A DNA stretch of 55,599 nt, taken from assembly GCF_014879935.1 (NCBI RefSeq), contig NZ_JACSRD010000176.1:1-55599 (forward strand), read 5' to 3'. Each line of letters begins with the position of its first letter. The first letter of the stretch is position 1. Both the position numbers and the translations under genes were made by a program. The DNA comes from Prosthecobacter sp. (GTDB lineage Bacteria > Verrucomicrobiota > Verrucomicrobiia > Verrucomicrobiales > Verrucomicrobiaceae). Shown in pieces: positions 1 through 55,599 of the stretch. The notes below the pieces were generated by a model. The model did no database searches. It had not been told where the DNA came from and was given only the letters and a program-made list of their open reading frames with translations.

Positions 1-166
1 ATCCGTTATCCAACCCGTGAGTACAACTTCTTTCTCTCGCCTTTTGAGGTTTTAAAACACTGCCTAGACGGCTCTCATACCAATGAACGAGAGCGCGATG
101 CAGCAGCCGCGCGATGGGTTCGCGGTCGGCGGTGGTGAGAGGGGTGAAGTCGATGGTTTCGCTCAT
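1..166 (-). CDS. Truncated ORF at the left edge, possibly the N-terminus of a GNAT-like protein
   Basis: An ATG at 166 on the minus strand opens a frame that runs without a stop to the window edge (55 codons). The first 35 residues (MSETIDFTPLTTADREPIAR, then a stretch with RALVHWYES) have the composition and codon use of neighbouring genes and recall the N-terminal helix of a GNAT-type acetyltransferase. That resemblance is weak. From about position 62 to 1 the DNA turns AT-rich and the predicted peptide becomes low in order (VLKPQKARERSC), so the frame may have been broken by an insertion, with the rest of the reading frame fortuitous. Its direction matches the downstream oxidoreductase gene. 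It could equally be a non-coding remnant. Confidence 0.3.
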   Translation of the reverse strand, partial: MSETIDFTPLTTADREPIARLLHRALVHWYESRLGSVLKPQKARERSCTHGLDNG

Positions 167-198
167 GCGATGCGTTGAGGGTTAAGGGGGAAGCAGCA

Positions 199-274
199 GG
201 CAGTAGAATGGGGGCAGTAGAATTTTTGCATTTCTGTTTCTGCCTCTTCAATTCTACTGCCCCATTCTACTGCC
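199..274. repeat. Inverted repeat with 25-26 bp arms, downstream of the Gfo/Idh gene
   Basis: The left arm (199-224) and right arm (250-274) are reverse complements apart from one extra G in a G-run. They flank a 25-base AT-rich spacer. Each arm is itself built from two copies of GCAGTAGAAT separated by a G-run. The element starts 12 bases past the stop codon of the leftward oxidoreductase gene, so its RNA would form a long hairpin at the 3' end of that message. There is no T-tract, so a classical intrinsic terminator is not supported. Architecture suggests a dispersed palindromic element; copy number cannot be judged here. Confidence 0.8.
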
Positions 275-286
275 TTCAATCACGGC

Positions 287-1690
287 TCAGACGACTTCCC
301 AGCCTTTGCGATAGGTTTCCTTAATGAATGCATCCGCAGCGGGCAAGCCTACGGCCTTCATCGCGGGCGCATCCCATTCGATGGGCTTTTGCGTGCGCAG
401 TGAGAGCAGACCCAGCAGCGCAATCTCCGTGAGATGCGCGGCGTAGGCGAAGGGACTCGTTGCAGGCTCGCCGCCTTTGCAGGCATTGATCCAGTCGAGA
501 TGATGACCATCGGATCGTTTGAGACGCGGCTCCGGTTTCTTGAAGCCCTCGCGCAGCGCGGCGGGATACAAGCGTGGCTGTCCACCACCGCCATCACATT
601 GGATGACGCCTTTTTCGCCGATGAACAAACAACCGCGCCTCGGCAGCCTCACATCGCCCATCGCCTCCGGAGTGGGCGGCATCAGGCCGCCGTCATACCA
701 CGTCATGCGGATCTCTGGTCGCGTGCCCGCAGCCGGGAAGGTGTAGTAAATGAGCGAGCCATGCGGCGCGATCTCGCTGTCCATCTTGCCTGCCGCATGA
801 GCTTCGATGCGAGAGGGGACGGGCAGGTCAAAGGCACGCACCGCCGTGTTCATGTCGTGGCAGGCGAAGTCGCCGATGCCCGTGCAGCCGAAGTCCCAGA
901 AATCACGCCACGCGACAGGGAAGTAAGCCGGATGAAACGGACGCTCCTGACGCGGCCCGAGCCACAGGTCCCAATTCAGTCCCGCAGGCACCGCTGGCGT
1001 GTCGGTGGGACGTCCGGTGAGCGTGGGATTCCATCGACCCGCACCGACCCACACATGAATCTCACGCACCGCACCGATGGCCCCCGCCTGGATGTATTCG
1101 ATGGTCTCACGCGTGCCGAGCGAGGAATGCCCCTGACTACCGAGTTGCGTGGCCACGCCAGTCTCCGCAGCCACTTTCGCCACATGACGCGCCTCCCAGA
1201 TGTTGTGCGTGAGCGGCTTCTCACAATAAACATGCTTCCCGGCCCGCATCGCGACCACCGAGCAATACGCATGCAAATGATCCGGCGTGGCGATGAGCAC
1301 CGCGTCGATGGCTTTCTCCTTCTCCAGCATCTCGCGGAAGTCGATGTAGTCCGCGCAGCGGAAGTTCGGCGTCTTCTCCGCATAGTGTTTCTCGATCTCC
1401 GCCTTCACCGGCAGCCGACCGCCCATGCCTTTGAAGTAAAAGTTCTCCAAACTGAACGACTCCGCCGGATCAGCCACCGCGATGATCTGGCATTGATCGA
1501 CCGGGAAAAGATTCCGCACATTCGAGCGCCCCTGCCCGCCCGTGCCGATGATCGCAACATTCACTTTCTCACTCGGCGGCACAAATCGCGGCCCACCCAG
1601 CACATGCCGAGGCACGATGTTGAACGTGGTCACCGCTGCGGCGGCGGTTTTGAGAAAGTGTCGGCGTGAGGAGATCGGGGCGGGATTCAT
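287..1690 (-). CDS. Tat-exported Gfo/Idh/MocA family oxidoreductase
   Basis: This is a 467-residue NAD(P)-dependent sugar or polyol oxidoreductase of the Gfo/Idh/MocA family, predicted to act outside the cytoplasm. The N-terminus has a twin-arginine signal (SSRRHFLKTAAAAV, Arg9-Arg10). It is followed by a Rossmann motif GTGGQG at residues 49-54 and the family EKP motif at 157-159, with the lysine that normally helps catalysis. Length and order fit the secreted PVC members. I start it at the ATG at 1690 because upstream in-frame codons would place 17 extra residues before the signal; the upstream sequence also carries a CGTA promoter-like box 12 bases away. It appears monocistronic. The substrate is unknown. 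Confidence 0.9.
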   Translation of the reverse strand: MNPAPISSRRHFLKTAAAAVTTFNIVPRHVLGGPRFVPPSEKVNVAIIGTGGQGRSNVRNLFPVDQCQIIAVADPAESFSLENFYFKGMGGRLPVKAEIEKHYAEKTPNFRCADYIDFREMLEKEKAIDAVLIATPDHLHAYCSVVAMRAGKHVYCEKPLTHNIWEARHVAKVAAETGVATQLGSQGHSSLGTRETIEYIQAGAIGAVREIHVWVGAGRWNPTLTGRPTDTPAVPAGLNWDLWLGPRQERPFHPAYFPVAWRDFWDFGCTGIGDFACHDMNTAVRAFDLPVPSRIEAHAAGKMDSEIAPHGSLIYYTFPAAGTRPEIRMTWYDGGLMPPTPEAMGDVRLPRRGCLFIGEKGVIQCDGGGGQPRLYPAALREGFKKPEPRLKRSDGHHLDWINACKGGEPATSPFAYAAHLTEIALLGLLSLRTQKPIEWDAPAMKAVGLPAADAFIKETYRKGWEVV

Positions 1691-1706
1691 GCGGTGAAAC
1701 GATACG
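1691..1706 (-). promoter_or_regulatory. Candidate leaderless promoter element (CGTA box) of the Gfo/Idh gene
   Basis: On the minus strand the sequence CGTATCGTTTCACCGC abuts the ATG at 1690. It shares CGTA and GTTTCACCG with the sequence directly before the DUF1501 gene at 32101. TATCGT could serve as a -10 hexamer. No convincing -35 is visible. Confidence 0.35.
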
Positions 1707-1723
1707 CTGGTGGTGGCAAAACT

Positions 1724-1778
1724 CTTCGTCTCGCGAAGCAAAGTAGCCCTCTCGCTCCGCGAGAGGTGCCGACGAAGG
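1724..1778. repeat. GTAGCC palindromic repeat, copy A
   Basis: An 8-bp perfect hairpin (CCTCTCGC, loop TCC, GCGAGAGG; 1749-1767) follows the leader AGCAAAGTAGCC. An outer pair of 7-bp arms (1724-1730 and 1772-1778, CTTCGTC/GACGAAG) encloses it. Copy B at 3377-3408 has the same leader with compensating changes in the stem. The repeat lies between two leftward genes. Confidence 0.65.
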
Positions 1779-1810
1779 AGAGATGGTGGAGCATGTTCAT
1801 GGGTGTCAGT

Positions 1811-2518
1811 TCATGTGGAGGCGGCGTGAAGGATGTCGCGCACGCGCCAAAACTCGGCTGGTCGCAGATCATCGAGCACATGCAGTGCTCCAGCTTTTCG
1901 CAGGCGCTCCTTCCGATGGCCGACACCGATGAAGGGAATCCCCAGCCGCACGCAGGCCCGTAGATCCCACAGACCGTCGCCAACATACACGGCTTCATCC
2001 AGCGATCCGCCCGCCTCGGTCACAGCGGCGCGGATGATGTCGGCACGCGAGTAGTGCTCCGAGGAAGTCACGATGGGGATGTCCTCAAACGGAACGCCAG
2101 CGGCGCGGAGCTTGAAGGTGATCGACTCACGCCAGTCACCAGTGGCAATGGCAACGCGAAGTCCCGCTGCCTTCAATTCGTGCAGCAACGCCACAGCACC
2201 CTCAACTGCCGGGAAACATGCACGGTCTTCGCTGTGCGCGGACTTCAACCGGCGCAGGAAGCCTTCGGCAACCGCCTGTTCTTTGAGAAGACGCTCCTCA
2301 TATTCGATGTCCGCCAGCGCCTGATGCACGAGGGCCTTGGCAGTGACTTCTTCGATGCGGTCGTAGAACTCACTGGTCAAAGCAAAGCCTGCCACCTCCA
2401 GAAACGCCGCCTCAAAACTCGCCCAGTCGGTCGGCTCTCCGCCGATCAAGGTGCCGTCGGCATCGAAGATGATCGTGCTTCGTGGGCGTGGATCAGAAAG
2501 CAGATGCTCAGTGATCAT
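1811..2518 (-). CDS. HAD-superfamily hydrolase (phosphatase-like)
   Basis: A 235-residue haloacid dehalogenase-type hydrolase, most likely a small-molecule phosphatase in the cytoplasm. Motif I is DADGT at residues 19-23 with the nucleophile and acid aspartates. An ATGD segment fits motif II (threonine), and VGDGLWDLRA fits motif IV with metal-binding acidic residues. A helical cap lies between motifs I and II, as in the phosphoglycolate/beta-phosphoglucomutase type. It is the last gene of a three-gene operon: its ATG overlaps the stop of the GNAT gene by 4 bases. The substrate cannot be predicted. Confidence 0.85.
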   Translation of the reverse strand: MITEHLLSDPRPRSTIIFDADGTLIGGEPTDWASFEAAFLEVAGFALTSEFYDRIEEVTAKALVHQALADIEYEERLLKEQAVAEGFLRRLKSAHSEDRACFPAVEGAVALLHELKAAGLRVAIATGDWRESITFKLRAAGVPFEDIPIVTSSEHYSRADIIRAAVTEAGGSLDEAVYVGDGLWDLRACVRLGIPFIGVGHRKERLRKAGALHVLDDLRPAEFWRVRDILHAAST

Positions 2519-2952
2519 GAGGTAATGTTTTCCTGGATGCGCTTGCCCATGCTCACCCGCTGCTCAACAGCGTAGCCGAGTGATGCATAGAAGGCCGCCA
2601 CCGACTCGTTGCCAGCCACGATCTGGAGATTGATCTTCATGCATCCCCTCTCGGTCAAAGCGCGCTCGGCGTGCGACACCAACAGCGATCCAATGCCCTG
2701 CATTCGATGCTCAGGATGCACCGCCACGGAGTAGATCCAGCCGCGATGGCCGTCGTAGCCGGCCATGATGGTGCCGATGACTTGGCTCGCGTTGAGGGCG
2801 ACAAAGAACAACCCATCATCGGCCGCCAATTTCTTGTCGATGACCAGCGATGGCTCGTTGTGGGCCGATTCGTAGCCGAAGACGGCATTCCACAACGCGA
2901 TGACTTGATCGCGATGAACTGGGTTGTCGAAGAGTGTGATCGTGGTGTTCAT
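2515..2952 (-). CDS. GNAT family N-acetyltransferase
   Basis: A 145-residue single-domain acetyltransferase using acetyl-CoA. The acetyl-CoA pyrophosphate loop is RMQGIG (residues 83-88) after the strand WIYSVAVHPEHR, and the C-terminal motif NESVAAFYASLGY is the usual motif B. Layout and length resemble the YpeA-like group, but the acceptor is unknown. It is translationally coupled on both sides by 4-base overlaps, with the NTF2-like gene upstream and the HAD gene downstream, so the three proteins are probably made together. Confidence 0.85.
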   Translation of the reverse strand: MNTTITLFDNPVHRDQVIALWNAVFGYESAHNEPSLVIDKKLAADDGLFFVALNASQVIGTIMAGYDGHRGWIYSVAVHPEHRMQGIGSLLVSHAERALTERGCMKINLQIVAGNESVAAFYASLGYAVEQRVSMGKRIQENITS

Positions 2953-3311
2953 GTCAGTGTCCTTTGGCCGGAGATAAATCGCGCCGTGACGATCTTCCCA
3001 TGGCGCACCTCGTAAATCGCCACCAGCTCGATCTTGCCCGTGCCATCCGGGAACGTGCGGGTCACTTCCTCATGGTCGATGACCACACTTCCCGTCACGG
3101 CGCGATGAATGAGCCGCGCGTGGAGATAGGGATCGCTCAAACGCGCGGTCATGCGCTCCCTCAACTGCGCGGCACCGCTGCACAGTAACGTATCAGGATA
3201 CTCAAACTGCTGCACGTCCTCCGCATACGTCGCCATCAACCCCTCGACGTCGCGGGCGTTGTAGGCATCGAGCTGGCGCTGGACGATGGATTCGGGTGTT
3301 GAGGCTGACAT
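2949..3311 (-). CDS. NTF2-like / SnoaL-like domain protein
   Basis: A 120-residue cytoplasmic protein of the nuclear transport factor 2 fold. It opens with a helix carrying VQRQLDAYNARDVEGLMATY and continues with strands ending in ELVAIYEVRHGKIVTARFI, both typical of SnoaL-like proteins annotated as steroid isomerase-related or of unknown function. It is the first gene of the NTF2-GNAT-HAD operon and has a possible promoter with a palindrome directly upstream. No catalytic residues can be assigned with confidence. Confidence 0.8.
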   Translation of the reverse strand: MSASTPESIVQRQLDAYNARDVEGLMATYAEDVQQFEYPDTLLCSGAAQLRERMTARLSDPYLHARLIHRAVTGSVVIDHEEVTRTFPDGTGKIELVAIYEVRHGKIVTARFISGQRTLT

Positions 3312-3320
3312 AGAGTGCCG

Positions 3321-3348
3321 AGAGTATTCGTGATTACGAATGCCTCAA
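3321..3348 (-). promoter_or_regulatory. Candidate promoter with embedded palindrome for the NTF2-GNAT-HAD operon
   Basis: On the minus strand TTGAGG (3343-3348) and TACTCT (3321-3326) are spaced by 16 bases, with the -10-like element ending 9 bases before the ATG at 3311. The spacer holds a perfect inverted repeat ATTCGT-N4-ACGAAT (3326-3341), placed where a repressor would block polymerase. This is read from sequence only. Confidence 0.3.
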
Positions 3349-3376
3349 GCATCTGCGGGTACCCGAGAGCCCTCAG

Positions 3377-3408
3377 CTCATCTTGCAGAGCAAGATGGCT
3401 ACTTTGCT
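3377..3408. repeat. GTAGCC palindromic repeat, copy B
   Basis: On the minus strand the leader AGCAAAGTAGC precedes an 8-bp perfect hairpin CATCTTGC-TCT-GCAAGATG (3379-3397). The TAG in the leader is the stop codon of the alpha/beta hydrolase gene, so the repeat overlaps its 3' end. There is no T-tract, so it is probably not an intrinsic terminator. A neighbouring 10-base palindrome CGGGTACCCG lies at 3357-3366. Confidence 0.65.
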
Positions 3409-5411
3409 GACGCGCGTTCGATGATCCTCGTGACATCCTCCTCAAGCAGAAAACCCTCTGTCTGGAGTTTCTTGGCAGCATCCGTGAGTCGCGAGAGATA
3501 GTCGGCAGGCGTCGGATAGCGTTCTTCGAGGGAGGGACGCGGGTCGCCGGTCTTTTCGCGTTCGGCTTTGGTTTTGGCGAAGGGGATGAACATGCCATCC
3601 AGCGGCGAGAGCATCGTTTCGGCACCGACTTGAGGGGAGCGGAGGTTCCAGCCGGTGTAGGTGCCGAGAGGGACGGCGATCTCGGGGAGCACGATGCCGC
3701 TAGTTTCATTGCCGTCGGCATTCACGGCGGGCACGAGCGTATGGAATGGCTTGCCGATTTTTGGCGGGATGATGTCGGCGATGCCTTCGCTTTGGAAACG
3801 CGGGCCGAAGTCGAGTCGCGGAGGCTGGTAGGCATGGGTGGGCAGGTTGTGGCCGGGAATCTTCGGAAACTGCGATTTCCAGGTGTCAAAGGACACGAGC
3901 GTTTGGTCGGCGAGACGCGGGTGACGGCTCGGCGGCGGTGCTTTTCCGCTTTTCACCCACTCGACGAGATGCGTGAGCATCGCACGCAGCACGGGGCCGC
4001 GATCATCGAGCGTGTTGCGCGGTTGCTGGCAGATGCCGGGTGTGCCGTCGCTCTTGCCGAGATGTTCGGCACCGGCCACGAGATACACACGCACGTCGTC
4101 GGGCAAGGTGAGGTCAGTTTTACCTTCGACATCGGTGTGCAGCAGCGAGGCAGCGCGGCTCCAGTATTCGGTGGAGGATTGCGTGAAGAGCATGCGCGGC
4201 GTGTGGCCGGACTTCCGCGAACGAGCGAGCGAGTCGCCGGACTCGCCGGTGATGGAATCGGTTTGCGGCAGCGGAGCGAGCGGGAAGAACTCGCTGCCGG
4301 AGAGATGGCCTTCGTGCTGCGTGCCATACTCCGTGCTCATGCGGAAGCGATGGTTGAACATGCCTTTGCCGGAGCCCGCGACGTGGATCAAGGCACCGTC
4401 AAAGACGATGCGGCCCTGCTCATCGCCATTCAGGCCTTCATAGAGGAAGTGATGAATGACACGGCCCGACTGCGAGATGCCGAAGACGCAGGCTTTTTGC
4501 AGCGCGTCGGCCAGCGGATTCGTTTTGGCATCGCCGTGACGAAAGAACGCCACGCAGTCACGCATCGCGGTGAGGCCGAGACCGGTCACGCGAGGCTCTT
4601 TGGCCGTGTAAACGAGGTCGTAGAGCCAGCCAGGCCGCAAACCGGCCTTCACATAGACGTGCGTGGCATCGGGAATGAGCTTCTCATTCTCCCAACGTCC
4701 AAACGCCCACTCCTCACGCGGCACCTCAATGCCATCCACGCCGCGATGCGGCCGCATCGTGAGCGTGGCGTCGGCATTGTCGAGACTCACGGATGGAAAC
4801 GCAGCGCCGATGCCCCACGGGCTCCACGAGAAGGCCCGGCTGAAGACTTTCTCCGTGCTCGTGATCTCCAGATGCGCTTTGCCGGTGATCGTCTTGACAT
4901 TGTCCGTCGCGATGGGGAGACCGCACAGCAGCCGCTGCGTGTCATCCGCCTGCACCTCCCCGTTCCAACCGCACCACAGCACGGAGAAACCCTGCTTCAT
5001 GAGAAAGCCATGGCCGGCATGCGCCTCCGTTTTCGGATCGTTCGTGCGCTCGCCATCGTTGAAGGTCCACAGCGCCAGCATGTTGCCGCGATTGTTCACG
5101 TCGTAGAGCAGCACGCCGTTGCCCTTGGTCGCATCGACCGGCTTCAGCAGAAAGAAGTCCGTCCAACTCTCCACCATGCCGCGAGCATTGCGCGGAGCCC
5201 GCTGGAGGTCGCTGATGCGGGCGTTGGCCCCGTTCGCGGGCTCAGTCTCGATGAACATCCGGCCCTTGAGGCGCTCGTAGGCACCCGAGGGGCCGAAGGC
5301 TTTGCCTGCGGCAAACGAGGAGCGCTCGCTGATCTCGATGCGCGTCACCTCGGCATGAGCGAGAGTGGCCAGGCTGAAAATGAGGCTGAGTCGGAAATGG
5401 CGGAACATCAT
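3399..5411 (-). CDS. Secreted alpha/beta hydrolase domain protein (Abhydrolase_10-like)
   Basis: A 670-residue exported hydrolase of a family annotated only as alpha/beta hydrolase domain-containing protein. A Sec signal peptide (FRLSLIFSLATLAHA) is followed by the N-terminal strand EVTRIEISERSSFAAGKAFG that marks the family. The nucleophile elbow GISQSGR is near residue 315, and a late AGAEH segment could supply the histidine region. Length agrees with family members. The frame opens earlier at a TTG, but ATG at 5411 or 5408 gives a clean signal peptide. The stop codon lies in palindromic repeat B. It is divergent from the PPC-domain gene across about 150 bp. The substrate is unknown. Confidence 0.8.
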   Translation of the reverse strand: MMFRHFRLSLIFSLATLAHAEVTRIEISERSSFAAGKAFGPSGAYERLKGRMFIETEPANGANARISDLQRAPRNARGMVESWTDFFLLKPVDATKGNGVLLYDVNNRGNMLALWTFNDGERTNDPKTEAHAGHGFLMKQGFSVLWCGWNGEVQADDTQRLLCGLPIATDNVKTITGKAHLEITSTEKVFSRAFSWSPWGIGAAFPSVSLDNADATLTMRPHRGVDGIEVPREEWAFGRWENEKLIPDATHVYVKAGLRPGWLYDLVYTAKEPRVTGLGLTAMRDCVAFFRHGDAKTNPLADALQKACVFGISQSGRVIHHFLYEGLNGDEQGRIVFDGALIHVAGSGKGMFNHRFRMSTEYGTQHEGHLSGSEFFPLAPLPQTDSITGESGDSLARSRKSGHTPRMLFTQSSTEYWSRAASLLHTDVEGKTDLTLPDDVRVYLVAGAEHLGKSDGTPGICQQPRNTLDDRGPVLRAMLTHLVEWVKSGKAPPPSRHPRLADQTLVSFDTWKSQFPKIPGHNLPTHAYQPPRLDFGPRFQSEGIADIIPPKIGKPFHTLVPAVNADGNETSGIVLPEIAVPLGTYTGWNLRSPQVGAETMLSPLDGMFIPFAKTKAEREKTGDPRPSLEERYPTPADYLSRLTDAAKKLQTEGFLLEEDVTRIIERASAK

Positions 5412-5547
5412 GGTCAAAGGCGGCTTGTCACGGCCAAGGCAGAGAACGTCTGGCCGGCAGGAGGCTTTCCTGCGTCCAGAATTGCCTCATTTGTTTTTCG
5501 ATCCCCTCGAAACCAAGGAATGGTGAAACAGATCGGCCATCTCGATG

Positions 5548-5556
5548 CGTAGGTTT
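5548..5556 (+). promoter_or_regulatory. CGTAGGTTT box upstream of the PPC-domain gene
   Basis: CGTAGGTTT ends 6 bases before the ATG at 5563. The identical string with identical spacing precedes the DUF1501 gene at 32101. TAGGTT fits a -10 (TAnnnT) that would give a leaderless message. A TGAAAC 18 bases upstream of CGTA recalls ECF-type -35 elements, but this is weak. Confidence 0.4.
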
Positions 5557-5562
5557 TTAGTC

Positions 5563-7740
5563 ATGTCCCCGCGTCTCTTCTCACTGCTCTCCGTTTTTGC
5601 CGTCTCCTGCTCTGCACTGGCGCAGCAGGTCACGTTGCCGTTGCCGCGCCTGCTCACGATCATGCCGATGGGTGGCCAGGCCGGTCAGAATGTCGAAGTC
5701 ACGATCACGGGAGAAAACATCGAGGATGTGACCGAGTTGACCTTCTCAACGCCGAAGATCACGGCAAAGCCGGTCGCCGGTGCCACGAACAAGTTCACCG
5801 TCAGCATCACCGCGGATGCGCCTGTCGGCGTTTACGATGCTCGCGTTATCTCGCGGCTCGGCGTGTCTTCGACGCGGGCCTTTTCGGTGAACAAGCTGCC
5901 GGAAGTCGTTCGCGCCAAAGCAAACAACACGCTCGAAACCGCCCTGCCGCTCGCGGTGGGCTCGATCTGCAACGCGACGATGACCAAACGCGCGGTGGAC
6001 TTTTATTCGTTCCAGGGTGTGAAGGGCCAGCCTGTGGCGATAGATTGTGCCGCCGTCGGCATTGATTCGCGGCTCACGCCAGTCCTCATCCTCGCGGACG
6101 GCAAAGGGGCTGATCTCAAGGTGAACCGCACCGGTGGCATGATCGACTTCACGCCTCCCGCAGACGGCACTTACATCATCAAGGTCAGCGATCTCACCTA
6201 CCAGGGTGGCGAACGCCACTTCTACCGTCTTGCCTTGCAAAAAGGTCCTGCCGAGCCGCAACCGCAGACACAGATGGTCAGCGCGATGTCCTGGCCGCCA
6301 GATGGACTCGCAGCCACGGCCGCGGCCAAGGAAACCGAGCCGAACAACAAGGAGGCACAGAAGATCGCTCTGCCCGCCGACATCAGCGGCGCATTCTTTC
6401 CGGCTGCGGATGTCGATACCTATGAGTTCGCCGCAAAGAAGGGCGAGACGTGGTGGGTGGAGGTTGCCAGCGAGCGCCTTGGCCTCAACACCGATCCCTT
6501 CGTGCTCGTGCAGCAGGTGAAGGACGGCAAATTCACCGATGTCGCTGAGCTCTACGACATCGCACCGCCGATGAAGGTCACTAGCAATGGCTATAGCTAC
6601 GACGGCCCTCCCTACGATGCCGGCTCGCCGGACGTGCTCGGCAAATTCGAGGTCAAAGAAGACGGCACGTACCGCCTGCAGGTGCGTGACCTGTTCGGCG
6701 GCACACGCACCGACCCACACAACATCTACCGCCTCATTGTCCGCCAGGCCGCGCCGGATTTCTCGCTCGCCGCCTGGGCTGTGCACATGACGCTGCGCAA
6801 TGGTGACCGCGCCTCACTGTCCAAACCGATGGCCCTGCGCCAGGGCGATGCGCGTGCGTTTGAGGTCGTCGTGCAGCGTCGCGATGGCTTCGATGGCGAG
6901 ATCGAGATATCGATGGAAGGGCTGCCGCAGGGAGTGAGCGCCACGGGTTTGAAGATCGCCAAGGGCAAGACCTACGGCCATCTCATTCTCACCGCAGATG
7001 AAAAGGCGCCGCGTGGCTTTTCGCTCGCCAAAATCACCGGCAAGGCCGTCATCGGCGGCAAAGAAGTCGTGCGGCCGGTGCGGCTCGCGAGCATGGAATG
7101 GCCGGTGAAGGACGCGAAAGGCGAAATCCCCGCCCCGCGACTCGTTGCTGACATCCCCGTCTCGATCACCGACTCCGAACAAGCGCCGCTGACCATCTCC
7201 ACGGCCGAAGACAAGGTCTTCGAGGCCAAGGCGGGAGAAACGCTGAAAATCCCCCTCAAGCTGACCTGGCGGAACGAGTTCAACGGCACCTCGATCAAAG
7301 TGAAGGCCTACGGCGAAGGTTTCAGCGCCATCAAGGAGTTCGACATCCCGATGAAGGCCGCCACGCACGAACTCGCCCTCAATCTGGCTGAGTTAAAGAT
7401 CGCACCGGGCGATTACACCTTCGCTCTGCAAAGTCTGGGCATCTGCAAATACCGCTACAACCCTGCCGCCGTGCCTTTGGCGGAAGCCGAACAAAAGCAA
7501 GCTGAGGCTGCGCTGGCCTCTGCGGCAGCGGAAGCAAAAAAAATCGCCGCCACCGATGCCGAAGCAGCAAAAAAAGCCGCTGAGAAGCAAAAGCAGGCCG
7601 AAGCTGCCATGACAGCAGCGACGAGCAAGATGAAGTCGATCTCCACTGCCGCGAATCCCACGGACACGGTGGAGATCCTGATCTCGCAGCCGATCCGCGT
7701 GAGCGTGAAGCCGGCGGCCGTGACCACGGCGGCAAAGTGA
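5563..7740 (+). CDS. Secreted IPT/PPC-domain protein with C-terminal coiled coil
   Basis: A 725-residue exported protein of non-enzymatic appearance. After a Sec signal peptide (MSPRLFSLLSVFAVSCSALA) comes an IPT/TIG-like Ig domain (MPMGGQAGQNVEVTITG). Two bacterial pre-peptidase C-terminal (PPC) domains follow: one centred on the VDFYSFQGVKGQ stretch, the second on AADVDTYEFAAKKGETW. A further beta-rich region follows, then an Ala/Lys/Glu-rich helix of about 55 residues (AEAEQKQAEAALASAAAEAK) and a short tail. PPC proteins of this kind commonly sit beside PSD1 cytochrome/DUF1501 cassettes in PVC bacteria, as here. An ATG six codons upstream is possible, but the start at 5563 matches the promoter-box spacing. 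Role is probably binding or scaffolding at the cell surface. Confidence 0.8.
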   Translation: MSPRLFSLLSVFAVSCSALAQQVTLPLPRLLTIMPMGGQAGQNVEVTITGENIEDVTELTFSTPKITAKPVAGATNKFTVSITADAPVGVYDARVISRLGVSSTRAFSVNKLPEVVRAKANNTLETALPLAVGSICNATMTKRAVDFYSFQGVKGQPVAIDCAAVGIDSRLTPVLILADGKGADLKVNRTGGMIDFTPPADGTYIIKVSDLTYQGGERHFYRLALQKGPAEPQPQTQMVSAMSWPPDGLAATAAAKETEPNNKEAQKIALPADISGAFFPAADVDTYEFAAKKGETWWVEVASERLGLNTDPFVLVQQVKDGKFTDVAELYDIAPPMKVTSNGYSYDGPPYDAGSPDVLGKFEVKEDGTYRLQVRDLFGGTRTDPHNIYRLIVRQAAPDFSLAAWAVHMTLRNGDRASLSKPMALRQGDARAFEVVVQRRDGFDGEIEISMEGLPQGVSATGLKIAKGKTYGHLILTADEKAPRGFSLAKITGKAVIGGKEVVRPVRLASMEWPVKDAKGEIPAPRLVADIPVSITDSEQAPLTISTAEDKVFEAKAGETLKIPLKLTWRNEFNGTSIKVKAYGEGFSAIKEFDIPMKAATHELALNLAELKIAPGDYTFALQSLGICKYRYNPAAVPLAEAEQKQAEAALASAAAEAKKIAATDAEAAKKAAEKQKQAEAAMTAATSKMKSISTAANPTDTVEILISQPIRVSVKPAAVTTAAK

Positions 7741-7771
7741 CGCGGGCTTCGAAGGCTCGCAGACAAGATAA

Positions 7772-7850
7772 ACGTAAGCCGGAGCAAAGCCGGTGTGGTA
7801 TCCGTCCGTGGATGCGGGGATTCGCCAAACCAAAAGCCTGAATCCCCATC
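7772..7850. repeat. Palindromic intergenic element with GGGGATTC/GAATCCCC stem
   Basis: Between the PPC and cytochrome genes an 8-bp perfect stem GGGGATTC (7816-7823) and GAATCCCC (7840-7847) encloses a 16-base loop. It is preceded by the partly self-complementary AAGCCGGAGCAAAGCCGG. The composition looks like a dispersed repeat unit. It overlaps the region where the promoter of the downstream gene would lie. Confidence 0.5.
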
Positions 7851-7858
7851 GCGTGTGG

Positions 7859-7862
7859 CGTA
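7859..7862 (+). promoter_or_regulatory. CGTA box upstream of the first PSD1 cytochrome gene
   Basis: CGTA lies 12 bases before the ATG at 7875, the same distance as at 1690 and 49326. TATGTA is the -10-like hexamer, and CTGAAT 17 bases upstream could act as -35. The spacing favours 7875 over the ATG at 7866. Confidence 0.3.
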
Positions 7863-7874
7863 TGTATGCCACGC

Positions 7875-10800
7875 ATGATTCGTCCCTCCGTCCTTTTTGT
7901 CGCTCTTGCCGCTGCTGCCGCCGCGGAGGAGCCGCTCAGCTTCAATCGCGACATCCGCCCGATCCTCTCGGAGAACTGCTTCGCGTGCCACGGCTTTGAT
8001 TCGAAGAAGCGCGAGGCCGAGCTGCGGCTCGACACGCCGGAAGGTGCCTACACGGCGAAGGACGGCGCGTTTCCCATCAAACCGGGCGATCTGGCGAAGA
8101 GCGAGGTCTGGCAGCGCATCATCACGACCGACGAGGACGACCTCATGCCGCCGCCGAAGTCGCACAAGAAGCTCACGCAGAAGCAGAAGGACATGTTGAA
8201 GCTCTGGATCGAGCAAGGCGCACCGTATCAGAAGCACTGGGCGTTTGAAAAGCCGCTCGAAACGTCCGGCACGAGCATCGATGCGCTGCTCGCCGCGCGT
8301 CAGGCGAAGGACAAGCTCGCCTTCGCCGATGAAGCAGACAAAGAGACGCTCATCCGCCGCGTGTCGTTCACCCTCACCGGTCTGCCGCCGACGCTGGCGG
8401 AGGTGGATGCCTATTTAAAAGACGGCAACTACGAGGCGATGGTGGACCGCTACATGAAGTCGCCGCGCTTTGGCGAGGAGATGGCGCGGCATTGGCTGGA
8501 TGTGGCGCGCTACGCGGACACGCACGGCCTCCATCTCGACAACGAGCGCAACATGTGGGCCTACCGCGACTGGGTGGTGCGGGCCTTCAATGAGAACCTG
8601 CCCTTCGATCAATTCACCGTGTGGCAGATCGCGGGCGACCAGCTCCCGAATGCCACGCGCGATCAACTCATCGCCACCGGCTTCTCGCGTTGCAATGTGA
8701 CCACCAGCGAAGGCGGCGCGATCGACGAGGAATACCGCCATCTTTATGCGGTGGACCGCGCGGCGACGCTCACCACCGCGTGGCTCGGCCTCACGGGCGG
8801 CTGCGCGCAGTGTCACGATCACAAATACGATCCGCTCACCACGGAGGAGTTTTATTCGCTCTACGCCTTCTTCTACAGCAGCGCCGATCCGCCGATGGAC
8901 AAGAACATCAACACCACCGAGCCCTACCTGCGCCTGCCGACGCCCGAGCAGCGAAAAGCACTCGAAGTCGCGACAAAGGCCGAGGCGGATGCTCTGAAGC
9001 AGCTCGAAGACTTCATCAAAGAGGTCGCTTACACGGACCCGGCGATGGTCAAACCCTCAGCGGCGGCACAGACGACCACTCAGGTGATCTTCGATGATGA
9101 ATTCGCCCTCGGTTCCGAGACACGGAATACCACGCGCAATGCCAGCGCCTGGCTGAAGGAGCCTGCGTTCAGAGCAAAGTCAGGCCAGCGGGTGTTGCAG
9201 CTCAGCAACGGCCAGTTCAGCCAAGAGACCATCACGCCGACGCTTCAGCCGATCATTTTGGGTGATTCGCCACGAGTCAGCGCCTGGGTGCGGCTTGATC
9301 CGCTAAACACGCCGGGAGTGATTAGCATTGAGCTCAATGGCCGCCGCATTCTGTGGGGCGATGCCAAGGTCTTTGAAGCGACGACCTATGGAAAAGAAGA
9401 TGCCGTCACCGCCGGTCCGCTGCCAAAGCCAGGCGTGTGGACTTTGCTGAGCTTTGATCCTGCCGCGCTCGGCCTGAAAGGGGGAGGTCGCATCAGCAGC
9501 ATCGCCGTGCAGCAGGTCGGTGGCACGGTCGTGTGGGATTTGTGCGCCGTCACTAGCCAGATCTCGTCGTCGGCAGATTTGCTGGCGTCGTTCACGGCTT
9601 GGTGGAAAGCGGTGAGCGCGGGCAAAAAGCAGCCGACCGAGTTGCCTGGGGCGCTGGTGGGCACTCTGATGACTGATCCCGCCAAGCTGCGCCAAACCCG
9701 CCTAGCCGCCTTGAAGGCAAAATTGCCAAAGCTGGAAGCCAATCCGACACCTGAAGCCACTGCTGCCTTTGTCAAAAAGCAGGCCGATGCCGAACAAGAA
9801 GCCAGTGCTGCTGAGGTCAAAGAACGCGAGGCTTTGTTGCACTTCTACCTCGCCCGCATCGTCCACCCGCTCTCCGATGAACACGCCAACCACCGCACAG
9901 CTTGGGAGGTGGCACGAGTCACTCGTTCCGCGGCCGATTTGGCCATTCCGGGCACCTTCATCTTCCGTGATGAAGAAAAGCCGCGCGACACCTTCATCGC
10001 CATGCGCGGCGCCTACAACAAACTCGGCGACAAAGTCGAGCCCACCACGCCCGCCGCGTTTCATCCGCTGAAGAAAACGGGTGCTCGCGCCACGCGTCTC
10101 GATCTCGCGCAGTGGCTTGTGGCTCCTGAAAACCCGATGACGGCCCGAGTGACCGTGAATCGCTTCTGGCAGCAGGTTTTCGGCATCGGTTTGGCGAAGA
10201 CGAGTCACGACTTCGGCTCCCAGGGCGAGCCTCCGAGCCATCCTGAGCTGCTCGATCATCTCGCGGTCACTTTTCAAAAGAGCGGCTGGAATGTGAAACA
10301 GCTCCTCAAAGAGTTTTTGATGACCAAAGCCTTCAAACAGGCCTCGCCTGTCGAATCGAACCTCCTCAGCCTCGATCCCGAAAACCGTCTGCTCGCCCGC
10401 GGGCCGCGTGTGCGGCTCGATGCCGAGCAGATCCGCGACAATGCGCTCTTCGTCAGCGGCCTCATCAATCTCGAAATGGGAGGTCGCGGCGTGCGCACCT
10501 ACCAGCCGCCGAACATCTGGGAGCCCGTCGGCTATGGCGACAGCAACACGCGCTACTACCTGCAAGACCACGGTCCGTCCCTCTATCGCCGCAGCCTTTA
10601 CAGCTTCCTCAAGCGCACCGCCCCGCCGCCCTTCATGAGCAACTTCGACGCGCCCAACCGCGAGCAAAGCTGCACCCGCCGCGAACGCAGCAACACCCCG
10701 ATGCAAGCCCTCCAGCTCCTCAACGACGTCCAGCACTTCGAAACCGCGCGAGCGCTCGCCGAACGCGTCATCGCCGAAGGCGGCTCAGAAGACGAAAAAC

Positions 10801-11042
10801 GCCTCCACTGGCTCTTCCGCATCGTTTTGAGCCGCAAACCGGACGCGAAGGAGTTTTCGATGCTCACCGCCGCCTTGGCGAAACAACGGGCGCTTTATCA
10901 AAAGAACCCACAAGCCGCCGAGAAAGCGATTTCGGCCGGAGAATCCACTCCGAAGAAAGTTGCCGCACCTGCTGAAACTGCCGCGTGGACCTTGATCGCG
11001 AATTTGGTGCTCAACCTCGATGAAACAGTCACCCGCAACTAA
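7875..11042 (+). CDS. Secreted planctomycete-type cytochrome with DUF1549 and DUF1553 (PSCyt1-PSD1)
   Basis: A 1055-residue exported haem protein. A Sec signal (MIRPSVLFVALAAAAAAEE) is followed by the PSCyt1 haem site CFACH at residues 35-39. The DUF1549 (PSCyt2) region carries VSFTLTGLPPT and RHWLDVARYADT, with a second CxxCH, CAQCH, near residue 310 in GGCAQCHDHKYDP. A jelly-roll-like middle segment may bind carbohydrate. The C-terminal DUF1553 (PSD1) contains NRFWQQVFGIGL, LLARGPRVRLDAEQIRD and the NTPMQALQLLND motif. It is paired with a DUF1501 gene 96 bp downstream, the standard PVC arrangement. Known for the family: always two haem sites, predicted redox role, substrate unproven. An ATG three codons upstream exists. 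Confidence 0.9.
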   Translation: MIRPSVLFVALAAAAAAEEPLSFNRDIRPILSENCFACHGFDSKKREAELRLDTPEGAYTAKDGAFPIKPGDLAKSEVWQRIITTDEDDLMPPPKSHKKLTQKQKDMLKLWIEQGAPYQKHWAFEKPLETSGTSIDALLAARQAKDKLAFADEADKETLIRRVSFTLTGLPPTLAEVDAYLKDGNYEAMVDRYMKSPRFGEEMARHWLDVARYADTHGLHLDNERNMWAYRDWVVRAFNENLPFDQFTVWQIAGDQLPNATRDQLIATGFSRCNVTTSEGGAIDEEYRHLYAVDRAATLTTAWLGLTGGCAQCHDHKYDPLTTEEFYSLYAFFYSSADPPMDKNINTTEPYLRLPTPEQRKALEVATKAEADALKQLEDFIKEVAYTDPAMVKPSAAAQTTTQVIFDDEFALGSETRNTTRNASAWLKEPAFRAKSGQRVLQLSNGQFSQETITPTLQPIILGDSPRVSAWVRLDPLNTPGVISIELNGRRILWGDAKVFEATTYGKEDAVTAGPLPKPGVWTLLSFDPAALGLKGGGRISSIAVQQVGGTVVWDLCAVTSQISSSADLLASFTAWWKAVSAGKKQPTELPGALVGTLMTDPAKLRQTRLAALKAKLPKLEANPTPEATAAFVKKQADAEQEASAAEVKEREALLHFYLARIVHPLSDEHANHRTAWEVARVTRSAADLAIPGTFIFRDEEKPRDTFIAMRGAYNKLGDKVEPTTPAAFHPLKKTGARATRLDLAQWLVAPENPMTARVTVNRFWQQVFGIGLAKTSHDFGSQGEPPSHPELLDHLAVTFQKSGWNVKQLLKEFLMTKAFKQASPVESNLLSLDPENRLLARGPRVRLDAEQIRDNALFVSGLINLEMGGRGVRTYQPPNIWEPVGYGDSNTRYYLQDHGPSLYRRSLYSFLKRTAPPPFMSNFDAPNREQSCTRRERSNTPMQALQLLNDVQHFETARALAERVIAEGGSEDEKRLHWLFRIVLSRKPDAKEFSMLTAALAKQRALYQKNPQAAEKAISAGESTPKKVAAPAETAAWTLIANLVLNLDETVTRN

Positions 11043-11055
11043 CGCCACTGACTCA

Positions 11056-11116
11056 CCACAGAGGTCACGGAGGAACACAGAGTTCTGATCTCTGTGCCTC
11101 TCTGTGAACTCTGTGG
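11056..11116. repeat. CACAGAG-type hairpin repeat between PSD1 and DUF1501 genes
   Basis: CCACAGAG (11056-11063) pairs with CTCTGTGG (11109-11116). An inner ACACAGAG/CTCTGTG pair forms the top of a long hairpin. This repeat vocabulary is frequent between genes of Planctomycetes and Verrucomicrobia. It lies inside a probable operon and may lower or stabilise the downstream message. A degenerate half-copy occurs at 18769-18798. Confidence 0.65.
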
Positions 11117-11138
11117 TTAATCCCAGCTCCCTTTTCTC

Positions 11139-12599
11139 ATGAATCCTCTCTTTAAATCCCATCTCCTCCAAACGCGCCGTCAGTTCTTCGGCCATAGCGG
11201 CCTGCGCCTTGGCGGGCTCGGTTTGACGTATGCGATGGGCCGGGAGGCTTTCGCGGCGTCCAAAACGCAGGTGCATGAGCCGTTGCCGGGGCTACCGCAC
11301 TTTGCGGCGAAGGCGAAGGCGGTCATTTACCTGCACATGAACGGTGGGCCGTCGCAGCTCGATACTTGGGATTACAAACCGGGCTTGCAGCAGTGGTATG
11401 ACAAGGACCTTCCCCCGAGCGTGCAGGGCGGGCAGCGGCTGACGGGCATGACGAGCAAGCAGGCGCGTTTTCCGGTGGCTCCGAGCCTTTTCAAGTTCGC
11501 GCAGCATGGGCAGTGCGGGCGCTGGGTGAGCGAGTTGTTGCCGCACACGGCGAAGCACGTCGATGACATCGCTTTGATCAAAACGGTGCACACGAACGCG
11601 ATCAACCACGACCCCGCGTGCACCTTTGTGATGACCGGACGCGAGGTGCCGGGCTTTGCGAGTCTCGGCTCGTGGCTGGCCTACGGTCTCGGCAGCGAGA
11701 GCAATGATCTGCCGGCCTTTGTGGTGCTAACGCCGACGTGGAGCGCGAAGGCGATGGCTCAGGCGCTTTTCACCCGCATGTGGAGCAGCGGCTTTTTGCC
11801 GAGCCAGTTCAGCGGTGTGGCGCTGCGTGCCGTGGGCGATCCGGTGCTCTATATTCAGAATCCCGATGGCGTCTCGCCTGCCAATCGTCGTGCGATGCTC
11901 GACACGCTGGCGCAGATGAACGCGCACAGCTTTGAGAAATTCGGTGATCCGGAGATCCAGGCGCGCATCTCGCAGTATGAGATGGCCTTCCGCATGCAGA
12001 CGAGCGTGCCGGAGCTCGTCGATCTGAAATCCGAGAGCCAGGCCACGCTCGACATGTATGGCCCCGAGGTGCAGAAGCCGGGCACCTTTGCCGCAAGCGC
12101 CCTCCTCGCGCGTCGTCTCGTCGAACGCGGCACGCGCGTGGTGCAGGTGCTGCATCGCGGCTGGGACCAGCACGGCAATCTGCCGAGCGACATCCGCCTC
12201 CAATGCCGCGACACCGACCAGCCCATCGGCGCTCTTTTGACTGATCTCAAACAGCGCGGCCTGCTCGACAGCACGCTCGTCATTTGGGGCGGTGAATTTG
12301 GCCGCACGGTCTATTCGCAGGGCGGTCTCTCGCAGACGAACTACGGTCGCGATCATCATCCGCGGAATTTCTGCATGTGGATGGCCGGCGGCGGCATCAA
12401 AGGCGGCACCAGCTACGGCGAGAGCGATGACTTCAGCTACAACATCGCCACCGACCCCGCGCACCTGAACGACATCAACGCCACGATCTTAAACCAGTGC
12501 GGCATCGACCACGAGCGCCTCAGCTACAAATTCCAAGGGCTGGATGCACGACTGACCGGTGTGGAGAGGCAGCATCCGATCAAGGAGATCATCGGGTGA
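11139..12599 (+). CDS. DUF1501 domain protein with Tat signal
   Basis: A 486-residue member of the DUF1501 family, which is structurally related to the alkaline phosphatase/sulfatase superfamily but has no proven activity. The N-terminus has a twin-arginine signal ([19 protein letters not shown]), so it should be exported folded. Family landmarks are [20 protein letters not shown] near residue 65, [30 protein letters not shown] and a C-terminal LNDINATIL segment. The [13 protein letters not shown] and GRDHHP blocks contain the conserved His and Asp residues expected to bind metal. It follows a PSD1 cytochrome gene and overlaps the next lipoprotein gene by 4 bases. Confidence 0.9.
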
Positions 12600-13279
12600 A
12601 ACTTCATATCGTCATTTTTGCCGGATTGGTCGCAGTTGCAGGCTGCGGAAGAAAACCCGCCGCTACAGCGTGGCCTCTACCCGTTGTGAGGATCGAAGAT
12701 GTGCCGGCACCCGCAACGGCCTCGGTCGTCGTCAAGAAGGGCTCGAATCTGCAAACCATCGCTACTGATGCTTATGGGCACGAGGACTTCAGTGGTTTCG
12801 TTGCGAGTTTGAACGGCATACCGGATCCTGCCTTGGTAATGGCGGGCAAGACGTTGCAGACCCCTTCCCTTGCTATCGGCATTCGAGATGCCGGGCTCGA
12901 TCCGCTCTATCAGCCAGCCGTCAACGTGCTTGCCAAGACCTGGATGGATATCCGGTCATTTCTGCCCGAGTATGAGAAGCAGCGCCGCGTGAGTGGCGTG
13001 CGTGATGGCGGCACCTTTGTGCTCGGCCCGTCACTGAGAGACCAGATGCTGCGCTACGCGGATTCTATCGACGCAGCCTGCCACGTGCTTGAGTATCCGC
13101 ATGCCAATCACACGGCTCCCAAGAGCACCCTTGGAAAGTTTTCAGGCTGCAGCGATTCGTTGCGTCGATTTGCTGGCGGACACGCGGACAGCAATGATTA
13201 CGATACTTTTCTTCTCCAGAAAGGATTCGGTCATGGGTTCACCTATTTGCTGATCTGGATCAAGGCAGGCCATCGCTGA
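12596..13279 (+). CDS. LysM-like lipoprotein
   Basis: A 227-residue predicted lipoprotein. I choose the GTG at 12596, which overlaps the DUF1501 stop (GTGA), because it gives [20 protein letters not shown]: a lipoprotein signal with a lipobox ending in Cys. Residues about 45-95 match the LysM pattern: [15 protein letters not shown], then [21 protein letters not shown] peptidoglycan- or glycan-binding role at the outer membrane is therefore likely. The C-terminal 130 residues, with a DSNDYDTF stretch and an aromatic tail ([15 protein letters not shown]), match nothing I recognise. The overlap suggests translational coupling to the DUF1501 protein, which is not usual for that family. Confidence 0.7.
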
Positions 13280-13300
13280 TCAATGGCGCTAAACCGGCAC

Positions 13301-13328
13301 TTGGCAGGAAGCTTTGGAGAGATAAACT
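13301..13328 (+). promoter_or_regulatory. Promoter of the NTase-pair operon, probably leaderless
   Basis: TTGGCA (13301-13306) and TAAACT (13323-13328) are separated by 16 bases and the ATG follows 7 bases later. This is a good match to a housekeeping promoter, with transcription starting at or within a base or two of the start codon. Confidence 0.5.
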
Positions 13329-13335
13329 CCACCCC

Positions 13336-13668
13336 ATGTTCAAAGAGCACGATGACACTGGCGACAAGCTGGAGCACGCTTACTTCTGCTACCTGGCAGA
13401 CAAGTTTGAGCGTGAGCCAGCGCTGCTGGACATTCCCCTCGAAACCATCTCCCGCTGGAGGAAGCGTGGGTCATGGGGGCTGGATCAGCTTGCCCGATGG
13501 GAAGGATTGATTGAGGCGGCCAAGCAATCTCGTGACGGGCTGCTCAAGCTGGTAGGCATCCTGCGAGCAGATGACGAGGACACACGCTTCTTCAAAGGCT
13601 TTGATCCGTTTCCTGGCGTGCTGGGCCCATCTGAAAAAAGGCAGTTCATATGCGCGTCGAGGCACTGA
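13336..13668 (+). CDS. Small partner protein of a DUF6036-like nucleotidyltransferase
   Basis: A 110-residue, largely helical protein with no signal peptide. Visible segments are DIPLETISRWRKRGSWGLDQLARWEGLIEAA, which could be a DNA- or protein-binding helical bundle, and FDPFPGVLGPSEKRQFICASRH at the C-terminus. It overlaps the following nucleotidyltransferase gene by 19 bases, and a clear promoter precedes it. By analogy with two-gene nucleotidyltransferase modules it may be the antitoxin or regulatory partner. I do not recognise a named family with certainty. Confidence 0.6.
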   Translation: MFKEHDDTGDKLEHAYFCYLADKFEREPALLDIPLETISRWRKRGSWGLDQLARWEGLIEAAKQSRDGLLKLVGILRADDEDTRFFKGFDPFPGVLGPSEKRQFICASRH

Positions 13669-14198
13669 AACATCTGGCGAGTTCCGCGGCCGCTCTGGCT
13701 CCCGATTCGACCATTGTGGTTTTCGGTTCCGCATCCGTTTTCGCCACTTACCCGGAACTCGGCATCGAATGCGATCTTTACCGACAAACGAAAGATGCCG
13801 ACTTCATCTTTGAGCCATGGGAGCAGAGCCTTGGCAAGGCGTTGAACAACGCTGTGGGCAAAGAGAGCCTGTTCTACGACCACTTTGGCTACTACGCGGA
13901 CATCATCTCTCCCGCCGCCTTTGACTGCTTCCCGCCAGACTTCCGTGATCGTTTGGTGCCGCTGGAGGGCTGCCCGAGGGTGTTTGCGCTTGATCCGCAT
14001 GACATGGCGGTGGCTAAGCTGTTTGCGGGGCGGCCGAAGGATGTGAGGTTGCTGGCCTTTCTGCTGGCAACGAAGCGGCTGGATGAGCAAAAGGTTCGCA
14101 AGCTGCTCTGGGACACGCCGATGGAGGAAAAGTGGATCGTGCGAACCCATCAGGTGCTGGAGCAGGCGGTGGCGGAGGCAAGGAAACCAGCGGCGTGA
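13650..14198 (+). CDS. DUF6036-like nucleotidyltransferase-fold protein
   Basis: A 182-residue cytoplasmic protein of the minimal nucleotidyltransferase type. The strand TIVVFGSASVFATYPELGI resembles the GS-containing helix-turn of the fold, and DLYRQTKDADFIF supplies the DxD-like metal-binding acids. Further landmarks are RLVPLEG, VFALDPHDMAVAKLFAGRPKDVRLL and a helical C-terminus. Many such proteins are toxins of type IV-like pairs or cargo of mobile islands. It overlaps the upstream 110-residue gene by 19 bases, so co-translation is likely. The pair sits between two PSD1/DUF1501 cassettes and looks like an accessory insertion. Confidence 0.7.
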   Translation: MRVEALKHLASSAAALAPDSTIVVFGSASVFATYPELGIECDLYRQTKDADFIFEPWEQSLGKALNNAVGKESLFYDHFGYYADIISPAAFDCFPPDFRDRLVPLEGCPRVFALDPHDMAVAKLFAGRPKDVRLLAFLLATKRLDEQKVRKLLWDTPMEEKWIVRTHQVLEQAVAEARKPAA

Positions 14199-14220
14199 CA
14201 CGGTCAAGATAGTCGCACTG

Positions 14221-14317
14221 CTGCGCAAGCACGGCTCAGCCGTGCGAAGCCTTCGGCGAGAAGGGAGTGATGCGATGAACGTATTTCATCATCGCCGTCC
14301 GCAGGCGGTGCACACCC
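14221..14317. repeat. Cluster of short palindromes upstream of the second PSD1 gene
   Basis: Consecutive hairpins fill the gap: GCACGGC-TCA-GCCGTGC (14229-14245), CGAAG-CC-TTCG directly after it, then GCGATGA pairing with TCATCGC around ACGTATT, and CCGTCCGCAGGCGG. Together they resemble a compound repetitive extragenic element. No promoter can be separated from it by eye. Confidence 0.5.
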
Positions 14318-17305
14318 ATGAAACGATTCCTTTTCACCGGACTCCTCGCGCTCGGATTCACACATGCCGGCGCGGCCACGGTCGATTTCGCTCGCGACAT
14401 CAAGCCGATCTTCAACAAGCACTGCAATGCCTGTCACGGCGGGGTGAAGCACTCGGGGGATCTCTCGCTGGTGTATCACAACAAAGTGCTGGAACCGGCG
14501 AATTCGGGCGAGTTCCCCGTCGTGCCGGGTAAGCCGGAGAAGTCGGCCATCATCGCGCGGGTGACGACCTCGGACACGGACGAGATCATGCCGCCCCCGA
14601 AGCATGGGAAGCCTTTGTTGGAGAAAGAGGTCGCTTTGCTGCGGGAGTGGATCGCTCAGGGAGCGCCGTGGGATGAGCATTGGGCCTTCATGCCGCCGAA
14701 AGAACCAGCGAAGCCCTCGCTGAAGGAGGCAAAGTGGCCGAAGCAGCCGCTGGATGCCTTCGTTTTAGCCAAACTGGAGAAGGAAGGGCTTAAACCATCG
14801 CCGGAGGCTGAGGGGAGGCAGTGGCTGCGGCGCGTGACCTTTGATCTCACGGGCCTGCCACCGACGCCGGAAGACCTGCAGGCACTCGAAGTGATGCCGT
14901 ATGAGATGATTGTGGACCGTTTGCTCAAATCGCCGGCCTTTGGCGAGCGCTGGGCGAGTGTGTGGCTTGATCTCGCGCGTTACGCGGACTCGCAGGGCTA
15001 TGAGGCGGACAAGCCGCGCATCATCTGGCCGTATCGCGACTGGTTGGTGCGGGCGTTCAATGCGGACATGCCTTTTGACCAGTTCACGATCAAGCAGCTC
15101 GCCGGTGATCTGCTGCCGAAGGCCACGCTGGATGACCGGATCGCCACGGCGTTTCACCGGAACACGCCGACGAACTCCGAAGGTGGCACGGATGATGAAG
15201 AGTTCCGCGTCGTGGCCGTGGTGGACCGCATCGCGACGACGTGGCGCACGTTTCAAGGCGTGACCTTCAACTGCGTGCAGTGCCACTCGCATCCTTACGA
15301 TCCCTTCGAGAACACCGAGTTCTACAACTACATGGCCTTCTTCAACACGCAGAAGGACTGGGACCTGCCGGAGGACGAGCCAAAGCTGCGCGTGCCGTTG
15401 AAGGAGGCAGACTTTGCGAAGGCGCAGCAGCTTGATTCACGACTGCTCGCGCTGCGCTCTGCGAAGGTGGCAGAGATGGAAAAGCGCTCTGCGGAGTCGA
15501 AATGGTCCGCGCTGGAGCCGTGTTGCGTGCAATCCTCCGGCCAAACAAAGCTCACGACGAAAAAAGCGGCCGATGGCGTGATGGATGTCGTCGCGGAGGG
15601 CACGGTGTCGCACTACTCGGTGTTCACGATTGATGCGCCGGTGCCGAAGGGCATGAAGAAGCTCACCGCGCTGAAGATGGATGCGCTGCCGCTCGATCCG
15701 GCGAAGGCGCAAAGCAGCGCAGAGCTGGGTTTTGTAGTTTCGCTGCTGCGGGCCATTGTGGTGACGCCAGAGACGGAGAAGGCTGTTTATGCCGCGACGA
15801 ATGCTCCGCCGGAAAAGGAAGTGGATGTGGCCGTGGATGCCAGCGCGAAGAAAAAAGTCTCCTCGCCGCCCGCACCGAAGGGCGTGCCAAATCCGCCTGC
15901 ACAGCCCGGCGAGATCACTTTCTCCTATGCGCTCGGCGATGAGGCTGATCCGGTGTTTGACGCACAAACGACGCTGAATGCCGACAAAGGCGGCTGGGGT
16001 GCGAATCCGCGCATGACACATGCGCGACGCCTCGTGCTCATTCCCTCGAAGCCTGTCGATCTGCCGCCGGGTGCGAAGCTGCGCATCCTGATGCGTCATG
16101 ATGAAGGCGGCTTCGGCTACGCGCCGCTGGTGACGAATCGCAGCCGCTTCGCCATCAGCGACAGCGATGAGTGGACGAGCTACGCGACGAGCAAGGCCTT
16201 CGCGGATCGCGAAACGGAGCTGGCGAAGCTCGAAAAAGATCGCGCAGGCATCGCGAATGCCTTGATGCCCGTTTTGCAGGAGCAGGACCGTCATTTGCGC
16301 CGCGACACGGCCGTCTTCATGCGCGGCAACTGGCTCGACAAAGGCGACCACGTCACGCCAGCTATCCCGGCGGTGTTTGGACGGCTTCCTGAGTCGAAAG
16401 AGCCGCCGCGCCTCGCTTTGGCGAAATGGATGGTTTCGTCGAAGAACCCGCTCACCGCCCGTGTGGCCGTGAATCGCGTGTGGGAGCAGCTTTTCGGCCT
16501 CGGCCTCGTTGAGACGCTGGAGGACTTCGGCAGCAGCGGGCAGGCTCCGTCGAATCAAGCGCTGCTGGATCATCTCGCGGTGCGTTTTCAATCCGAACTC
16601 GGCTGGAGCATGAAGAAGCTGCTGCGTGAGATCGTGCTCAGCGCGACTTATCGTCAAGGCGCGAAGACAACGCCCGAACTGCGCGAGCGTGATCCACGCA
16701 ATCGCCTGCTCGCCCGCGGGCCACGCACGCGACTCACCGCCGAGATGGTGCGTGACAATGCGCTCGCGGTCGCCGGAGTGCTCTCGCCGAAGATGTTTGG
16801 CCCGCCGGTGATGCCTGTGCAGCCGGACGGCATCTGGCGTGCGGCCCGCAGCGGCGCGAAATGGAAAAACGCCGAGGGAGAGGATGCGCACCGCCGCTCC
16901 ATCTACACCTACTGGCGTCGTTCGAGCCCGTATCCGAGCAGTTTGACCTTCGATGCGCCAGATCGCCTGCTGTGCGCCGCGCGACGATCCACCACAAACA
17001 CGCCGCTCCAGGCACTCGTCACGCTGAACGATCCCGTCTTCATCGAGGCTGCTGTGGCACTCGCGAAGCGTGTCGAGCCCTGCGGCGATCTCGCCAAGCA
17101 GATCACGCTGGCCTTTGAGCTCGCCACCGGCACGAATCCCTCCTCCGCCGATCTTCGCGACCTCACCGCGCTGCACGCCGCTGCTCTCACCGAATACAAA
17201 GCCGACGCCAAACTCGCCCAACCGCTCGGCGGCACGCCAGAGCAGGCTGCGATGGCCGTCGTCGCGAACGCGATCCTCAACCTCGACACCGTCCTCACTA
17301 AATGA
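14318..17305 (+). CDS. Secreted planctomycete-type cytochrome with DUF1549 and DUF1553 (PSCyt1-PSD1), second copy
   Basis: A 995-residue exported haem protein of the same family as the gene at 7875. The Sec signal MKRFLFTGLLALGFTHAGAA is followed by the haem site CNACH at residues 36-40, DUF1549 with VTFDLTGLPPT and ARYADSQGYEADKPR, and a second CxxCH (CVQCH, near residue 318, in NCVQCHSHPYDPFENTEFYN). A variable middle region is Pro-rich around SSPPAPKGVPNPPAQPG. The C-terminal DUF1553 contains NRVWEQLFGLGLVETLEDFG, LLARGPRTRLTAEMVRDNAL and NTPLQALVTLNDP. It overlaps the following DUF1501 gene by 4 bases (ATGA), so the two are coupled. The middle region differs from the first copy, so the pairs are paralogues rather than a recent duplication. 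Confidence 0.9.
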   Translation: MKRFLFTGLLALGFTHAGAATVDFARDIKPIFNKHCNACHGGVKHSGDLSLVYHNKVLEPANSGEFPVVPGKPEKSAIIARVTTSDTDEIMPPPKHGKPLLEKEVALLREWIAQGAPWDEHWAFMPPKEPAKPSLKEAKWPKQPLDAFVLAKLEKEGLKPSPEAEGRQWLRRVTFDLTGLPPTPEDLQALEVMPYEMIVDRLLKSPAFGERWASVWLDLARYADSQGYEADKPRIIWPYRDWLVRAFNADMPFDQFTIKQLAGDLLPKATLDDRIATAFHRNTPTNSEGGTDDEEFRVVAVVDRIATTWRTFQGVTFNCVQCHSHPYDPFENTEFYNYMAFFNTQKDWDLPEDEPKLRVPLKEADFAKAQQLDSRLLALRSAKVAEMEKRSAESKWSALEPCCVQSSGQTKLTTKKAADGVMDVVAEGTVSHYSVFTIDAPVPKGMKKLTALKMDALPLDPAKAQSSAELGFVVSLLRAIVVTPETEKAVYAATNAPPEKEVDVAVDASAKKKVSSPPAPKGVPNPPAQPGEITFSYALGDEADPVFDAQTTLNADKGGWGANPRMTHARRLVLIPSKPVDLPPGAKLRILMRHDEGGFGYAPLVTNRSRFAISDSDEWTSYATSKAFADRETELAKLEKDRAGIANALMPVLQEQDRHLRRDTAVFMRGNWLDKGDHVTPAIPAVFGRLPESKEPPRLALAKWMVSSKNPLTARVAVNRVWEQLFGLGLVETLEDFGSSGQAPSNQALLDHLAVRFQSELGWSMKKLLREIVLSATYRQGAKTTPELRERDPRNRLLARGPRTRLTAEMVRDNALAVAGVLSPKMFGPPVMPVQPDGIWRAARSGAKWKNAEGEDAHRRSIYTYWRRSSPYPSSLTFDAPDRLLCAARRSTTNTPLQALVTLNDPVFIEAAVALAKRVEPCGDLAKQITLAFELATGTNPSSADLRDLTALHAAALTEYKADAKLAQPLGGTPEQAAMAVVANAILNLDTVLTK

Positions 17306-18744
17306 ACGCGCTCCACCACCTCCAGCACGACACGTTGCAGCAGTTCACGCGCCGGCATTTCCTCCAGAAGTGCGGCGTCGGCCTCGGAGGCGCGTGGATC
17401 GCGCAGCAGGGCCTCGGTGCCGAGCGCGATCCCGCGAGGCCGAATGCGGCGCAGTCGCCCGCGTTGCCTGCAAAGGCGAAACGCGTGATCTACATGCACA
17501 TGTCCGGTGCGCCGAGCCAGCTCGAGCTTTTCGATTACAAGCCCGTGCTGCAGAAGCTCAACGGCAAGGACTGCCCGAAGGAGTTTCTCGAAGGCAAGCG
17601 CTTCGCCTTCATCCGCGGCACGCCGAAGCTGCTGGGGCCGTATTACCCCTTCCACCAGGAGAGAAAGACCGGCCAGTGGGTGAGTGACAAGCTCCCGCAC
17701 TTCGAGTCCGTCATGGACAAGGTGTGCATCATCAAGTCGATGCAGACGGACCAGTTCAACCACGCGCCTGCACAGCTCCTCGCGCTCACGGGAAGTCAGA
17801 ATCTCGGCCACGCCAGCATCGGTTCGTGGTCGCTCTACGGCCTCGGCAGCGAGAGTGAAAACATGCCTGGCTTTGTCGTGCTGCTCAGCGGCGGGCAGAA
17901 TCCGGACGCGGGCAAGGCCGCGTGGGGCAGCGGCTTCCTGCCGAGCGTGTATCAGGGCGTGCAGTGCCGCAGCGAGGGCGATCCCGTTTTGTATCTCTCG
18001 AACCCGCCGGGCATCAATCGCCACCTGCGCGGCGGCGTGATCGACGCGGTGAAAAAGATCAACCAGCGTGCCTACGAGCAGCTCGGTGATGTGGAGACAG
18101 TCACGCGCATCGCGCAGTATGAGATGGCCTTTCGCATGCAGATGAGCGCCAGCGAGGCCATGGACATCACGCAGGAGCCGAAGCACATCCACGAGATGTA
18201 TGGCACGGAGCCGGGCAAGGAGAGCTTCGCGAACAACTGCCTGCTCGCGCGGCGTCTCATCGAGCGCGGCGTGCGCTTTGTGCAGCTCTTTGACTGGGTA
18301 TGGGACCACCACAGCGGCCTCGACGATGCCTTCCCGAAAAAGTGCCAGCAGGTGGACAAGCCGATGACCGCGCTGCTGCACGATCTGGAGCAGCGCGGCC
18401 TGCTGGAGGACACGCTCGTGGTGTGGGGCGGTGAGTTTGGCCGCACGCCGATGCAGGAAAACCGTGGCGGCGTCGCCGCGAAGTCCCCGGGCCGCGATCA
18501 CCATGTCGATGCCTATTCCATCTGGATGGCCGGTGGTGGCATCAAAGGCGGCATCAGCCACGGCGAGACCGACGAAATCGGCTACAACGCCGTGCTAGAC
18601 AAAGTGCAGGCCCGCGATCTCCACGCCACCATCCTCCACCAACTCGGCCTCGATCACCTCAAGCTCACCTACCCCTATCAAGGCCTCAACCAGCGCATCG
18701 TCGGCGTGAAGCCGTGCCGGGTGCTGAAGGAGATCCTGGCGTGA
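17302..18744 (+). CDS. DUF1501 domain protein with Tat signal, second copy
   Basis: A 480-residue DUF1501 protein translationally coupled to the PSD1 cytochrome. A twin-arginine signal (QFTRRHFLQKCGVGLGG) lies near residues 17-33. The family blocks [54 protein letters not shown] and the C-terminal DLHATILHQLGLDHLKLTY are all present. In the first block LFD replaces the TWD of the other two copies, but the metal-binding pattern is kept. It probably acts with its partner in the periplasm; the chemistry is unknown. About 90 bp of non-coding sequence separates it from the convergent metalloprotease gene. Confidence 0.9.
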   Translation: MNALHHLQHDTLQQFTRRHFLQKCGVGLGGAWIAQQGLGAERDPARPNAAQSPALPAKAKRVIYMHMSGAPSQLELFDYKPVLQKLNGKDCPKEFLEGKRFAFIRGTPKLLGPYYPFHQERKTGQWVSDKLPHFESVMDKVCIIKSMQTDQFNHAPAQLLALTGSQNLGHASIGSWSLYGLGSESENMPGFVVLLSGGQNPDAGKAAWGSGFLPSVYQGVQCRSEGDPVLYLSNPPGINRHLRGGVIDAVKKINQRAYEQLGDVETVTRIAQYEMAFRMQMSASEAMDITQEPKHIHEMYGTEPGKESFANNCLLARRLIERGVRFVQLFDWVWDHHSGLDDAFPKKCQQVDKPMTALLHDLEQRGLLEDTLVVWGGEFGRTPMQENRGGVAAKSPGRDHHVDAYSIWMAGGGIKGGISHGETDEIGYNAVLDKVQARDLHATILHQLGLDHLKLTYPYQGLNQRIVGVKPCRVLKEILA

Positions 18745-18768
18745 TGTCGCTCAATCACCTCTTTTGTG

Positions 18769-18798
18769 CACCGTAGAGGTGGAAAGAACGCAGAGATC
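18769..18798. repeat. Degenerate half-copy of the CACAGAG repeat
   Basis: CACCGTAGAGG, then AAGAACGCAGAGATC, aligns with the left half of the hairpin at 11056-11116 (CACCACAGAGG, then GGAACACAGAG) with a few changes and a small deletion. It lies just past the second DUF1501 gene. Confidence 0.35.
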
Positions 18799-18832
18799 TT
18801 CTTTGGGCGGGCAGAACAACGCCACCGCGGCT

Positions 18833-19801
18833 TCATGGTGGCGAGGGCAACCATTCCGCGATCAGTTCATACAGCCCAAGGTCGTAGGCCTTGAGTTCAT
18901 CATGGGTGTTGATCTGGTTGTGGATGCCGTTGGTTGGAATGGCTTCGAGGTTTGCATTGAACCAGCTCTGTACACCTTCGGCCCAGTATTCTTTGTGGTC
19001 CGTGGCGGCGTAAGTGCCCTTCCAGAGATCCGCCGCCATGGCCTCTTTGTAGGCCTTTTGCAGCTTTTGATCGAAACGTGAGTCCATGTCGTTGATGGCC
19101 ATCAGGTGCAACGTGTGCGCGAACTCGTGCAGGAAGATGTTTTCTCCTTTGTAGCGGTCTCCGGGCAGTTTCAGGAGATTCTCCTCGGCCCCGGAGGTGG
19201 CCGGGCGTGCCGAGGTGGCCCCCACGCCACGTGCCCGCTTGTCCCAGTAGTCCTTGGGCGTGAGATCGCTGTGCTCAGGGATGTCGGTGGTCACTTCCGT
19301 GCTGGCCATGATGGCAGCCCTCACCTTGTTCTTCGCCAGGGTTTTGAGCATCTTGGGCTGCTTTGCCACCATCATGAGGATGATCTTTCGAGCCTCCAGC
19401 AGGGCGGCATCCGGCACCTTGCCGGAACTGACCACCGGAAAGTCCTCCACCATCACGCACTTCGCATAGAAGTCGGAGAGATTGAGGCGCTTGGGCACAG
19501 GAATGATCTCCGCTTCACCAGCCGTGGAGGGTATCTGGGAGGAAGTCGCGGGCGTTGAGGGCTTCCAGGTTTTCAGGTAGGCCTGATCCTCGACTGACAG
19601 CGTGCTGATGGCGACGGTGAACTGCTTTCGATCCGTTCGTTCTATGACGACCTTGTCACCGGTGATGGTGACCACCTTGGCTTTGATGACAATGCCAGCG
19701 GCATTCTTGAAATCACGCATGGTGTCCTGAGCCTGAGCTGCCGAGACGGCAAAGCCGAACAGGAAGGTGAGCGCGAAGTGAAGGATGGAATGACTTTTCA
19801 C
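18833..19801 (-). CDS. Secreted SHD1-domain protein with HExxH metalloprotease-like domain
   Basis: A 322-residue exported protein starting at GTG 19801. The Sec signal ends near residue 25 (VSAAQAQ). Residues about 27-80 match an SLA1 homology domain 1 (AGIVIKAKVVTITGDKVVIE, then FTVAISTLSVEDQAYLKTW), common in PVC secreted proteins. The C-terminal domain holds HEFAH at 225-229 and a downstream EYWAEGVQSWF around 271-281, giving two zinc histidines, a catalytic glutamate and a possible third ligand, as in gluzincin-type peptidases. It follows the kinase gene in the same direction with 108 bp between them. Peptidase activity is inferred from the motif only; substrate unknown. Confidence 0.7.
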   Translation of the reverse strand: MKSHSILHFALTFLFGFAVSAAQAQDTMRDFKNAAGIVIKAKVVTITGDKVVIERTDRKQFTVAISTLSVEDQAYLKTWKPSTPATSSQIPSTAGEAEIIPVPKRLNLSDFYAKCVMVEDFPVVSSGKVPDAALLEARKIILMMVAKQPKMLKTLAKNKVRAAIMASTEVTTDIPEHSDLTPKDYWDKRARGVGATSARPATSGAEENLLKLPGDRYKGENIFLHEFAHTLHLMAINDMDSRFDQKLQKAYKEAMAADLWKGTYAATDHKEYWAEGVQSWFNANLEAIPTNGIHNQINTHDELKAYDLGLYELIAEWLPSPP

Positions 19802-19909
19802 AGGGGCGGTTGGTGAAGGAGGATAACTATCCGATCTAACGCGAGAAGTCAGGCGATGTGTCAGTGGGTGAGCGGTTGGAGCTGGGGATATGAAACCGCC
19901 GTTTCTGCC

Positions 19910-22900
19910 TCAACGCCACATCTCCCGCAGAACCGGCTGGTTGCTGCGCAGGGGGTGATGCGACTGGTAGAGCTTCAGGCGTTTTTTGGATTCATTGGTC
20001 TCCTCGCTGTCCTTGGGAAGCGAGTCGAGATGGCGTTGTTCGAGCCTGATGGCTTCAGCGTAGGCCTGCGCCTCCGCATGAGCCGCAGCGTGAACAACAA
20101 GGACGCGATACATTGTGCCGTTGTCATCCCCGATTACGAGCCTAGCCAGTTGAAGAGCTTTTTGCCCGTCACGGATCGACGCATCAGGGCAGGTGGCCAA
20201 CAGCCAGGCGAGGTCGAGAAAGTGCAAGGTGTAACCTGGAGTCGCCTGCATTCCCTTCTCATAGTCAGCGAGTGCGGCGCGATAATCTCCCTTGGCGTGG
20301 TGGGCACGTCCGCGAAGGTCAAAGTTCACTCCTTCTGGCGAGGACTTCACGGCGATGTCCAGATCAGCGATGGCTTCATCGTATCTGCCCATTTCATACA
20401 ACGCCATGCTGCGAGCACGGCGAATGTTCTCGTTGGAAGGGGCAAGCCGCAAGGCTTCCTGGTAGCCTGTGAGTGCTTTCTCATATTGTTTGAGAGCTGC
20501 GCAGGCATTTGCCCGGTTCAGATGAAATCCCATCTCGCCTGGATGAATCTTGATCGCCTCATCATAGACATGGATTGCTTCCTCATAGTCGCCTCTGTCC
20601 CATTTGGCATTAGCCGCCTGGAGGAACTCTTTTTTCGTCTTTGGCGACCCTGAGAGCTTGTTGATCAGCTCGTATTCAAAGGACAAATCAGCGAATCGGC
20701 CATCTCCAATCTTTGTATTGGTCACAGTCAATACGCCCATCAGCCCGCGAGACGTTCTGAACAGGCATGACACCGGCCACTGGCCCTGAATGAGCGTCTT
20801 CTCGTCATTGGAAACCACCAGATCACTTGCCAGTTCCCGTGCGCGATCGGCGGAGAACCTCCATCGTAGGTCGGTGTCAGACCAAGCACTGAAAGCGCAT
20901 TGATGGGGGCGGATGTAAAGCGTGTCAGCCTCTACGCGGACGCTGAAATCAAATCCACCTGCCGCATTGGCTTTTTCAAGGTCTGCCTTGATCTCCTCGT
21001 CCTTGGCTGCTCCTGCCTGACGGACTTCGAACACCTTGTTTCCTGCAAACTGGAAGTGCGGCTTTATTCCGGTTGCTGAGATACGGAGTGTTTTGCGGTT
21101 AGGGTCGCTAAACACAGGTTCGCTCTTTGAGTGCACCGTTGGATCTGTTGGCTCGCCTGAGCGATTCTCCACCTCCTTTGGCCGGGCTGTCGGCTGCGAA
21201 TCGGAGTTCATTGAGGCCTGGGTGGCTACTTCGGCAGGCGTGAACCCAGCGCGGAAGGGGCCATGGATTTGGATCTTGCCATCACTGGTTAGCATCATCC
21301 TTGTTTCCCCAGGCTGGGCTACGAGTTGCTTGCCGGGGCCAGATGTGAGGCTCGGCAACTGGGTGAATAGGAGCTTGCCAGACTGGGCATTCCAACGGGC
21401 GTCGCCGCTGCTGACATGGGTTGGCTTGCCGTCAATGATAGGCTGCCCCTGATAGGTAACTGGGCCTGATGCTTCGATGTCGCCATTGGGCTTTCGCTCC
21501 ACCCGATCCGCGAACAGAAAGCCTCTATCGAGAATCTCTACCGACTGACGACCTGTCCGAGGGGTAGGGGGAGCTGGCTCTCGTGCTGCAGGTTGTTCCA
21601 TCACCGCCACCACAGCTTTCTCCTTTTGCATGGAATCGCTTCCAGCGGGAGCCCTGGAAGTGTCTGGCACTTTAGACTGCTTCGACCACTCGACATGAAC
21701 CGCATTGGGCACAGGTGGCAACAAAGACGCCACGCCGCGGATGATGAAGAACAACGTAGCTACAATGATCAGGCTCCTAGTAATAATCGGCCACCAGCCA
21801 CGCGGTTTGGCATTTGGTGGAGGCATTGCGGTTGTTTGTAGCAGGCTGGGATTAAGTCCCAACTTTCGGAGGATCAAGGCACTCCACATGAGCCAGACCG
21901 CGCCAGCCAGTGCAACGACGCTGGCTGGGAGCCAATAGGTATTCACGCTGCCCCTAATGGCACTTCTGACCACCATCTCTGCCTTTCCAGCCCCGGTGTA
22001 AAACATCGTCACTGCCCCAAGCGCACAAAGTCTGAACCAGCATTTGAACCACTGGACACTGCCTGTCGCCGCCCAAGATGCCGCATGTTTTCGCGCGAGG
22101 AGGAGGCCCGACCATTTCTCCAAGAACGCTCTAGATGGCCTCAATATCCAATACGCCAGCACCAGCACAATACCGCTGCCGAGCCATTCCTCCCAGCAAG
22201 GGCGAAGCCCATAAACCACAGCCCACACGATTGCGAACCACCACGGAGCAAGCAGAGCCATCGCTGCTTTGTTGGCGGTGATGACGTTCGAGGGCGCAGG
22301 AGCAGATTGATTGGAGTCAGCGGCCGCCGCCTCCACCTGCGTGCGAAACTCCGCCGCCGTGGCGAATCGCAGCTCGGGTGTCTTCTCCAAGGCTTTGAGC
22401 ACGATCTCATCAATGCGGATGTCCACCTGCACGCGTTTCGAGGGCGGGGTGATGTCTTCCTTTGGACGCTCGCCAGTCAGCATTTCGTAAAGCACCACGC
22501 CGAGGCTGTATATGTCCGCGCGATGATCGGCGGTGCCGTTGGCTTGCTCGGGGGCCGCGTAGTCGGGGGTGCCGAGCGGGAACGTAGCCCGACTTTCCAA
22601 AGTCGGGTCTTCTACGGCCGAGGGAACGAACTCGGAAGTTCGTTCTACGATCTTCGCGATGCCGAAGTCGGCGATCTTTACCGTGCCCGCTTTGTCGATG
22701 AGCAGGTTCTCCGGCTTGATGTCGCGGTGGACGATGCCGTGGTCGTGGGCGCATTGCAGGGCTTCACAGACGGGCGGCACGATGCTGAGCGCTTCCTTCG
22801 GTGTGAGTCGCTTGGTTTGGAGCAATTGGCGGAGGTTCACGCCATCCACGAACTCCATGAGCAGGTAGTAGAAGCCGCCCGCCTGCCCGAAGTCATGTAC

Positions 22901-23260
22901 ACCGACGATATTCGGGTGATTCAGCACCGCGAGTGCATGAGCTTCCTTTTCAAACCGCGCGGCAAACTGCGGATCGTCCGCACGCTCCGGCGCGAGCAGT
23001 TTCAGAGCGACGAGGCGATTCAGCGACTTCTGCCGTGCCTTGTAAACCACGCCCATGCCGCCGCGGCCGAGGCATTCGAGGATTTCGAGCTGCGGGAAGC
23101 GGGGAGCGAGTTCTTCGGGCGTGAGCGGCGGTGCCGCAGGCGTGGCATCGTCAGGCTGGGTGGGCTGCATCAGCTCAGCCATGAGGTCTTTGGCCGAGAG
23201 CCCCTCCAGCAGGCCCTGAGGGCGTGCGGTGGAGTCCGTGGTGGTGGAAGAATCGCTCAT
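19910..23260 (-). CDS. Membrane-spanning Ser/Thr protein kinase with TPR repeats
   Basis: A 1116-residue receptor-type kinase. Start is the ATG at 23260, leaving a 43-bp gap to the sigma-factor gene. The N-terminal Pkn-type domain has the G-loop GRGGMG (65-70), ATP-binding Lys87 in VALK, the catalytic loop HRDIKPEN with Asp180 and Lys182, and DFG at 198-200. The activation segment from DFG to APE is about 41 residues. Roughly residues 205-227 of it are encoded by two palindromic DNA repeats. Several hydrophobic segments follow (WFAIVWAVVYGL, GIVLVLAYWIL, ITRSLIIVATLFFIIRGV), then a linker and about five TPR motifs (AIHVYDEAIKIHPGE, KALTGYQEALRLAPS). It probably signals together with the adjacent ECF factor. 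Confidence 0.9.
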   Translation of the reverse strand: MSDSSTTTDSTARPQGLLEGLSAKDLMAELMQPTQPDDATPAAPPLTPEELAPRFPQLEILECLGRGGMGVVYKARQKSLNRLVALKLLAPERADDPQFAARFEKEAHALAVLNHPNIVGVHDFGQAGGFYYLLMEFVDGVNLRQLLQTKRLTPKEALSIVPPVCEALQCAHDHGIVHRDIKPENLLIDKAGTVKIADFGIAKIVERTSEFVPSAVEDPTLESRATFPLGTPDYAAPEQANGTADHRADIYSLGVVLYEMLTGERPKEDITPPSKRVQVDIRIDEIVLKALEKTPELRFATAAEFRTQVEAAAADSNQSAPAPSNVITANKAAMALLAPWWFAIVWAVVYGLRPCWEEWLGSGIVLVLAYWILRPSRAFLEKWSGLLLARKHAASWAATGSVQWFKCWFRLCALGAVTMFYTGAGKAEMVVRSAIRGSVNTYWLPASVVALAGAVWLMWSALILRKLGLNPSLLQTTAMPPPNAKPRGWWPIITRSLIIVATLFFIIRGVASLLPPVPNAVHVEWSKQSKVPDTSRAPAGSDSMQKEKAVVAVMEQPAAREPAPPTPRTGRQSVEILDRGFLFADRVERKPNGDIEASGPVTYQGQPIIDGKPTHVSSGDARWNAQSGKLLFTQLPSLTSGPGKQLVAQPGETRMMLTSDGKIQIHGPFRAGFTPAEVATQASMNSDSQPTARPKEVENRSGEPTDPTVHSKSEPVFSDPNRKTLRISATGIKPHFQFAGNKVFEVRQAGAAKDEEIKADLEKANAAGGFDFSVRVEADTLYIRPHQCAFSAWSDTDLRWRFSADRARELASDLVVSNDEKTLIQGQWPVSCLFRTSRGLMGVLTVTNTKIGDGRFADLSFEYELINKLSGSPKTKKEFLQAANAKWDRGDYEEAIHVYDEAIKIHPGEMGFHLNRANACAALKQYEKALTGYQEALRLAPSNENIRRARSMALYEMGRYDEAIADLDIAVKSSPEGVNFDLRGRAHHAKGDYRAALADYEKGMQATPGYTLHFLDLAWLLATCPDASIRDGQKALQLARLVIGDDNGTMYRVLVVHAAAHAEAQAYAEAIRLEQRHLDSLPKDSEETNESKKRLKLYQSHHPLRSNQPVLREMWR
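22583..22650. repeat. Two GTAG palindromic repeats inside the kinase coding sequence
   Basis: CCCGACTTTCCAAAGTCGGG (22588-22607) is a 9-bp stem flanked by CGTAG and CTACG. GAACGAACT-N4-AGTTCGTTC (22624-22645) is a second 9-bp stem, followed by TACG. Read on the coding strand each unit begins GTAGAA. They are translated in frame as VERTSEFVP and VEDPTLESRAT within the activation loop. Confidence 0.75.
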
Positions 23261-23303
23261 GCCTGTGTTCTGATGAATCGACGGCGAATGCTTACACCCA
23301 TTT

Positions 23304-24017
23304 TTATCCACCGAGTGCCTCAAAGAGGATTTGCATCTCGTCGGTCACGCTGACGTCATCCTCCAGAGTGCCGGCAATTTCCGTCTTCATGCACTGGCGG
23401 AGCTGCTTTTTCATGCGGTGCAAAGCCACACGGAAGGCTTCAATGCTCATCCCACAGGCCGTCGCCGCCGACCCCTGATCTCCGTAGGCCGAGTCTCCGG
23501 TGAGGAACGGCCGTGCCTGGTCAAAAAAGCGCACTTTGCCTCCCGACAGACATTCCGCACGCAGGGCCTCCAGGCTGCGCTCCAGCACCGTGAGCGCCCA
23601 TTGACGGTCAAAAGCGGCATCAGGTGAGATCACGCTGCCGTCGCAAAACTCGGCCACGCTTTCCTCATCCATGGAGATGGTCTGCAAGCCTGCGCCCCGC
23701 TTCAAACTAAGCTGCATCTCCCGCTGGCGTGAGACAAAGTGCTTCACGGAACCGAGCAGATAGGAGCGAAACCGCCCCCGCTCCCGGTCCGCCGAGTCCA
23801 TGCTGCCTCCTTGGAGCATCATGGCAAAAAACGCATGGCTCATGTCCCGCGCCGCGTCCGCATCCCGCAGCACATGACGGAGGTAAGCCACCACCGGCTC
23901 GTAGTAGGCATCGCAAAGGTCCGCGAGCGCCCGCCGCCCATCTTCCGAGTCCGCCTTGGCAAGGCAGACCCGCGTCCATCGGGTGGTGTGAAACGGCGAG
24001 GGCGGAGAGACGGGCAT
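23304..24017 (-). CDS. ECF-type RNA polymerase sigma factor linked to a Ser/Thr kinase
   Basis: A 237-residue sigma-70-family factor. Start is ATG 24017, giving MPVSPPSPFHTTRW and omitting 47 unlikely upstream residues. Region 2 is recognisable in CDAYYEPVVAYLRHVL, then AARDMSHAFFAMML and RFRSYLLGSVKHFVSRQRE. Region 4 has the helix-turn-helix AATACGMSIEAFRVALHRMKKQLRQ. The TRWTRV opening and long inter-domain linker are typical of PVC ECF factors encoded beside Pkn kinases. The kinase gene follows 43 bp downstream in the same direction. Known biology of such pairs suggests kinase control of the factor by phosphorylation; that is inference here. No anti-sigma gene is visible. Confidence 0.85.
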   Translation of the reverse strand: MPVSPPSPFHTTRWTRVCLAKADSEDGRRALADLCDAYYEPVVAYLRHVLRDADAARDMSHAFFAMMLQGGSMDSADRERGRFRSYLLGSVKHFVSRQREMQLSLKRGAGLQTISMDEESVAEFCDGSVISPDAAFDRQWALTVLERSLEALRAECLSGGKVRFFDQARPFLTGDSAYGDQGSAATACGMSIEAFRVALHRMKKQLRQCMKTEIAGTLEDDVSVTDEMQILFEALGG

Positions 24018-24049
24018 GGTGTGTCGGCTGATGCTGCCACAGATGCCTG

Positions 24050-24069
24050 ACGTTTTGCACGGGAAACGT
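24050..24069. promoter_or_regulatory. Inverted repeat upstream of the sigma-factor gene
   Basis: ACGTTT (24050-24055) and AAACGT (24064-24069) form a 6-bp inverted repeat with an 8-base spacer, 33 bp before the sigma-factor start in a 225-bp divergent region. It could be an operator or part of an autoregulated promoter. Otherwise the divergent region shows nothing I can assign. Confidence 0.25.
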
Positions 24070-24242
24070 GACAGCAAAGTTTGCCGCCGCAGAAAGTCAT
24101 CGGACGGATGGCACCAGCTTGGAGTCAAACTGAGAGCATCTGGTGGAAAAGACTGCATTGCTTGTCTTTTGCGATGCCGCGGCTGGAAGGGCGGGAAACC
24201 GGCGTTTTCTGCGCTGTCATCGTCAACCTAACGGACCCCAAC

Positions 24243-25439
24243 ATGAACACCCGCCGCCACTTCATGACTGGCCTCGCCGCCGTCTCCGCCATTCATGCGC
24301 GGACTGCGCTCGGCTCGCAGGCGAACAGCCGCGTCAAAGTCGGCCTCATCGGCTGCGGGCAGCGTGGGAACCTCATCGCGAACCTGTTTCGTCAAAACGG
24401 CTACTGCGAGGTCGCGGCGGCGGCGGATTACTTTCCTGATCGTGCCGAGGCCATCGCGAAGGAGCATCAATTTGGCCCGGAGCACACGCACAGCGGCCTG
24501 AAGTGCGCGGAGAACCTCATCGCGAAGGGCGGTGTGGATGCCGTGGCCATCATCAGCCCGCCGTGGTTTCATCCCGAGCAGGCAAAAGCCGCCGTGGAGG
24601 CCGGATTGCACGTCTATCTCGCCAAACCGATGGCTGTCGATGTGCCGGGCTGCCAGTCCGTCGAGGCGAGTGCTGCGAAAGCGAAAGAAAAGGGCCTCAC
24701 CTTCCTCATCGACTTCCAGACGCGCACCGATCCGCATTTCATCGAGTGCATGCGCCGCGTGCATTCCGGTGTGATGGGCAGACTGGGGCACGGCGAGTCC
24801 TCGTATCACGCCGGACGCCTCGGCGCGAAGGGCGATGACAAGACCGCCGAGGGCCGCCTGCTGAACTGGGTCTTCCACAAAAACCTCTCAGGGGACATCA
24901 TCGTGGAGCAAAACATCCACACGCTCGATGTCTTGAACTGGGCCATGAACAACGCCGCGCCCACCCGCGTCTCCGGCATGGCAGCTCGGCTCATCCGCAC
25001 GGATGTCGGCGACAACAGCGACACCTACTCGCTCGTCTATGAATACCCCGGCGATATCGGCATCACCTTCAGCAGCCGCCAGTTTGAAAGCCGCAGCGGC
25101 GCACCCGGCGGCATCGTGAACCGCATGCACTATGAAAACGGTGCCCTGCTCACCGAATACGGCGGTCTCACCATGATCCGCGGGCCGAAGGAGGTGTATT
25201 ACGCCGGTGGCAAAAGCCCCGGCATCTACAAGGATGGCATCATCGCAAACATCGCCACCTTCCAAAAGGCCATCGCGGCCAAGGACACCTCGAACAGCAC
25301 CATCACGCCGAGCATTCGCAGCAATCTCATCGCCATCATGGGCCGCCTCACCGCCGAGCGGAAGACACCCGTCACCTGGGATGAACTCATGGCAAGCCCC
25401 GCGATGCCTGCGCCGGACCTGGGAGGTTTGCAGACGTAG
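24243..25439 (+). CDS. Tat-exported Gfo/Idh/MocA family oxidoreductase
   Basis: A 398-residue oxidoreductase with a twin-arginine signal directly at the start (MNTRRHFMTGLAAVSA), which fixes ATG 24243. The nucleotide-binding motif is VGLIGCGQRGN. At the usual EKP position the sequence is LAKPMAVD: the lysine is kept but the preceding glutamate is alanine. The C-terminal domain carries NWVFHKNLSGDIIVEQNIHTLDV, with histidines in the area where the family binds substrate. The gene stands alone, divergent from the sigma factor. It is likely to oxidise or isomerise a sugar in the periplasm with a tightly bound cofactor, as proposed for other exported members; the substrate is unknown. Confidence 0.88.
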   Translation: MNTRRHFMTGLAAVSAIHARTALGSQANSRVKVGLIGCGQRGNLIANLFRQNGYCEVAAAADYFPDRAEAIAKEHQFGPEHTHSGLKCAENLIAKGGVDAVAIISPPWFHPEQAKAAVEAGLHVYLAKPMAVDVPGCQSVEASAAKAKEKGLTFLIDFQTRTDPHFIECMRRVHSGVMGRLGHGESSYHAGRLGAKGDDKTAEGRLLNWVFHKNLSGDIIVEQNIHTLDVLNWAMNNAAPTRVSGMAARLIRTDVGDNSDTYSLVYEYPGDIGITFSSRQFESRSGAPGGIVNRMHYENGALLTEYGGLTMIRGPKEVYYAGGKSPGIYKDGIIANIATFQKAIAAKDTSNSTITPSIRSNLIAIMGRLTAERKTPVTWDELMASPAMPAPDLGGLQT

Positions 25440-25477
25440 TCCACGGCAGGCGGTTTGCATCCACTCCGGTGGGAATG

Positions 25478-25506
25478 TTGAACCTCCTCCTCGACTGCTC
25501 TAGTCT
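25478..25506 (+). promoter_or_regulatory. Promoter of the NTase-like/66-residue pair, probably leaderless
   Basis: TTGAAC (25478-25483) and TAGTCT (25501-25506) are separated by exactly 17 bases, and the ATG at 25512 follows 5 bases later. The same -10 hexamer TAGTCT precedes the UPF0175 gene at 51767. Confidence 0.5.
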
Positions 25507-25511
25507 GCCGC

Positions 25512-26444
25512 ATGGGCCAGTTTGAAATCATCGAGTTTTATCTCAGCCTCGTGCGCCGGGCGCAGGAGCGCGGCATCTGCTGCGCCATCACCAGCGGCAT
25601 GGCCTGTGTCGCCTATGAGGTGGCGGATGCGACGAAGGACTGCGACCTGCTTTGCGATCCCGACATGGACCCGGCTTTTCTGGAGCTGCTCGCGGACAGC
25701 CCGCTCGGCGATTCTCCATGCCAGTACCGCGGCAATATCAGCCCACCGCTGGATGCCCGCTGGCATCGTGGCGGCTGGACGAGCCACTTCGAATGGCCAG
25801 GCACGGAGGCGTATCTGGATGTCTTCGGCATCGCACCACGCGCCCGCAGCCCGTGGCAGCAGGAGATGCAGCCGCCCTACGCCCACCCGCATGTCGTGGC
25901 GGACATGAAGCGCACCACCCGGGACAAGGACTGGCCGTTCATTTCCGCGCTCGGAGTCAAACTCGTCGAAAGCGGCGATCCTCGCGGCTGGCTGCACATT
26001 TATGATGAGGAGAGAATGAAGGATTTGAGGGCCAGACATCCCGACATCCCGGAATCGTTTCTCAAAGCACGTCCTTTGCTGCGGCTGTTGTTGGAGGATG
26101 CCTCTGCGCTGGCTCCTGCGCTCAGAATCGAGCGTCTATTCTGGGAGCAGTTGTCAAAACGACGTGTGAAGGAGTATGAGCATGCTTTGCGTCCCTATTT
26201 GGTCGCCGTCAGAAGAGCCTTGGTCGGGAAACAACTGTCCCTGATGGAAGACCACGCCTTGAGGGTGGCGTGCGCCGAGGAGCATCTCCCGCAGCGTCCG
26301 CTCAGCGCCTCTGCCCTCGATCACATGATCGCAGAGGCCCGCGAGGAGGCCGTGCGGTGGATGAATCCCGGATTGGAACGCTGGCTGCCGGATGTGATTC
26401 CGAATTTCTCTTTGCTCATTCCGGGACTACATTCCGTGCCATGA
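25512..26444 (+). CDS. Predicted nucleotidyltransferase-fold protein of unknown function
   Basis: A 310-residue cytoplasmic protein. Near residues 27-50 the sequence CAITSGMACVAYEVADATKD followed by CDLLCDPD resembles the nucleotidyltransferase signature: a small-residue turn, a helix, then an acidic DxD strand. A later segment, GTEAYLDVFGIAPRA, could supply the third acidic residue. The remaining two thirds, with MKDLRARHPDIPESFLKARPLLRLLL and a helical C-terminus, match no family I can name. The gene overlaps a 66-residue gene by 4 bases (ATGA). Together with its own promoter this looks like a compact two-gene module, possibly toxin-antitoxin. The function is a guess. Confidence 0.55.
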   Translation: MGQFEIIEFYLSLVRRAQERGICCAITSGMACVAYEVADATKDCDLLCDPDMDPAFLELLADSPLGDSPCQYRGNISPPLDARWHRGGWTSHFEWPGTEAYLDVFGIAPRARSPWQQEMQPPYAHPHVVADMKRTTRDKDWPFISALGVKLVESGDPRGWLHIYDEERMKDLRARHPDIPESFLKARPLLRLLLEDASALAPALRIERLFWEQLSKRRVKEYEHALRPYLVAVRRALVGKQLSLMEDHALRVACAEEHLPQRPLSASALDHMIAEAREEAVRWMNPGLERWLPDVIPNFSLLIPGLHSVP

Positions 26445-26641
26445 ACTCAGTCCGTGAATCAGCTTCCAAACTAGATCCCTCCGTCTTCGAGGAGCACCTC
26501 CGCCGCCAGTTCGGCGACGAGATCGCCCGTGTGAGCAAGCTGCCGCTCATGGAGCGCTACCGCTACGTCGCCTGGATGATCGACAACGGGCGCAAGCATG
26601 GCGTGAAAAACAGCCGCGTGCCCCGCGGCGTCACGGAGTGA
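26441..26641 (+). CDS. Small conserved-looking protein coupled to the NTase-like gene
   Basis: A 66-residue protein whose ATG overlaps the upstream stop codon. It reads as a single helical domain: SVFEEHLRRQFGDEIARVSK, then LPLMERYRYVAWMIDNGRKHG, ending in a basic tail with RVPRGVTE. No signal peptide or membrane segment. Codon use matches its neighbours, and the frame is a clean continuation of the operon, so I take it as real although short. It may be the partner (antitoxin or regulator) of the 310-residue protein. Confidence 0.6.
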   Translation: MNSVRESASKLDPSVFEEHLRRQFGDEIARVSKLPLMERYRYVAWMIDNGRKHGVKNSRVPRGVTE

Positions 26642-26743
26642 GGCCTCTTCACGCCGGCAGCATACAGAACAGCAACAGGAGGCCACCTTTCTGCCAGCCG
26701 CTCCGATGAAGCGGCTCCGCCACGCGCGTTTGAAGTCATCATC

Positions 26744-27586
26744 ATGAAACGCCGCCGCTTTCTCCAAACCACCGCCGCACTCGCCGCCTGCGCCGCACAG
26801 GGGGCGGACAAGCCACGCATCCGCTTTGGGGCGTGCGATTGGACACTGAAACTCGCCACGAATCCCGACTCGCTCGATCTCGCCAAACGCATCGGCCTTG
26901 ATGGCGTGCAGGTGGACTACGGCAGCGAACCCACCAGCAACGGCCTGCTGCCGCTCTTTGATGAGGCTTTGCAGGATCGCCTGCTGCAACGCGCCGCGGA
27001 CACCGGCGTCGCCATTCCATCGCTCGCCATGGGCGTGCTGAACAAACACGGTCTGAAAAACTCGCCCGAGGCGCTGCGCTGGACGCTCGAAGGCGTGAAG
27101 GTGGTCAGGCGCATGAAGACGCCCGTCGTGCTGCTCGCCTTCTTCGGCAATGGCGACCTCCGCAACGACGACGCGGGCACTCAGGCCGTCGTTGCCGCGC
27201 TGAAAAAGCTCGCGCCGCTCGCTGCGGATGCCGGGATCACCTACGGCATCGAGTCGTGGTTGAAGGTGGATGCCTTGGAGCGCATCCTCGACGCGGTGAA
27301 GTCGCCCTTCATCCAGGTCTATTACGACGTCGGCAACATGCAGAAGGAAGGCGAGGACTATGCCGCCGCCATCCGCCGACTCGGTCGCGAGCGCATCTGC
27401 GAGACGCACGCCAAGGACTACGCCGACCTCTATGGCAAAGGCAGCACCGACTTCATCCAGGTGCGCGATGCTTTGCGGGACATCGATTACACCGGCTGGA
27501 TGCATCTCGAAGGTGTCAAAGTCCCCAACGGCATCGAACAAGACATCGGCTACGATTTGAAATACCTGCGCGGTGTCTTCGGCTGA
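26744..27586 (+). CDS. Exported sugar phosphate isomerase/epimerase-like TIM-barrel protein
   Basis: A 280-residue xylose isomerase-like TIM-barrel protein. A twin-arginine signal stands at the start (MKRRRFLQTTAALAACAAQG), so a Tat route is likely. Barrel landmarks include LAKRIGLDGVQVDYG, ITYGIESWL with the glutamate that usually binds metal, VYYDVGNMQ with Asp and Asn, ETHAKDY with His, and TGWMHLEG with the last glutamate. The metal-binding set of this family (Glu, Asp, His, Glu) therefore appears complete. Such exported isomerases often accompany Gfo/Idh oxidoreductases in PVC bacteria. It stands alone between the NTase-like pair and pdxH. Confidence 0.85.
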   Translation: MKRRRFLQTTAALAACAAQGADKPRIRFGACDWTLKLATNPDSLDLAKRIGLDGVQVDYGSEPTSNGLLPLFDEALQDRLLQRAADTGVAIPSLAMGVLNKHGLKNSPEALRWTLEGVKVVRRMKTPVVLLAFFGNGDLRNDDAGTQAVVAALKKLAPLAADAGITYGIESWLKVDALERILDAVKSPFIQVYYDVGNMQKEGEDYAAAIRRLGRERICETHAKDYADLYGKGSTDFIQVRDALRDIDYTGWMHLEGVKVPNGIEQDIGYDLKYLRGVFG

Positions 27587-27684
27587 TGGATGGCCGGACT
27601 CTCCCATTGGATCGAATTTTAGACAGCTGACCTCTGCACATGATTTGCGCGGCGTGGCTGCCGCGCTTCATTCAGCGTCCATAC

Positions 27685-28347
27685 ATGAGCAGCCCAGACA
27701 CTCCATCCTCCGATCTTCCTGACATGCGCCGGCATTACACCCGCGCGATCCTCACACGGGAGTCGCTGCTTGCGGATCCCATCGTGCAGTTCGAGGCCTG
27801 GCTGAAGGACGCGGTGGATGAAAAGGTGATTGAACCGAATGCAATGACCCTGGCGACCGCATCACCCGATGGCCGTCCGCTGGTGCGCACGGTGCTGCTG
27901 AAGGCGCTCGACCAGCGGGGTTTCGTGTTCTTCACCAATCTCGAAAGCCGCAAAGCCGCGCATATCACGGCGAATCCGCACGTCTCGATGGTGTTTCCAT
28001 GGCTAGCGCTGGAGCGGCAGGTCATCATCACCGGCACGGCGTCGCGCATTTCGACCGCGGAAACGCTGAAGTACTTCCTCAGCCGCCCGCGTGACAGCCA
28101 GATCGCCGCCTGGGCCTCGGCGCAGAGTCGCGCCATCTCGTCACGCAAGGTGCTGGAAATGGAGTGGGCGAAGATCAAGGCGAAGTTCAGCGCTGGCGAG
28201 GTGCCGCTGCCGTCCTTCTGGGGCGGTTTCCGCGTGGAACCGGCGACAATCGAGTTCTGGCAGGGCGGACCGCACCGGTTGCACGACCGGTTTCAATACA
28301 CACGCGATGGGGACGGCGGGTGGAGTGTCGAGCGTCTCGCGCCATGA
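27685..28347 (+). CDS. pdxH: Pyridoxamine 5'-phosphate oxidase
   Basis: A 220-residue FMN-dependent oxidase that converts pyridoxine or pyridoxamine 5'-phosphate to pyridoxal 5'-phosphate, the last step of vitamin B6 synthesis and salvage, in the cytoplasm. Family signatures are MTLATASPDGRPLVRTVLLK (FMN phosphate site), GFVFFTNLESRKAAHI, SRPRDSQIAAWASAQS, FWGGFRVEP and the substrate-binding FWQGGPHRLHDRFQY with the RxH pair. Length is normal. ATG 27685 is chosen because it yields the expected short N-terminus before MRRHY. It is the only clear housekeeping gene in the window and stands apart functionally from its neighbours. Confidence 0.95.
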   Translation: MSSPDTPSSDLPDMRRHYTRAILTRESLLADPIVQFEAWLKDAVDEKVIEPNAMTLATASPDGRPLVRTVLLKALDQRGFVFFTNLESRKAAHITANPHVSMVFPWLALERQVIITGTASRISTAETLKYFLSRPRDSQIAAWASAQSRAISSRKVLEMEWAKIKAKFSAGEVPLPSFWGGFRVEPATIEFWQGGPHRLHDRFQYTRDGDGGWSVERLAP

Positions 28348-28407
28348 ATTGACTGCTTGGAATGACGACACTGGCAGCGTTGGGCTGAATGGTTTCTGGA
28401 TCTGGGA

Positions 28408-28420
28408 CCGTAGGTTTCAC
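28408..28420 (+). promoter_or_regulatory. CGTAGGTTTCAC box upstream of the cytochrome-WD40 gene
   Basis: CCGTAGGTTTCAC is identical over 13 bases to the box at 32085-32097. If TAGGTT is the -10, transcription would begin near 28424, leaving a leader of about 13 bases before the GTG at 28437. Confidence 0.4.
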
Positions 28421-28436
28421 TGATCCCGTTTCTCCA

Positions 28437-30707
28437 GTGAAAAAGCTCCTCCAGACCGCCCTTCTCATCAGCCCGGCCTTCGTTCTGGCCGACGATCTCG
28501 AGTTCTATCGCGATGTTTACCCCTTCCTGAAAGGGAACTGCATTTCGTGCCACAACAAGACGACCACGAAGGCCGATCTGAACATGGAGACGCCGGAACT
28601 GATGATCAAAGGCGGTGAGTCGGGGCCGTCGATCATCCCGGGCAAAAGCGCCGAGAGCCTGATCGTGGCCGCGTCGTTGCATGCGAAGGACATGGAGATG
28701 CCGCCGCCGAACAACAAATCGGGCGCGGTGAATCTCACGCCCGAGCAGATTGAAACGCTGAAGCTCTGGATCGACCAGGGAGCGAAAAGCACGAAGCCGC
28801 AGGAACGCACCATTGTGCTGCAGGCCTTTTCGGCGAGCGTCGATCCCATCTACTGCCTCGCCATTTCGAAGGATGGTCGTTACGCGGCCTGTGGGCGCTC
28901 AAATCGCATCTTTGTCTATGATCTCGCCACGCGTCAGCTGGTCGCGCAGGTCGGCGATCCAGCGGAGAAAAACGGAGCGGCACACCGTGCATTGGTGCAG
29001 TCGCTTTCCTTCAGCCCTGATGGCACGCGGCTCGCGAGCGGCAGCTATCGCGAAGTGAAGCTGTGGAAGCTCGACATGGCAAAACCGGCGGCGAATGCCC
29101 CGAAATCGTCGTCGTCACCAGCCAGCCCTGATTTGGTCAAGAAGATCGCAACAGCGGGCAAGGTGGTCATCTTGAGCAGTGCGATGTCGGCAGATGGCAA
29201 ACAGGTCGCCATTGGCTGTGACGATGGCTCCGTGCGCATCTGGGATGTGGCGACGGTGAAGCCCGTGATCGAACTGCGCGGGAGTCTGGCCGCAGCAAAG
29301 AAGATGGCGGAATTTGACTGGACCATCGCAGCACAAACGCTGGAGCAGTCGTTTCAGAAGAGTGAGATCGCCCGGATCGAGTCCCAGGACAAGGCGCTCG
29401 ACATCCTGCTTGGCAAGGCAAAGGAAGCCATCACCACGATGAGCAAAGTGCTGCCCGAGAAGCAGAAAGCCGTGCCGCCAACCACCGAGGCGAAGAACAC
29501 CGCGCAAAAGGCAGTCGATGAATTGACCGCAAAACTTGCCGGCAAGAAGGACGTGGCCGTCGAGAAGGAACTCAAGACCGCGCAGGACAAGCTGATCACG
29601 GTCAAGATGACGGAGGTTTCCGCCCTGGCCGCCGTTTCCGCTGCCGAGAGCAACGTGAAGGATGCCGAAGACGATGTGAAACGCATCACGGCTTCAAAGG
29701 CGGCCAATGCAAAGGCTGTGGCGGCCGCCAATGCGGCCATCGCTGCTGCCAAGGCTGCCCAGGACAAGGCTGCGGCGGAACTCGTGGCATTGAAGCAGTC
29801 GCTGACCAAAAGCTCCGTCAAACCTGTCGCCGTGAGCTTCTCAGGCGCCTCCCAGCGGGTGGCCTCGATGTTTGAAGACGGCACGCTTCGCGTTTGGGCG
29901 GCGGCGACTGGCACACCGATCGAGGAGAGCGGAGCAAGCACGGCCACGACGACGATCACCTCCTCGCCCGATGGAACTTTCACCGCCAGCAAGTCAGTCA
30001 CGCAAACGGCCGGCACGGCACCGCGGTGGACCCTGGAGCGCAAAATCGATCAAAAGGGTCTGTTTGCCGACCGTGTGAACGCCGTGCGTTTCAGCCCGGA
30101 CGGGAAGACGCTCGCGACCGGCGGCGGCGAACTGTCACGCAGCGGGGACATCATTTTCTTCGACGTTGCGACCGGAAAAACCACGCAGACGTGGAAAGAG
30201 AAGCACAGCGACGTGGTGCTTTGCCTCGATTTCTCGCCCGACGGCAAGAAGCTGGCGTCCGGAGCCGCAGACAAGATCGTGCGCGTCTCGGAGACGGCCA
30301 CGGGGAAGCAGTTGAACCTGCTCGAGGGCCACACGCATCACGTCACCAGCGTGGCTTTCCGCAATGACGGACGCGTGCTGGCCACCGCAGGCGCTGAAGG
30401 CACCGTGGTGACCTGGGACATGATCATTGGCGAGCGCAAGAAGAAGATCGAAGGCTGGACGAAGGAAGTGACCTCGCTGCAATTCATCGGCGCGACGAAC
30501 CAGATCATCACCTCCGCTGGCGACAACCGCGTCCGCATCGTCAACGACGAGGGCACCGAGATCCGCAACATCACCGACCTCCCTGACTACATGCAGGCCG
30601 CCGTCAGCACACCAAATGGCGGCATGCTGATCGCCGGTGGCGAAGACAGCCTGCTGCGCGTGTGGGATGCCACAGGCAAGGCAGTGGCCTCGTTTGGCGC
30701 GAAGTAG
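28437..30707 (+). CDS. Secreted cytochrome-WD40 protein with internal coiled coil
   Basis: A 756-residue exported protein. I start it at GTG 28437, which gives a clean Sec signal (VKKLLQTALLISPAFVLA); the upstream ATG at 28389 would add 16 odd residues and lie before the promoter-like box. A PSCyt1 haem domain comes first, with CISCH at 35-39 and DMEMPPPNNK. WD40 repeats follow (CLAISKDGRYAACGRSNRIF, SADGKQVAIGCDDGSVRIWD). A helical Ala/Lys-rich segment of roughly 160 residues interrupts the propeller (QDKALDILLGKAKEAITTMS to AAAKAAQDKAAAELVALKQS). More WD40 blades follow (FSPDGKKLASGAADKIVRV). It leads a set with an S41 peptidase and a DUF1501 gene. Likely a periplasmic electron-transfer scaffold. 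Confidence 0.85.
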   Translation: MKKLLQTALLISPAFVLADDLEFYRDVYPFLKGNCISCHNKTTTKADLNMETPELMIKGGESGPSIIPGKSAESLIVAASLHAKDMEMPPPNNKSGAVNLTPEQIETLKLWIDQGAKSTKPQERTIVLQAFSASVDPIYCLAISKDGRYAACGRSNRIFVYDLATRQLVAQVGDPAEKNGAAHRALVQSLSFSPDGTRLASGSYREVKLWKLDMAKPAANAPKSSSSPASPDLVKKIATAGKVVILSSAMSADGKQVAIGCDDGSVRIWDVATVKPVIELRGSLAAAKKMAEFDWTIAAQTLEQSFQKSEIARIESQDKALDILLGKAKEAITTMSKVLPEKQKAVPPTTEAKNTAQKAVDELTAKLAGKKDVAVEKELKTAQDKLITVKMTEVSALAAVSAAESNVKDAEDDVKRITASKAANAKAVAAANAAIAAAKAAQDKAAAELVALKQSLTKSSVKPVAVSFSGASQRVASMFEDGTLRVWAAATGTPIEESGASTATTTITSSPDGTFTASKSVTQTAGTAPRWTLERKIDQKGLFADRVNAVRFSPDGKTLATGGGELSRSGDIIFFDVATGKTTQTWKEKHSDVVLCLDFSPDGKKLASGAADKIVRVSETATGKQLNLLEGHTHHVTSVAFRNDGRVLATAGAEGTVVTWDMIIGERKKKIEGWTKEVTSLQFIGATNQIITSAGDNRVRIVNDEGTEIRNITDLPDYMQAAVSTPNGGMLIAGGEDSLLRVWDATGKAVASFGAK

Positions 30708-30714
30708 GCCGCGC

Positions 30715-30744
30715 TCGACAATCCGGCGGCGTTCATGCTAAAAC
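30715..30744 (+). promoter_or_regulatory. Candidate promoter of the S41 peptidase gene
   Basis: TCGACA (30715-30720) and TAAAAC (30739-30744) are spaced by 18 bases; TAAAAC is preceded by TGC as in an extended -10. The ATG at 30751 follows 6 bases later. Confidence 0.35.
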
Positions 30745-30750
30745 GGCGGC

Positions 30751-32046
30751 ATGAACGGGCGAACGATTCTCTCTTGCTTGACCGCCATGGTGCTGGCGGG
30801 ATCTCCTGTGCTCACCGCGGCACCCTACGTGGAGGACGTCGAGTTCCTGCTGCGTGAGTTTGAGGCGAAGGCCGGAGCTTTGATGAAGGTGAAAGGCATC
30901 GACTGGCCTGCGGTGGCGGAGGAATTCCGCCAGGAAGCCGCCAAAACAGCAACGGATGAGGCGCACCTGCGTCTGGTCGCCCGCCTGACGGGTTGTCTGC
31001 GGGACGGACATGCGGGTATCGTCAAATCGAAGATCCAGTGGCCGGATGAGTCGAAGGGACGGCGGTTCACCGGCCCACGCGTGGCATTGATGACCCTGCC
31101 GGACCGGGTGCTCGTGCGGGCCGCCTTCAAAGATGCGGCCGAAGCCGGACTGCATGCCGGCCAGGAAGTGACACGCATCGACGGCATCCCAGCGCTCACG
31201 TGGCTGACGAAGAAGGTGGAATCCCTGCGGGAGCGCGGCCAGGGCTTCTCCACGGAGCAGATGGCGCTCTATTCGGCCTGCCACTGGGGGCTGGCGGACT
31301 ATGAGGGCACGCGCATCACTTTTGAGATCAAAGATGCCAAGGGCACCGTGCGCAGCATCGAACGCACCAGAAACGGCGGCCCGAACTACGCGCCGTTCGG
31401 GCCGCTGTTTCCGCCGGAGAATCTGCAGTACATCGGACGGCAGTCATATGGACGCACTCGCCACGGCCTCGGCTACATCCATCTGCGCGATGTGCCGGAG
31501 AATCTGCCCACGCAGTTGCAACAAATGATCGCCACGCTTGGCGAGGTGTCGGGATTGATCCTCGACATGCGGGCGAATGGAGGCGGCGGTTGCGACCACG
31601 AGGCGGTCTTCGGCCATTTTCTTGCCAAAGGGCAGCGCTGGCGGGGCTACGAGGGCAAGTATGACGGCGGCTACACCGGGCCGCTCGTGGTGATCGTGGA
31701 TGCCGGCGTGCGTTCGGCAGGCGAGACGATCGCCGGCATGTTCAAGGAGGATGGCCGCGCCTACATGATCGGCGAATCGGCCACAGCGGGCATGTCGTCG
31801 CAGAAGGCGGAGGTGACCACGCCGAGCGGTCTCTTCACGATCCGCTTCTCAGTGGCCAGCAACAAGGGCCGCTTCAACGGCGGACGCGGGATCGAAGGCA
31901 TCGGCGTGCCGCCACACGAAGTGGTTCTTCCTTCGGCACAGGATTTATTGTCTGACAAGGACACCCTCATTGAACACGCGGCCGGGCTGCTCAAGACCGG
32001 CTTTCCCAAAGGCGCGGTGCCTTATCAGGGCGTGAATTCACGCTGA
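30751..32046 (+). CDS. Secreted S41-type (C-terminal processing) peptidase-like protein
   Basis: A 431-residue exported protein (signal MNGRTILSCLTAMVLAGSPV, cleaved near LTAAP). An N-terminal helical region is followed by a PDZ-like segment (VRAAFKDAAEAGLHAGQEVTRIDG) and the tail-specific protease domain (GLILDMRANGGGG, then VVIVDAGVRSAGETIAGMFK). The serine in RSAGE aligns with the S41 nucleophile. At the place where the catalytic lysine usually lies (GEKTFGKGS in typical members) this protein has GESATAGMSS, so the Ser-Lys dyad is not obvious. It lies between the cytochrome-WD40 and DUF1501 genes. It may use another base or be a binding protein. Confidence 0.75.
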   Translation: MNGRTILSCLTAMVLAGSPVLTAAPYVEDVEFLLREFEAKAGALMKVKGIDWPAVAEEFRQEAAKTATDEAHLRLVARLTGCLRDGHAGIVKSKIQWPDESKGRRFTGPRVALMTLPDRVLVRAAFKDAAEAGLHAGQEVTRIDGIPALTWLTKKVESLRERGQGFSTEQMALYSACHWGLADYEGTRITFEIKDAKGTVRSIERTRNGGPNYAPFGPLFPPENLQYIGRQSYGRTRHGLGYIHLRDVPENLPTQLQQMIATLGEVSGLILDMRANGGGGCDHEAVFGHFLAKGQRWRGYEGKYDGGYTGPLVVIVDAGVRSAGETIAGMFKEDGRAYMIGESATAGMSSQKAEVTTPSGLFTIRFSVASNKGRFNGGRGIEGIGVPPHEVVLPSAQDLLSDKDTLIEHAAGLLKTGFPKGAVPYQGVNSR

Positions 32047-32084
32047 TCGGCCTCACAGTCGCAGATAAACATCCGGGCGGTGGC

Positions 32085-32097
32085 CCGTAGGTTTCAC
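32085..32097 (+). promoter_or_regulatory. CGTAGGTTTCAC box directly upstream of the third DUF1501 gene
   Basis: CCGTAGGTTTCAC ends 3 bases before the ATG at 32101. The TAGGTT hexamer is then at -13 to -8 relative to the A of the start codon, as expected for a leaderless transcript. Confidence 0.45.
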
Positions 32098-32100
32098 CGA

Positions 32101-33525
32101 ATGTCCTCCATCATCCAGCCCCCTTCCCTCGTCCGCTGCGCAGGTCCGCTGACGCGCCGCAGTTTCATGCAGTTCGGTCTTTCCGGCATGGCGACGCTGA
32201 GCTGGCCCGGTTTGCTGAAACTGCGCGCTGAAAACGCTGCCAAGCCGAAATCGGAGCGCAAATCCATCATCATGGTCTGGCTGCCGGGCGGACAGTCGCA
32301 CATCGACACCTACGATCCGAAGCCGGACGCGAGCAGCGAGTATCGCGGCCCCTTCAAAACGATCAGCACCAAGGTGCCGGGCACCATCTTCACGGAGCTG
32401 CTGCCGATGAACGCGAAGATCGCGGACAAGTTCACCATTGTGCGCTCCATGAACCAGTCGGCGGGTGGTCACCCGGCCGGAACGATGCAGATGTTCTCCG
32501 GCGACAAGGACACGCGCGACAAACCGAAGCCACGTCTCCCCGACTGGATGTCCGTGGCGCATTACCTGCGTGCCAAGGAAGGCGGTCGCGCCAATCCGCT
32601 GCCGAATTACATCGGCGTCCCTGCTGCATCGCCGGAATACTCCAGCCCAGCGTATCTCGGCGATGCCTACGCGCCCTTTGCCGTCAGTGATGATCCAAAT
32701 CGTCCAAACTTCCAGGTGCCGAACATCGGTCTCGATGACGAAGCCGAGACCCGCCGTCTGAGCGACCGCCTCGCTCTCCGCCGCAGCCTCGACAAGATGG
32801 AGCGGGCCTTCGATCGCGAAGGCGAACTGGGTGCGCTGGATGAATTCGAAGCCCAGGCCGCCACGCTGCTCACGAATCCGAGAACGCGTGATGCTTTCGA
32901 CCTCAGCAAGGAAGAACCGGCCACCCGCGACCGTTACGGCCGCAATCGCTGGGGCCAGCAGCTCCTGCTCGCCCGCCGTCTCGTCGAAGCCGGTGTGGAA
33001 ATCGTCACCAGCAGCCTCAGCGGTCCGCTTTGCGGTCGCGTGAACAACTGGGACGACCACGCGGTTAACCAGCATCAGTTCGAGGCCCTGCGCTTCCGCA
33101 TGCCCACGTATGACCGCTGCGTGTCAGCTTTGATCGAGGACATCTACGCCCGTGGCCTCGACAAAAAGGTGCTCGTCGTCGTTACGGGTGAATTTGGTCG
33201 CACGCCGAAGATCAGCTTCGATCGCAGCACTGGCGCGGGCGACGCCAGCGGCCCCACCGGCACCTTGCAACCCGGCCGCGACCACTGGCCGCGTGCCTTC
33301 ACGAACGTCTGGGCTGGCGGCGGCATCCAGACCGGCGGCATCATCGGCGCCAGCGACAAACGCGGCGAAGACGTCGTCGAACGCCCCTGCAACGCTGCGG
33401 ACTTCCTCGCGACGATCTATCACCACCTCGGCATCGACTACCAAAAGGTCACCATCAACGACCTCAACGGCCGTCCGGTGCACATCGTCGAGAACGGCCG
33501 GCCAATTGCCGAGCTGATCGCGTGA
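32101..33525 (+). CDS. DUF1501 domain protein with Tat signal, third copy
   Basis: A 474-residue DUF1501 protein. The twin-arginine signal (LTRRSFMQFGLSGMATLSW) begins near residue 16. Landmarks are IIMVWLPGGQSHIDTYDPKP, ELLPMNAKIADKFTIVRSMN, VVVTGEFGRTPKISFDRSTG, GRDHWPRAFTNVWAGGGIQTGG and the C-terminal NAADFLATIYHHLGIDY. GRDHW replaces GRDHH of the other two copies, and the middle region is longer, so it belongs to a different subgroup. Unlike the other two it is not beside a PSD1 gene; its cytochrome partner is probably the WD40 protein two genes upstream. It has its own promoter-like box. Confidence 0.9.
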   Translation: MSSIIQPPSLVRCAGPLTRRSFMQFGLSGMATLSWPGLLKLRAENAAKPKSERKSIIMVWLPGGQSHIDTYDPKPDASSEYRGPFKTISTKVPGTIFTELLPMNAKIADKFTIVRSMNQSAGGHPAGTMQMFSGDKDTRDKPKPRLPDWMSVAHYLRAKEGGRANPLPNYIGVPAASPEYSSPAYLGDAYAPFAVSDDPNRPNFQVPNIGLDDEAETRRLSDRLALRRSLDKMERAFDREGELGALDEFEAQAATLLTNPRTRDAFDLSKEEPATRDRYGRNRWGQQLLLARRLVEAGVEIVTSSLSGPLCGRVNNWDDHAVNQHQFEALRFRMPTYDRCVSALIEDIYARGLDKKVLVVVTGEFGRTPKISFDRSTGAGDASGPTGTLQPGRDHWPRAFTNVWAGGGIQTGGIIGASDKRGEDVVERPCNAADFLATIYHHLGIDYQKVTINDLNGRPVHIVENGRPIAELIA

Positions 33526-33566
33526 TGGGATGATGACTCGTCTGTTCTGAACGCGTAGAAGGAGCC

Positions 33567-34943
33567 ATGCAATCTCGCCTGGCTCTCTCACTTGCTTGTT
33601 CTCTCACCCTCGCGGTCGTTTCTGCGCAGGAGATCAAAGACGGCCAGTTCGCGGTCACTTCGAACTTGAGGGCCGGTGTGGCGAAGATCGACATCACACC
33701 ACCCGATGCCGCAGAAACCAAGATTGCCGGTCATGTGCGCCAGGTCTCAGGCGTGCGCGATCCGTTGCGCGCCGGCGTCTTGATCCTCGACGATGGCGAA
33801 ACAAAGGCCGCCATCGTCACCATGGACACCATTGGCGCGTGGGATGACATGGTAAAAGACGCACGCACGAAGATCGAGACCGAAACCGGCGTGCCCGCGG
33901 CAAACATCCTCATCGCAGCCTCCCACAATCACTCCGGGCCCGGTTATATCGAAAACATGCGCTGGGCGGCCGATTTGATCAAAAAGCTCGGCGCAGCGGC
34001 CAAGCAGGCCGCCAGCGCGATGAAACCGGTGAGCGTCGGCTACAGCGAGGACCGCATCAGTTTCGGCATCAACCGCCGCAAAACCTACGATGGCCGTGCG
34101 GTCGTCAGTTTGAACCCTGACGGGCCGAATGACCCGCGTGTGAAGGTCCTGCGCTTCGACGACGGCACCTCCCTCACGCCGCTGGCCGTCATCATGCATG
34201 CCGTCTGTCATCCCTGCTTCTTCACCTGGGGAGACAAAGGCTCGCAGCCGTATCCCAAAGGCTATCCCAGAATGAGTGCTGACTTTCCCGGCGAGGCGCA
34301 GACCTTTGTCGAGATGTGCTACGCGCAAAAAACGAGCGCCTTGTTCATGCAAGGCTGCGCGGGTGACATCCGGCCCAATCTACCCGGCTACCCTTATCGC
34401 TGCGCCGATGAAGCCGACATCCAGTGGGCTGGCCGCGATCTCGGCGGTGCCGTCGCTCGTGCGGCGTCCTTCAGCGTCACTCGCGAGCAACTGCGCAAAC
34501 GCCAGACCTACTACCCGCTCCGCGTCGCCAGCGAAGTCATCGAGATTCCCGGCAAAGAAGGTCTCGTGCGCTCCGAACTCATGGCGATGAAGATCGGCCC
34601 CTTCCTCCTTCTTACCATGCCCGGCGAGCCGATGGTCGAATACGGCTTCAAACTCGAAAAGGCCATCGCAGACCGCGCCACGCCCATCATCATCGGCTAC
34701 GCGAATGGAAACATCGGCTACATCGCCACCGCCGAGGCTCACACCGTCGGCGGTTACGAGCCGAACCTCTCTAAACTCAAGCCCGAGGCCGAGCCGATCA
34801 TTTTGAAGAAGCTCGGTGAACTTGCCGATCGTGTCGTCGGTGATGTGTTTGCTTCCTTCTCCAAGCATCCCAAGGACATGCAAAAACGCGAGGCGGAAGA
34901 AAAGGCCCGTCTGGAATCCAAATCGGCCACTTCAACCCGCTAG
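33567..34943 (+). CDS. Secreted neutral/alkaline ceramidase-like hydrolase
   Basis: A 458-residue exported protein (signal MQSRLALSLACSLTLAVVSA) resembling the N-terminal catalytic domain of neutral/alkaline non-lysosomal ceramidases. AGVAKIDITPPDA opens the domain, AASHNHSGPG (residues 118-126) holds the zinc-binding histidines, MHAVCHPC gives a further histidine, and QGCAGDIRPN is the typical nucleotide-sequence-conserved block. The C-terminal Ig-like domain of true ceramidases is missing, as in the many short PVC members whose substrate is untested and need not be ceramide. AAGGAG stands only 2 bases before the ATG, and a CGTA lies 9 bases before it. Confidence 0.85.
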   Translation: MQSRLALSLACSLTLAVVSAQEIKDGQFAVTSNLRAGVAKIDITPPDAAETKIAGHVRQVSGVRDPLRAGVLILDDGETKAAIVTMDTIGAWDDMVKDARTKIETETGVPAANILIAASHNHSGPGYIENMRWAADLIKKLGAAAKQAASAMKPVSVGYSEDRISFGINRRKTYDGRAVVSLNPDGPNDPRVKVLRFDDGTSLTPLAVIMHAVCHPCFFTWGDKGSQPYPKGYPRMSADFPGEAQTFVEMCYAQKTSALFMQGCAGDIRPNLPGYPYRCADEADIQWAGRDLGGAVARAASFSVTREQLRKRQTYYPLRVASEVIEIPGKEGLVRSELMAMKIGPFLLLTMPGEPMVEYGFKLEKAIADRATPIIIGYANGNIGYIATAEAHTVGGYEPNLSKLKPEAEPIILKKLGELADRVVGDVFASFSKHPKDMQKREAEEKARLESKSATSTR

Positions 34944-34997
34944 ACCCCGCTAGACCTCTCTTCTCTTCGCTCTCAGCCTTCTGCTCTCCGCCTTTCC

Positions 34998-35390
34998 ATG
35001 AACCACCCGCTCGTCTCCTATCCCCAGCTTCCCGACACGCCCACGTCTCATCTGCCCTTCAGCCCTTGCGTGGTCGTTGGCGATCTCATTTTCGTCTCCG
35101 GCCAGGCTTCCGTGGATCAGCAGGGCAACATCGTGACCGACACCTTTGAAGGTGAGTTCCGCCGCAGCATCGAAAACGTGCGCAAGGTGCTCGAAGCCGC
35201 CGGCAGCGACCTCGCTCATGTCGTGCAGACGCGCAATTACGTGCGTGATGAGGCCGACTTGCCGCTCTACAACAAGCTCTACCGCGAATACTTCCCGCAG
35301 CCCTCGCCCGCACGCACCACCATCACGAACTGCCTGCCGCCCTCGCTCAAATACGAGGTCGAGGCCGTCGCCGTCCGCAAACCTCAGTGA
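34998..35390 (+). CDS. RidA family deaminase (YjgF/YER057c/UK114)
   Basis: A 130-residue cytoplasmic protein of the RidA family, which hydrolyses reactive enamine/imine intermediates from PLP enzymes or acts in catabolic pathways. Visible family features are LIFVSGQASVDQQGNIV, the helix ENVRKVLEAAGSDLAHVVQT, and ARTTITNCLPPSLKYEVEAVA with the conserved Arg that binds the substrate carboxylate. Length is usual. Its stop codon overlaps a possible GTG start and lies 5 bases before the ATG of the dipeptidase gene, so the two are co-transcribed. Whether it is true RidA or a paralogue cannot be settled. Confidence 0.88.
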   Translation: MNHPLVSYPQLPDTPTSHLPFSPCVVVGDLIFVSGQASVDQQGNIVTDTFEGEFRRSIENVRKVLEAAGSDLAHVVQTRNYVRDEADLPLYNKLYREYFPQPSPARTTITNCLPPSLKYEVEAVAVRKPQ

Positions 35391-35395
35391 TCGCC

Positions 35396-36238
35396 ATGAA
35401 CCACGACGAAAGCGCCCGCCGGGCCTACTGGACGGAGCAGATGGAGGCGGGTTACGCCATCGTACAGAAGCTCATCAAGTTTCCCGTGAACGAGTGCGGT
35501 GAACGCTTCGCCTCGATCCCCGATGCCGCGGCCGCCGCAGGCGTGGAGATGCTGTTCTCCACCTCAAAGATCGCCGGCGATCTCGACCGCGTTTACTTCC
35601 TGCGCGAGAGCCTCGTGCGTGATGTCATCACCATCGGCCGCGAGATGAACGAGCGCGGCTGGATTTTGAAGATCGAGGACGGCTTCCGCTCGCTCGACAT
35701 GCAGCGCCAGCTCGTGCGCAAGCCTTCTGTCTTTGACACCGTGCTCAAGAAGACCATGTGGGAGCTCGGCGGCCAGATTCCCACGCCGGAGATGATGTTC
35801 CGACGCGCCATCGTGCTGACGGCGAACATGCCGAAGATCGGCGCGCACATGTCCGGTTCAGCCATCGACATCTCCGTTTTCCATCGCGATGACGGCACGG
35901 AGGTCTGGCGCGGCCATCCCTATCTCGAAATGAGCGAATGCACGCCCATGCGTTCACCGTTCGTCGCGCCGGAGCATGTCGCCACACGTTTGGAAATCTG
36001 CGCGATGATGGAGAAGCACGGCTTCATCCACTTCCCGTTCGAGTTCTGGCACTTCGACAAGGACGATGCCGGCATGCACATCCTCACCGGCAATCCCGCG
36101 CCCTGTCACTTCGGCCCGGTGAACTGGGATCCGCGCACCAACGAGGTCACACCGGTCGAAAACCCACTCACGCTGCTCAATCCTCTGTCCGTCATCGAAA
36201 GCGAAATCGCGGCGGCCTTGGAGCGGGCAAAGAATTGA
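35396..36238 (+). CDS. VanX-like D-alanyl-D-alanine dipeptidase (peptidase M15)
   Basis: A 280-residue zinc dipeptidase-like protein without a signal peptide. Catalytic landmarks of M15 are present: KIEDGFRS with Arg98, GAHMSGSAIDI with His151 and Asp158, and FEFWHFD with Glu216 and His219. In VanX-type enzymes these bind zinc and provide the general base, and the substrate is D-Ala-D-Ala. A cytoplasmic location would fit salvage of cell-wall dipeptide. It follows RidA closely; a GTG at 35387 overlapping the RidA stop is an alternative start. It is convergent with the AraC gene across only 19 bp. Vancomycin resistance is not implied: no VanH or VanA is visible. Confidence 0.82.
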   Translation: MNHDESARRAYWTEQMEAGYAIVQKLIKFPVNECGERFASIPDAAAAAGVEMLFSTSKIAGDLDRVYFLRESLVRDVITIGREMNERGWILKIEDGFRSLDMQRQLVRKPSVFDTVLKKTMWELGGQIPTPEMMFRRAIVLTANMPKIGAHMSGSAIDISVFHRDDGTEVWRGHPYLEMSECTPMRSPFVAPEHVATRLEICAMMEKHGFIHFPFEFWHFDKDDAGMHILTGNPAPCHFGPVNWDPRTNEVTPVENPLTLLNPLSVIESEIAAALERAKN

Positions 36239-36257
36239 GATTGCGGAAACAACCAGG

Positions 36258-37034
36258 TCACACTCCGCCAGTCATCAACTCATCGAGATGCCGCTGCCGA
36301 TACGCGGCGGGAGTCAGCCCCGTGTGGGCACGGAAGGCGCGGGTGAAGGCGCTCTGGTCGTAGAAGCCACATTCGAGGGCGATGGCTCCTGCGGTGTGAT
36401 CCGTGGCGATGAGGTCCTGGCAGGCGGCATGGACACGCTGGCGGATGAGGTAGCGCATGGGAGGCTCGCCGAGCAGCTTGTGAAAAAGGCGGGTGAACTG
36501 CCGTTCCGACAGATGCGTGAGCGCGGCGAGCTGTTTCGTCTCGATGGGCTCGCGAAAGCGCGTGTGCAAATGGCGCAACGCCGGTTCCAACTGCTGGAAG
36601 GGTTGCGCCACGCCGCCAACTTCGTGCATGTCGTAGAGCACAAGGGCGACGCCGCAGATGTGTCCGCGCGTATCCCGCAGCGGTGAGACGGAGACGACAT
36701 ACCAGTTCAACGGGCCGCTGATGTCAGGCACCATTTGAGAGTAATAGGTGCGCGTCTTTCCGGTGCGCATCACACGCCGGTCCTCGTCCACGAAACTGGC
36801 CGCCAGCTCGCGCGGAAAGAAGTCACGGTCCATCTTGCCGAGCATCTGCCATTCATGCTCCAGGTTGAATATCTTCAGCGTGCGGGCGTTGGCACTGACG
36901 AAGCGGCTGTCCTTGTCCTTCGCCAGAAAAGCAATCATCGGCAATGTGGCAAAAAGCGCGGAAAGCTGCAGCCCCCCGCCCATGCGCTTGAGGAAAGCCT
37001 GCTGAAACTGCTGGGCTCGACGCTGTTCGCTCAT
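36258..37034 (-). CDS. AraC family regulator with N-terminal PAS domain
   Basis: A 258-residue transcription regulator. An N-terminal PAS fold (FATLPMIAFLAKDKDSRFVS to YVVSVSPLRDTRGHICGVAL) probably senses a ligand. The C-terminal AraC domain has two helix-turn-helix units: TKQLAALTHLSERQFTRLFH and TAGAIALECGFYDQSAFTRAFRAHTGLTPAAYR. Start is ATG 37034; its own -35/-10 lies in the 71-bp divergent region shared with the epimerase gene. Position and orientation make it the likely regulator of the rightward carbohydrate array. This PAS-AraC layout occurs in several PVC sugar loci, but the inducer is unknown. Confidence 0.88.
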   Translation of the reverse strand: MSEQRRAQQFQQAFLKRMGGGLQLSALFATLPMIAFLAKDKDSRFVSANARTLKIFNLEHEWQMLGKMDRDFFPRELAASFVDEDRRVMRTGKTRTYYSQMVPDISGPLNWYVVSVSPLRDTRGHICGVALVLYDMHEVGGVAQPFQQLEPALRHLHTRFREPIETKQLAALTHLSERQFTRLFHKLLGEPPMRYLIRQRVHAACQDLIATDHTAGAIALECGFYDQSAFTRAFRAHTGLTPAAYRQRHLDELMTGGV

Positions 37035-37040
37035 GGCCGG

Positions 37041-37070
37041 AAAATACCAAAGGTTGACGCTCCCGGCCAA
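37041..37070 (-). promoter_or_regulatory. Promoter of the AraC-PAS gene, probably leaderless
   Basis: On the minus strand TTGGCC (37065-37070), an 18-base spacer, TATTTT (37041-37046) and 6 bases to the ATG at 37034. Confidence 0.45.
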
Positions 37071-37093
37071 TGCTTTGATCCTTCATGCGGCGT

Positions 37094-37099
37094 TATATT
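37094..37099 (+). promoter_or_regulatory. -10 element of the rightward array
   Basis: TATATT, the best -10 match in the window, ends 6 bases before the ATG at 37106. The -35 region is poor (CTTTGA at a 15-base spacing), as expected for a promoter that needs the divergently encoded AraC activator. Confidence 0.45.
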
Positions 37100-37105
37100 T
37101 GTCTC

Positions 37106-38062
37106 ATGAAAAAGACTGCCGCCATCTTTGGAGCCAGCGGAAAGCTCGGTCGCCACGCGTTGGCGGTTCTGGCCCGGCGCGGGTTTGCGGCCAGAGCGCT
37201 CGTGCATCGCACGCCGTTGGCGGGCGGGAACATCTCCTCGGTGACCGGCAGCATCACGGATGCGAAGGCCGTGGACGAAACGGTGCGCGGCGCGGACATC
37301 GTGGTGCAGCTCGCCACCACGAAAGAGGACGCGGACACCTTCTTTGACGTGAGTGTGCGCGGCACTTTCAACATTCTCGAAGCCTGCCGCCGCCAGAACG
37401 TGAAGCAGTTCATCCTCTTCGGTGGCGATGCGGCGCAGGGCATCTGGTTTTATCCGCAGCCGGTTCCCATCGACGAAAATCATCCGCTCACGGCCTATCC
37501 AGGCTACTACGCCTTCTCCAAAGTGATGGAGGAGACGATGGCCGCGCAGTATGCGATTCAATATGGCGTGCCGATCACGGTGCTGCGCTCGTCGTGGGTG
37601 TTTGAGCACGACGATCTGTTGAATCACTTCTCGCTGCTCAACAACGTGAACCCAGCCGAGCCAGGTCACGGCTTTGGCGAAGTGAGCGAAGATGTGCTCG
37701 CGCTTGTGCGGGCCAAACAGGAGCGCATTCCCATCCTCACGGACGCGAACGGCGCGCCGCTGCGTCGGCACATCGTGCATGTCGATGACGTGATGCAGGC
37801 TTTTGATCGCATGATCGACAATCCGTCCGCATTCGGCCAGGCCTTCAACATCGCCGGGCCGTCGGCCTTCGATTACCGCGTCGCGGCGGATTACCTGTCC
37901 AAACAGCTCGGTGTGCCGACGGTGGAGATTCCGAACCCGAAGTATCACCCGTTTGAAATCAACATCACCCGTGCCCGCACGGTGCTCGGATACGCCCCGG
38001 AGAATGATTTCTTCCGCATGGCGGACCGTGCCATCGCCTCGCGCCAGTCATCCAGCCCATAA
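37106..38062 (+). CDS. NAD(P)-dependent epimerase/dehydratase (extended SDR)
   Basis: A 318-residue cytoplasmic extended short-chain dehydrogenase. The cofactor motif GASGKLG stands at residues 9-15 and the catalytic YxxxK is in PGYYAFSKVMEE. The middle carries AYPGYYAF and RSSWVFEHDDLLNHF, and the C-terminus has a substrate-side HIVHVDDVMQAFDRMI block typical of sugar-nucleotide epimerase relatives. Free sugar acids or lactones are also substrates in this superfamily. It is the first gene of the array, with a -10 element 6 bases upstream of its ATG and only 6 bp to the next gene. The start at 37106 omits seven upstream residues that precede the -10. Confidence 0.85.
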   Translation: MKKTAAIFGASGKLGRHALAVLARRGFAARALVHRTPLAGGNISSVTGSITDAKAVDETVRGADIVVQLATTKEDADTFFDVSVRGTFNILEACRRQNVKQFILFGGDAAQGIWFYPQPVPIDENHPLTAYPGYYAFSKVMEETMAAQYAIQYGVPITVLRSSWVFEHDDLLNHFSLLNNVNPAEPGHGFGEVSEDVLALVRAKQERIPILTDANGAPLRRHIVHVDDVMQAFDRMIDNPSAFGQAFNIAGPSAFDYRVAADYLSKQLGVPTVEIPNPKYHPFEINITRARTVLGYAPENDFFRMADRAIASRQSSSP

Positions 38063-38068
38063 ACAACC

Positions 38069-38407
38069 ATGCGCCAGTTCCATCACATCGGTCTGCCGAC
38101 GGACGAGAGTCATCCCGGCGAGTATTTCGTTGAAGACACCAAGGTGTGGGTCACAGACCCACGCAAACATCCCTACAAGGTCGAGTATCTGCGCTTTGAG
38201 CCGGATAGTCCTGTCACCGGCCCGGTGCGTGACCTGCCCCACGTCGCGTATCGCGTGGACGACATTCATGAAGCGATCAAGGGCGAGGATGTGATCCTCG
38301 AGCCCTTCCAGCCTTCGCCAAACTTCACCGTGGCCTTCATGCTGAAGGACGGTGCGGTCATCGAATACATGCAGTTCGAGAACGAAGACGATCTTCCCTG
38401 GAGGTAA
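38069..38407 (+). CDS. VOC-superfamily protein (glyoxalase-like)
   Basis: A 112-residue protein of the vicinal oxygen chelate fold. It begins with FHHIGLPTDE, giving the first metal histidine. LPHVAYRVDDIHEAIK gives a second, and GAVIEYMQFENED the glutamate, so a metal centre is likely. Members include isomerases, epimerases, lyases and dioxygenases; in a sugar locus an isomerase or epimerase acting on a keto-sugar is plausible. Cytoplasmic. It sits 6 bp after the epimerase gene, and its last codons contain the GGAGG that serves as ribosome binding site for the next gene. Confidence 0.8.
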   Translation: MRQFHHIGLPTDESHPGEYFVEDTKVWVTDPRKHPYKVEYLRFEPDSPVTGPVRDLPHVAYRVDDIHEAIKGEDVILEPFQPSPNFTVAFMLKDGAVIEYMQFENEDDLPWR

Positions 38408-38411
38408 AATT

Positions 38412-39182
38412 ATGAACATCAAGGACAAGGTCATTCTGGTCACCGGCGGCACGTCGGGCATTGGCGAGGCGTGCAGTCGGCATTTCGCATCGCTCGGTGC
38501 GCGAGTGGTCATCGCATCGAATCAACAGGAACGCGGAGAAGCACTCGAAAAGGAGCTGCGCGCCGCTGGTCACGACGTTCGCTTCGTTTTCGCTGATGTG
38601 TCGCGAGAAGACAGCGTGAAGGCGATGGTGAAGAGCGCGCTGGATCACTACAGCCGAATCGACGGCGTGCATTGCAACGCCGGGGTCTGGGGCAAGGGGA
38701 AGGTCACGGAGTTTGATGACGCGGCGTGGGACAAACTCATGGGCGTGAACGTGAAGAGCGTGTTCTGGACCGCGAAACACGCCATCCCGGTGATGGAACA
38801 GCAAGGCCAGGGCGTGTTTCTCATCACGACCTCCGTGGCGGCGTTCATCGGCTTCCCGGCGCACGCGCTTTACTGCGCGTCGAAGGGCGCGCTCGAATCC
38901 CTGGTGCGCTGTCTTGCGGTGGATCACGCGGGCAAGGTGCGCGTCGTCGGCATCTGCCCCGGCACCATCGACACACCGATGCTCGCAGCGAGCTGCGAGG
39001 GCTGGGACAAACCCGTCGCCGAGCTTTACGCCGACGTCGCGCGCCGCATTCCAGCACGCCGCCTCGGCCAGCCCATAGACATCGCGCAGACCGCCGCTTT
39101 TCTCCTGAGCGACGATGCGGGCTACATCAATGCCACGTCCATCGTGCTCGATGGCGGCACGATGGCGCTGCCGCCGTGGTGA
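38412..39182 (+). CDS. Short-chain dehydrogenase/reductase
   Basis: A 256-residue classical SDR. The nucleotide motif TGGTSGIG, the stabilising HCNAGVWG and the catalytic serine and YCASK (ALYCASKGALESLV) are present. The C-terminal GQPIDIAQTAAFLLSDDAGY ends in the usual DGG segment. The basic/neutral residues after the second strand (IASNQQER) do not decide between NAD and NADP. An ideal Shine-Dalgarno GGAGG at 38400-38404, 7 bases upstream, fixes the start; this is one of few clear ribosome binding sites in the window. Probably oxidises a sugar or polyol alcohol. Confidence 0.88.
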   Translation: MNIKDKVILVTGGTSGIGEACSRHFASLGARVVIASNQQERGEALEKELRAAGHDVRFVFADVSREDSVKAMVKSALDHYSRIDGVHCNAGVWGKGKVTEFDDAAWDKLMGVNVKSVFWTAKHAIPVMEQQGQGVFLITTSVAAFIGFPAHALYCASKGALESLVRCLAVDHAGKVRVVGICPGTIDTPMLAASCEGWDKPVAELYADVARRIPARRLGQPIDIAQTAAFLLSDDAGYINATSIVLDGGTMALPPW

Positions 39183-39207
39183 AGTGAATCATGACGAGAA
39201 CCAGACG

Positions 39208-40308
39208 ATGAAACCAGACCTCGCCAAATTTGAAAACGCGCTGCAACTCGGAGGCATTCGCACCGGCACGCTCGATTCGCCTGGCGCGGGCGGCGGTTGT
39301 GCGACGCGCGTGGCGTTTTTCGACACGGGCGCGGGTTTGCGTTTCACCGTCGCGCTGGATCGTGGCGGCGACATCGTGGACGCGAGCTTCAATCAGTTTG
39401 CGCTCGCCTGGCTCTCGCCGAATGGCCTCCTGCCGCCGAGTCCGGCGTATCACACGGGCATCGAGTGGCTGCGCGGCTGGGCGGGCGGACTGGTGACGAC
39501 TTGCGGCCCGGAATACATGGGCGGTCCGCGCGAGGAGGATGGCGTGAGGACCTCGCTGCATGGCCGCTATTCCGGTCAGCCTGCGCGGATCGAGACTTTG
39601 CGAAATCCAGATCCGCATTTTGGCCGTCACGAAATGGAACTCGGCCTCGTGATTCGCGACTCGCGCTTCTTCGGGCCGGTGTTCGAGATTCGTCGCACGA
39701 TCCGATGCACCCTTGGCGTGCCTGAGATTCACATCGAAGACGCTGTTACGAATCGCGGCGACATGCGCGCAGCGCATCACTGGCTCTACCATTGCAATCT
39801 CGGCTGGCCGCTGCTCGATCAGGGCGCGCGCTTTGTTTATCGCGGCAAGTCCGAATACTGGATCGTGCCTCCGCCGCCGGGGCAGGACATCGTGCAGCCG
39901 CTTTCTGCGGCGGCGATGAACAAGCTCAAGCGGGTGCCCGCTTCACTGCCCGAGCACGCGGGCATGGGCGAGCGCGGATTGATCGTGGACACGGCGGCGG
40001 AGCGCGATGGCTGGTGTCGCGTCGGCCTCATCAACGACAAGCTTAAGCTCGGCCTGGAGATCAGCTATCCGAAGAAGGCGCTGCCGCGCATGGCGAATTG
40101 GCAGCACTACGGTCCACGCGGCTCTTATGTCAGCGGCCTCGAACCGTTCTCCGGTTCCTTGCTGGGCAGCGCGCGTGACAAGCACAAGCTCGCGAAGCAG
40201 TTCGTCGAACCGGGCGAGACGAGAAACTACCAGCTCAAGCTCCGCGTGCTCGCGAGTGCCGGTGGTTTCGCCGCTCTGGGCAAATGCGACGGTCCCGTTC
40301 ATCCCTGA
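39208..40308 (+). CDS. DUF4432 family protein (aldose 1-epimerase-like)
   Basis: A 366-residue cytoplasmic protein of the galactose mutarotase-like fold. The family features are a beta-sandwich opening with LRFTVALDRGGDIVDASFNQ, then GGLVTTCGPEYMGGP, SLHGRYSGQPARIE with a conserved histidine, HHWLYHCNLGWPLLD with further histidines, and LPRMANWQHYGPRGSYVSGLEP with a glutamate expected at the active site. DUF4432 proteins are thought to act on sugars, possibly as mutarotases, but few have been assayed. It lies 25 bp after the SDR gene. The start at ATG 39208 removes a stretch that overlaps the SDR gene. Confidence 0.85.
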   Translation: MKPDLAKFENALQLGGIRTGTLDSPGAGGGCATRVAFFDTGAGLRFTVALDRGGDIVDASFNQFALAWLSPNGLLPPSPAYHTGIEWLRGWAGGLVTTCGPEYMGGPREEDGVRTSLHGRYSGQPARIETLRNPDPHFGRHEMELGLVIRDSRFFGPVFEIRRTIRCTLGVPEIHIEDAVTNRGDMRAAHHWLYHCNLGWPLLDQGARFVYRGKSEYWIVPPPPGQDIVQPLSAAAMNKLKRVPASLPEHAGMGERGLIVDTAAERDGWCRVGLINDKLKLGLEISYPKKALPRMANWQHYGPRGSYVSGLEPFSGSLLGSARDKHKLAKQFVEPGETRNYQLKLRVLASAGGFAALGKCDGPVHP

Positions 40309-40331
40309 TATCCACCCTTACTCATCACACC

Positions 40332-41330
40332 ATGAAAAAAGTGAAACACGGCATCCTCGGTCTCGGCTGGTTCGGCGAGAAGCATTGCGAAGCGCTTGCG
40401 GCGATTCCCAATGTCGAACTTTACGCGGTCTGCACGCGCAACTCCGAACGTCTGGCCGAAGTGGCAAAGAAGTTCGGCGCGAAGAAAATCTTCACCGACT
40501 ACCACGCGATGCTCGCCGATCCTGAACTGGAGTCCGTGAGCATCACCACGATGTGGGATCAGCATGCCGCGCCCGCCGTCGCTGCGCTTCAAGCCGGGAA
40601 GCATGTCTTTTTGGAGAAGCCGATGGCTTCGACTGTCGCTGACTGTGACGCGATCGTGAGCGCAGCCAACGCCGCGAAGGGCTTCCTCATGGTCGGCCAC
40701 ATCTGTCGCTTCAATCCACGCTACGCCGCCGCGAAGCAGGAGATCGAGGCGGGGAAGATCGGCAGGATCATTTCGATGTATGCGCGACGGAATCTGCCCG
40801 CGTGGGTCGGTGCATCGGTGCTCGACAAAATCGGCCCGATCATCGGCGATGGCGTGCATGACACTGACTTGATGTTCTGGTTCAGCGGCTCACGCGCCGT
40901 GTCCGCGTATGCGCAGACGGTGCAGTTCCGCCAGCACGCCAATCCCGACCTCGGCCACGTCATGTATCGGCTGGAGAGCGGCGCGTCGTGCATTTTGGAG
41001 TCCGTGTGGTGCCTGCCGGACACGACGCCGTTTCAAATCGACGAGCGTCTCGAAATTGTCGGCACTGAGGGCTCGATCTCGATTCACGACACGCATCCGA
41101 ATCTGATGATCGTGGACAGCAAAGGCACCCGCTGCCCCGACACGACCTACTGGCCCACGATCCACGGCCAACTGCGCGGCGCTTTGCGCGATGAACTCGC
41201 CTACTTTGTGAACTGCGTCGCCATCGGCGAGAAACCCACCGTCATCACGCCCGAGGAATCGCGCGAAGCTGTTCGCGCCTGCCTCGCCGCCGAAGAATCC
41301 GCCCGCACGGGTCAGGTGGTGAAAATTTGA
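40332..41330 (+). CDS. Cytoplasmic Gfo/Idh/MocA family oxidoreductase
   Basis: A 332-residue oxidoreductase without a signal peptide, unlike the other four family members here. The Rossmann motif is GILGLGWFGEKH and the intact EKP motif lies in HVFLEKPMAS. A later GDGVHDTDLMFWF carries the Asp and His usually involved in catalysis (the DxxxH-type pair), making this the most canonical enzyme of the group. It is similar in layout to inositol 2-dehydrogenase and related sugar dehydrogenases. Being cytoplasmic and next to SDR, VOC and DUF4432 genes, it is probably the internal NAD(P)-linked step. Confidence 0.88.
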   Translation: MKKVKHGILGLGWFGEKHCEALAAIPNVELYAVCTRNSERLAEVAKKFGAKKIFTDYHAMLADPELESVSITTMWDQHAAPAVAALQAGKHVFLEKPMASTVADCDAIVSAANAAKGFLMVGHICRFNPRYAAAKQEIEAGKIGRIISMYARRNLPAWVGASVLDKIGPIIGDGVHDTDLMFWFSGSRAVSAYAQTVQFRQHANPDLGHVMYRLESGASCILESVWCLPDTTPFQIDERLEIVGTEGSISIHDTHPNLMIVDSKGTRCPDTTYWPTIHGQLRGALRDELAYFVNCVAIGEKPTVITPEESREAVRACLAAEESARTGQVVKI

Positions 41331-41356
41331 AATCTCAACGCTCAAGAATTCTTTCC

Positions 41357-42463
41357 ATGAAACCGAATCGCCGCCTCCTTTTCATCCCGACGATCACGGC
41401 TGCCAGTTGCAGTCTCTTCTTGTCCATCGTGGCGCTTCATGCCGCCGAACCGGCCAAGGGTGAGGCGAAACGAGCGGACCTCGGTGGTGGCGTGACGCTG
41501 GAGGTCATCTTCATACCGCCCGGCGAATTCATGATGGGCAGCACGCCGGAGGAAAAGCAGTGGGCTACGGGAATCGAAGGTGGCGCGCAGCCAGGGACGA
41601 CGCGCGAGTCGTTCGAGGGCGAGCAACCGCGATTGACGCGCGTGAAGAACGGCTTCTGGATGGGCCGCACCGAGGTCAGCGTCGGACAGTTCCGGCGTTT
41701 CGTGGAAGAGTCCGGTTATGTGACCGATGCCGAAAAGCCCGGCGGAGAGACTCAGGTGTTCGATCCAGAATGGGATGGCTATCACGTCACGACGAAGGTC
41801 GTGCATCCGTGGAAATCAATGGCAGGCAAGAGCTGGCGTGATCCGAACTGGGGATTTCCGAACAAGGATGTCTTTCCCGTCGTGTGCGTGAGCTACAACG
41901 ACATGAAGGCGTTTTGCCAATGGCTGACACAACAGGAAAGCAAAGCAGGCCGTTTGCCAGACGGCCTCGAATACCGTCTGCCCACGGAGGCGGAGTGGGA
42001 GCATGGATGCCGTGGTGGGAGCAAGGAGAGCCGCTATTTCTGGTGGGGAAATGAGATCGAGGAAGGCGAAGGCCGTCTGAACATCTCCAGCATGGATGTC
42101 CTGCCGGGCCGCACGAAAGCATGGCCGCTCGCCAAGGTGCCGTGGAGCGATGGTTTTCCTTTCATCTCACCCGTGAATCACTATGGCGAAAAGGGCCGCA
42201 ATGGTTTCGGTCTGGCCGACATGTGCGGCGGCGTGTGGGAGTTTGTCATTGATCACTTCGACCCGAAGGGCGGGCACGAGGAGGTCTATTATGAAAATGC
42301 GGCACAACGCACCGTGTCACGCCCCGTGTGCCGGGGTGGAAACTACTTCGATGTTCCGGGAAACGCGCGCTGCGCCGTCCGGCTGGGAATCCGGAGCGTG
42401 ACCTATTCCGACTCCCGCGACGGCTTCCGCATCTGCCTGGGCCGGCCAGTGCCCGGGAAATAG
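41357..42463 (+). CDS. Secreted SUMF1-fold protein lacking the FGE active-site cysteines
   Basis: A 368-residue exported protein of the formylglycine-generating-enzyme (SUMF1) fold. A signal peptide (FIPTITAASCSLFLSIVALH) precedes GEFMMGSTPEEKQWA, then GFWMGRTEVSVGQFRRFVEE, YRLPTEAEWEHGCRGG, NGFGLADMCGGVWEFVID and the C-terminal GFRICLG. In true enzymes the RGG motif is followed by two cysteines (GGSYMCHRSYC in the human protein). Here the sequence is RGGNYFDVPGNA, with Asp and Ala at those positions. No sulfatase is encoded nearby. It is therefore probably not a sulfatase activator but a binding or structural member. Confidence 0.82.
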   Translation: MKPNRRLLFIPTITAASCSLFLSIVALHAAEPAKGEAKRADLGGGVTLEVIFIPPGEFMMGSTPEEKQWATGIEGGAQPGTTRESFEGEQPRLTRVKNGFWMGRTEVSVGQFRRFVEESGYVTDAEKPGGETQVFDPEWDGYHVTTKVVHPWKSMAGKSWRDPNWGFPNKDVFPVVCVSYNDMKAFCQWLTQQESKAGRLPDGLEYRLPTEAEWEHGCRGGSKESRYFWWGNEIEEGEGRLNISSMDVLPGRTKAWPLAKVPWSDGFPFISPVNHYGEKGRNGFGLADMCGGVWEFVIDHFDPKGGHEEVYYENAAQRTVSRPVCRGGNYFDVPGNARCAVRLGIRSVTYSDSRDGFRICLGRPVPGK

Positions 42464-42485
42464 CCTGCATTTCTGCACACACCTT

Positions 42486-45400
42486 ATGAAAAACCTGCTC
42501 CGCCTTCTTCTGTCACTGGCCTTCGTCGCCAGTGCTCACGCCGCCGACTGGCAGACGGTCCAAGTCCCCGGCAAACAAGATTTCACCGGCACCGCATGGC
42601 TGCGCGCCTGGGTGAAGGTGCATGACAGCTTCTTCGCGAAGCACGAGCGCAACTTGTTTGAAGAATCCGTCGGCGTGAACATCCGTGATCTCGCGGGCGC
42701 GCATGAAGTGTGGGTGAATGGGAGGAAGATCGGCACCGGCGGCGCATTTCCGCCGAACTACCAGAGCGCGGGAAGCACGCTCTTCCGCCACAAGGTTCCC
42801 GTCGGCACGCTGCGCAAGGGCGAGTGGAACGAAATCGCCATCCGAATGCATGTGACGTCCGGCCCTGGCGGCTTCCTCGGCGACGCGCCGTTCATCATGA
42901 ACTACGAGCAGGAATGCATCTTCGAGGGCGAATGGGAATTCCGCGCCGACGATGACTACAAGCCGGGCGACGCGCTCGCACAAAAACCCGCGCGCGCGGC
43001 GTTCGACAGTTTCCACGAGTCGCAACGCGTGCTGGGCCGCACCGAGCAGGTGCATGGGCCGAAGCTGCCGCCGACGGAATCCGCGGCGAAGATGAACGCC
43101 TTCGATGGTCTCAAGGTTGATCTCGTGCTGAACGATCCACAGATCGCGCAACCCTTTCATTTCAGCTTTGACGAGCGCGGGCGCATCTGGGTGGCGCAGA
43201 CGCGGCAGTATCCGTATCCAGCGGGCCTGACGATGCTGAGCCGCGACAAATACTACCGCGCGGTCTATGACAAGCAGCCCGTTGCGCCACCGAATCATGT
43301 TCACGGCGCGGACATCATCTCGGTCCACGAAGACACGGATGGCGACGGTGTTTACGACAAGCACAAGGTCTTCGCGGACGGCCTGAACATGGCAAATGCA
43401 GCCGTGCGCGGCCGCGGCGGCGTGTGGGTGATGCATGTGCCATATTTGATTTTCTATCCGGACCAGGACGGCGACGACGCGCCCGATGGTCCGCCCGTGA
43501 CGCATCTCTCCGGCTTCGGATTTGAAGACACGCACGCACAGGCAAACGGCCTCGCGTGGGGACTCGATGGCTGGCTTTACGGCTGCCAGGGCAGCGGCAC
43601 CTCCTGCCGCGTGCGCAGGCCCGGGCTCGATGCGCCGGATTCTCCCGGCGCGCATTTCGAGGGCTGCATGGTCTGGCGCTATCACCCGGAGACGCGCGCG
43701 TTTGAAATCTTCGCCGAAGGCGGGGGCAACACGTTTGGCGTCGAGATGGACGCGCAGGGCCGCGCCTACTCAGGCCACAACGGCGGCAACACGCGCGGCT
43801 GGCACTACATCCAGGGCGGCTTCTACCTCATGCAAGGCGTGACGCCCGGCAAGTTCGGCCCGCCGCGCAATCCGTATGCGTTTGGCGATCTGCCGATGAT
43901 GGCCACGACCGATCCCGTCGTGCGCTTCACGCACTTCGGCGCGTTCGCCGACGGCAGCGCGATGCCGCCGGCGCTTGCGGGCATGTTGTTCGCCATCGAT
44001 CCGCTGCACAATGAAGTCATCGCCAGCCAGCGCATCCCGCGCGGCTCGACGTTTGACACGAAGGATCACGGAGTGGTGGTGAAGAGCAGCGATGCTGCTT
44101 TCCGCCCCGTGTATATCGCGAACGCGCCCGACGGCTCGATGTTCGTCTCGGACATGTACGAGTTTTACATCGCGCACGGTCAGCATTACCAAAACCAGAT
44201 CGATCCCACGACCGGACGCATTTACCGAATCGCGGGCAAGGATGCAAAGCTCGAGGCGGACATCAATCTCGCCGCAAAGAGCACGGAGCAGCTTGTCGCG
44301 CTGCTCGGCCATCCGAACAAATGGCATCGCCACATCGCCGTGCGTTTGCTTGGCGAGCGCAAGGATCCGAAGGCCGCGCCCGCGTTGAAGGCTGTGATCG
44401 CGAAGGACGCCGGTCTTGCCGCACTCAATGCGCTGTGGGCGCTGCATCAATCCAGCGGCCTCGACGATGCGACGGCGGTGCTCGCGCTGAAGCATGTGAA
44501 TCCATCGGTGCGCTCGTGGGCCGCGCGTTTGCTCGGCGACGAATACGGCATCAACCGCAATCTCGGCCTGCCGCCCGCGCGCAAGGAAGCTCAATTGCTG
44601 CCGACCAATGTGTTCGATGCGCTCGTCGCGCAGGCCGCGGCGGAGAAGGATGCCGAGGTGCGCTCGCAGTTCGCCTGCACCGCGCGGCGCCTTGCCGACG
44701 TGCAGGCATTTCCGCTCGTCGGTGCCGTGATGGAGCACGACGAGGATGTGAACGATCCCTACATCCCGCTGCTCTGCTGGTGGGTGTTTGAGGCGCGCAT
44801 TCCGTCTGCCACCAGCGAGGTGATGGACGTTTTCAAAACGCGCGCGCTGTGGGACGAGCCGCTTGTGATGCAACAGGTGCTGCCGCGTGTCGTGCGTCGT
44901 TTTGCCGTGGATGGGAAACGGCGGGAGCTGCTGCTCATCGCGCAACTCCTCAAGCTCGCGCCGGGAAAGGAGCAAGCCGCGCAGTTGCTCAAGGGATTTG
45001 AAGAAGCGTATCGCGGACGCGCCATGACCGGTCTGCCCGAGGAGTTGATCGCCGCGATGGCTTCGTCCGGCGGTGCATCGCTCGCGATTCGTCTGCGGCA
45101 AAGCGATGCCGCCGCCGTGAAGGAGGCGCTCGCCATCGTTAGCGACGCCAAAGCGAAACCCGAAGACCGCCTGCTTTACGCGCGCAGCTTCGGCGAAGTG
45201 CGCAGCGCCGATGCCGTGCCGGTGCTGCTAAAGGCCGCCACCACGGATCGCAGCACGGAATTGCGCAAGGCCGCCTTTGCCTCGCTCAGCGCGTATGACC
45301 AGGACAGCATCGCCACAGGCACGATCGAGTCTTTGCCCAAGCTCCCGGAAGATGCGCGCGCGGCGGCCTTCACGCTGCTTTCGAGTCGCGCGAAGTGGAC

Positions 45401-46016
45401 GCAGTCGCTCATGGCAGGTTTGCAATCAGGCAAGCTCAGCCTCTCGCTCGTGCCGGGCGACATCGCGGATCATCTGCGCATGAACCGTGACAAAGCGATC
45501 AGCGAAGCGGCGGCGAAACTTTTCCCGAAAGCGACGACCACCGGCTACGATTTCAAGAAGAAGCTCGTGGACGTCGAGACGGCGTTGACGCGCGGCGCTG
45601 GCAATCCTTATCAAGGCGAGGCCACCTACATGCAGCGGTGCGCGAGCTGCCATAAACTCTTCTTTAAGGGCGGCGCCATCGGCCCCGAACTCACGACTTA
45701 TCAGCGCGACAATCTCGGCACCATGATCATCAGCATCGTGAATCCCAACGCCGAGATTCGCGAGGGCTTCCAGTTCATCACGATCGAGACGAAGGACGGC
45801 CGCAGCATCGGCGGCTTCCAGGTGGATCGCGACAATCAAGTCACCGTGCTGCGCGGGCTCGACGGCCAGGATGTGACACTCGGCGCACAGGACATCAAAG
45901 CCGTCACTCCCATGGGCCGCAGCCTCATGCCCGAAGGATTGCTCGAAGGGCTCAGCGAGCAGCAGCTCCGCGATTTCTTCGCCTACCTCCGCATCTCGCA
46001 TCCGATCACCAAGTAG
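42486..46016 (+). CDS. Secreted PVC-type haem dehydrogenase with N-terminal jelly-roll and HEAT repeats
   Basis: An 1176-residue exported redox protein. After a Sec signal (MKNLLRLLLSLAFVASAHA) comes a galactose-binding, glycosidase-like jelly roll (residues about 20-160: GTAWLRAWVKVHDSFFAKHE, GAHEVWVNGRKIGTGGAFPP). Next is the Pirellula/Verrucomicrobium-type putative dehydrogenase propeller (HFSFDERGRIWVAQTRQYPY, EDTDGDGVYDKHKVFADGLN), then HEAT repeats (WHRHIAVRLLGERKDPKAAP). The C-terminal haem domain has CASCH near residues 1052-1056, IGPELTTYQRDNL and SLMPEGLLEGLS, with a possible methionine ligand. The largest protein of the array, it is probably the entry-point sugar dehydrogenase, passing electrons to periplasmic cytochromes. 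Confidence 0.88.
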   Translation: MKNLLRLLLSLAFVASAHAADWQTVQVPGKQDFTGTAWLRAWVKVHDSFFAKHERNLFEESVGVNIRDLAGAHEVWVNGRKIGTGGAFPPNYQSAGSTLFRHKVPVGTLRKGEWNEIAIRMHVTSGPGGFLGDAPFIMNYEQECIFEGEWEFRADDDYKPGDALAQKPARAAFDSFHESQRVLGRTEQVHGPKLPPTESAAKMNAFDGLKVDLVLNDPQIAQPFHFSFDERGRIWVAQTRQYPYPAGLTMLSRDKYYRAVYDKQPVAPPNHVHGADIISVHEDTDGDGVYDKHKVFADGLNMANAAVRGRGGVWVMHVPYLIFYPDQDGDDAPDGPPVTHLSGFGFEDTHAQANGLAWGLDGWLYGCQGSGTSCRVRRPGLDAPDSPGAHFEGCMVWRYHPETRAFEIFAEGGGNTFGVEMDAQGRAYSGHNGGNTRGWHYIQGGFYLMQGVTPGKFGPPRNPYAFGDLPMMATTDPVVRFTHFGAFADGSAMPPALAGMLFAIDPLHNEVIASQRIPRGSTFDTKDHGVVVKSSDAAFRPVYIANAPDGSMFVSDMYEFYIAHGQHYQNQIDPTTGRIYRIAGKDAKLEADINLAAKSTEQLVALLGHPNKWHRHIAVRLLGERKDPKAAPALKAVIAKDAGLAALNALWALHQSSGLDDATAVLALKHVNPSVRSWAARLLGDEYGINRNLGLPPARKEAQLLPTNVFDALVAQAAAEKDAEVRSQFACTARRLADVQAFPLVGAVMEHDEDVNDPYIPLLCWWVFEARIPSATSEVMDVFKTRALWDEPLVMQQVLPRVVRRFAVDGKRRELLLIAQLLKLAPGKEQAAQLLKGFEEAYRGRAMTGLPEELIAAMASSGGASLAIRLRQSDAAAVKEALAIVSDAKAKPEDRLLYARSFGEVRSADAVPVLLKAATTDRSTELRKAAFASLSAYDQDSIATGTIESLPKLPEDARAAAFTLLSSRAKWTQSLMAGLQSGKLSLSLVPGDIADHLRMNRDKAISEAAAKLFPKATTTGYDFKKKLVDVETALTRGAGNPYQGEATYMQRCASCHKLFFKGGAIGPELTTYQRDNLGTMIISIVNPNAEIREGFQFITIETKDGRSIGGFQVDRDNQVTVLRGLDGQDVTLGAQDIKAVTPMGRSLMPEGLLEGLSEQQLRDFFAYLRISHPITK

Positions 46017-46026
46017 CTCAACAATC

Positions 46027-47076
46027 ATGAATACACTGCTCGACCGCCGCTCGTTTGTTTCCCGTTCCGCCGGTGCGCTCGCCGCGATGGCTGGCACTCC
46101 TCTGCTCGCTCAATCAGCGCCGCTGAAGCTCGGCATCATCTCTGCGGCGACGTATGCCCCCACTTACAATGACCCTGCCGCGCCGCGCATGCCCGGCTCG
46201 CATCACGGCACCGCGTTCTCCACCACGTTCAATGGTTGGGATGAGGAGAAGGCGAAGCAGCTCAAAGGCACCTTCGTCAAATCGGGCCGCAGGCTCGAAG
46301 GCGCACGCGTGGTGAAGATCTGGGATGTCGACAAAGCCGCCGCGCGCGCGCTGGCGGATGTCTGTGGCATCGAGACCGTGACCGACACGCCCGAGCAATG
46401 CTGCGATGGCGTGGATGCCGTGCTGATCGTCGATGACGGCAGCGGCGCGCAGTGGAAATGCGCGGAGCATCCACTGCGCAAAGGTGTGCCCACTTTCTGC
46501 GACAAACCGCTCGCCATGAACGCGCGCGAGGCCGCCGCAGTGGCAAAGCTCGCACGCGAGACCAAAACGCGCTTCATGTCCGCCAGCAGCCTGCGTTTCG
46601 TGCCCGACATCATCAAGCTGCGTGACGAACTGCCGCAACTCGGCGAGGTGCATCTCGCGAGCGTCATCTGCGGCAACGAACTCGTCTATTACGGCATCCA
46701 CGCGCTCTCGATGGCCTACGCCGTGCTTGGCAAGGGAGCCGTGAGCGCCATCAACGTCGGCAAGCCCGGCGCGAACATCGCGCGGCTGCGCTTTGGCGGG
46801 AAGCGCGATGTCGTGCTCATGGTCGCCGACAAGGAAGTGATGCGTGGCGGCTACCAGATCAATCTCTACGGCGAGAAGGGCTGGCGAACGATCACGCCCG
46901 ATTTGACGAACCTGTACGCCTACCTGCTGGAGGCATTCCTCGATCTCGTCATCACTGGCAAGGAAAGCGTGCCAATCGAGGAGGAGGTCGAGGTCATCGC
47001 CGCGCTCGAAGCCGCGAAACGCTCCCTCGAAATCGGACACGAGGTGAAGCTCAGCGAGGTGCTCGCGGACCTCTGA
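46027..47076 (+). CDS. Tat-exported Gfo/Idh/MocA-like oxidoreductase with an atypical N-terminus
   Basis: A 349-residue protein with a twin-arginine signal (LLDRRSFVSRSAGALAAMAG). The first strand reads LKLGIISAATYAPTYND, without the GxGxxG that holds NAD in the family. About 45 extra residues then precede the next strand (RVVKIWDVDKAAARALADVC). At the EKP position it has DKP (PTFCDKPLAM). The C-terminal domain is shorter than normal. The fold is clear, but cofactor binding is doubtful from sequence alone. It lies 10 bp after the haem dehydrogenase and 44 bp before another Gfo/Idh gene. A non-catalytic partner role is possible. Confidence 0.82.
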   Translation: MNTLLDRRSFVSRSAGALAAMAGTPLLAQSAPLKLGIISAATYAPTYNDPAAPRMPGSHHGTAFSTTFNGWDEEKAKQLKGTFVKSGRRLEGARVVKIWDVDKAAARALADVCGIETVTDTPEQCCDGVDAVLIVDDGSGAQWKCAEHPLRKGVPTFCDKPLAMNAREAAAVAKLARETKTRFMSASSLRFVPDIIKLRDELPQLGEVHLASVICGNELVYYGIHALSMAYAVLGKGAVSAINVGKPGANIARLRFGGKRDVVLMVADKEVMRGGYQINLYGEKGWRTITPDLTNLYAYLLEAFLDLVITGKESVPIEEEVEVIAALEAAKRSLEIGHEVKLSEVLADL

Positions 47077-47120
47077 TGATTTGATCCAGACAAACAATCC
47101 CATCCAACCCCAATCCAGCC

Positions 47121-48479
47121 ATGAACCCAACCAGCCAAGCCCATCTCACTCGCCGTGATTTTTTCCAGCAAAGCGGCAAAGCCGTCGCCGCATCCGCACT
47201 GGCCGGGATCGCGATACCGCACGTTCATGCAGCCGGCAGCAATACCATTCAGCTTGCCATTGTCGGCTGTGGCGGGCGTGGCAGCGGTGCCATTGCCAAT
47301 GCGATGGAGGCCGTCGGCAGCACCACAAAGCTCGTCGCCATGGCCGATCTGTATGACGACCGGTTGCAGCGGTCGCACACGGCTCTCTACGACAAGTTTC
47401 AAGAGCGCATTGACGTGCCCTCGGAGCGCCAGTTCATCGGCTTTGATGCCTTCAAGAAGGCCATCGACGTGCTCCGGCCCGGCTCGGGCGACATCGTTTT
47501 GCTCACCGGCTATGCGGGTTTCCGTCCGCAGCAGCTTGAGTATGCCGTGGAGCGTGGCGTGAATGTCTTCATGGAAAAATCCTTCGCCACCGACCCCGTT
47601 GGCGTGCGTCGCGTCATCGCCGCCGCCGAGACTGCTGAGAAAAAGGGCTTGAAGATCGCAGCGGGGCTCATGTGCCGTCATTCGCCGAACCGCGAGGAAC
47701 TCATCCGCCGCCTCCGCGCCGGTGAGCTGGGCGATCTGCAATACACCCGCGCCTACCGCATGGGACCGGTGGGGCCGCTCGGGCCGAAGCCTGCGGAGAA
47801 AAGCGAGCTGGAGTGGCAGTTGCGCAACTTCACAAAGTTCTACTGGGTCTGCGGCGGTCTTTGGGCGGAGATGGACATCCATCAGATCGACGAGCTTTGC
47901 TGGCTGCACGATGCGCTGCCCGTCTCCGCACAGGGTGTGTGCGGACGAGTCGCGAACAGCCAGGATTGCAGCCAGAACCTCGATGCCTTCAATGTCGAGT
48001 GGACCTTCCCCAACGGCACGCGGGCCATGCACACCGTGCGCTACATCTCGAACACTCAGAGCCAATTCGCCACCTATGTGCATGGCAGTAAGAAGGCCGT
48101 GCAGTTCTCCGGCAACACGCATGCCGCCGATGTGGAGATCTACAAAGACCAGAACACCAACCGCAGGAACATCGAATGGCGCGCGCCGAAGGAAAAGCAC
48201 ACCGTGTGGCAAAACCAATGGAATGACTTCCTGGAGGCGATCCGCACGAACAAGCCCTTTAACCAGGCAAAGCGTGCCGCGCATTCCAACCTCGCCGCCA
48301 TCATGGGCCGCGCCGCCATGCACATGGGACGCAGCGTGACATGGGAAGAGGCGCTCGCGTCGAAGTTCGAATGGTTCCCCGGCATCGATCAGCTCACATA
48401 TGAGAGCGAGCCGCCGATCAAGTCCGATGACAAAGGCCGCTACCCTGTGCCCGTGCCCGGTCAGTGGACGGAGATTTGA
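47121..48479 (+). CDS. Tat-exported Gfo/Idh/MocA family oxidoreductase
   Basis: A 452-residue exported oxidoreductase with a twin-arginine signal (HLTRRDFFQQSGKAVAASAL). The nucleotide motif is IVGCGGRGSGA. The EKP position reads MEKSFATD: Glu and Lys are kept but Pro is Ser. The C-terminal domain includes GGLWAEMDIHQIDELCWLHD with the Asp/His pair typical of catalysis and EEALASKFEWFPGIDQLTYE, as in many PVC members of about this length. It follows the atypical Gfo/Idh gene in the same operon, so the two may form a heteromer or successive steps. Substrate unknown. Confidence 0.88.
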   Translation: MNPTSQAHLTRRDFFQQSGKAVAASALAGIAIPHVHAAGSNTIQLAIVGCGGRGSGAIANAMEAVGSTTKLVAMADLYDDRLQRSHTALYDKFQERIDVPSERQFIGFDAFKKAIDVLRPGSGDIVLLTGYAGFRPQQLEYAVERGVNVFMEKSFATDPVGVRRVIAAAETAEKKGLKIAAGLMCRHSPNREELIRRLRAGELGDLQYTRAYRMGPVGPLGPKPAEKSELEWQLRNFTKFYWVCGGLWAEMDIHQIDELCWLHDALPVSAQGVCGRVANSQDCSQNLDAFNVEWTFPNGTRAMHTVRYISNTQSQFATYVHGSKKAVQFSGNTHAADVEIYKDQNTNRRNIEWRAPKEKHTVWQNQWNDFLEAIRTNKPFNQAKRAAHSNLAAIMGRAAMHMGRSVTWEEALASKFEWFPGIDQLTYESEPPIKSDDKGRYPVPVPGQWTEI

Positions 48480-48501
48480 TTGATCCAATCACCAACCATT
48501 C

Positions 48502-49254
48502 ATGAACCTGATCGACCTCAACAACCGCAACGCCATCGTCACCGGAGGCGCGCGCGGCATTGGCCGCGCCATCGCCGAACGTCTTCTCGCCTCCGGCGCT
48601 CGTGTCTCGCTGTGGGATGTGGACGCGGCGGCGCTCGCGCAGGCTTCGGCGGAGATGGGGACGCCGGACACGGTGCATACCGCCACGGTGAACCTCGCTG
48701 ATCTCACCTCCGTCCAAGCAGCAACCGAGGCCACGGTAAAGGCCTTTGGAAAGCTCGACATCCTCGTGAACAACGCCGGCATCACCGGTGGTAACGCGAA
48801 GACTTGGGAGATTGATGCCGCTGACTGGCAGCGAGTGATGGACATCAATCTTAACGGCCCGTTCTACTGCTGCCGCAGCGTCGTCCCTCATCTGCTGAAG
48901 AACGGCTACGGCCGCATTGTCAGCATCGCTTCCATCGCCGGAAAGGAAGGCAATCCGAATGCCGCGCACTACAGCGCCTCGAAAGCCGGCGTCATCGCAC
49001 TGACCAAATCGCTCGGCAAGGAACTCGCTACCTCGAATATCACCGTCAACGCCGTCACGCCCGCCGTCATCGCCACGGACATCCTCGCGCAGATGCAGCA
49101 GTCGCACATCGACTACATGCTCTCGAAGATTCCCATGGGCCGCTTTGGCAAAAAGGAGGAAGCCGCCGCGCTCGTCGCCTGGCTCTGCTCCGAAGACTGC
49201 TCTTTCACCACCGCCGCTGTCTTCGATCTCTCCGGCGGTCGCGCGACTTACTGA
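48502..49254 (+). CDS. Short-chain dehydrogenase/reductase (FabG-like)
   Basis: A 250-residue classical SDR. TGGARGIG binds the cofactor, NNAGITGG stabilises the sheet, and the catalytic set is Ser in SIASIAGKEG plus YSASK. The Asp after the second strand (SLWDVDAAAL) suggests a preference for NAD. FabG-like proteins in sugar loci are usually alcohol or sugar dehydrogenases rather than acyl-ACP reductases. It is 22 bp after the exported Gfo/Idh gene and differs clearly from the first SDR, so the two act on different substrates or steps. Cytoplasmic. Confidence 0.88.
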   Translation: MNLIDLNNRNAIVTGGARGIGRAIAERLLASGARVSLWDVDAAALAQASAEMGTPDTVHTATVNLADLTSVQAATEATVKAFGKLDILVNNAGITGGNAKTWEIDAADWQRVMDINLNGPFYCCRSVVPHLLKNGYGRIVSIASIAGKEGNPNAAHYSASKAGVIALTKSLGKELATSNITVNAVTPAVIATDILAQMQQSHIDYMLSKIPMGRFGKKEEAAALVAWLCSEDCSFTTAAVFDLSGGRATY

Positions 49255-49309
49255 ACTCAAGCACTCGCATGTAAAGCGAGCCGCAACCGCAAACTGAGTG
49301 GTGCCAGTC

Positions 49310-49313
49310 CGTA
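49310..49313 (+). promoter_or_regulatory. CGTA box upstream of the second haem dehydrogenase
   Basis: CGTA, extended as CGTATTCC, ends 12 bases before the ATG at 49326, matching the spacing at 1690 and 7875. The 71-bp gap before this gene is the widest in the array, which supports an internal promoter. Confidence 0.35.
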
Positions 49314-49325
49314 TTCCAATTCTCC

Positions 49326-51716
49326 ATGCACCGATCCCTTCTCCTTTTTCTCCTCCCCTTCGCCGCCCTCGCCCAGTCCGGCCCGCCGCCAAAGGCCCCC
49401 GTCGTCCCCACCGACCTCGCGCCACAGATCGAGACGCTGAAGCCCGGCGTGAAGATGACGCTGCTTGCCGAGCACCCCGCGCTCGTCACGCCCACGGGCA
49501 TCGATGTGGATGAGAAAGGCCGCATCTGGCTCGCCGCGTGCCACACGCACTTCCGGCCGGAAGGTTACGAAGGCCCGCAGCATGACGAGATTCTCGTTTT
49601 CGATGCCGACGGCAAAAACCGGCGCGTCTTTTACAACAAAACCGATGCCACCATGCATGTCGAGGTCGGCCCCGATGGCTGGATCTACCTCGCGGAGCGC
49701 GATCGTGTGCTGCGCGTGAAGGACAGCGATGGAGACGGTGTTGGCGACACGGAAGAAAACCTCGCCACGCTCGACACCGTGGCCGATTACCCGCACAACG
49801 GCCTCAGCGGCATGGCGTGGCATCCGGATGGCGGCCTCGTCTTCTCGCTCGGCGAAAACTTCGGCAAAGACTGGACTCTCACCGGCACCGATGGCGCCAA
49901 GGTGAGCGGTCGCGGTGAAGGCGGCGTCTTCCGCTGCACCGCCGATGGCAAAGGCCTGCGCCGCATCGCCCGCGGCTTCTGGAATCCCTTTGGCCTGCTC
50001 GTGCGTGCCGATGGCGAAATCTTCGCTGCGGAAAACGATCCCGGCAGTCGTCCGCCGTGCCGTTTGCTGAACATCGTCGAAGGCGCGGACTATGGCTTCC
50101 AATGGGTCTATGGCAGCGCGCCGGTGCATCCCTTCGTCGCGTGGAATGGCGAGCTGCGCGGCACGCTCGGCATGGTGCATCCGAGTGGTGAAGGCCCCTG
50201 CGCCGTCGTGGAGCTCGGCGGCGGTGTCATGATCCCGAGTTGGAGTGATCACAGCATCGATTACTTCCCGCTCACGCGAAAAGGCGCGGGCTACACCTCC
50301 GAGCGCATCCCGCTCGTAAAAGGCAGCGACTTCTTCCGCCCCGTTTGCATGGCCCAAGGCCCAGATGGCGCGTTTTACCTCACCGACTGGGTTTTCAGCT
50401 CCTACCCGATTCATGGCCGCGGACGCTTGTGGAAACTCGAAATCGAAAAACAGCCCTGGATCGCCAAAAAGCAGCCCGAAACGCCCGAAGCCGCTCTCGC
50501 CAAAGAACTCCGCGAAGGTCGCGAAACACCCGAAGTGGCCGAATTACTCCAACTCGCCCGTGGAAGCGACAAATACCTCGCCGACGCCGCTTTGACCGCG
50601 CTTTCGAGATCCAAACTGAGCATCGAAGCCGTGAAAGCACTCACGCCTCAAGATCGCGTGTGGGCCTTCGTCGCGATGCGTCGTGCTGATTTGAGTGATG
50701 CGAAATGGGTGCGTGCTTTTTTCGACGATTCCGATTCCGAAATGCGCTTCGAGTGCCTGCGCTGGATCGCCGATGCCGTGCTGAAAAACTTTCAGCCGCA
50801 GGTCGAGGCCATGCTCAGCGATTCAAAGCTCGACTTCCGCCTCTTCGAAGCCGTGCTCGCCACCTGGAACACGCTGCGCGGCGAACCCGGTGCCGGCGTC
50901 ACCAACCCCGAAGTGCTCGTCGAGCGCATCACCGATCCCAAAACGCCCGCCCGCCTCAAAGGCTACGCGTTGCGCCTCGCGCCGCCGACGCACAAAGCCC
51001 TCACACTCGAACTCCTGCGCGACTTCGCGAACAGCGACGATGAAGTCCTCCAACTCGAAGCCGTGCGCACCCTCGCCGCTCGCCGCGCCAGCGCCGACAT
51101 CGCCGCCGATGACAAACGCAGCCCGCAACTCCGCGCCGAGGCCATCCTCGGCACCGACGACACCGCGCTGCTGCAAAAACTCGCCCAAAGCGACAACGCC
51201 ATCATCCGCGATGAAGCGCAGCGTGCTCTTCCACGCTCTCTCACCATCAACCGGACCGCATTCGACGACACCGCCGCCTGGCTCAAACTCCTCGAAGGCC
51301 AAAGCGATGCCGAGACTGGCCGCCGCATCTTCTTCAATAGCAAGGTCGCTCTGTGCTCGTCCTGCCATCGCCACAGCGGTCGCGGCAACGTCGTCGGTCC
51401 CGATTTGACCCTCATCGCCCAGCAGGGCGACCGCGCCGCCATCCTCCGCTCCATCCTTGAGCCGCATCGCGAGGTCGCGCCGCAGTTTTATCCCTCCGTC
51501 GTCGAACTCAAAGACGGCACCACCTTCACCGGCATCCTGCTGCGCTCCTCCAGCACCGAAGTCTTCCGCGACCTCACCGGCAAAGAAAAATCCTTCCCCG
51601 AAGCTGACATCGTCAAACGCACCGAACTCCGCACCTCGCTGATGCCGCCCGGTTTGGTGATGTCACTAACGAACGAAGAACTGCGTGACCTGCTGGCTTT
51701 TTTGACGGCTCGCTGA
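49326..51716 (+). CDS. Secreted PVC-type haem-binding dehydrogenase with HEAT repeats
   Basis: A 796-residue exported protein (signal MHRSLLLFLLPFAALAQ). The N-terminal six-bladed propeller is of the putative membrane-bound/sorbosone dehydrogenase type (LAEHPALVTPTGIDVDEKGR, AERDRVLRVKDSDGDGVGDT, NGLSGMAWHPDGGLVFSLGE). HEAT repeats follow from about residue 390 (PEVAELLQLARGSDKYLADA). The C-terminal haem domain has CSSCH near 677-681, NVVGPDLTLIAQQGDRA and TSLMPPGLVMSLTNEELRDL. It lacks the N-terminal jelly roll of the larger paralogue. It probably oxidises a sugar or alcohol in the periplasm. Last gene of the array, possibly with its own promoter. Confidence 0.88.
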   Translation: MHRSLLLFLLPFAALAQSGPPPKAPVVPTDLAPQIETLKPGVKMTLLAEHPALVTPTGIDVDEKGRIWLAACHTHFRPEGYEGPQHDEILVFDADGKNRRVFYNKTDATMHVEVGPDGWIYLAERDRVLRVKDSDGDGVGDTEENLATLDTVADYPHNGLSGMAWHPDGGLVFSLGENFGKDWTLTGTDGAKVSGRGEGGVFRCTADGKGLRRIARGFWNPFGLLVRADGEIFAAENDPGSRPPCRLLNIVEGADYGFQWVYGSAPVHPFVAWNGELRGTLGMVHPSGEGPCAVVELGGGVMIPSWSDHSIDYFPLTRKGAGYTSERIPLVKGSDFFRPVCMAQGPDGAFYLTDWVFSSYPIHGRGRLWKLEIEKQPWIAKKQPETPEAALAKELREGRETPEVAELLQLARGSDKYLADAALTALSRSKLSIEAVKALTPQDRVWAFVAMRRADLSDAKWVRAFFDDSDSEMRFECLRWIADAVLKNFQPQVEAMLSDSKLDFRLFEAVLATWNTLRGEPGAGVTNPEVLVERITDPKTPARLKGYALRLAPPTHKALTLELLRDFANSDDEVLQLEAVRTLAARRASADIAADDKRSPQLRAEAILGTDDTALLQKLAQSDNAIIRDEAQRALPRSLTINRTAFDDTAAWLKLLEGQSDAETGRRIFFNSKVALCSSCHRHSGRGNVVGPDLTLIAQQGDRAAILRSILEPHREVAPQFYPSVVELKDGTTFTGILLRSSSTEVFRDLTGKEKSFPEADIVKRTELRTSLMPPGLVMSLTNEELRDLLAFLTAR

Positions 51717-51731
51717 CAGCCATCACAAGAC

Positions 51732-51760
51732 TTGATCCCATGAGCGGCGGCAGTTAGTCT
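51732..51760 (+). promoter_or_regulatory. Promoter of the UPF0175/DUF3368 module, probably leaderless
   Basis: TTGATC (51732-51737), a 17-base spacer, TAGTCT (51755-51760) and 6 bases to the ATG at 51767. Spacing is ideal for a housekeeping promoter. Confidence 0.5.
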
Positions 51761-51766
51761 TCTTTC

Positions 51767-52030
51767 ATGACACTTCAGATTCCAGACTCACTCGCCACGC
51801 AGTCCGGTTGTGGACCGCAGGACATGCTTTTTGGACTCGCCATCGGCTTGTTCATGGATGGTCGGCTCACGCTCGGGCAGGCTGGGAGTGCTCTTGGGCT
51901 GTCGAAGCCGCAGTTTGTGGATTTGCTGGGACAGCGTGGCATCCCGATGCCTTATGATGTGGACGACCTTGAAAGCGATCTCAAGACGCTCGACAAGCTC
52001 TTCCCCAATCAACCTGCGATGCCCGCCTGA
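51767..52030 (+). CDS. UPF0175 family antitoxin
   Basis: An 87-residue protein of the UPF0175 family, small DNA-binding proteins that pair with PIN-like toxins. The helix-turn-helix lies in DGRLTLGQAGSALGLSKPQF, followed by the family-typical LLGQRGIPMPYDVDDLESDL. It should repress its own promoter and neutralise the toxin encoded 3 bases downstream. The upstream promoter is strong by eye and leaves almost no leader. Standard arrangement for this module. Confidence 0.85.
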   Translation: MTLQIPDSLATQSGCGPQDMLFGLAIGLFMDGRLTLGQAGSALGLSKPQFVDLLGQRGIPMPYDVDDLESDLKTLDKLFPNQPAMPA

Positions 52031-52033
52031 GCC

Positions 52034-52501
52034 GTGATCGTCGTCAGTGACACCACCGCGCTCACGACGCTGATGAAGGCCGGGCTGGAGTCTTTGCTGC
52101 AGCGCTTGTTTGGCACGGTGGTCATTCCCGAGATGGTGGCCACTGAGTTGCGGCAGTTTCACGACAGCATTCCGGAGTGGTGCGAGATCCACTACATCCA
52201 CGAGCATCCGCTGCTGCCTGTCGTTTCGCAATCCATCGACGCTGGTGAGGCCGAGGCCATCTGCCTGGCCTTGGAGTTGAACGCCGCCGCGATCCTCCTT
52301 GATGACCGCAAAGGCAAACGCGAAGCGGAAACCCGTGGTCTATCATGCCTGGGGCTGCCCGCCGTGCTGCTCGAAGCAAAGCGGCAAGGTCTGATCTCCT
52401 CTCTTCAAGTCGCTCTCGACCTGCTGCACGAACGAGGCAATTACCGGCTCAAAGCTCACACTCGTGAAGCATTGCTGCGATCTGTGGGTGAGCTCACTTG
52501 A
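52034..52501 (+). CDS. DUF3368 PIN-like toxin
   Basis: A 155-residue PIN-like protein starting at GTG 52034, 3 bases after the antitoxin stop. The first acidic residue is in VVSDTTALTTLMKAG. GEAEAICLALELNAAAILLDDRKGKREAE holds the central glutamate and the DDRKGR-like block that defines DUF3368. The predicted activity is a metal-dependent ribonuclease held in check by the UPF0175 protein. Length is usual and all acidic positions appear intact, so the toxin is probably functional. The pair is typical accessory cargo. Confidence 0.85.
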   Translation: MIVVSDTTALTTLMKAGLESLLQRLFGTVVIPEMVATELRQFHDSIPEWCEIHYIHEHPLLPVVSQSIDAGEAEAICLALELNAAAILLDDRKGKREAETRGLSCLGLPAVLLEAKRQGLISSLQVALDLLHERGNYRLKAHTREALLRSVGELT

Positions 52502-52541
52502 TTGGTGAAATGCCGGCTTGATGCACGTTTTTGGGTGACAG

Positions 52542-53459
52542 ATGAAAACACTTCTTTTCCTCATCGCCGCCCTCGGAGCCGCCGCACAGGAACCTGCGCA
52601 GCCTGCCGAGTTTGAGCATGCGGGCGTCACGGCGGCTTGGAAGGCTTACGCGGAGGTTTTGAGCTTTGGAAGAGGTCAGACGCTCGCGTTGCTCGATGAT
52701 GGCTGCACGATGTCGCGACCGGAATGGCAGGGGGACAAGGTGAAGGTCACTTACGACGCGGTGGATGGTGACAACGATCCGAAACATGAGGGCAAAGGCT
52801 ACCATGGCAGCACGATTGGCATCCCTTCATCGGTGAATCACGGCGGCAAGCGGGGCGTGGCCTACAACAACCAGCTCGCCATCGTGCGCAGTCTCGAATG
52901 CTGTCACTGCAAGGTCGCGGACAGCGTTTCGCTGGCCAAAGCGCTGCAATGGGTGATCGATCATCATGCGGAGCATCGCATCACGACGGTGAATCTCGCG
53001 CCAGTGGATGATCAGGAGCACGCAGAGCCCGTGCCGACCGAAATCGACGCCAAACTCGCGAAACTCCGCGAGCTCGGCATCTGGGTGAGTGCTCCGGCGG
53101 GCAATCACCACTTCACGAAAGGCATCTCGTGGCCTGCGAGCCAGCCGAACTGCTTCGCCATCGGCGCGGTGAAGCCGGGGAAGGATATCGTCACGCTCGA
53201 CCGCAGTGCCAAAATCGATCTTCTCGTGCCTGCACTCGCCACCAGCAGCTCAAACGCCATCCTCTGCGGCTCCGCGATGATCCTGCGCGAGGCGATCGAG
53301 AAAAGCGGCTACGACTGGAAACCGCACGGTCCCGATCTCGCGAGTGCGATGATGAAAATCTTCCAAACAACCGGCGTGGAGGTGAAGGACGAGAAAAGCG
53401 GTCTCAGCTTCCGTCGGCTCGATTTGATGGCGGCGCTGAAACACGTCATGGCACGATGA
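52542..53459 (+). CDS. Small secreted subtilase-like (S8) protein
   Basis: A 305-residue exported protein (signal MKTLLFLIAALGAAAQ) with the plan of a subtilisin but short and divergent. TLALLDDGC supplies the catalytic Asp (52), GYHGSTIG the His (88), SAPAGNHH the oxyanion Asn (188), and LATSSSNAILCGSAMIL the Ser (235) at the place of GTSMATPHVAG. A cysteine cluster (LECCHCK, near 119-124) is unusual. The usual Gly-Thr before the Ser is Ala-Thr and the Pro after it is absent, so activity could be lost or altered. It follows the toxin gene by 40 bp but is probably unrelated to it. Confidence 0.65.
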   Translation: MKTLLFLIAALGAAAQEPAQPAEFEHAGVTAAWKAYAEVLSFGRGQTLALLDDGCTMSRPEWQGDKVKVTYDAVDGDNDPKHEGKGYHGSTIGIPSSVNHGGKRGVAYNNQLAIVRSLECCHCKVADSVSLAKALQWVIDHHAEHRITTVNLAPVDDQEHAEPVPTEIDAKLAKLRELGIWVSAPAGNHHFTKGISWPASQPNCFAIGAVKPGKDIVTLDRSAKIDLLVPALATSSSNAILCGSAMILREAIEKSGYDWKPHGPDLASAMMKIFQTTGVEVKDEKSGLSFRRLDLMAALKHVMAR

Positions 53460-53508
53460 CAAGAACATCTGTCAGACAAAGAGAGCCCTGTTCGTTCCAG
53501 CCACGCCC

Positions 53509-54632
53509 ATGAAAAAGTCGCTTCTATTGCTCTTCCTTCTCCCTCTGTCCGCTATCGCCGCCATTGAATCCCCGGAGGATGTGAAGCGGCGTGAGGCGAT
53601 TCCTTTCGGCGGTGACTTCAAACCGAACCCGAAAGTCGGCGCGTTTGTCGTCGTGGGGCATGGGGCGCGCATTTTTTGGTGTCGAAGGACGATGGCAAAA
53701 CGTGGACGCAGAGCTTTTTCGCCGCGCCAGGGGCCGATCACGGGCCGTGGGCCACGAAGGCGGTCGCGTACACGGGTGGAGTGTTCGTCGTGCCCGTCGG
53801 CTGGGGGGCGCCGACAATTTATCTGGCCTCCGATGACGCGCTGAACTGGCGTCACCTCACGAAAGGCACCACGCAACTGCCGGAGGGTAAGGGCGATGCT
53901 CGCGTGATGCCCGGAACCTGGGGCATCGCGGCCGGAAAAGGCACCTTCGTCGGCAGCGGCTACATGACCTTCTGCGCCACGAGCGATCTCGGGCAGAGCT
54001 TCACCTCCTTCGGCATGTGGGGCGCGTTCAAAGGCGATCCGCGTGGCAAATTGAGCACGCATCACGTCGGCGCGGTGTATTGCGGCGATGCCAGCGGACG
54101 CTTCCTCGCGCTCGGTGACAATCGCGGCGACTCCGGCGCGAAGTTTGGCAACCTCTTCGCCAGCGATGACCTCGGCAAGACGTGGAAATGGCTCGCGCCG
54201 AAGAGTCTCGATGCCTCCACCGGTCGCGGTGAAATGCTCTGCAACGGCCGCCTGCTCGTCATGACCGACAAGGACGCCGCGAACGCCTGCACCAGCACCG
54301 ACGCCGGAGAAACCTGGACCGGCCCGCACGCCACCGGCACGCAACGCGCGAGTTTGAGCGTCGTGGGCAACGAGTTCTGGCTCTGCGGCAAAAAATCCCG
54401 CGCCAGCACCGACGGCCAAACCTGGCGCGACCTCCCCGCCACCGTGCCTGAAGGCAAAGTCATCGCCAGCGACTCTGGAACGCTCATCAGCATCCAGACG
54501 CAGCGCACGAACATCCAACGCAGCATCGACGGCGGCAAAACCTGGCAGGAAGTGCATCAATACACGCCCCCTGACATCAAAGGTGGCGCTCAAGGCCTGC
54601 GTGCCGGCGCTTGGGGCTTGGCGGCTCCGTGA
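53509..54632 (+). pseudogene. Secreted BNR/sialidase-like protein interrupted by a -1 frameshift
   Basis: The frame from ATG 53509 gives a signal peptide (MKKSLLLLFLLPLSAIAAIE) and continues to VGAFVVVGHGARIF. At a run of six T (53672-53677) it leaves the family frame. From there another frame carries LVSKDDGKTWTQSFFAAPG and a full beta-propeller with Asp-box-like repeats (SDDLGKTWKWL, STDAGETWTG, STDGQTWRDL, SIDGGKTWQEV) to the stop at 54632. A seventh T would restore one gene of about 375 codons. The protein resembles sialidase-family exo-glycosidase propellers of unknown substrate. It could be a true mutation, an assembly or sequencing error, or slippage on the T-run. Confidence 0.75.
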
Positions 54633-54641
54633 GAGCCATCA

Positions 54642-54827
54642 CTTGGACTGCGGCAGCCTGCTGCCGCTTTTCCGAGACAGCCCTGCTGCCGTCAAAGTCT
54701 CCCGGCTCCCGAAAAACACCCCACGCTGGCGCAAAGGCGATAGCCCCTGAGTCATCGAAGCCCAAGACACGCCCGACGGCCAGCAGGCTGGCCTGCCGAA
54801 AGCGGCAGCAGGCTGCCGCAGTCCAAG
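54642..54827. mobile_element. 186-bp element with 29-bp perfect terminal inverted repeats (MITE/REPIN-like)
   Basis: The segments 54642-54670 and 54799-54827 are exact reverse complements over 29 bases (outer end CTTGGACTGCGGCAGCCTGC). A second imperfect inverted pair lies inside (AGCCCTGCTGCCGTC and GACGGCCAGCAGGCT). No coding capacity is evident. It starts 10 bases after the sialidase-like gene. Structure suggests a non-autonomous element moved by a transposase or RAYT encoded elsewhere. Short direct repeats of GGAGTCCA follow at about 54826-54845. Confidence 0.75.
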
Positions 54828-54871
54828 GAGTCCATGGAGTCCAAGGAATCCCACGAGGTCCGCAGTCCGCG

Positions 54872-54899
54872 TTGCCACGGTCGAGGGCTGGACTATCCT
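54872..54899 (+). promoter_or_regulatory. Promoter of the right-edge gene, probably leaderless
   Basis: TTGCCA (54872-54877), a 16-base spacer, TATCCT (54894-54899) and 7 bases to the ATG at 54907. Confidence 0.45.
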
Positions 54900-54906
54900 C
54901 GCGGCC

Positions 54907-55599
54907 ATGTCGTGCGCACCTCACGCTCTCTGCCTGCTCCTGCTCGCCGCCCCGGCGCTGCACGGCGCGGAGGTGACGACCTCTTTCAGCCAGACGGGCA
55001 CGAACACGCAGGTCAACTTCCTCCTCACCAACAACGACCCCGGCGCGATCTACAACAGCGCCGAGCTGCGCCTGGAGGCCACCCTCGCGCCCGTGGTCGA
55101 TGCCATCCTGCGCTACAAACCCGGCTACACCCCACGCGCCCAGGTGCTCGCGGCCATCAGCGTCACCATCCAGCAGCCACCCTCGGGGGAGGTTTACAGC
55201 GGATGGAGCAGCTCGCTCTCCAGCAGCACGGGGGTGATCAGTTTGACGAACAATGGCTTACTCCCTGACATCACCTACACCACCTGGCAAAACACCCTCG
55301 CAAACGCCGCGCAGGACCTCATGACGGTGACGCTGAACCTCGGCGGGATGCTCGACTTCGATGGCGACTCGCAGCTCGACGCCGCGGAGCGCCTGCTGAC
55401 CCTGCCGCCGCTCACCGCCGCCCCAGACGAGGCCAGCGCGGGGTTTCATGCATACGAAGGTGGTATCACCGGTGCGTCTGCCGCCGTGAATCGCTTCGCG
55501 GTGGCCGGGGCGTGGGTGGAGCGGGCGCGGGCCGCCGCCGCGCAGGGCGTGCAGCGCAGCGGCAGCAATGCCACGCTGAGCTGGCAGGCCCAGCACAGC
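54907..55599 (+). CDS. Secreted protein of unknown function, cut by the window edge
   Basis: An open frame of 231 codons runs from ATG 54907 to the last base without a stop. The Sec signal MSCAPHALCLLLLAAPALHG is followed by a beta-rich domain beginning EVTTSFSQTGTNTQVNFLLT. Later LDFDGDSQLDAAERLL matches a dockerin/EF-hand-like calcium loop (Asp at 1, 3, 5, a later Asp and Glu). This motif often stands in large secreted or surface proteins of PVC bacteria, sometimes with a C-terminal sorting tag that would lie outside the window. A good promoter precedes it. Its family is not recognised. Confidence 0.7.
   Translation, partial: MSCAPHALCLLLLAAPALHGAEVTTSFSQTGTNTQVNFLLTNNDPGAIYNSAELRLEATLAPVVDAILRYKPGYTPRAQVLAAISVTIQQPPSGEVYSGWSSSLSSSTGVISLTNNGLLPDITYTTWQNTLANAAQDLMTVTLNLGGMLDFDGDSQLDAAERLLTLPPLTAAPDEASAGFHAYEGGITGASAAVNRFAVAGAWVERARAAAAQGVQRSGSNATLSWQAQHS

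Follow-up and report, generated by a model that had tools for sequence, protein, structure and literature searches.

Two DNA palindromes in a kinase activation segment

How does a pair of DNA palindromes come to be translated within the activation segment, on which the regulation of protein kinases chiefly depends? The question is raised by the window analyzed here, a stretch of 55,599 nucleotides from Prosthecobacter sp. that contains a Hanks-type Ser/Thr kinase gene (19910..23260, minus strand) with a Pkinase domain (Pfam, 1.4e-49) and C-terminal TPR repeats. We propose, as a very likely reading, that a GTAG REP dimer took over most of the variable activation segment of this PknB-like kinase and is translated in frame, and that the loop is a permissive one which REPs of several families have occupied and which has been exchanged or overwritten among kinases.

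The kinase ORF extends from 19910 to 23323 on the minus strand and is open from 23323; the ATG at 23260 (MSDSS...) was taken as the start codon, and residue numbers count from there. The Pfam Pkinase match (ORF residues 80-295) spans the hairpin site, and the Lys, Glu, HRD, Asn, DFG and APE signatures of Hanks-type (PknB-like) kinases are all present. In an alignment of 48 sequences (the window and 47 of 79 relatives), K87, E106, D180, N185, D198-G200 and P237-E238 are invariant and R179 is nearly so. The folds closest to the predicted model, as found with Foldseek, are those of M. tuberculosis PknB. The enzyme falls outside the PASTA kinase class (PknB_PASTA_kin), with 288.6 bits for the kinase part only against a cut-off of 450, and it has TPR instead of PASTA repeats. 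Among the best 80 matches listed, the relatives of this kinase are mostly from Verrucomicrobiota.

The first-pass annotation had placed two palindromes inside the kinase gene and in frame between DFG and GTPDYAAPE, in an activation segment of about 41 residues, and all of this stands. The palindromes lie at 22588-22607 (CCCGACTTT-CC-AAAGTCGGG) and 22624-22645 (GAACGAACT-CGGA-AGTTCGTTC), each with arms of 9 nt that are 100% complementary, and DFG to APE spans 41 residues. On the coding strand, 22584-22648 reads GTAG-AACGAACTTCCGAGTTCGTTC-16 nt-CCCGACTTTGGAAAGTCGGG-CTAC, an inverted pair of 65 nt (22584..22648, minus strand) with the order GTAG-hairpin1-spacer-hairpin2-CTAC, which is translated as residues V205-T226 (VERTSEFVPSAVEDPTLESRAT); the conserved GTPDYAAPE segment (residues 230-238; 22547..22573, minus strand) lies three residues past the insert. 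The first unit, which belongs to what we term family A (GTAGAACGAACTTCCGAGTTCGTTC; 22624..22648, minus strand), encodes the peptide VERTSEFV and matches the family-A pattern used genome-wide. The second unit is inverted (GTAGCCCGACTTTCCAAAGTCGGG; 22584..22607, plus strand) and its coding-strand peptide is PTLESRAT, the CTAC tag giving A-T. The spacer between the hairpins (22608..22623, no strand assigned) has a constant length in 11 family-A kinase loops and changes fast, with a mean nucleotide identity of 44% (alignment columns 25-41) and a residue identity of 21%.

The two units, of 25 and 24 nt, correspond to the definition of a GTAG REP, a palindrome of 20-40 nt with an unpaired GTAG at one end, the last G of GTAG in the window's unit 1 being able to pair with C25. 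In the 11 aligned family-A loops, conservation is seen in the GTAG and CTAC tags at the outer ends, some of which have decayed, and the two palindromes form a REP dimer, REPIN-like, in which two GTAG-tagged hairpins stand in inverted orientation. They had been annotated as tandem units that both start with GTAGAA, but the internal GTAGAA is found in one of the 11 aligned loops, the window's own. The supposed relatedness of VERTSEFVP and VEDPTLESRAT is mostly accidental since the second GTAGAA tag is not conserved, and the insert, described earlier as potentially free of Ser and Thr, contains three of each.

A scan of 855,599 bases of this genome gives 143 hairpins with arms of at least 8 and loops of 1-6. 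When up to 2 mismatches are allowed, CCCGACTTTNNAAAGTCGGG has two occurrences in the 7.74 Mb, each in a kinase loop; a chance origin of the palindromes is therefore excluded. The GTAGnnCGnACTT variant pattern gave one weak match versus three in the control. In the AlphaFold2 model (48 sequences) the pLDDT falls below 50 in two stretches, the N-terminus (1-39) and residues 202-227, which correspond to the insert; the REP-coded stretch of the loop is thus predicted to be disordered.

Family A as a dispersed and often intragenic REP

GTAG is the tetramer most over-represented beside hairpins in our sample of this genome, which consists of pieces of seven contigs known from earlier Y1 or REP matches and is not random: 23 occurrences versus 2.4 expected in all pieces, 17 versus 2.16 (again the top tetramer) in the 39 pieces (780 kb) that remain when the window and the piece with a second kinase (C148) are left out, and 11 versus 1.61 in the 33 pieces (660 kb, 98 hairpins) that remain when Y1-bearing pieces are removed as well, where it ranks first among tetramers seen at least four times. 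The family-A pattern, GTAGAACGA-N8-12-TCGTT, matches the 7.74-Mb genome (G000) 20 times, at 17 sites, while its reversed control has no match, so that family A has the dispersed genomic copies of a GTAG REP. Across the genus there are 258 matches in 29 of 48 genomes versus 16 control matches in 12; at least four are found in 17 of the 48, with 39 in G012, and single matches may be due to chance. In the order, a search of 386 genomes with one pattern (up to 2 mismatches) gave the kinase-loop form in 7. Family A is not common in kinases of the order, and with 17 sites it is a low-copy family in this genome, in contrast to REPs as quoted in PMC2817692, at over 100 per genome.

The proposal that a dispersed repeat family had become part of a protein, at its activation segment, is borne out by this distribution, as copies are present in other genes and also outside ORFs, and the genome-wide count that was called for gives 11 of the 17 sites in frame inside long ORFs. 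The in-frame sites are in kinases (C148, C154), DUF1553/PSD1 proteins (C21, C129, C182, C238), a molybdopterin oxidoreductase (C60), a DUF1592/1588 protein (C103), a ThuA/cytochrome c protein (C31:132412), an ORF with PPC and TIG matches before the insert (C111) and a glycosyltransferase (C234). Of the other sites, two are in no open frame of at least 150 residues (C16, C204), one is close to the end of a sulfatase ORF (C31:100421), one gives the stop codon of an S41 peptidase ORF (C193), and the remaining two are C131, near a contig end, and C165. In DUF1553 proteins the family-A match is at, or within 4 residues of, one motif (e.g., HKLIVMSEAY|RRTS), and other genomes provide three further cases (L300, L301, L305), of which L305 is very close to L180 of this genome. 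Family-A REPs thus occur in unrelated proteins and in several reading frames. Inverted dimers are frequent (the window, C16, C21, C60, C111, C129, C182, C204, C234, C238 and C148) and single units are also present (e.g., C31:100421 and C131). The second kinase of this genome, C148, has the same hairpin pair in its loop. A mainly extragenic location, which describes most REP families and stands outside the sequence definition, does not apply to family A, and with 11 of 17 sites inside genes "extragenic" is a poor description of it.

Intragenic REPs and in-frame palindromes are already known. GTAG REPs, their dimers and an intragenic class are described in the text of Di Nocera et al. (2013; PMC3733652), according to which most REPs are intergenic and Opitutus terrae (Verrucomicrobia) has the most intragenic GTAG repeats. 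The REPs described there and those found here are alike in being short hairpins with a terminal GTAG, in forming dimers with a variable spacer, in the presence of several families per genome, in coding for protein inserts (of 20-30 residues in the case of dimer or grouped inserts in PMC3733652) and in the use of the TAG of the tag as a stop codon. They differ in that REPs within one gene category are at differing sites in that account, recB of X. campestris and X. oryzae excepted, whereas here different families have repeatedly come to lie in one kinase loop and family A has 11 of its 17 sites in genes; in the article itself, its supplementary list of intragenic REPs aside, the word "kinase" appears in the reference list only. 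The Rickettsia palindromic elements, an older case, are likewise found between genes and in frame inside genes (PMC1950309), a likeness in the way they are described, and the recurrent occupation of one loop is not among the features given in the passage on them there. Repeated REP capture by several families in one kinase activation loop was not found in the open-access literature, and it is this recurrent capture that appears to be new.

Several palindrome families in the same loop

The kinase set comprised 79 relatives (from the best 80 matches listed), 77 matches in the genome itself (30 loci and 40 stretches) and 28 loci from 48 genus genomes. The loop was readable in 163 of 177 loci, giving 146 distinct loops; the other 14 are L026, L038, L235, L255, L258, L267, L268, L270-L274, L276 and L277, and in L026 and L235 the loop is interrupted by another sequence. 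The loops, 9,609 nt in total, contain 29 hairpins with arms of at least 8 (in 19 of 146 loops), and the remaining 102,607 nt of the kinase region contain 11, a 28-fold higher density in the loop; for arms of at least 7 the numbers are 41 (27 loops) and 49. These figures overstate independence because the loop rows are related, P values being indicative only. Among the genus loci, 12 of 28 have a hairpin with an arm of at least 7 in the loop. Three of the 11 outside-loop hairpins are tagged and are located about 80-100 codons before DFG, in L015 and L019. Where a hairpin lies in DFGxAK itself (L042, L054, L241, L260), it is a codon coincidence and is located beyond the limits set for the loop.

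The occupation goes beyond what was first proposed, as several palindrome families are found in the same kinase loop. Family A (GTAGAACGA) is found in the loops of the window, C148, L001, L005, L009, L015, L037, L318, L319, L324, L327 and L328; family B (GTAGCCNTCTCGC) in L002, L006, L017, L040, L234 and C184, a third kinase of this genome; family C (GTGAAACAGACA) in L007 and L213; and the GTAG-tagged family I (GTAGCCCGCGAG) in L215, L221 and L236. Families D (L019), E (L039), F (L043), G (L048) and J (L010) are each represented by a single locus, and family H by L079, which is labelled planctomycete. Family labels were assigned by regular expression for a 96-row tree (L006 and L009 were missed) and by hand for a 95-row tree; the decayed-REP-like loops L014, L183, L184, L004 and L220 were placed among those without REP, and neither L063 nor L068 was assigned to a group.

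Copies of families B, C, D and H are also present outside the loop in genomes with these families in a kinase. The window has a solo family-B REP (GTAGCCCTCTCGCTCCGCGAGAGG; 1743..1766, plus strand) between ORFs 287-1741 and 1811-2518, of the same family as in the kinase loops of L002, L006 and L040, and a second one (GTAGCCATCTTGCTCTGCAAGATG; 3379..3402, minus strand) that lies mostly between ORFs 2949-3311 and 3399-5417. The TAG of the GTAG of this second REP is the stop codon of ORF 3399-5417. Family C has 111 matches in 23 of 48 genus genomes versus 1 in the control, family H is present at four places outside the kinase, and the core of family D occurs with a GTAG tag at one place elsewhere in its genome, where the tagged form as in the kinase was not found a second time. 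No dispersed copies of families I and E were seen in 400 kb (I) and 200 kb (E) of their genomes, including the GTAG hairpins listed there.

In 20 of the 21 loops listed the left tag begins 3, 7 or 10 nt past DFGxA[KR], with A and I at 3, B and D at 7, and B, C and H at 10; for the family-J loop no tag was obtained. None of the listed left tags is in the frame that reads TAG as stop, the offsets corresponding to the two non-stop frames. Since family I starts at the same nucleotide as family A, the two may have a common origin with changed stems. The activation segment is 41 residues in 11 of 12 family-A loci and 42 in L327, a constancy that suggests either a common origin and movement between kinases or a tight constraint on length. 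The REPs had been thought to lengthen the segment to about 41 residues; in related loops labelled without REP (69 of 93) the distance between DFG and APE ranges from 24 to 55 residues, with a median of 39 in 69 rows. The loop is shorter in other kinases of this genome, where the median is 31 residues in 53 rows, and the loops listed for these kinases show no such hairpin pair.

That the insert is instead an ancestral protein loop, palindromic by chance or through codon bias, is scarcely credible. Loops without palindromes are indeed similar in length, but this reading is ruled out by the dispersed copies in unrelated genes, the several families at one place, the scattered distribution on the kinase tree, and the codon identity and covariation of the hairpins described below.

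Loop replacement, possible uses and significance

The tree of 95 kinase rows was built with the loop excluded, and it has many weak forks and an unsettled bootstrap. On this tree family A requires 7 changes, at least four of them forced by starred branches, versus 6.8 for shuffled labels, and family B requires 6, at least four of them forced; the labels were scattered also on the earlier 96-row tree. C148 (family A) is sister to L007 (family C) with support of 100/87, L037 (family A) pairs with L059 (no REP) with support of 100/97, and the row nearest to the window kinase is L213 (family C), which is 96% identical over 235 columns outside the loop. Near-identical kinase cores therefore carry different REP families. 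At the DNA level, C148 and L219 (the same sequence as L007 in the tree columns) are 88-100% identical over the 480 nt before DFG, 68-73% in the loop and 78-95% at +120 to +360, and L037 and L059 are 85-98% identical upstream and 58-73% in the loop, with a drop downstream from 98 to 68%. From these profiles it follows that loops were replaced and not cleanly inserted. The first-pass annotation had envisaged a clean presence or absence of 23 residues, but no clean empty site was found in the pairs compared (L037/L059 and L236/L027), and both show loop sequence replaced instead.

Replacement could take the form of whole-loop exchange, in which each family would have entered a loop on one or a few occasions and the REP loop would then have passed from one paralogous kinase to another by recombination in the HRD-DFG and GTP-APE flanks, and we regard this as quite possible, if somewhat short of probable. 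It would account for the uniform limits and length that family-A loops show in scattered kinases and for the start of family I at the same nucleotide, and it is in keeping with the nearly identical flanks and different REP families of C148 and L219, with kinase cores that in most pairs compared are more alike than the sequence beyond them, and with genome G119, which has four family-A kinases, three of them within 9 kb. However, hairpins and spacer travel apart, as C148 and the window have identical hairpins and spacers that are 29% identical, and in families B, C, D and H the start is 7 or 10 nt past DFGxA[KR], in another frame. For family A, the one length, together with the one start that family I shares, fits an early single capture followed by exchange and stem turnover better than many fresh insertions.

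Codon use was put forward beforehand as the observation that could overturn a repeat origin. In all pairs of 11 family-A loops, the same residue is encoded by the same codon in 90% of cases in hairpin 1, 75% in hairpin 2 plus tag and 43% in the spacer, compared to 72% from HRD to DFG and 60% from GTP to APE; the test thus favors a repeat origin for hairpin 1, hairpin 2 reaching 75% only. Nucleotide identity in these loops is 89% in hairpin 1, 72% in hairpin 2, 44% in the spacer, 87% in HRD-DFG and 84% in GTP-APE, so a clear codon excess is confined to hairpin 1, whose overall identity is hardly above that of HRD-DFG. In the stems, 97.2% of cells are paired and 6 of 16 pairs have changed on both sides (21 such cells), versus 3.8 pairs and 7.7 cells in shuffles and at most 1 and 4 in slid controls, the excess over the slid controls arising partly by construction and the sequences being few and related. 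The number of further pair types, 10 versus 8.3, was reached by 50 of 500 shuffles and is not outstanding. These same facts, the codon excess of hairpin 1 over both flanking motifs and the compensatory changes in the stems, are what would be expected if the hairpins were kept for a role in DNA or mRNA, such as pausing, mRNA stability or chromosome binding, with the protein merely tolerating them. We consider such a role improbable, as these observations are explained if the hairpins were recently copied or converted from other REPs, hairpin 2 lacks a codon excess, and 69 of 93 related loops are labelled without a recognizable REP. Codon identity and covariation fit REP copying and turnover as well as they fit selection for a hairpin.

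The REP-coded loops might also be under selection because they supply phospho-acceptor or docking residues and diversify regulation, the CTAC tag (Ala-Thr) placing a Thr at -4. A Thr four residues before GTP is found in 7 of 7 family-A loops counted, encoded by the CTAC tag or a decayed TCAC, the loop is repeatedly occupied, and the catalytic residues K87, E106, D180, N185 and D198 are invariant in the 48 sequences. However, Ser or Thr at -4 is as common in loops without REP (46 of 69) as in those with one (16 of 24), so that nothing is gained and the site has been kept and not created by the REP. In addition, the spacer residues are not conserved and the same REPs are read in several frames in unrelated proteins. 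Direct regulatory use of the REP-coded loop is possible, and selection for it strikes us as unlikely, if a little less so than a role of the hairpins in DNA or mRNA. The likeliest reading is a permissive disordered loop that mobile hairpins entered repeatedly and that was exchanged among kinases, with no shown benefit.

A candidate mobilizer is at hand for family B. This genome has 27 Y1_Tnp matches, one of them below the Pfam cut-off. L104, a Y1 protein of 218 residues, has family-B REPs on both sides (four tags and three hairpins in the scan) and is RAYT-like, with a REP_Tyr_transpos score of 67.4 bits that is below the cut-off of 80; L096 passes this cut-off (81.8 versus 80). In other species, Y1 HUH transposases recognize and cut GTAG plus hairpin in vitro, and the arrangement around L104 may resemble the REPtron and TnpA-REP (RAYT) systems, as described in the text of PMC8266576. 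Family A differs from the REPtron in that no transposase for it was found in this genome, as none of the 27 Y1 matches has an adjoining family-A REP within 1.5 kb on each side (less at 8 loci at contig ends).

In the mechanism that we favor, an inverted GTAG REP pair would have come to fill most of the variable portion of the activation segment and been read in frame. The stretch from DFGxAK to GTPxYxAPE, which is predicted to be disordered and has no subfamily consensus, would make in-frame occupation survivable, and insertions elsewhere in the catalytic core would be purged. RAYT-type Y1 transposases may have placed the REPs, REPs of several families would have entered the loop, and loops would have been exchanged or overwritten among kinases, probably with a near neutral effect on the kinase and with recombination between paralogues as the presumed route of spread. 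A more speculative extension, about which we are doubtful, is that the activation segment is an exchangeable module renewed by REPs, in which families overwrite the loop, the core and the phospho-acceptor position are kept, and selfish DNA is turned into regulatory-loop diversity.

The presence of several repeat families in the activation segment, in some cases with core DNA of about 90% identity between the kinases, provides natural protein pairs, and these can be used to find out which features an activation loop requires. For an experiment on an insert of this type in an enzyme, the nearest precedent is the R. conorii guanylate kinase of Abergel et al. 2006 (cited in PMC3733652), who reportedly, to judge by the title, dealt with the effect of excising an ancient repeat insertion on its activity; guanylate kinase is a nucleotide kinase and not a protein kinase. 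The kinase activation loop is a recurrent landing site for repetitive DNA hairpins in this verrucomicrobial bacterium and in related kinases, and these loops are a readable record of non-autonomous mobile DNA turning into protein sequence.

A second protein site for family-A REPs

In DUF1553/PSD1 proteins, in-frame family-A REPs (GTAG-tagged hairpin repeats of the family found in the activation loop of the window kinase) lie at the same motif, ...MSxxY|RRTS..., or at most four residues away from it. Such loci occur in the window's own genome (L162, L169/L170, L175 and L180, on contigs C21, C129, C182 and C238), and further examples are L300, L301 and L305. The motif is a second recurrent protein site for family-A REPs.

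Y1 transposase genes and family-B REPs

A RAYT-like gene on contig C157 of the same genome (L104:1325-2250) is flanked left and right by tags of family-B REPs, of which there are four with alternating orientation. The arrangement is a candidate REPtron for family B, the family present in other kinase loops. On contig C3 (L100:1015-2670; about 9823-11478), a glycosyltransferase ORF holds a Y1 transposase domain in frame between its two halves, with REP-like palindromes GCCGACGAATCGTCGGC on both sides of the domain, repeated 654 nt apart.

Separately, the GTAG of a family-B REP at window positions 3379-3402 provides the TAG stop codon of a 672-residue ORF (3399-5417).

Variation in and around the kinase loop

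In two further loci (L026 and L235), a kinase 95-96% identical to the window kinase over query residues 1-207/208 is interrupted directly past DFGIARIVH, at the loop position and near a contig end, by a different sequence containing stops. Besides the loop REP, the kinases of L015 and L019 have additional hairpins with a GTAG tag (GTAGAAGCGGCG, GTAGAAGCGACG), which lie within the coding region about 240-300 nt upstream of DFG.

In another genome, G119, three kinases lie inside 9 kb of contig C25 (131818-140685), all three with a family-A loop, and a fourth kinase with such a loop is found on contig C22. The C25 cluster could serve for studying paralogue exchange.
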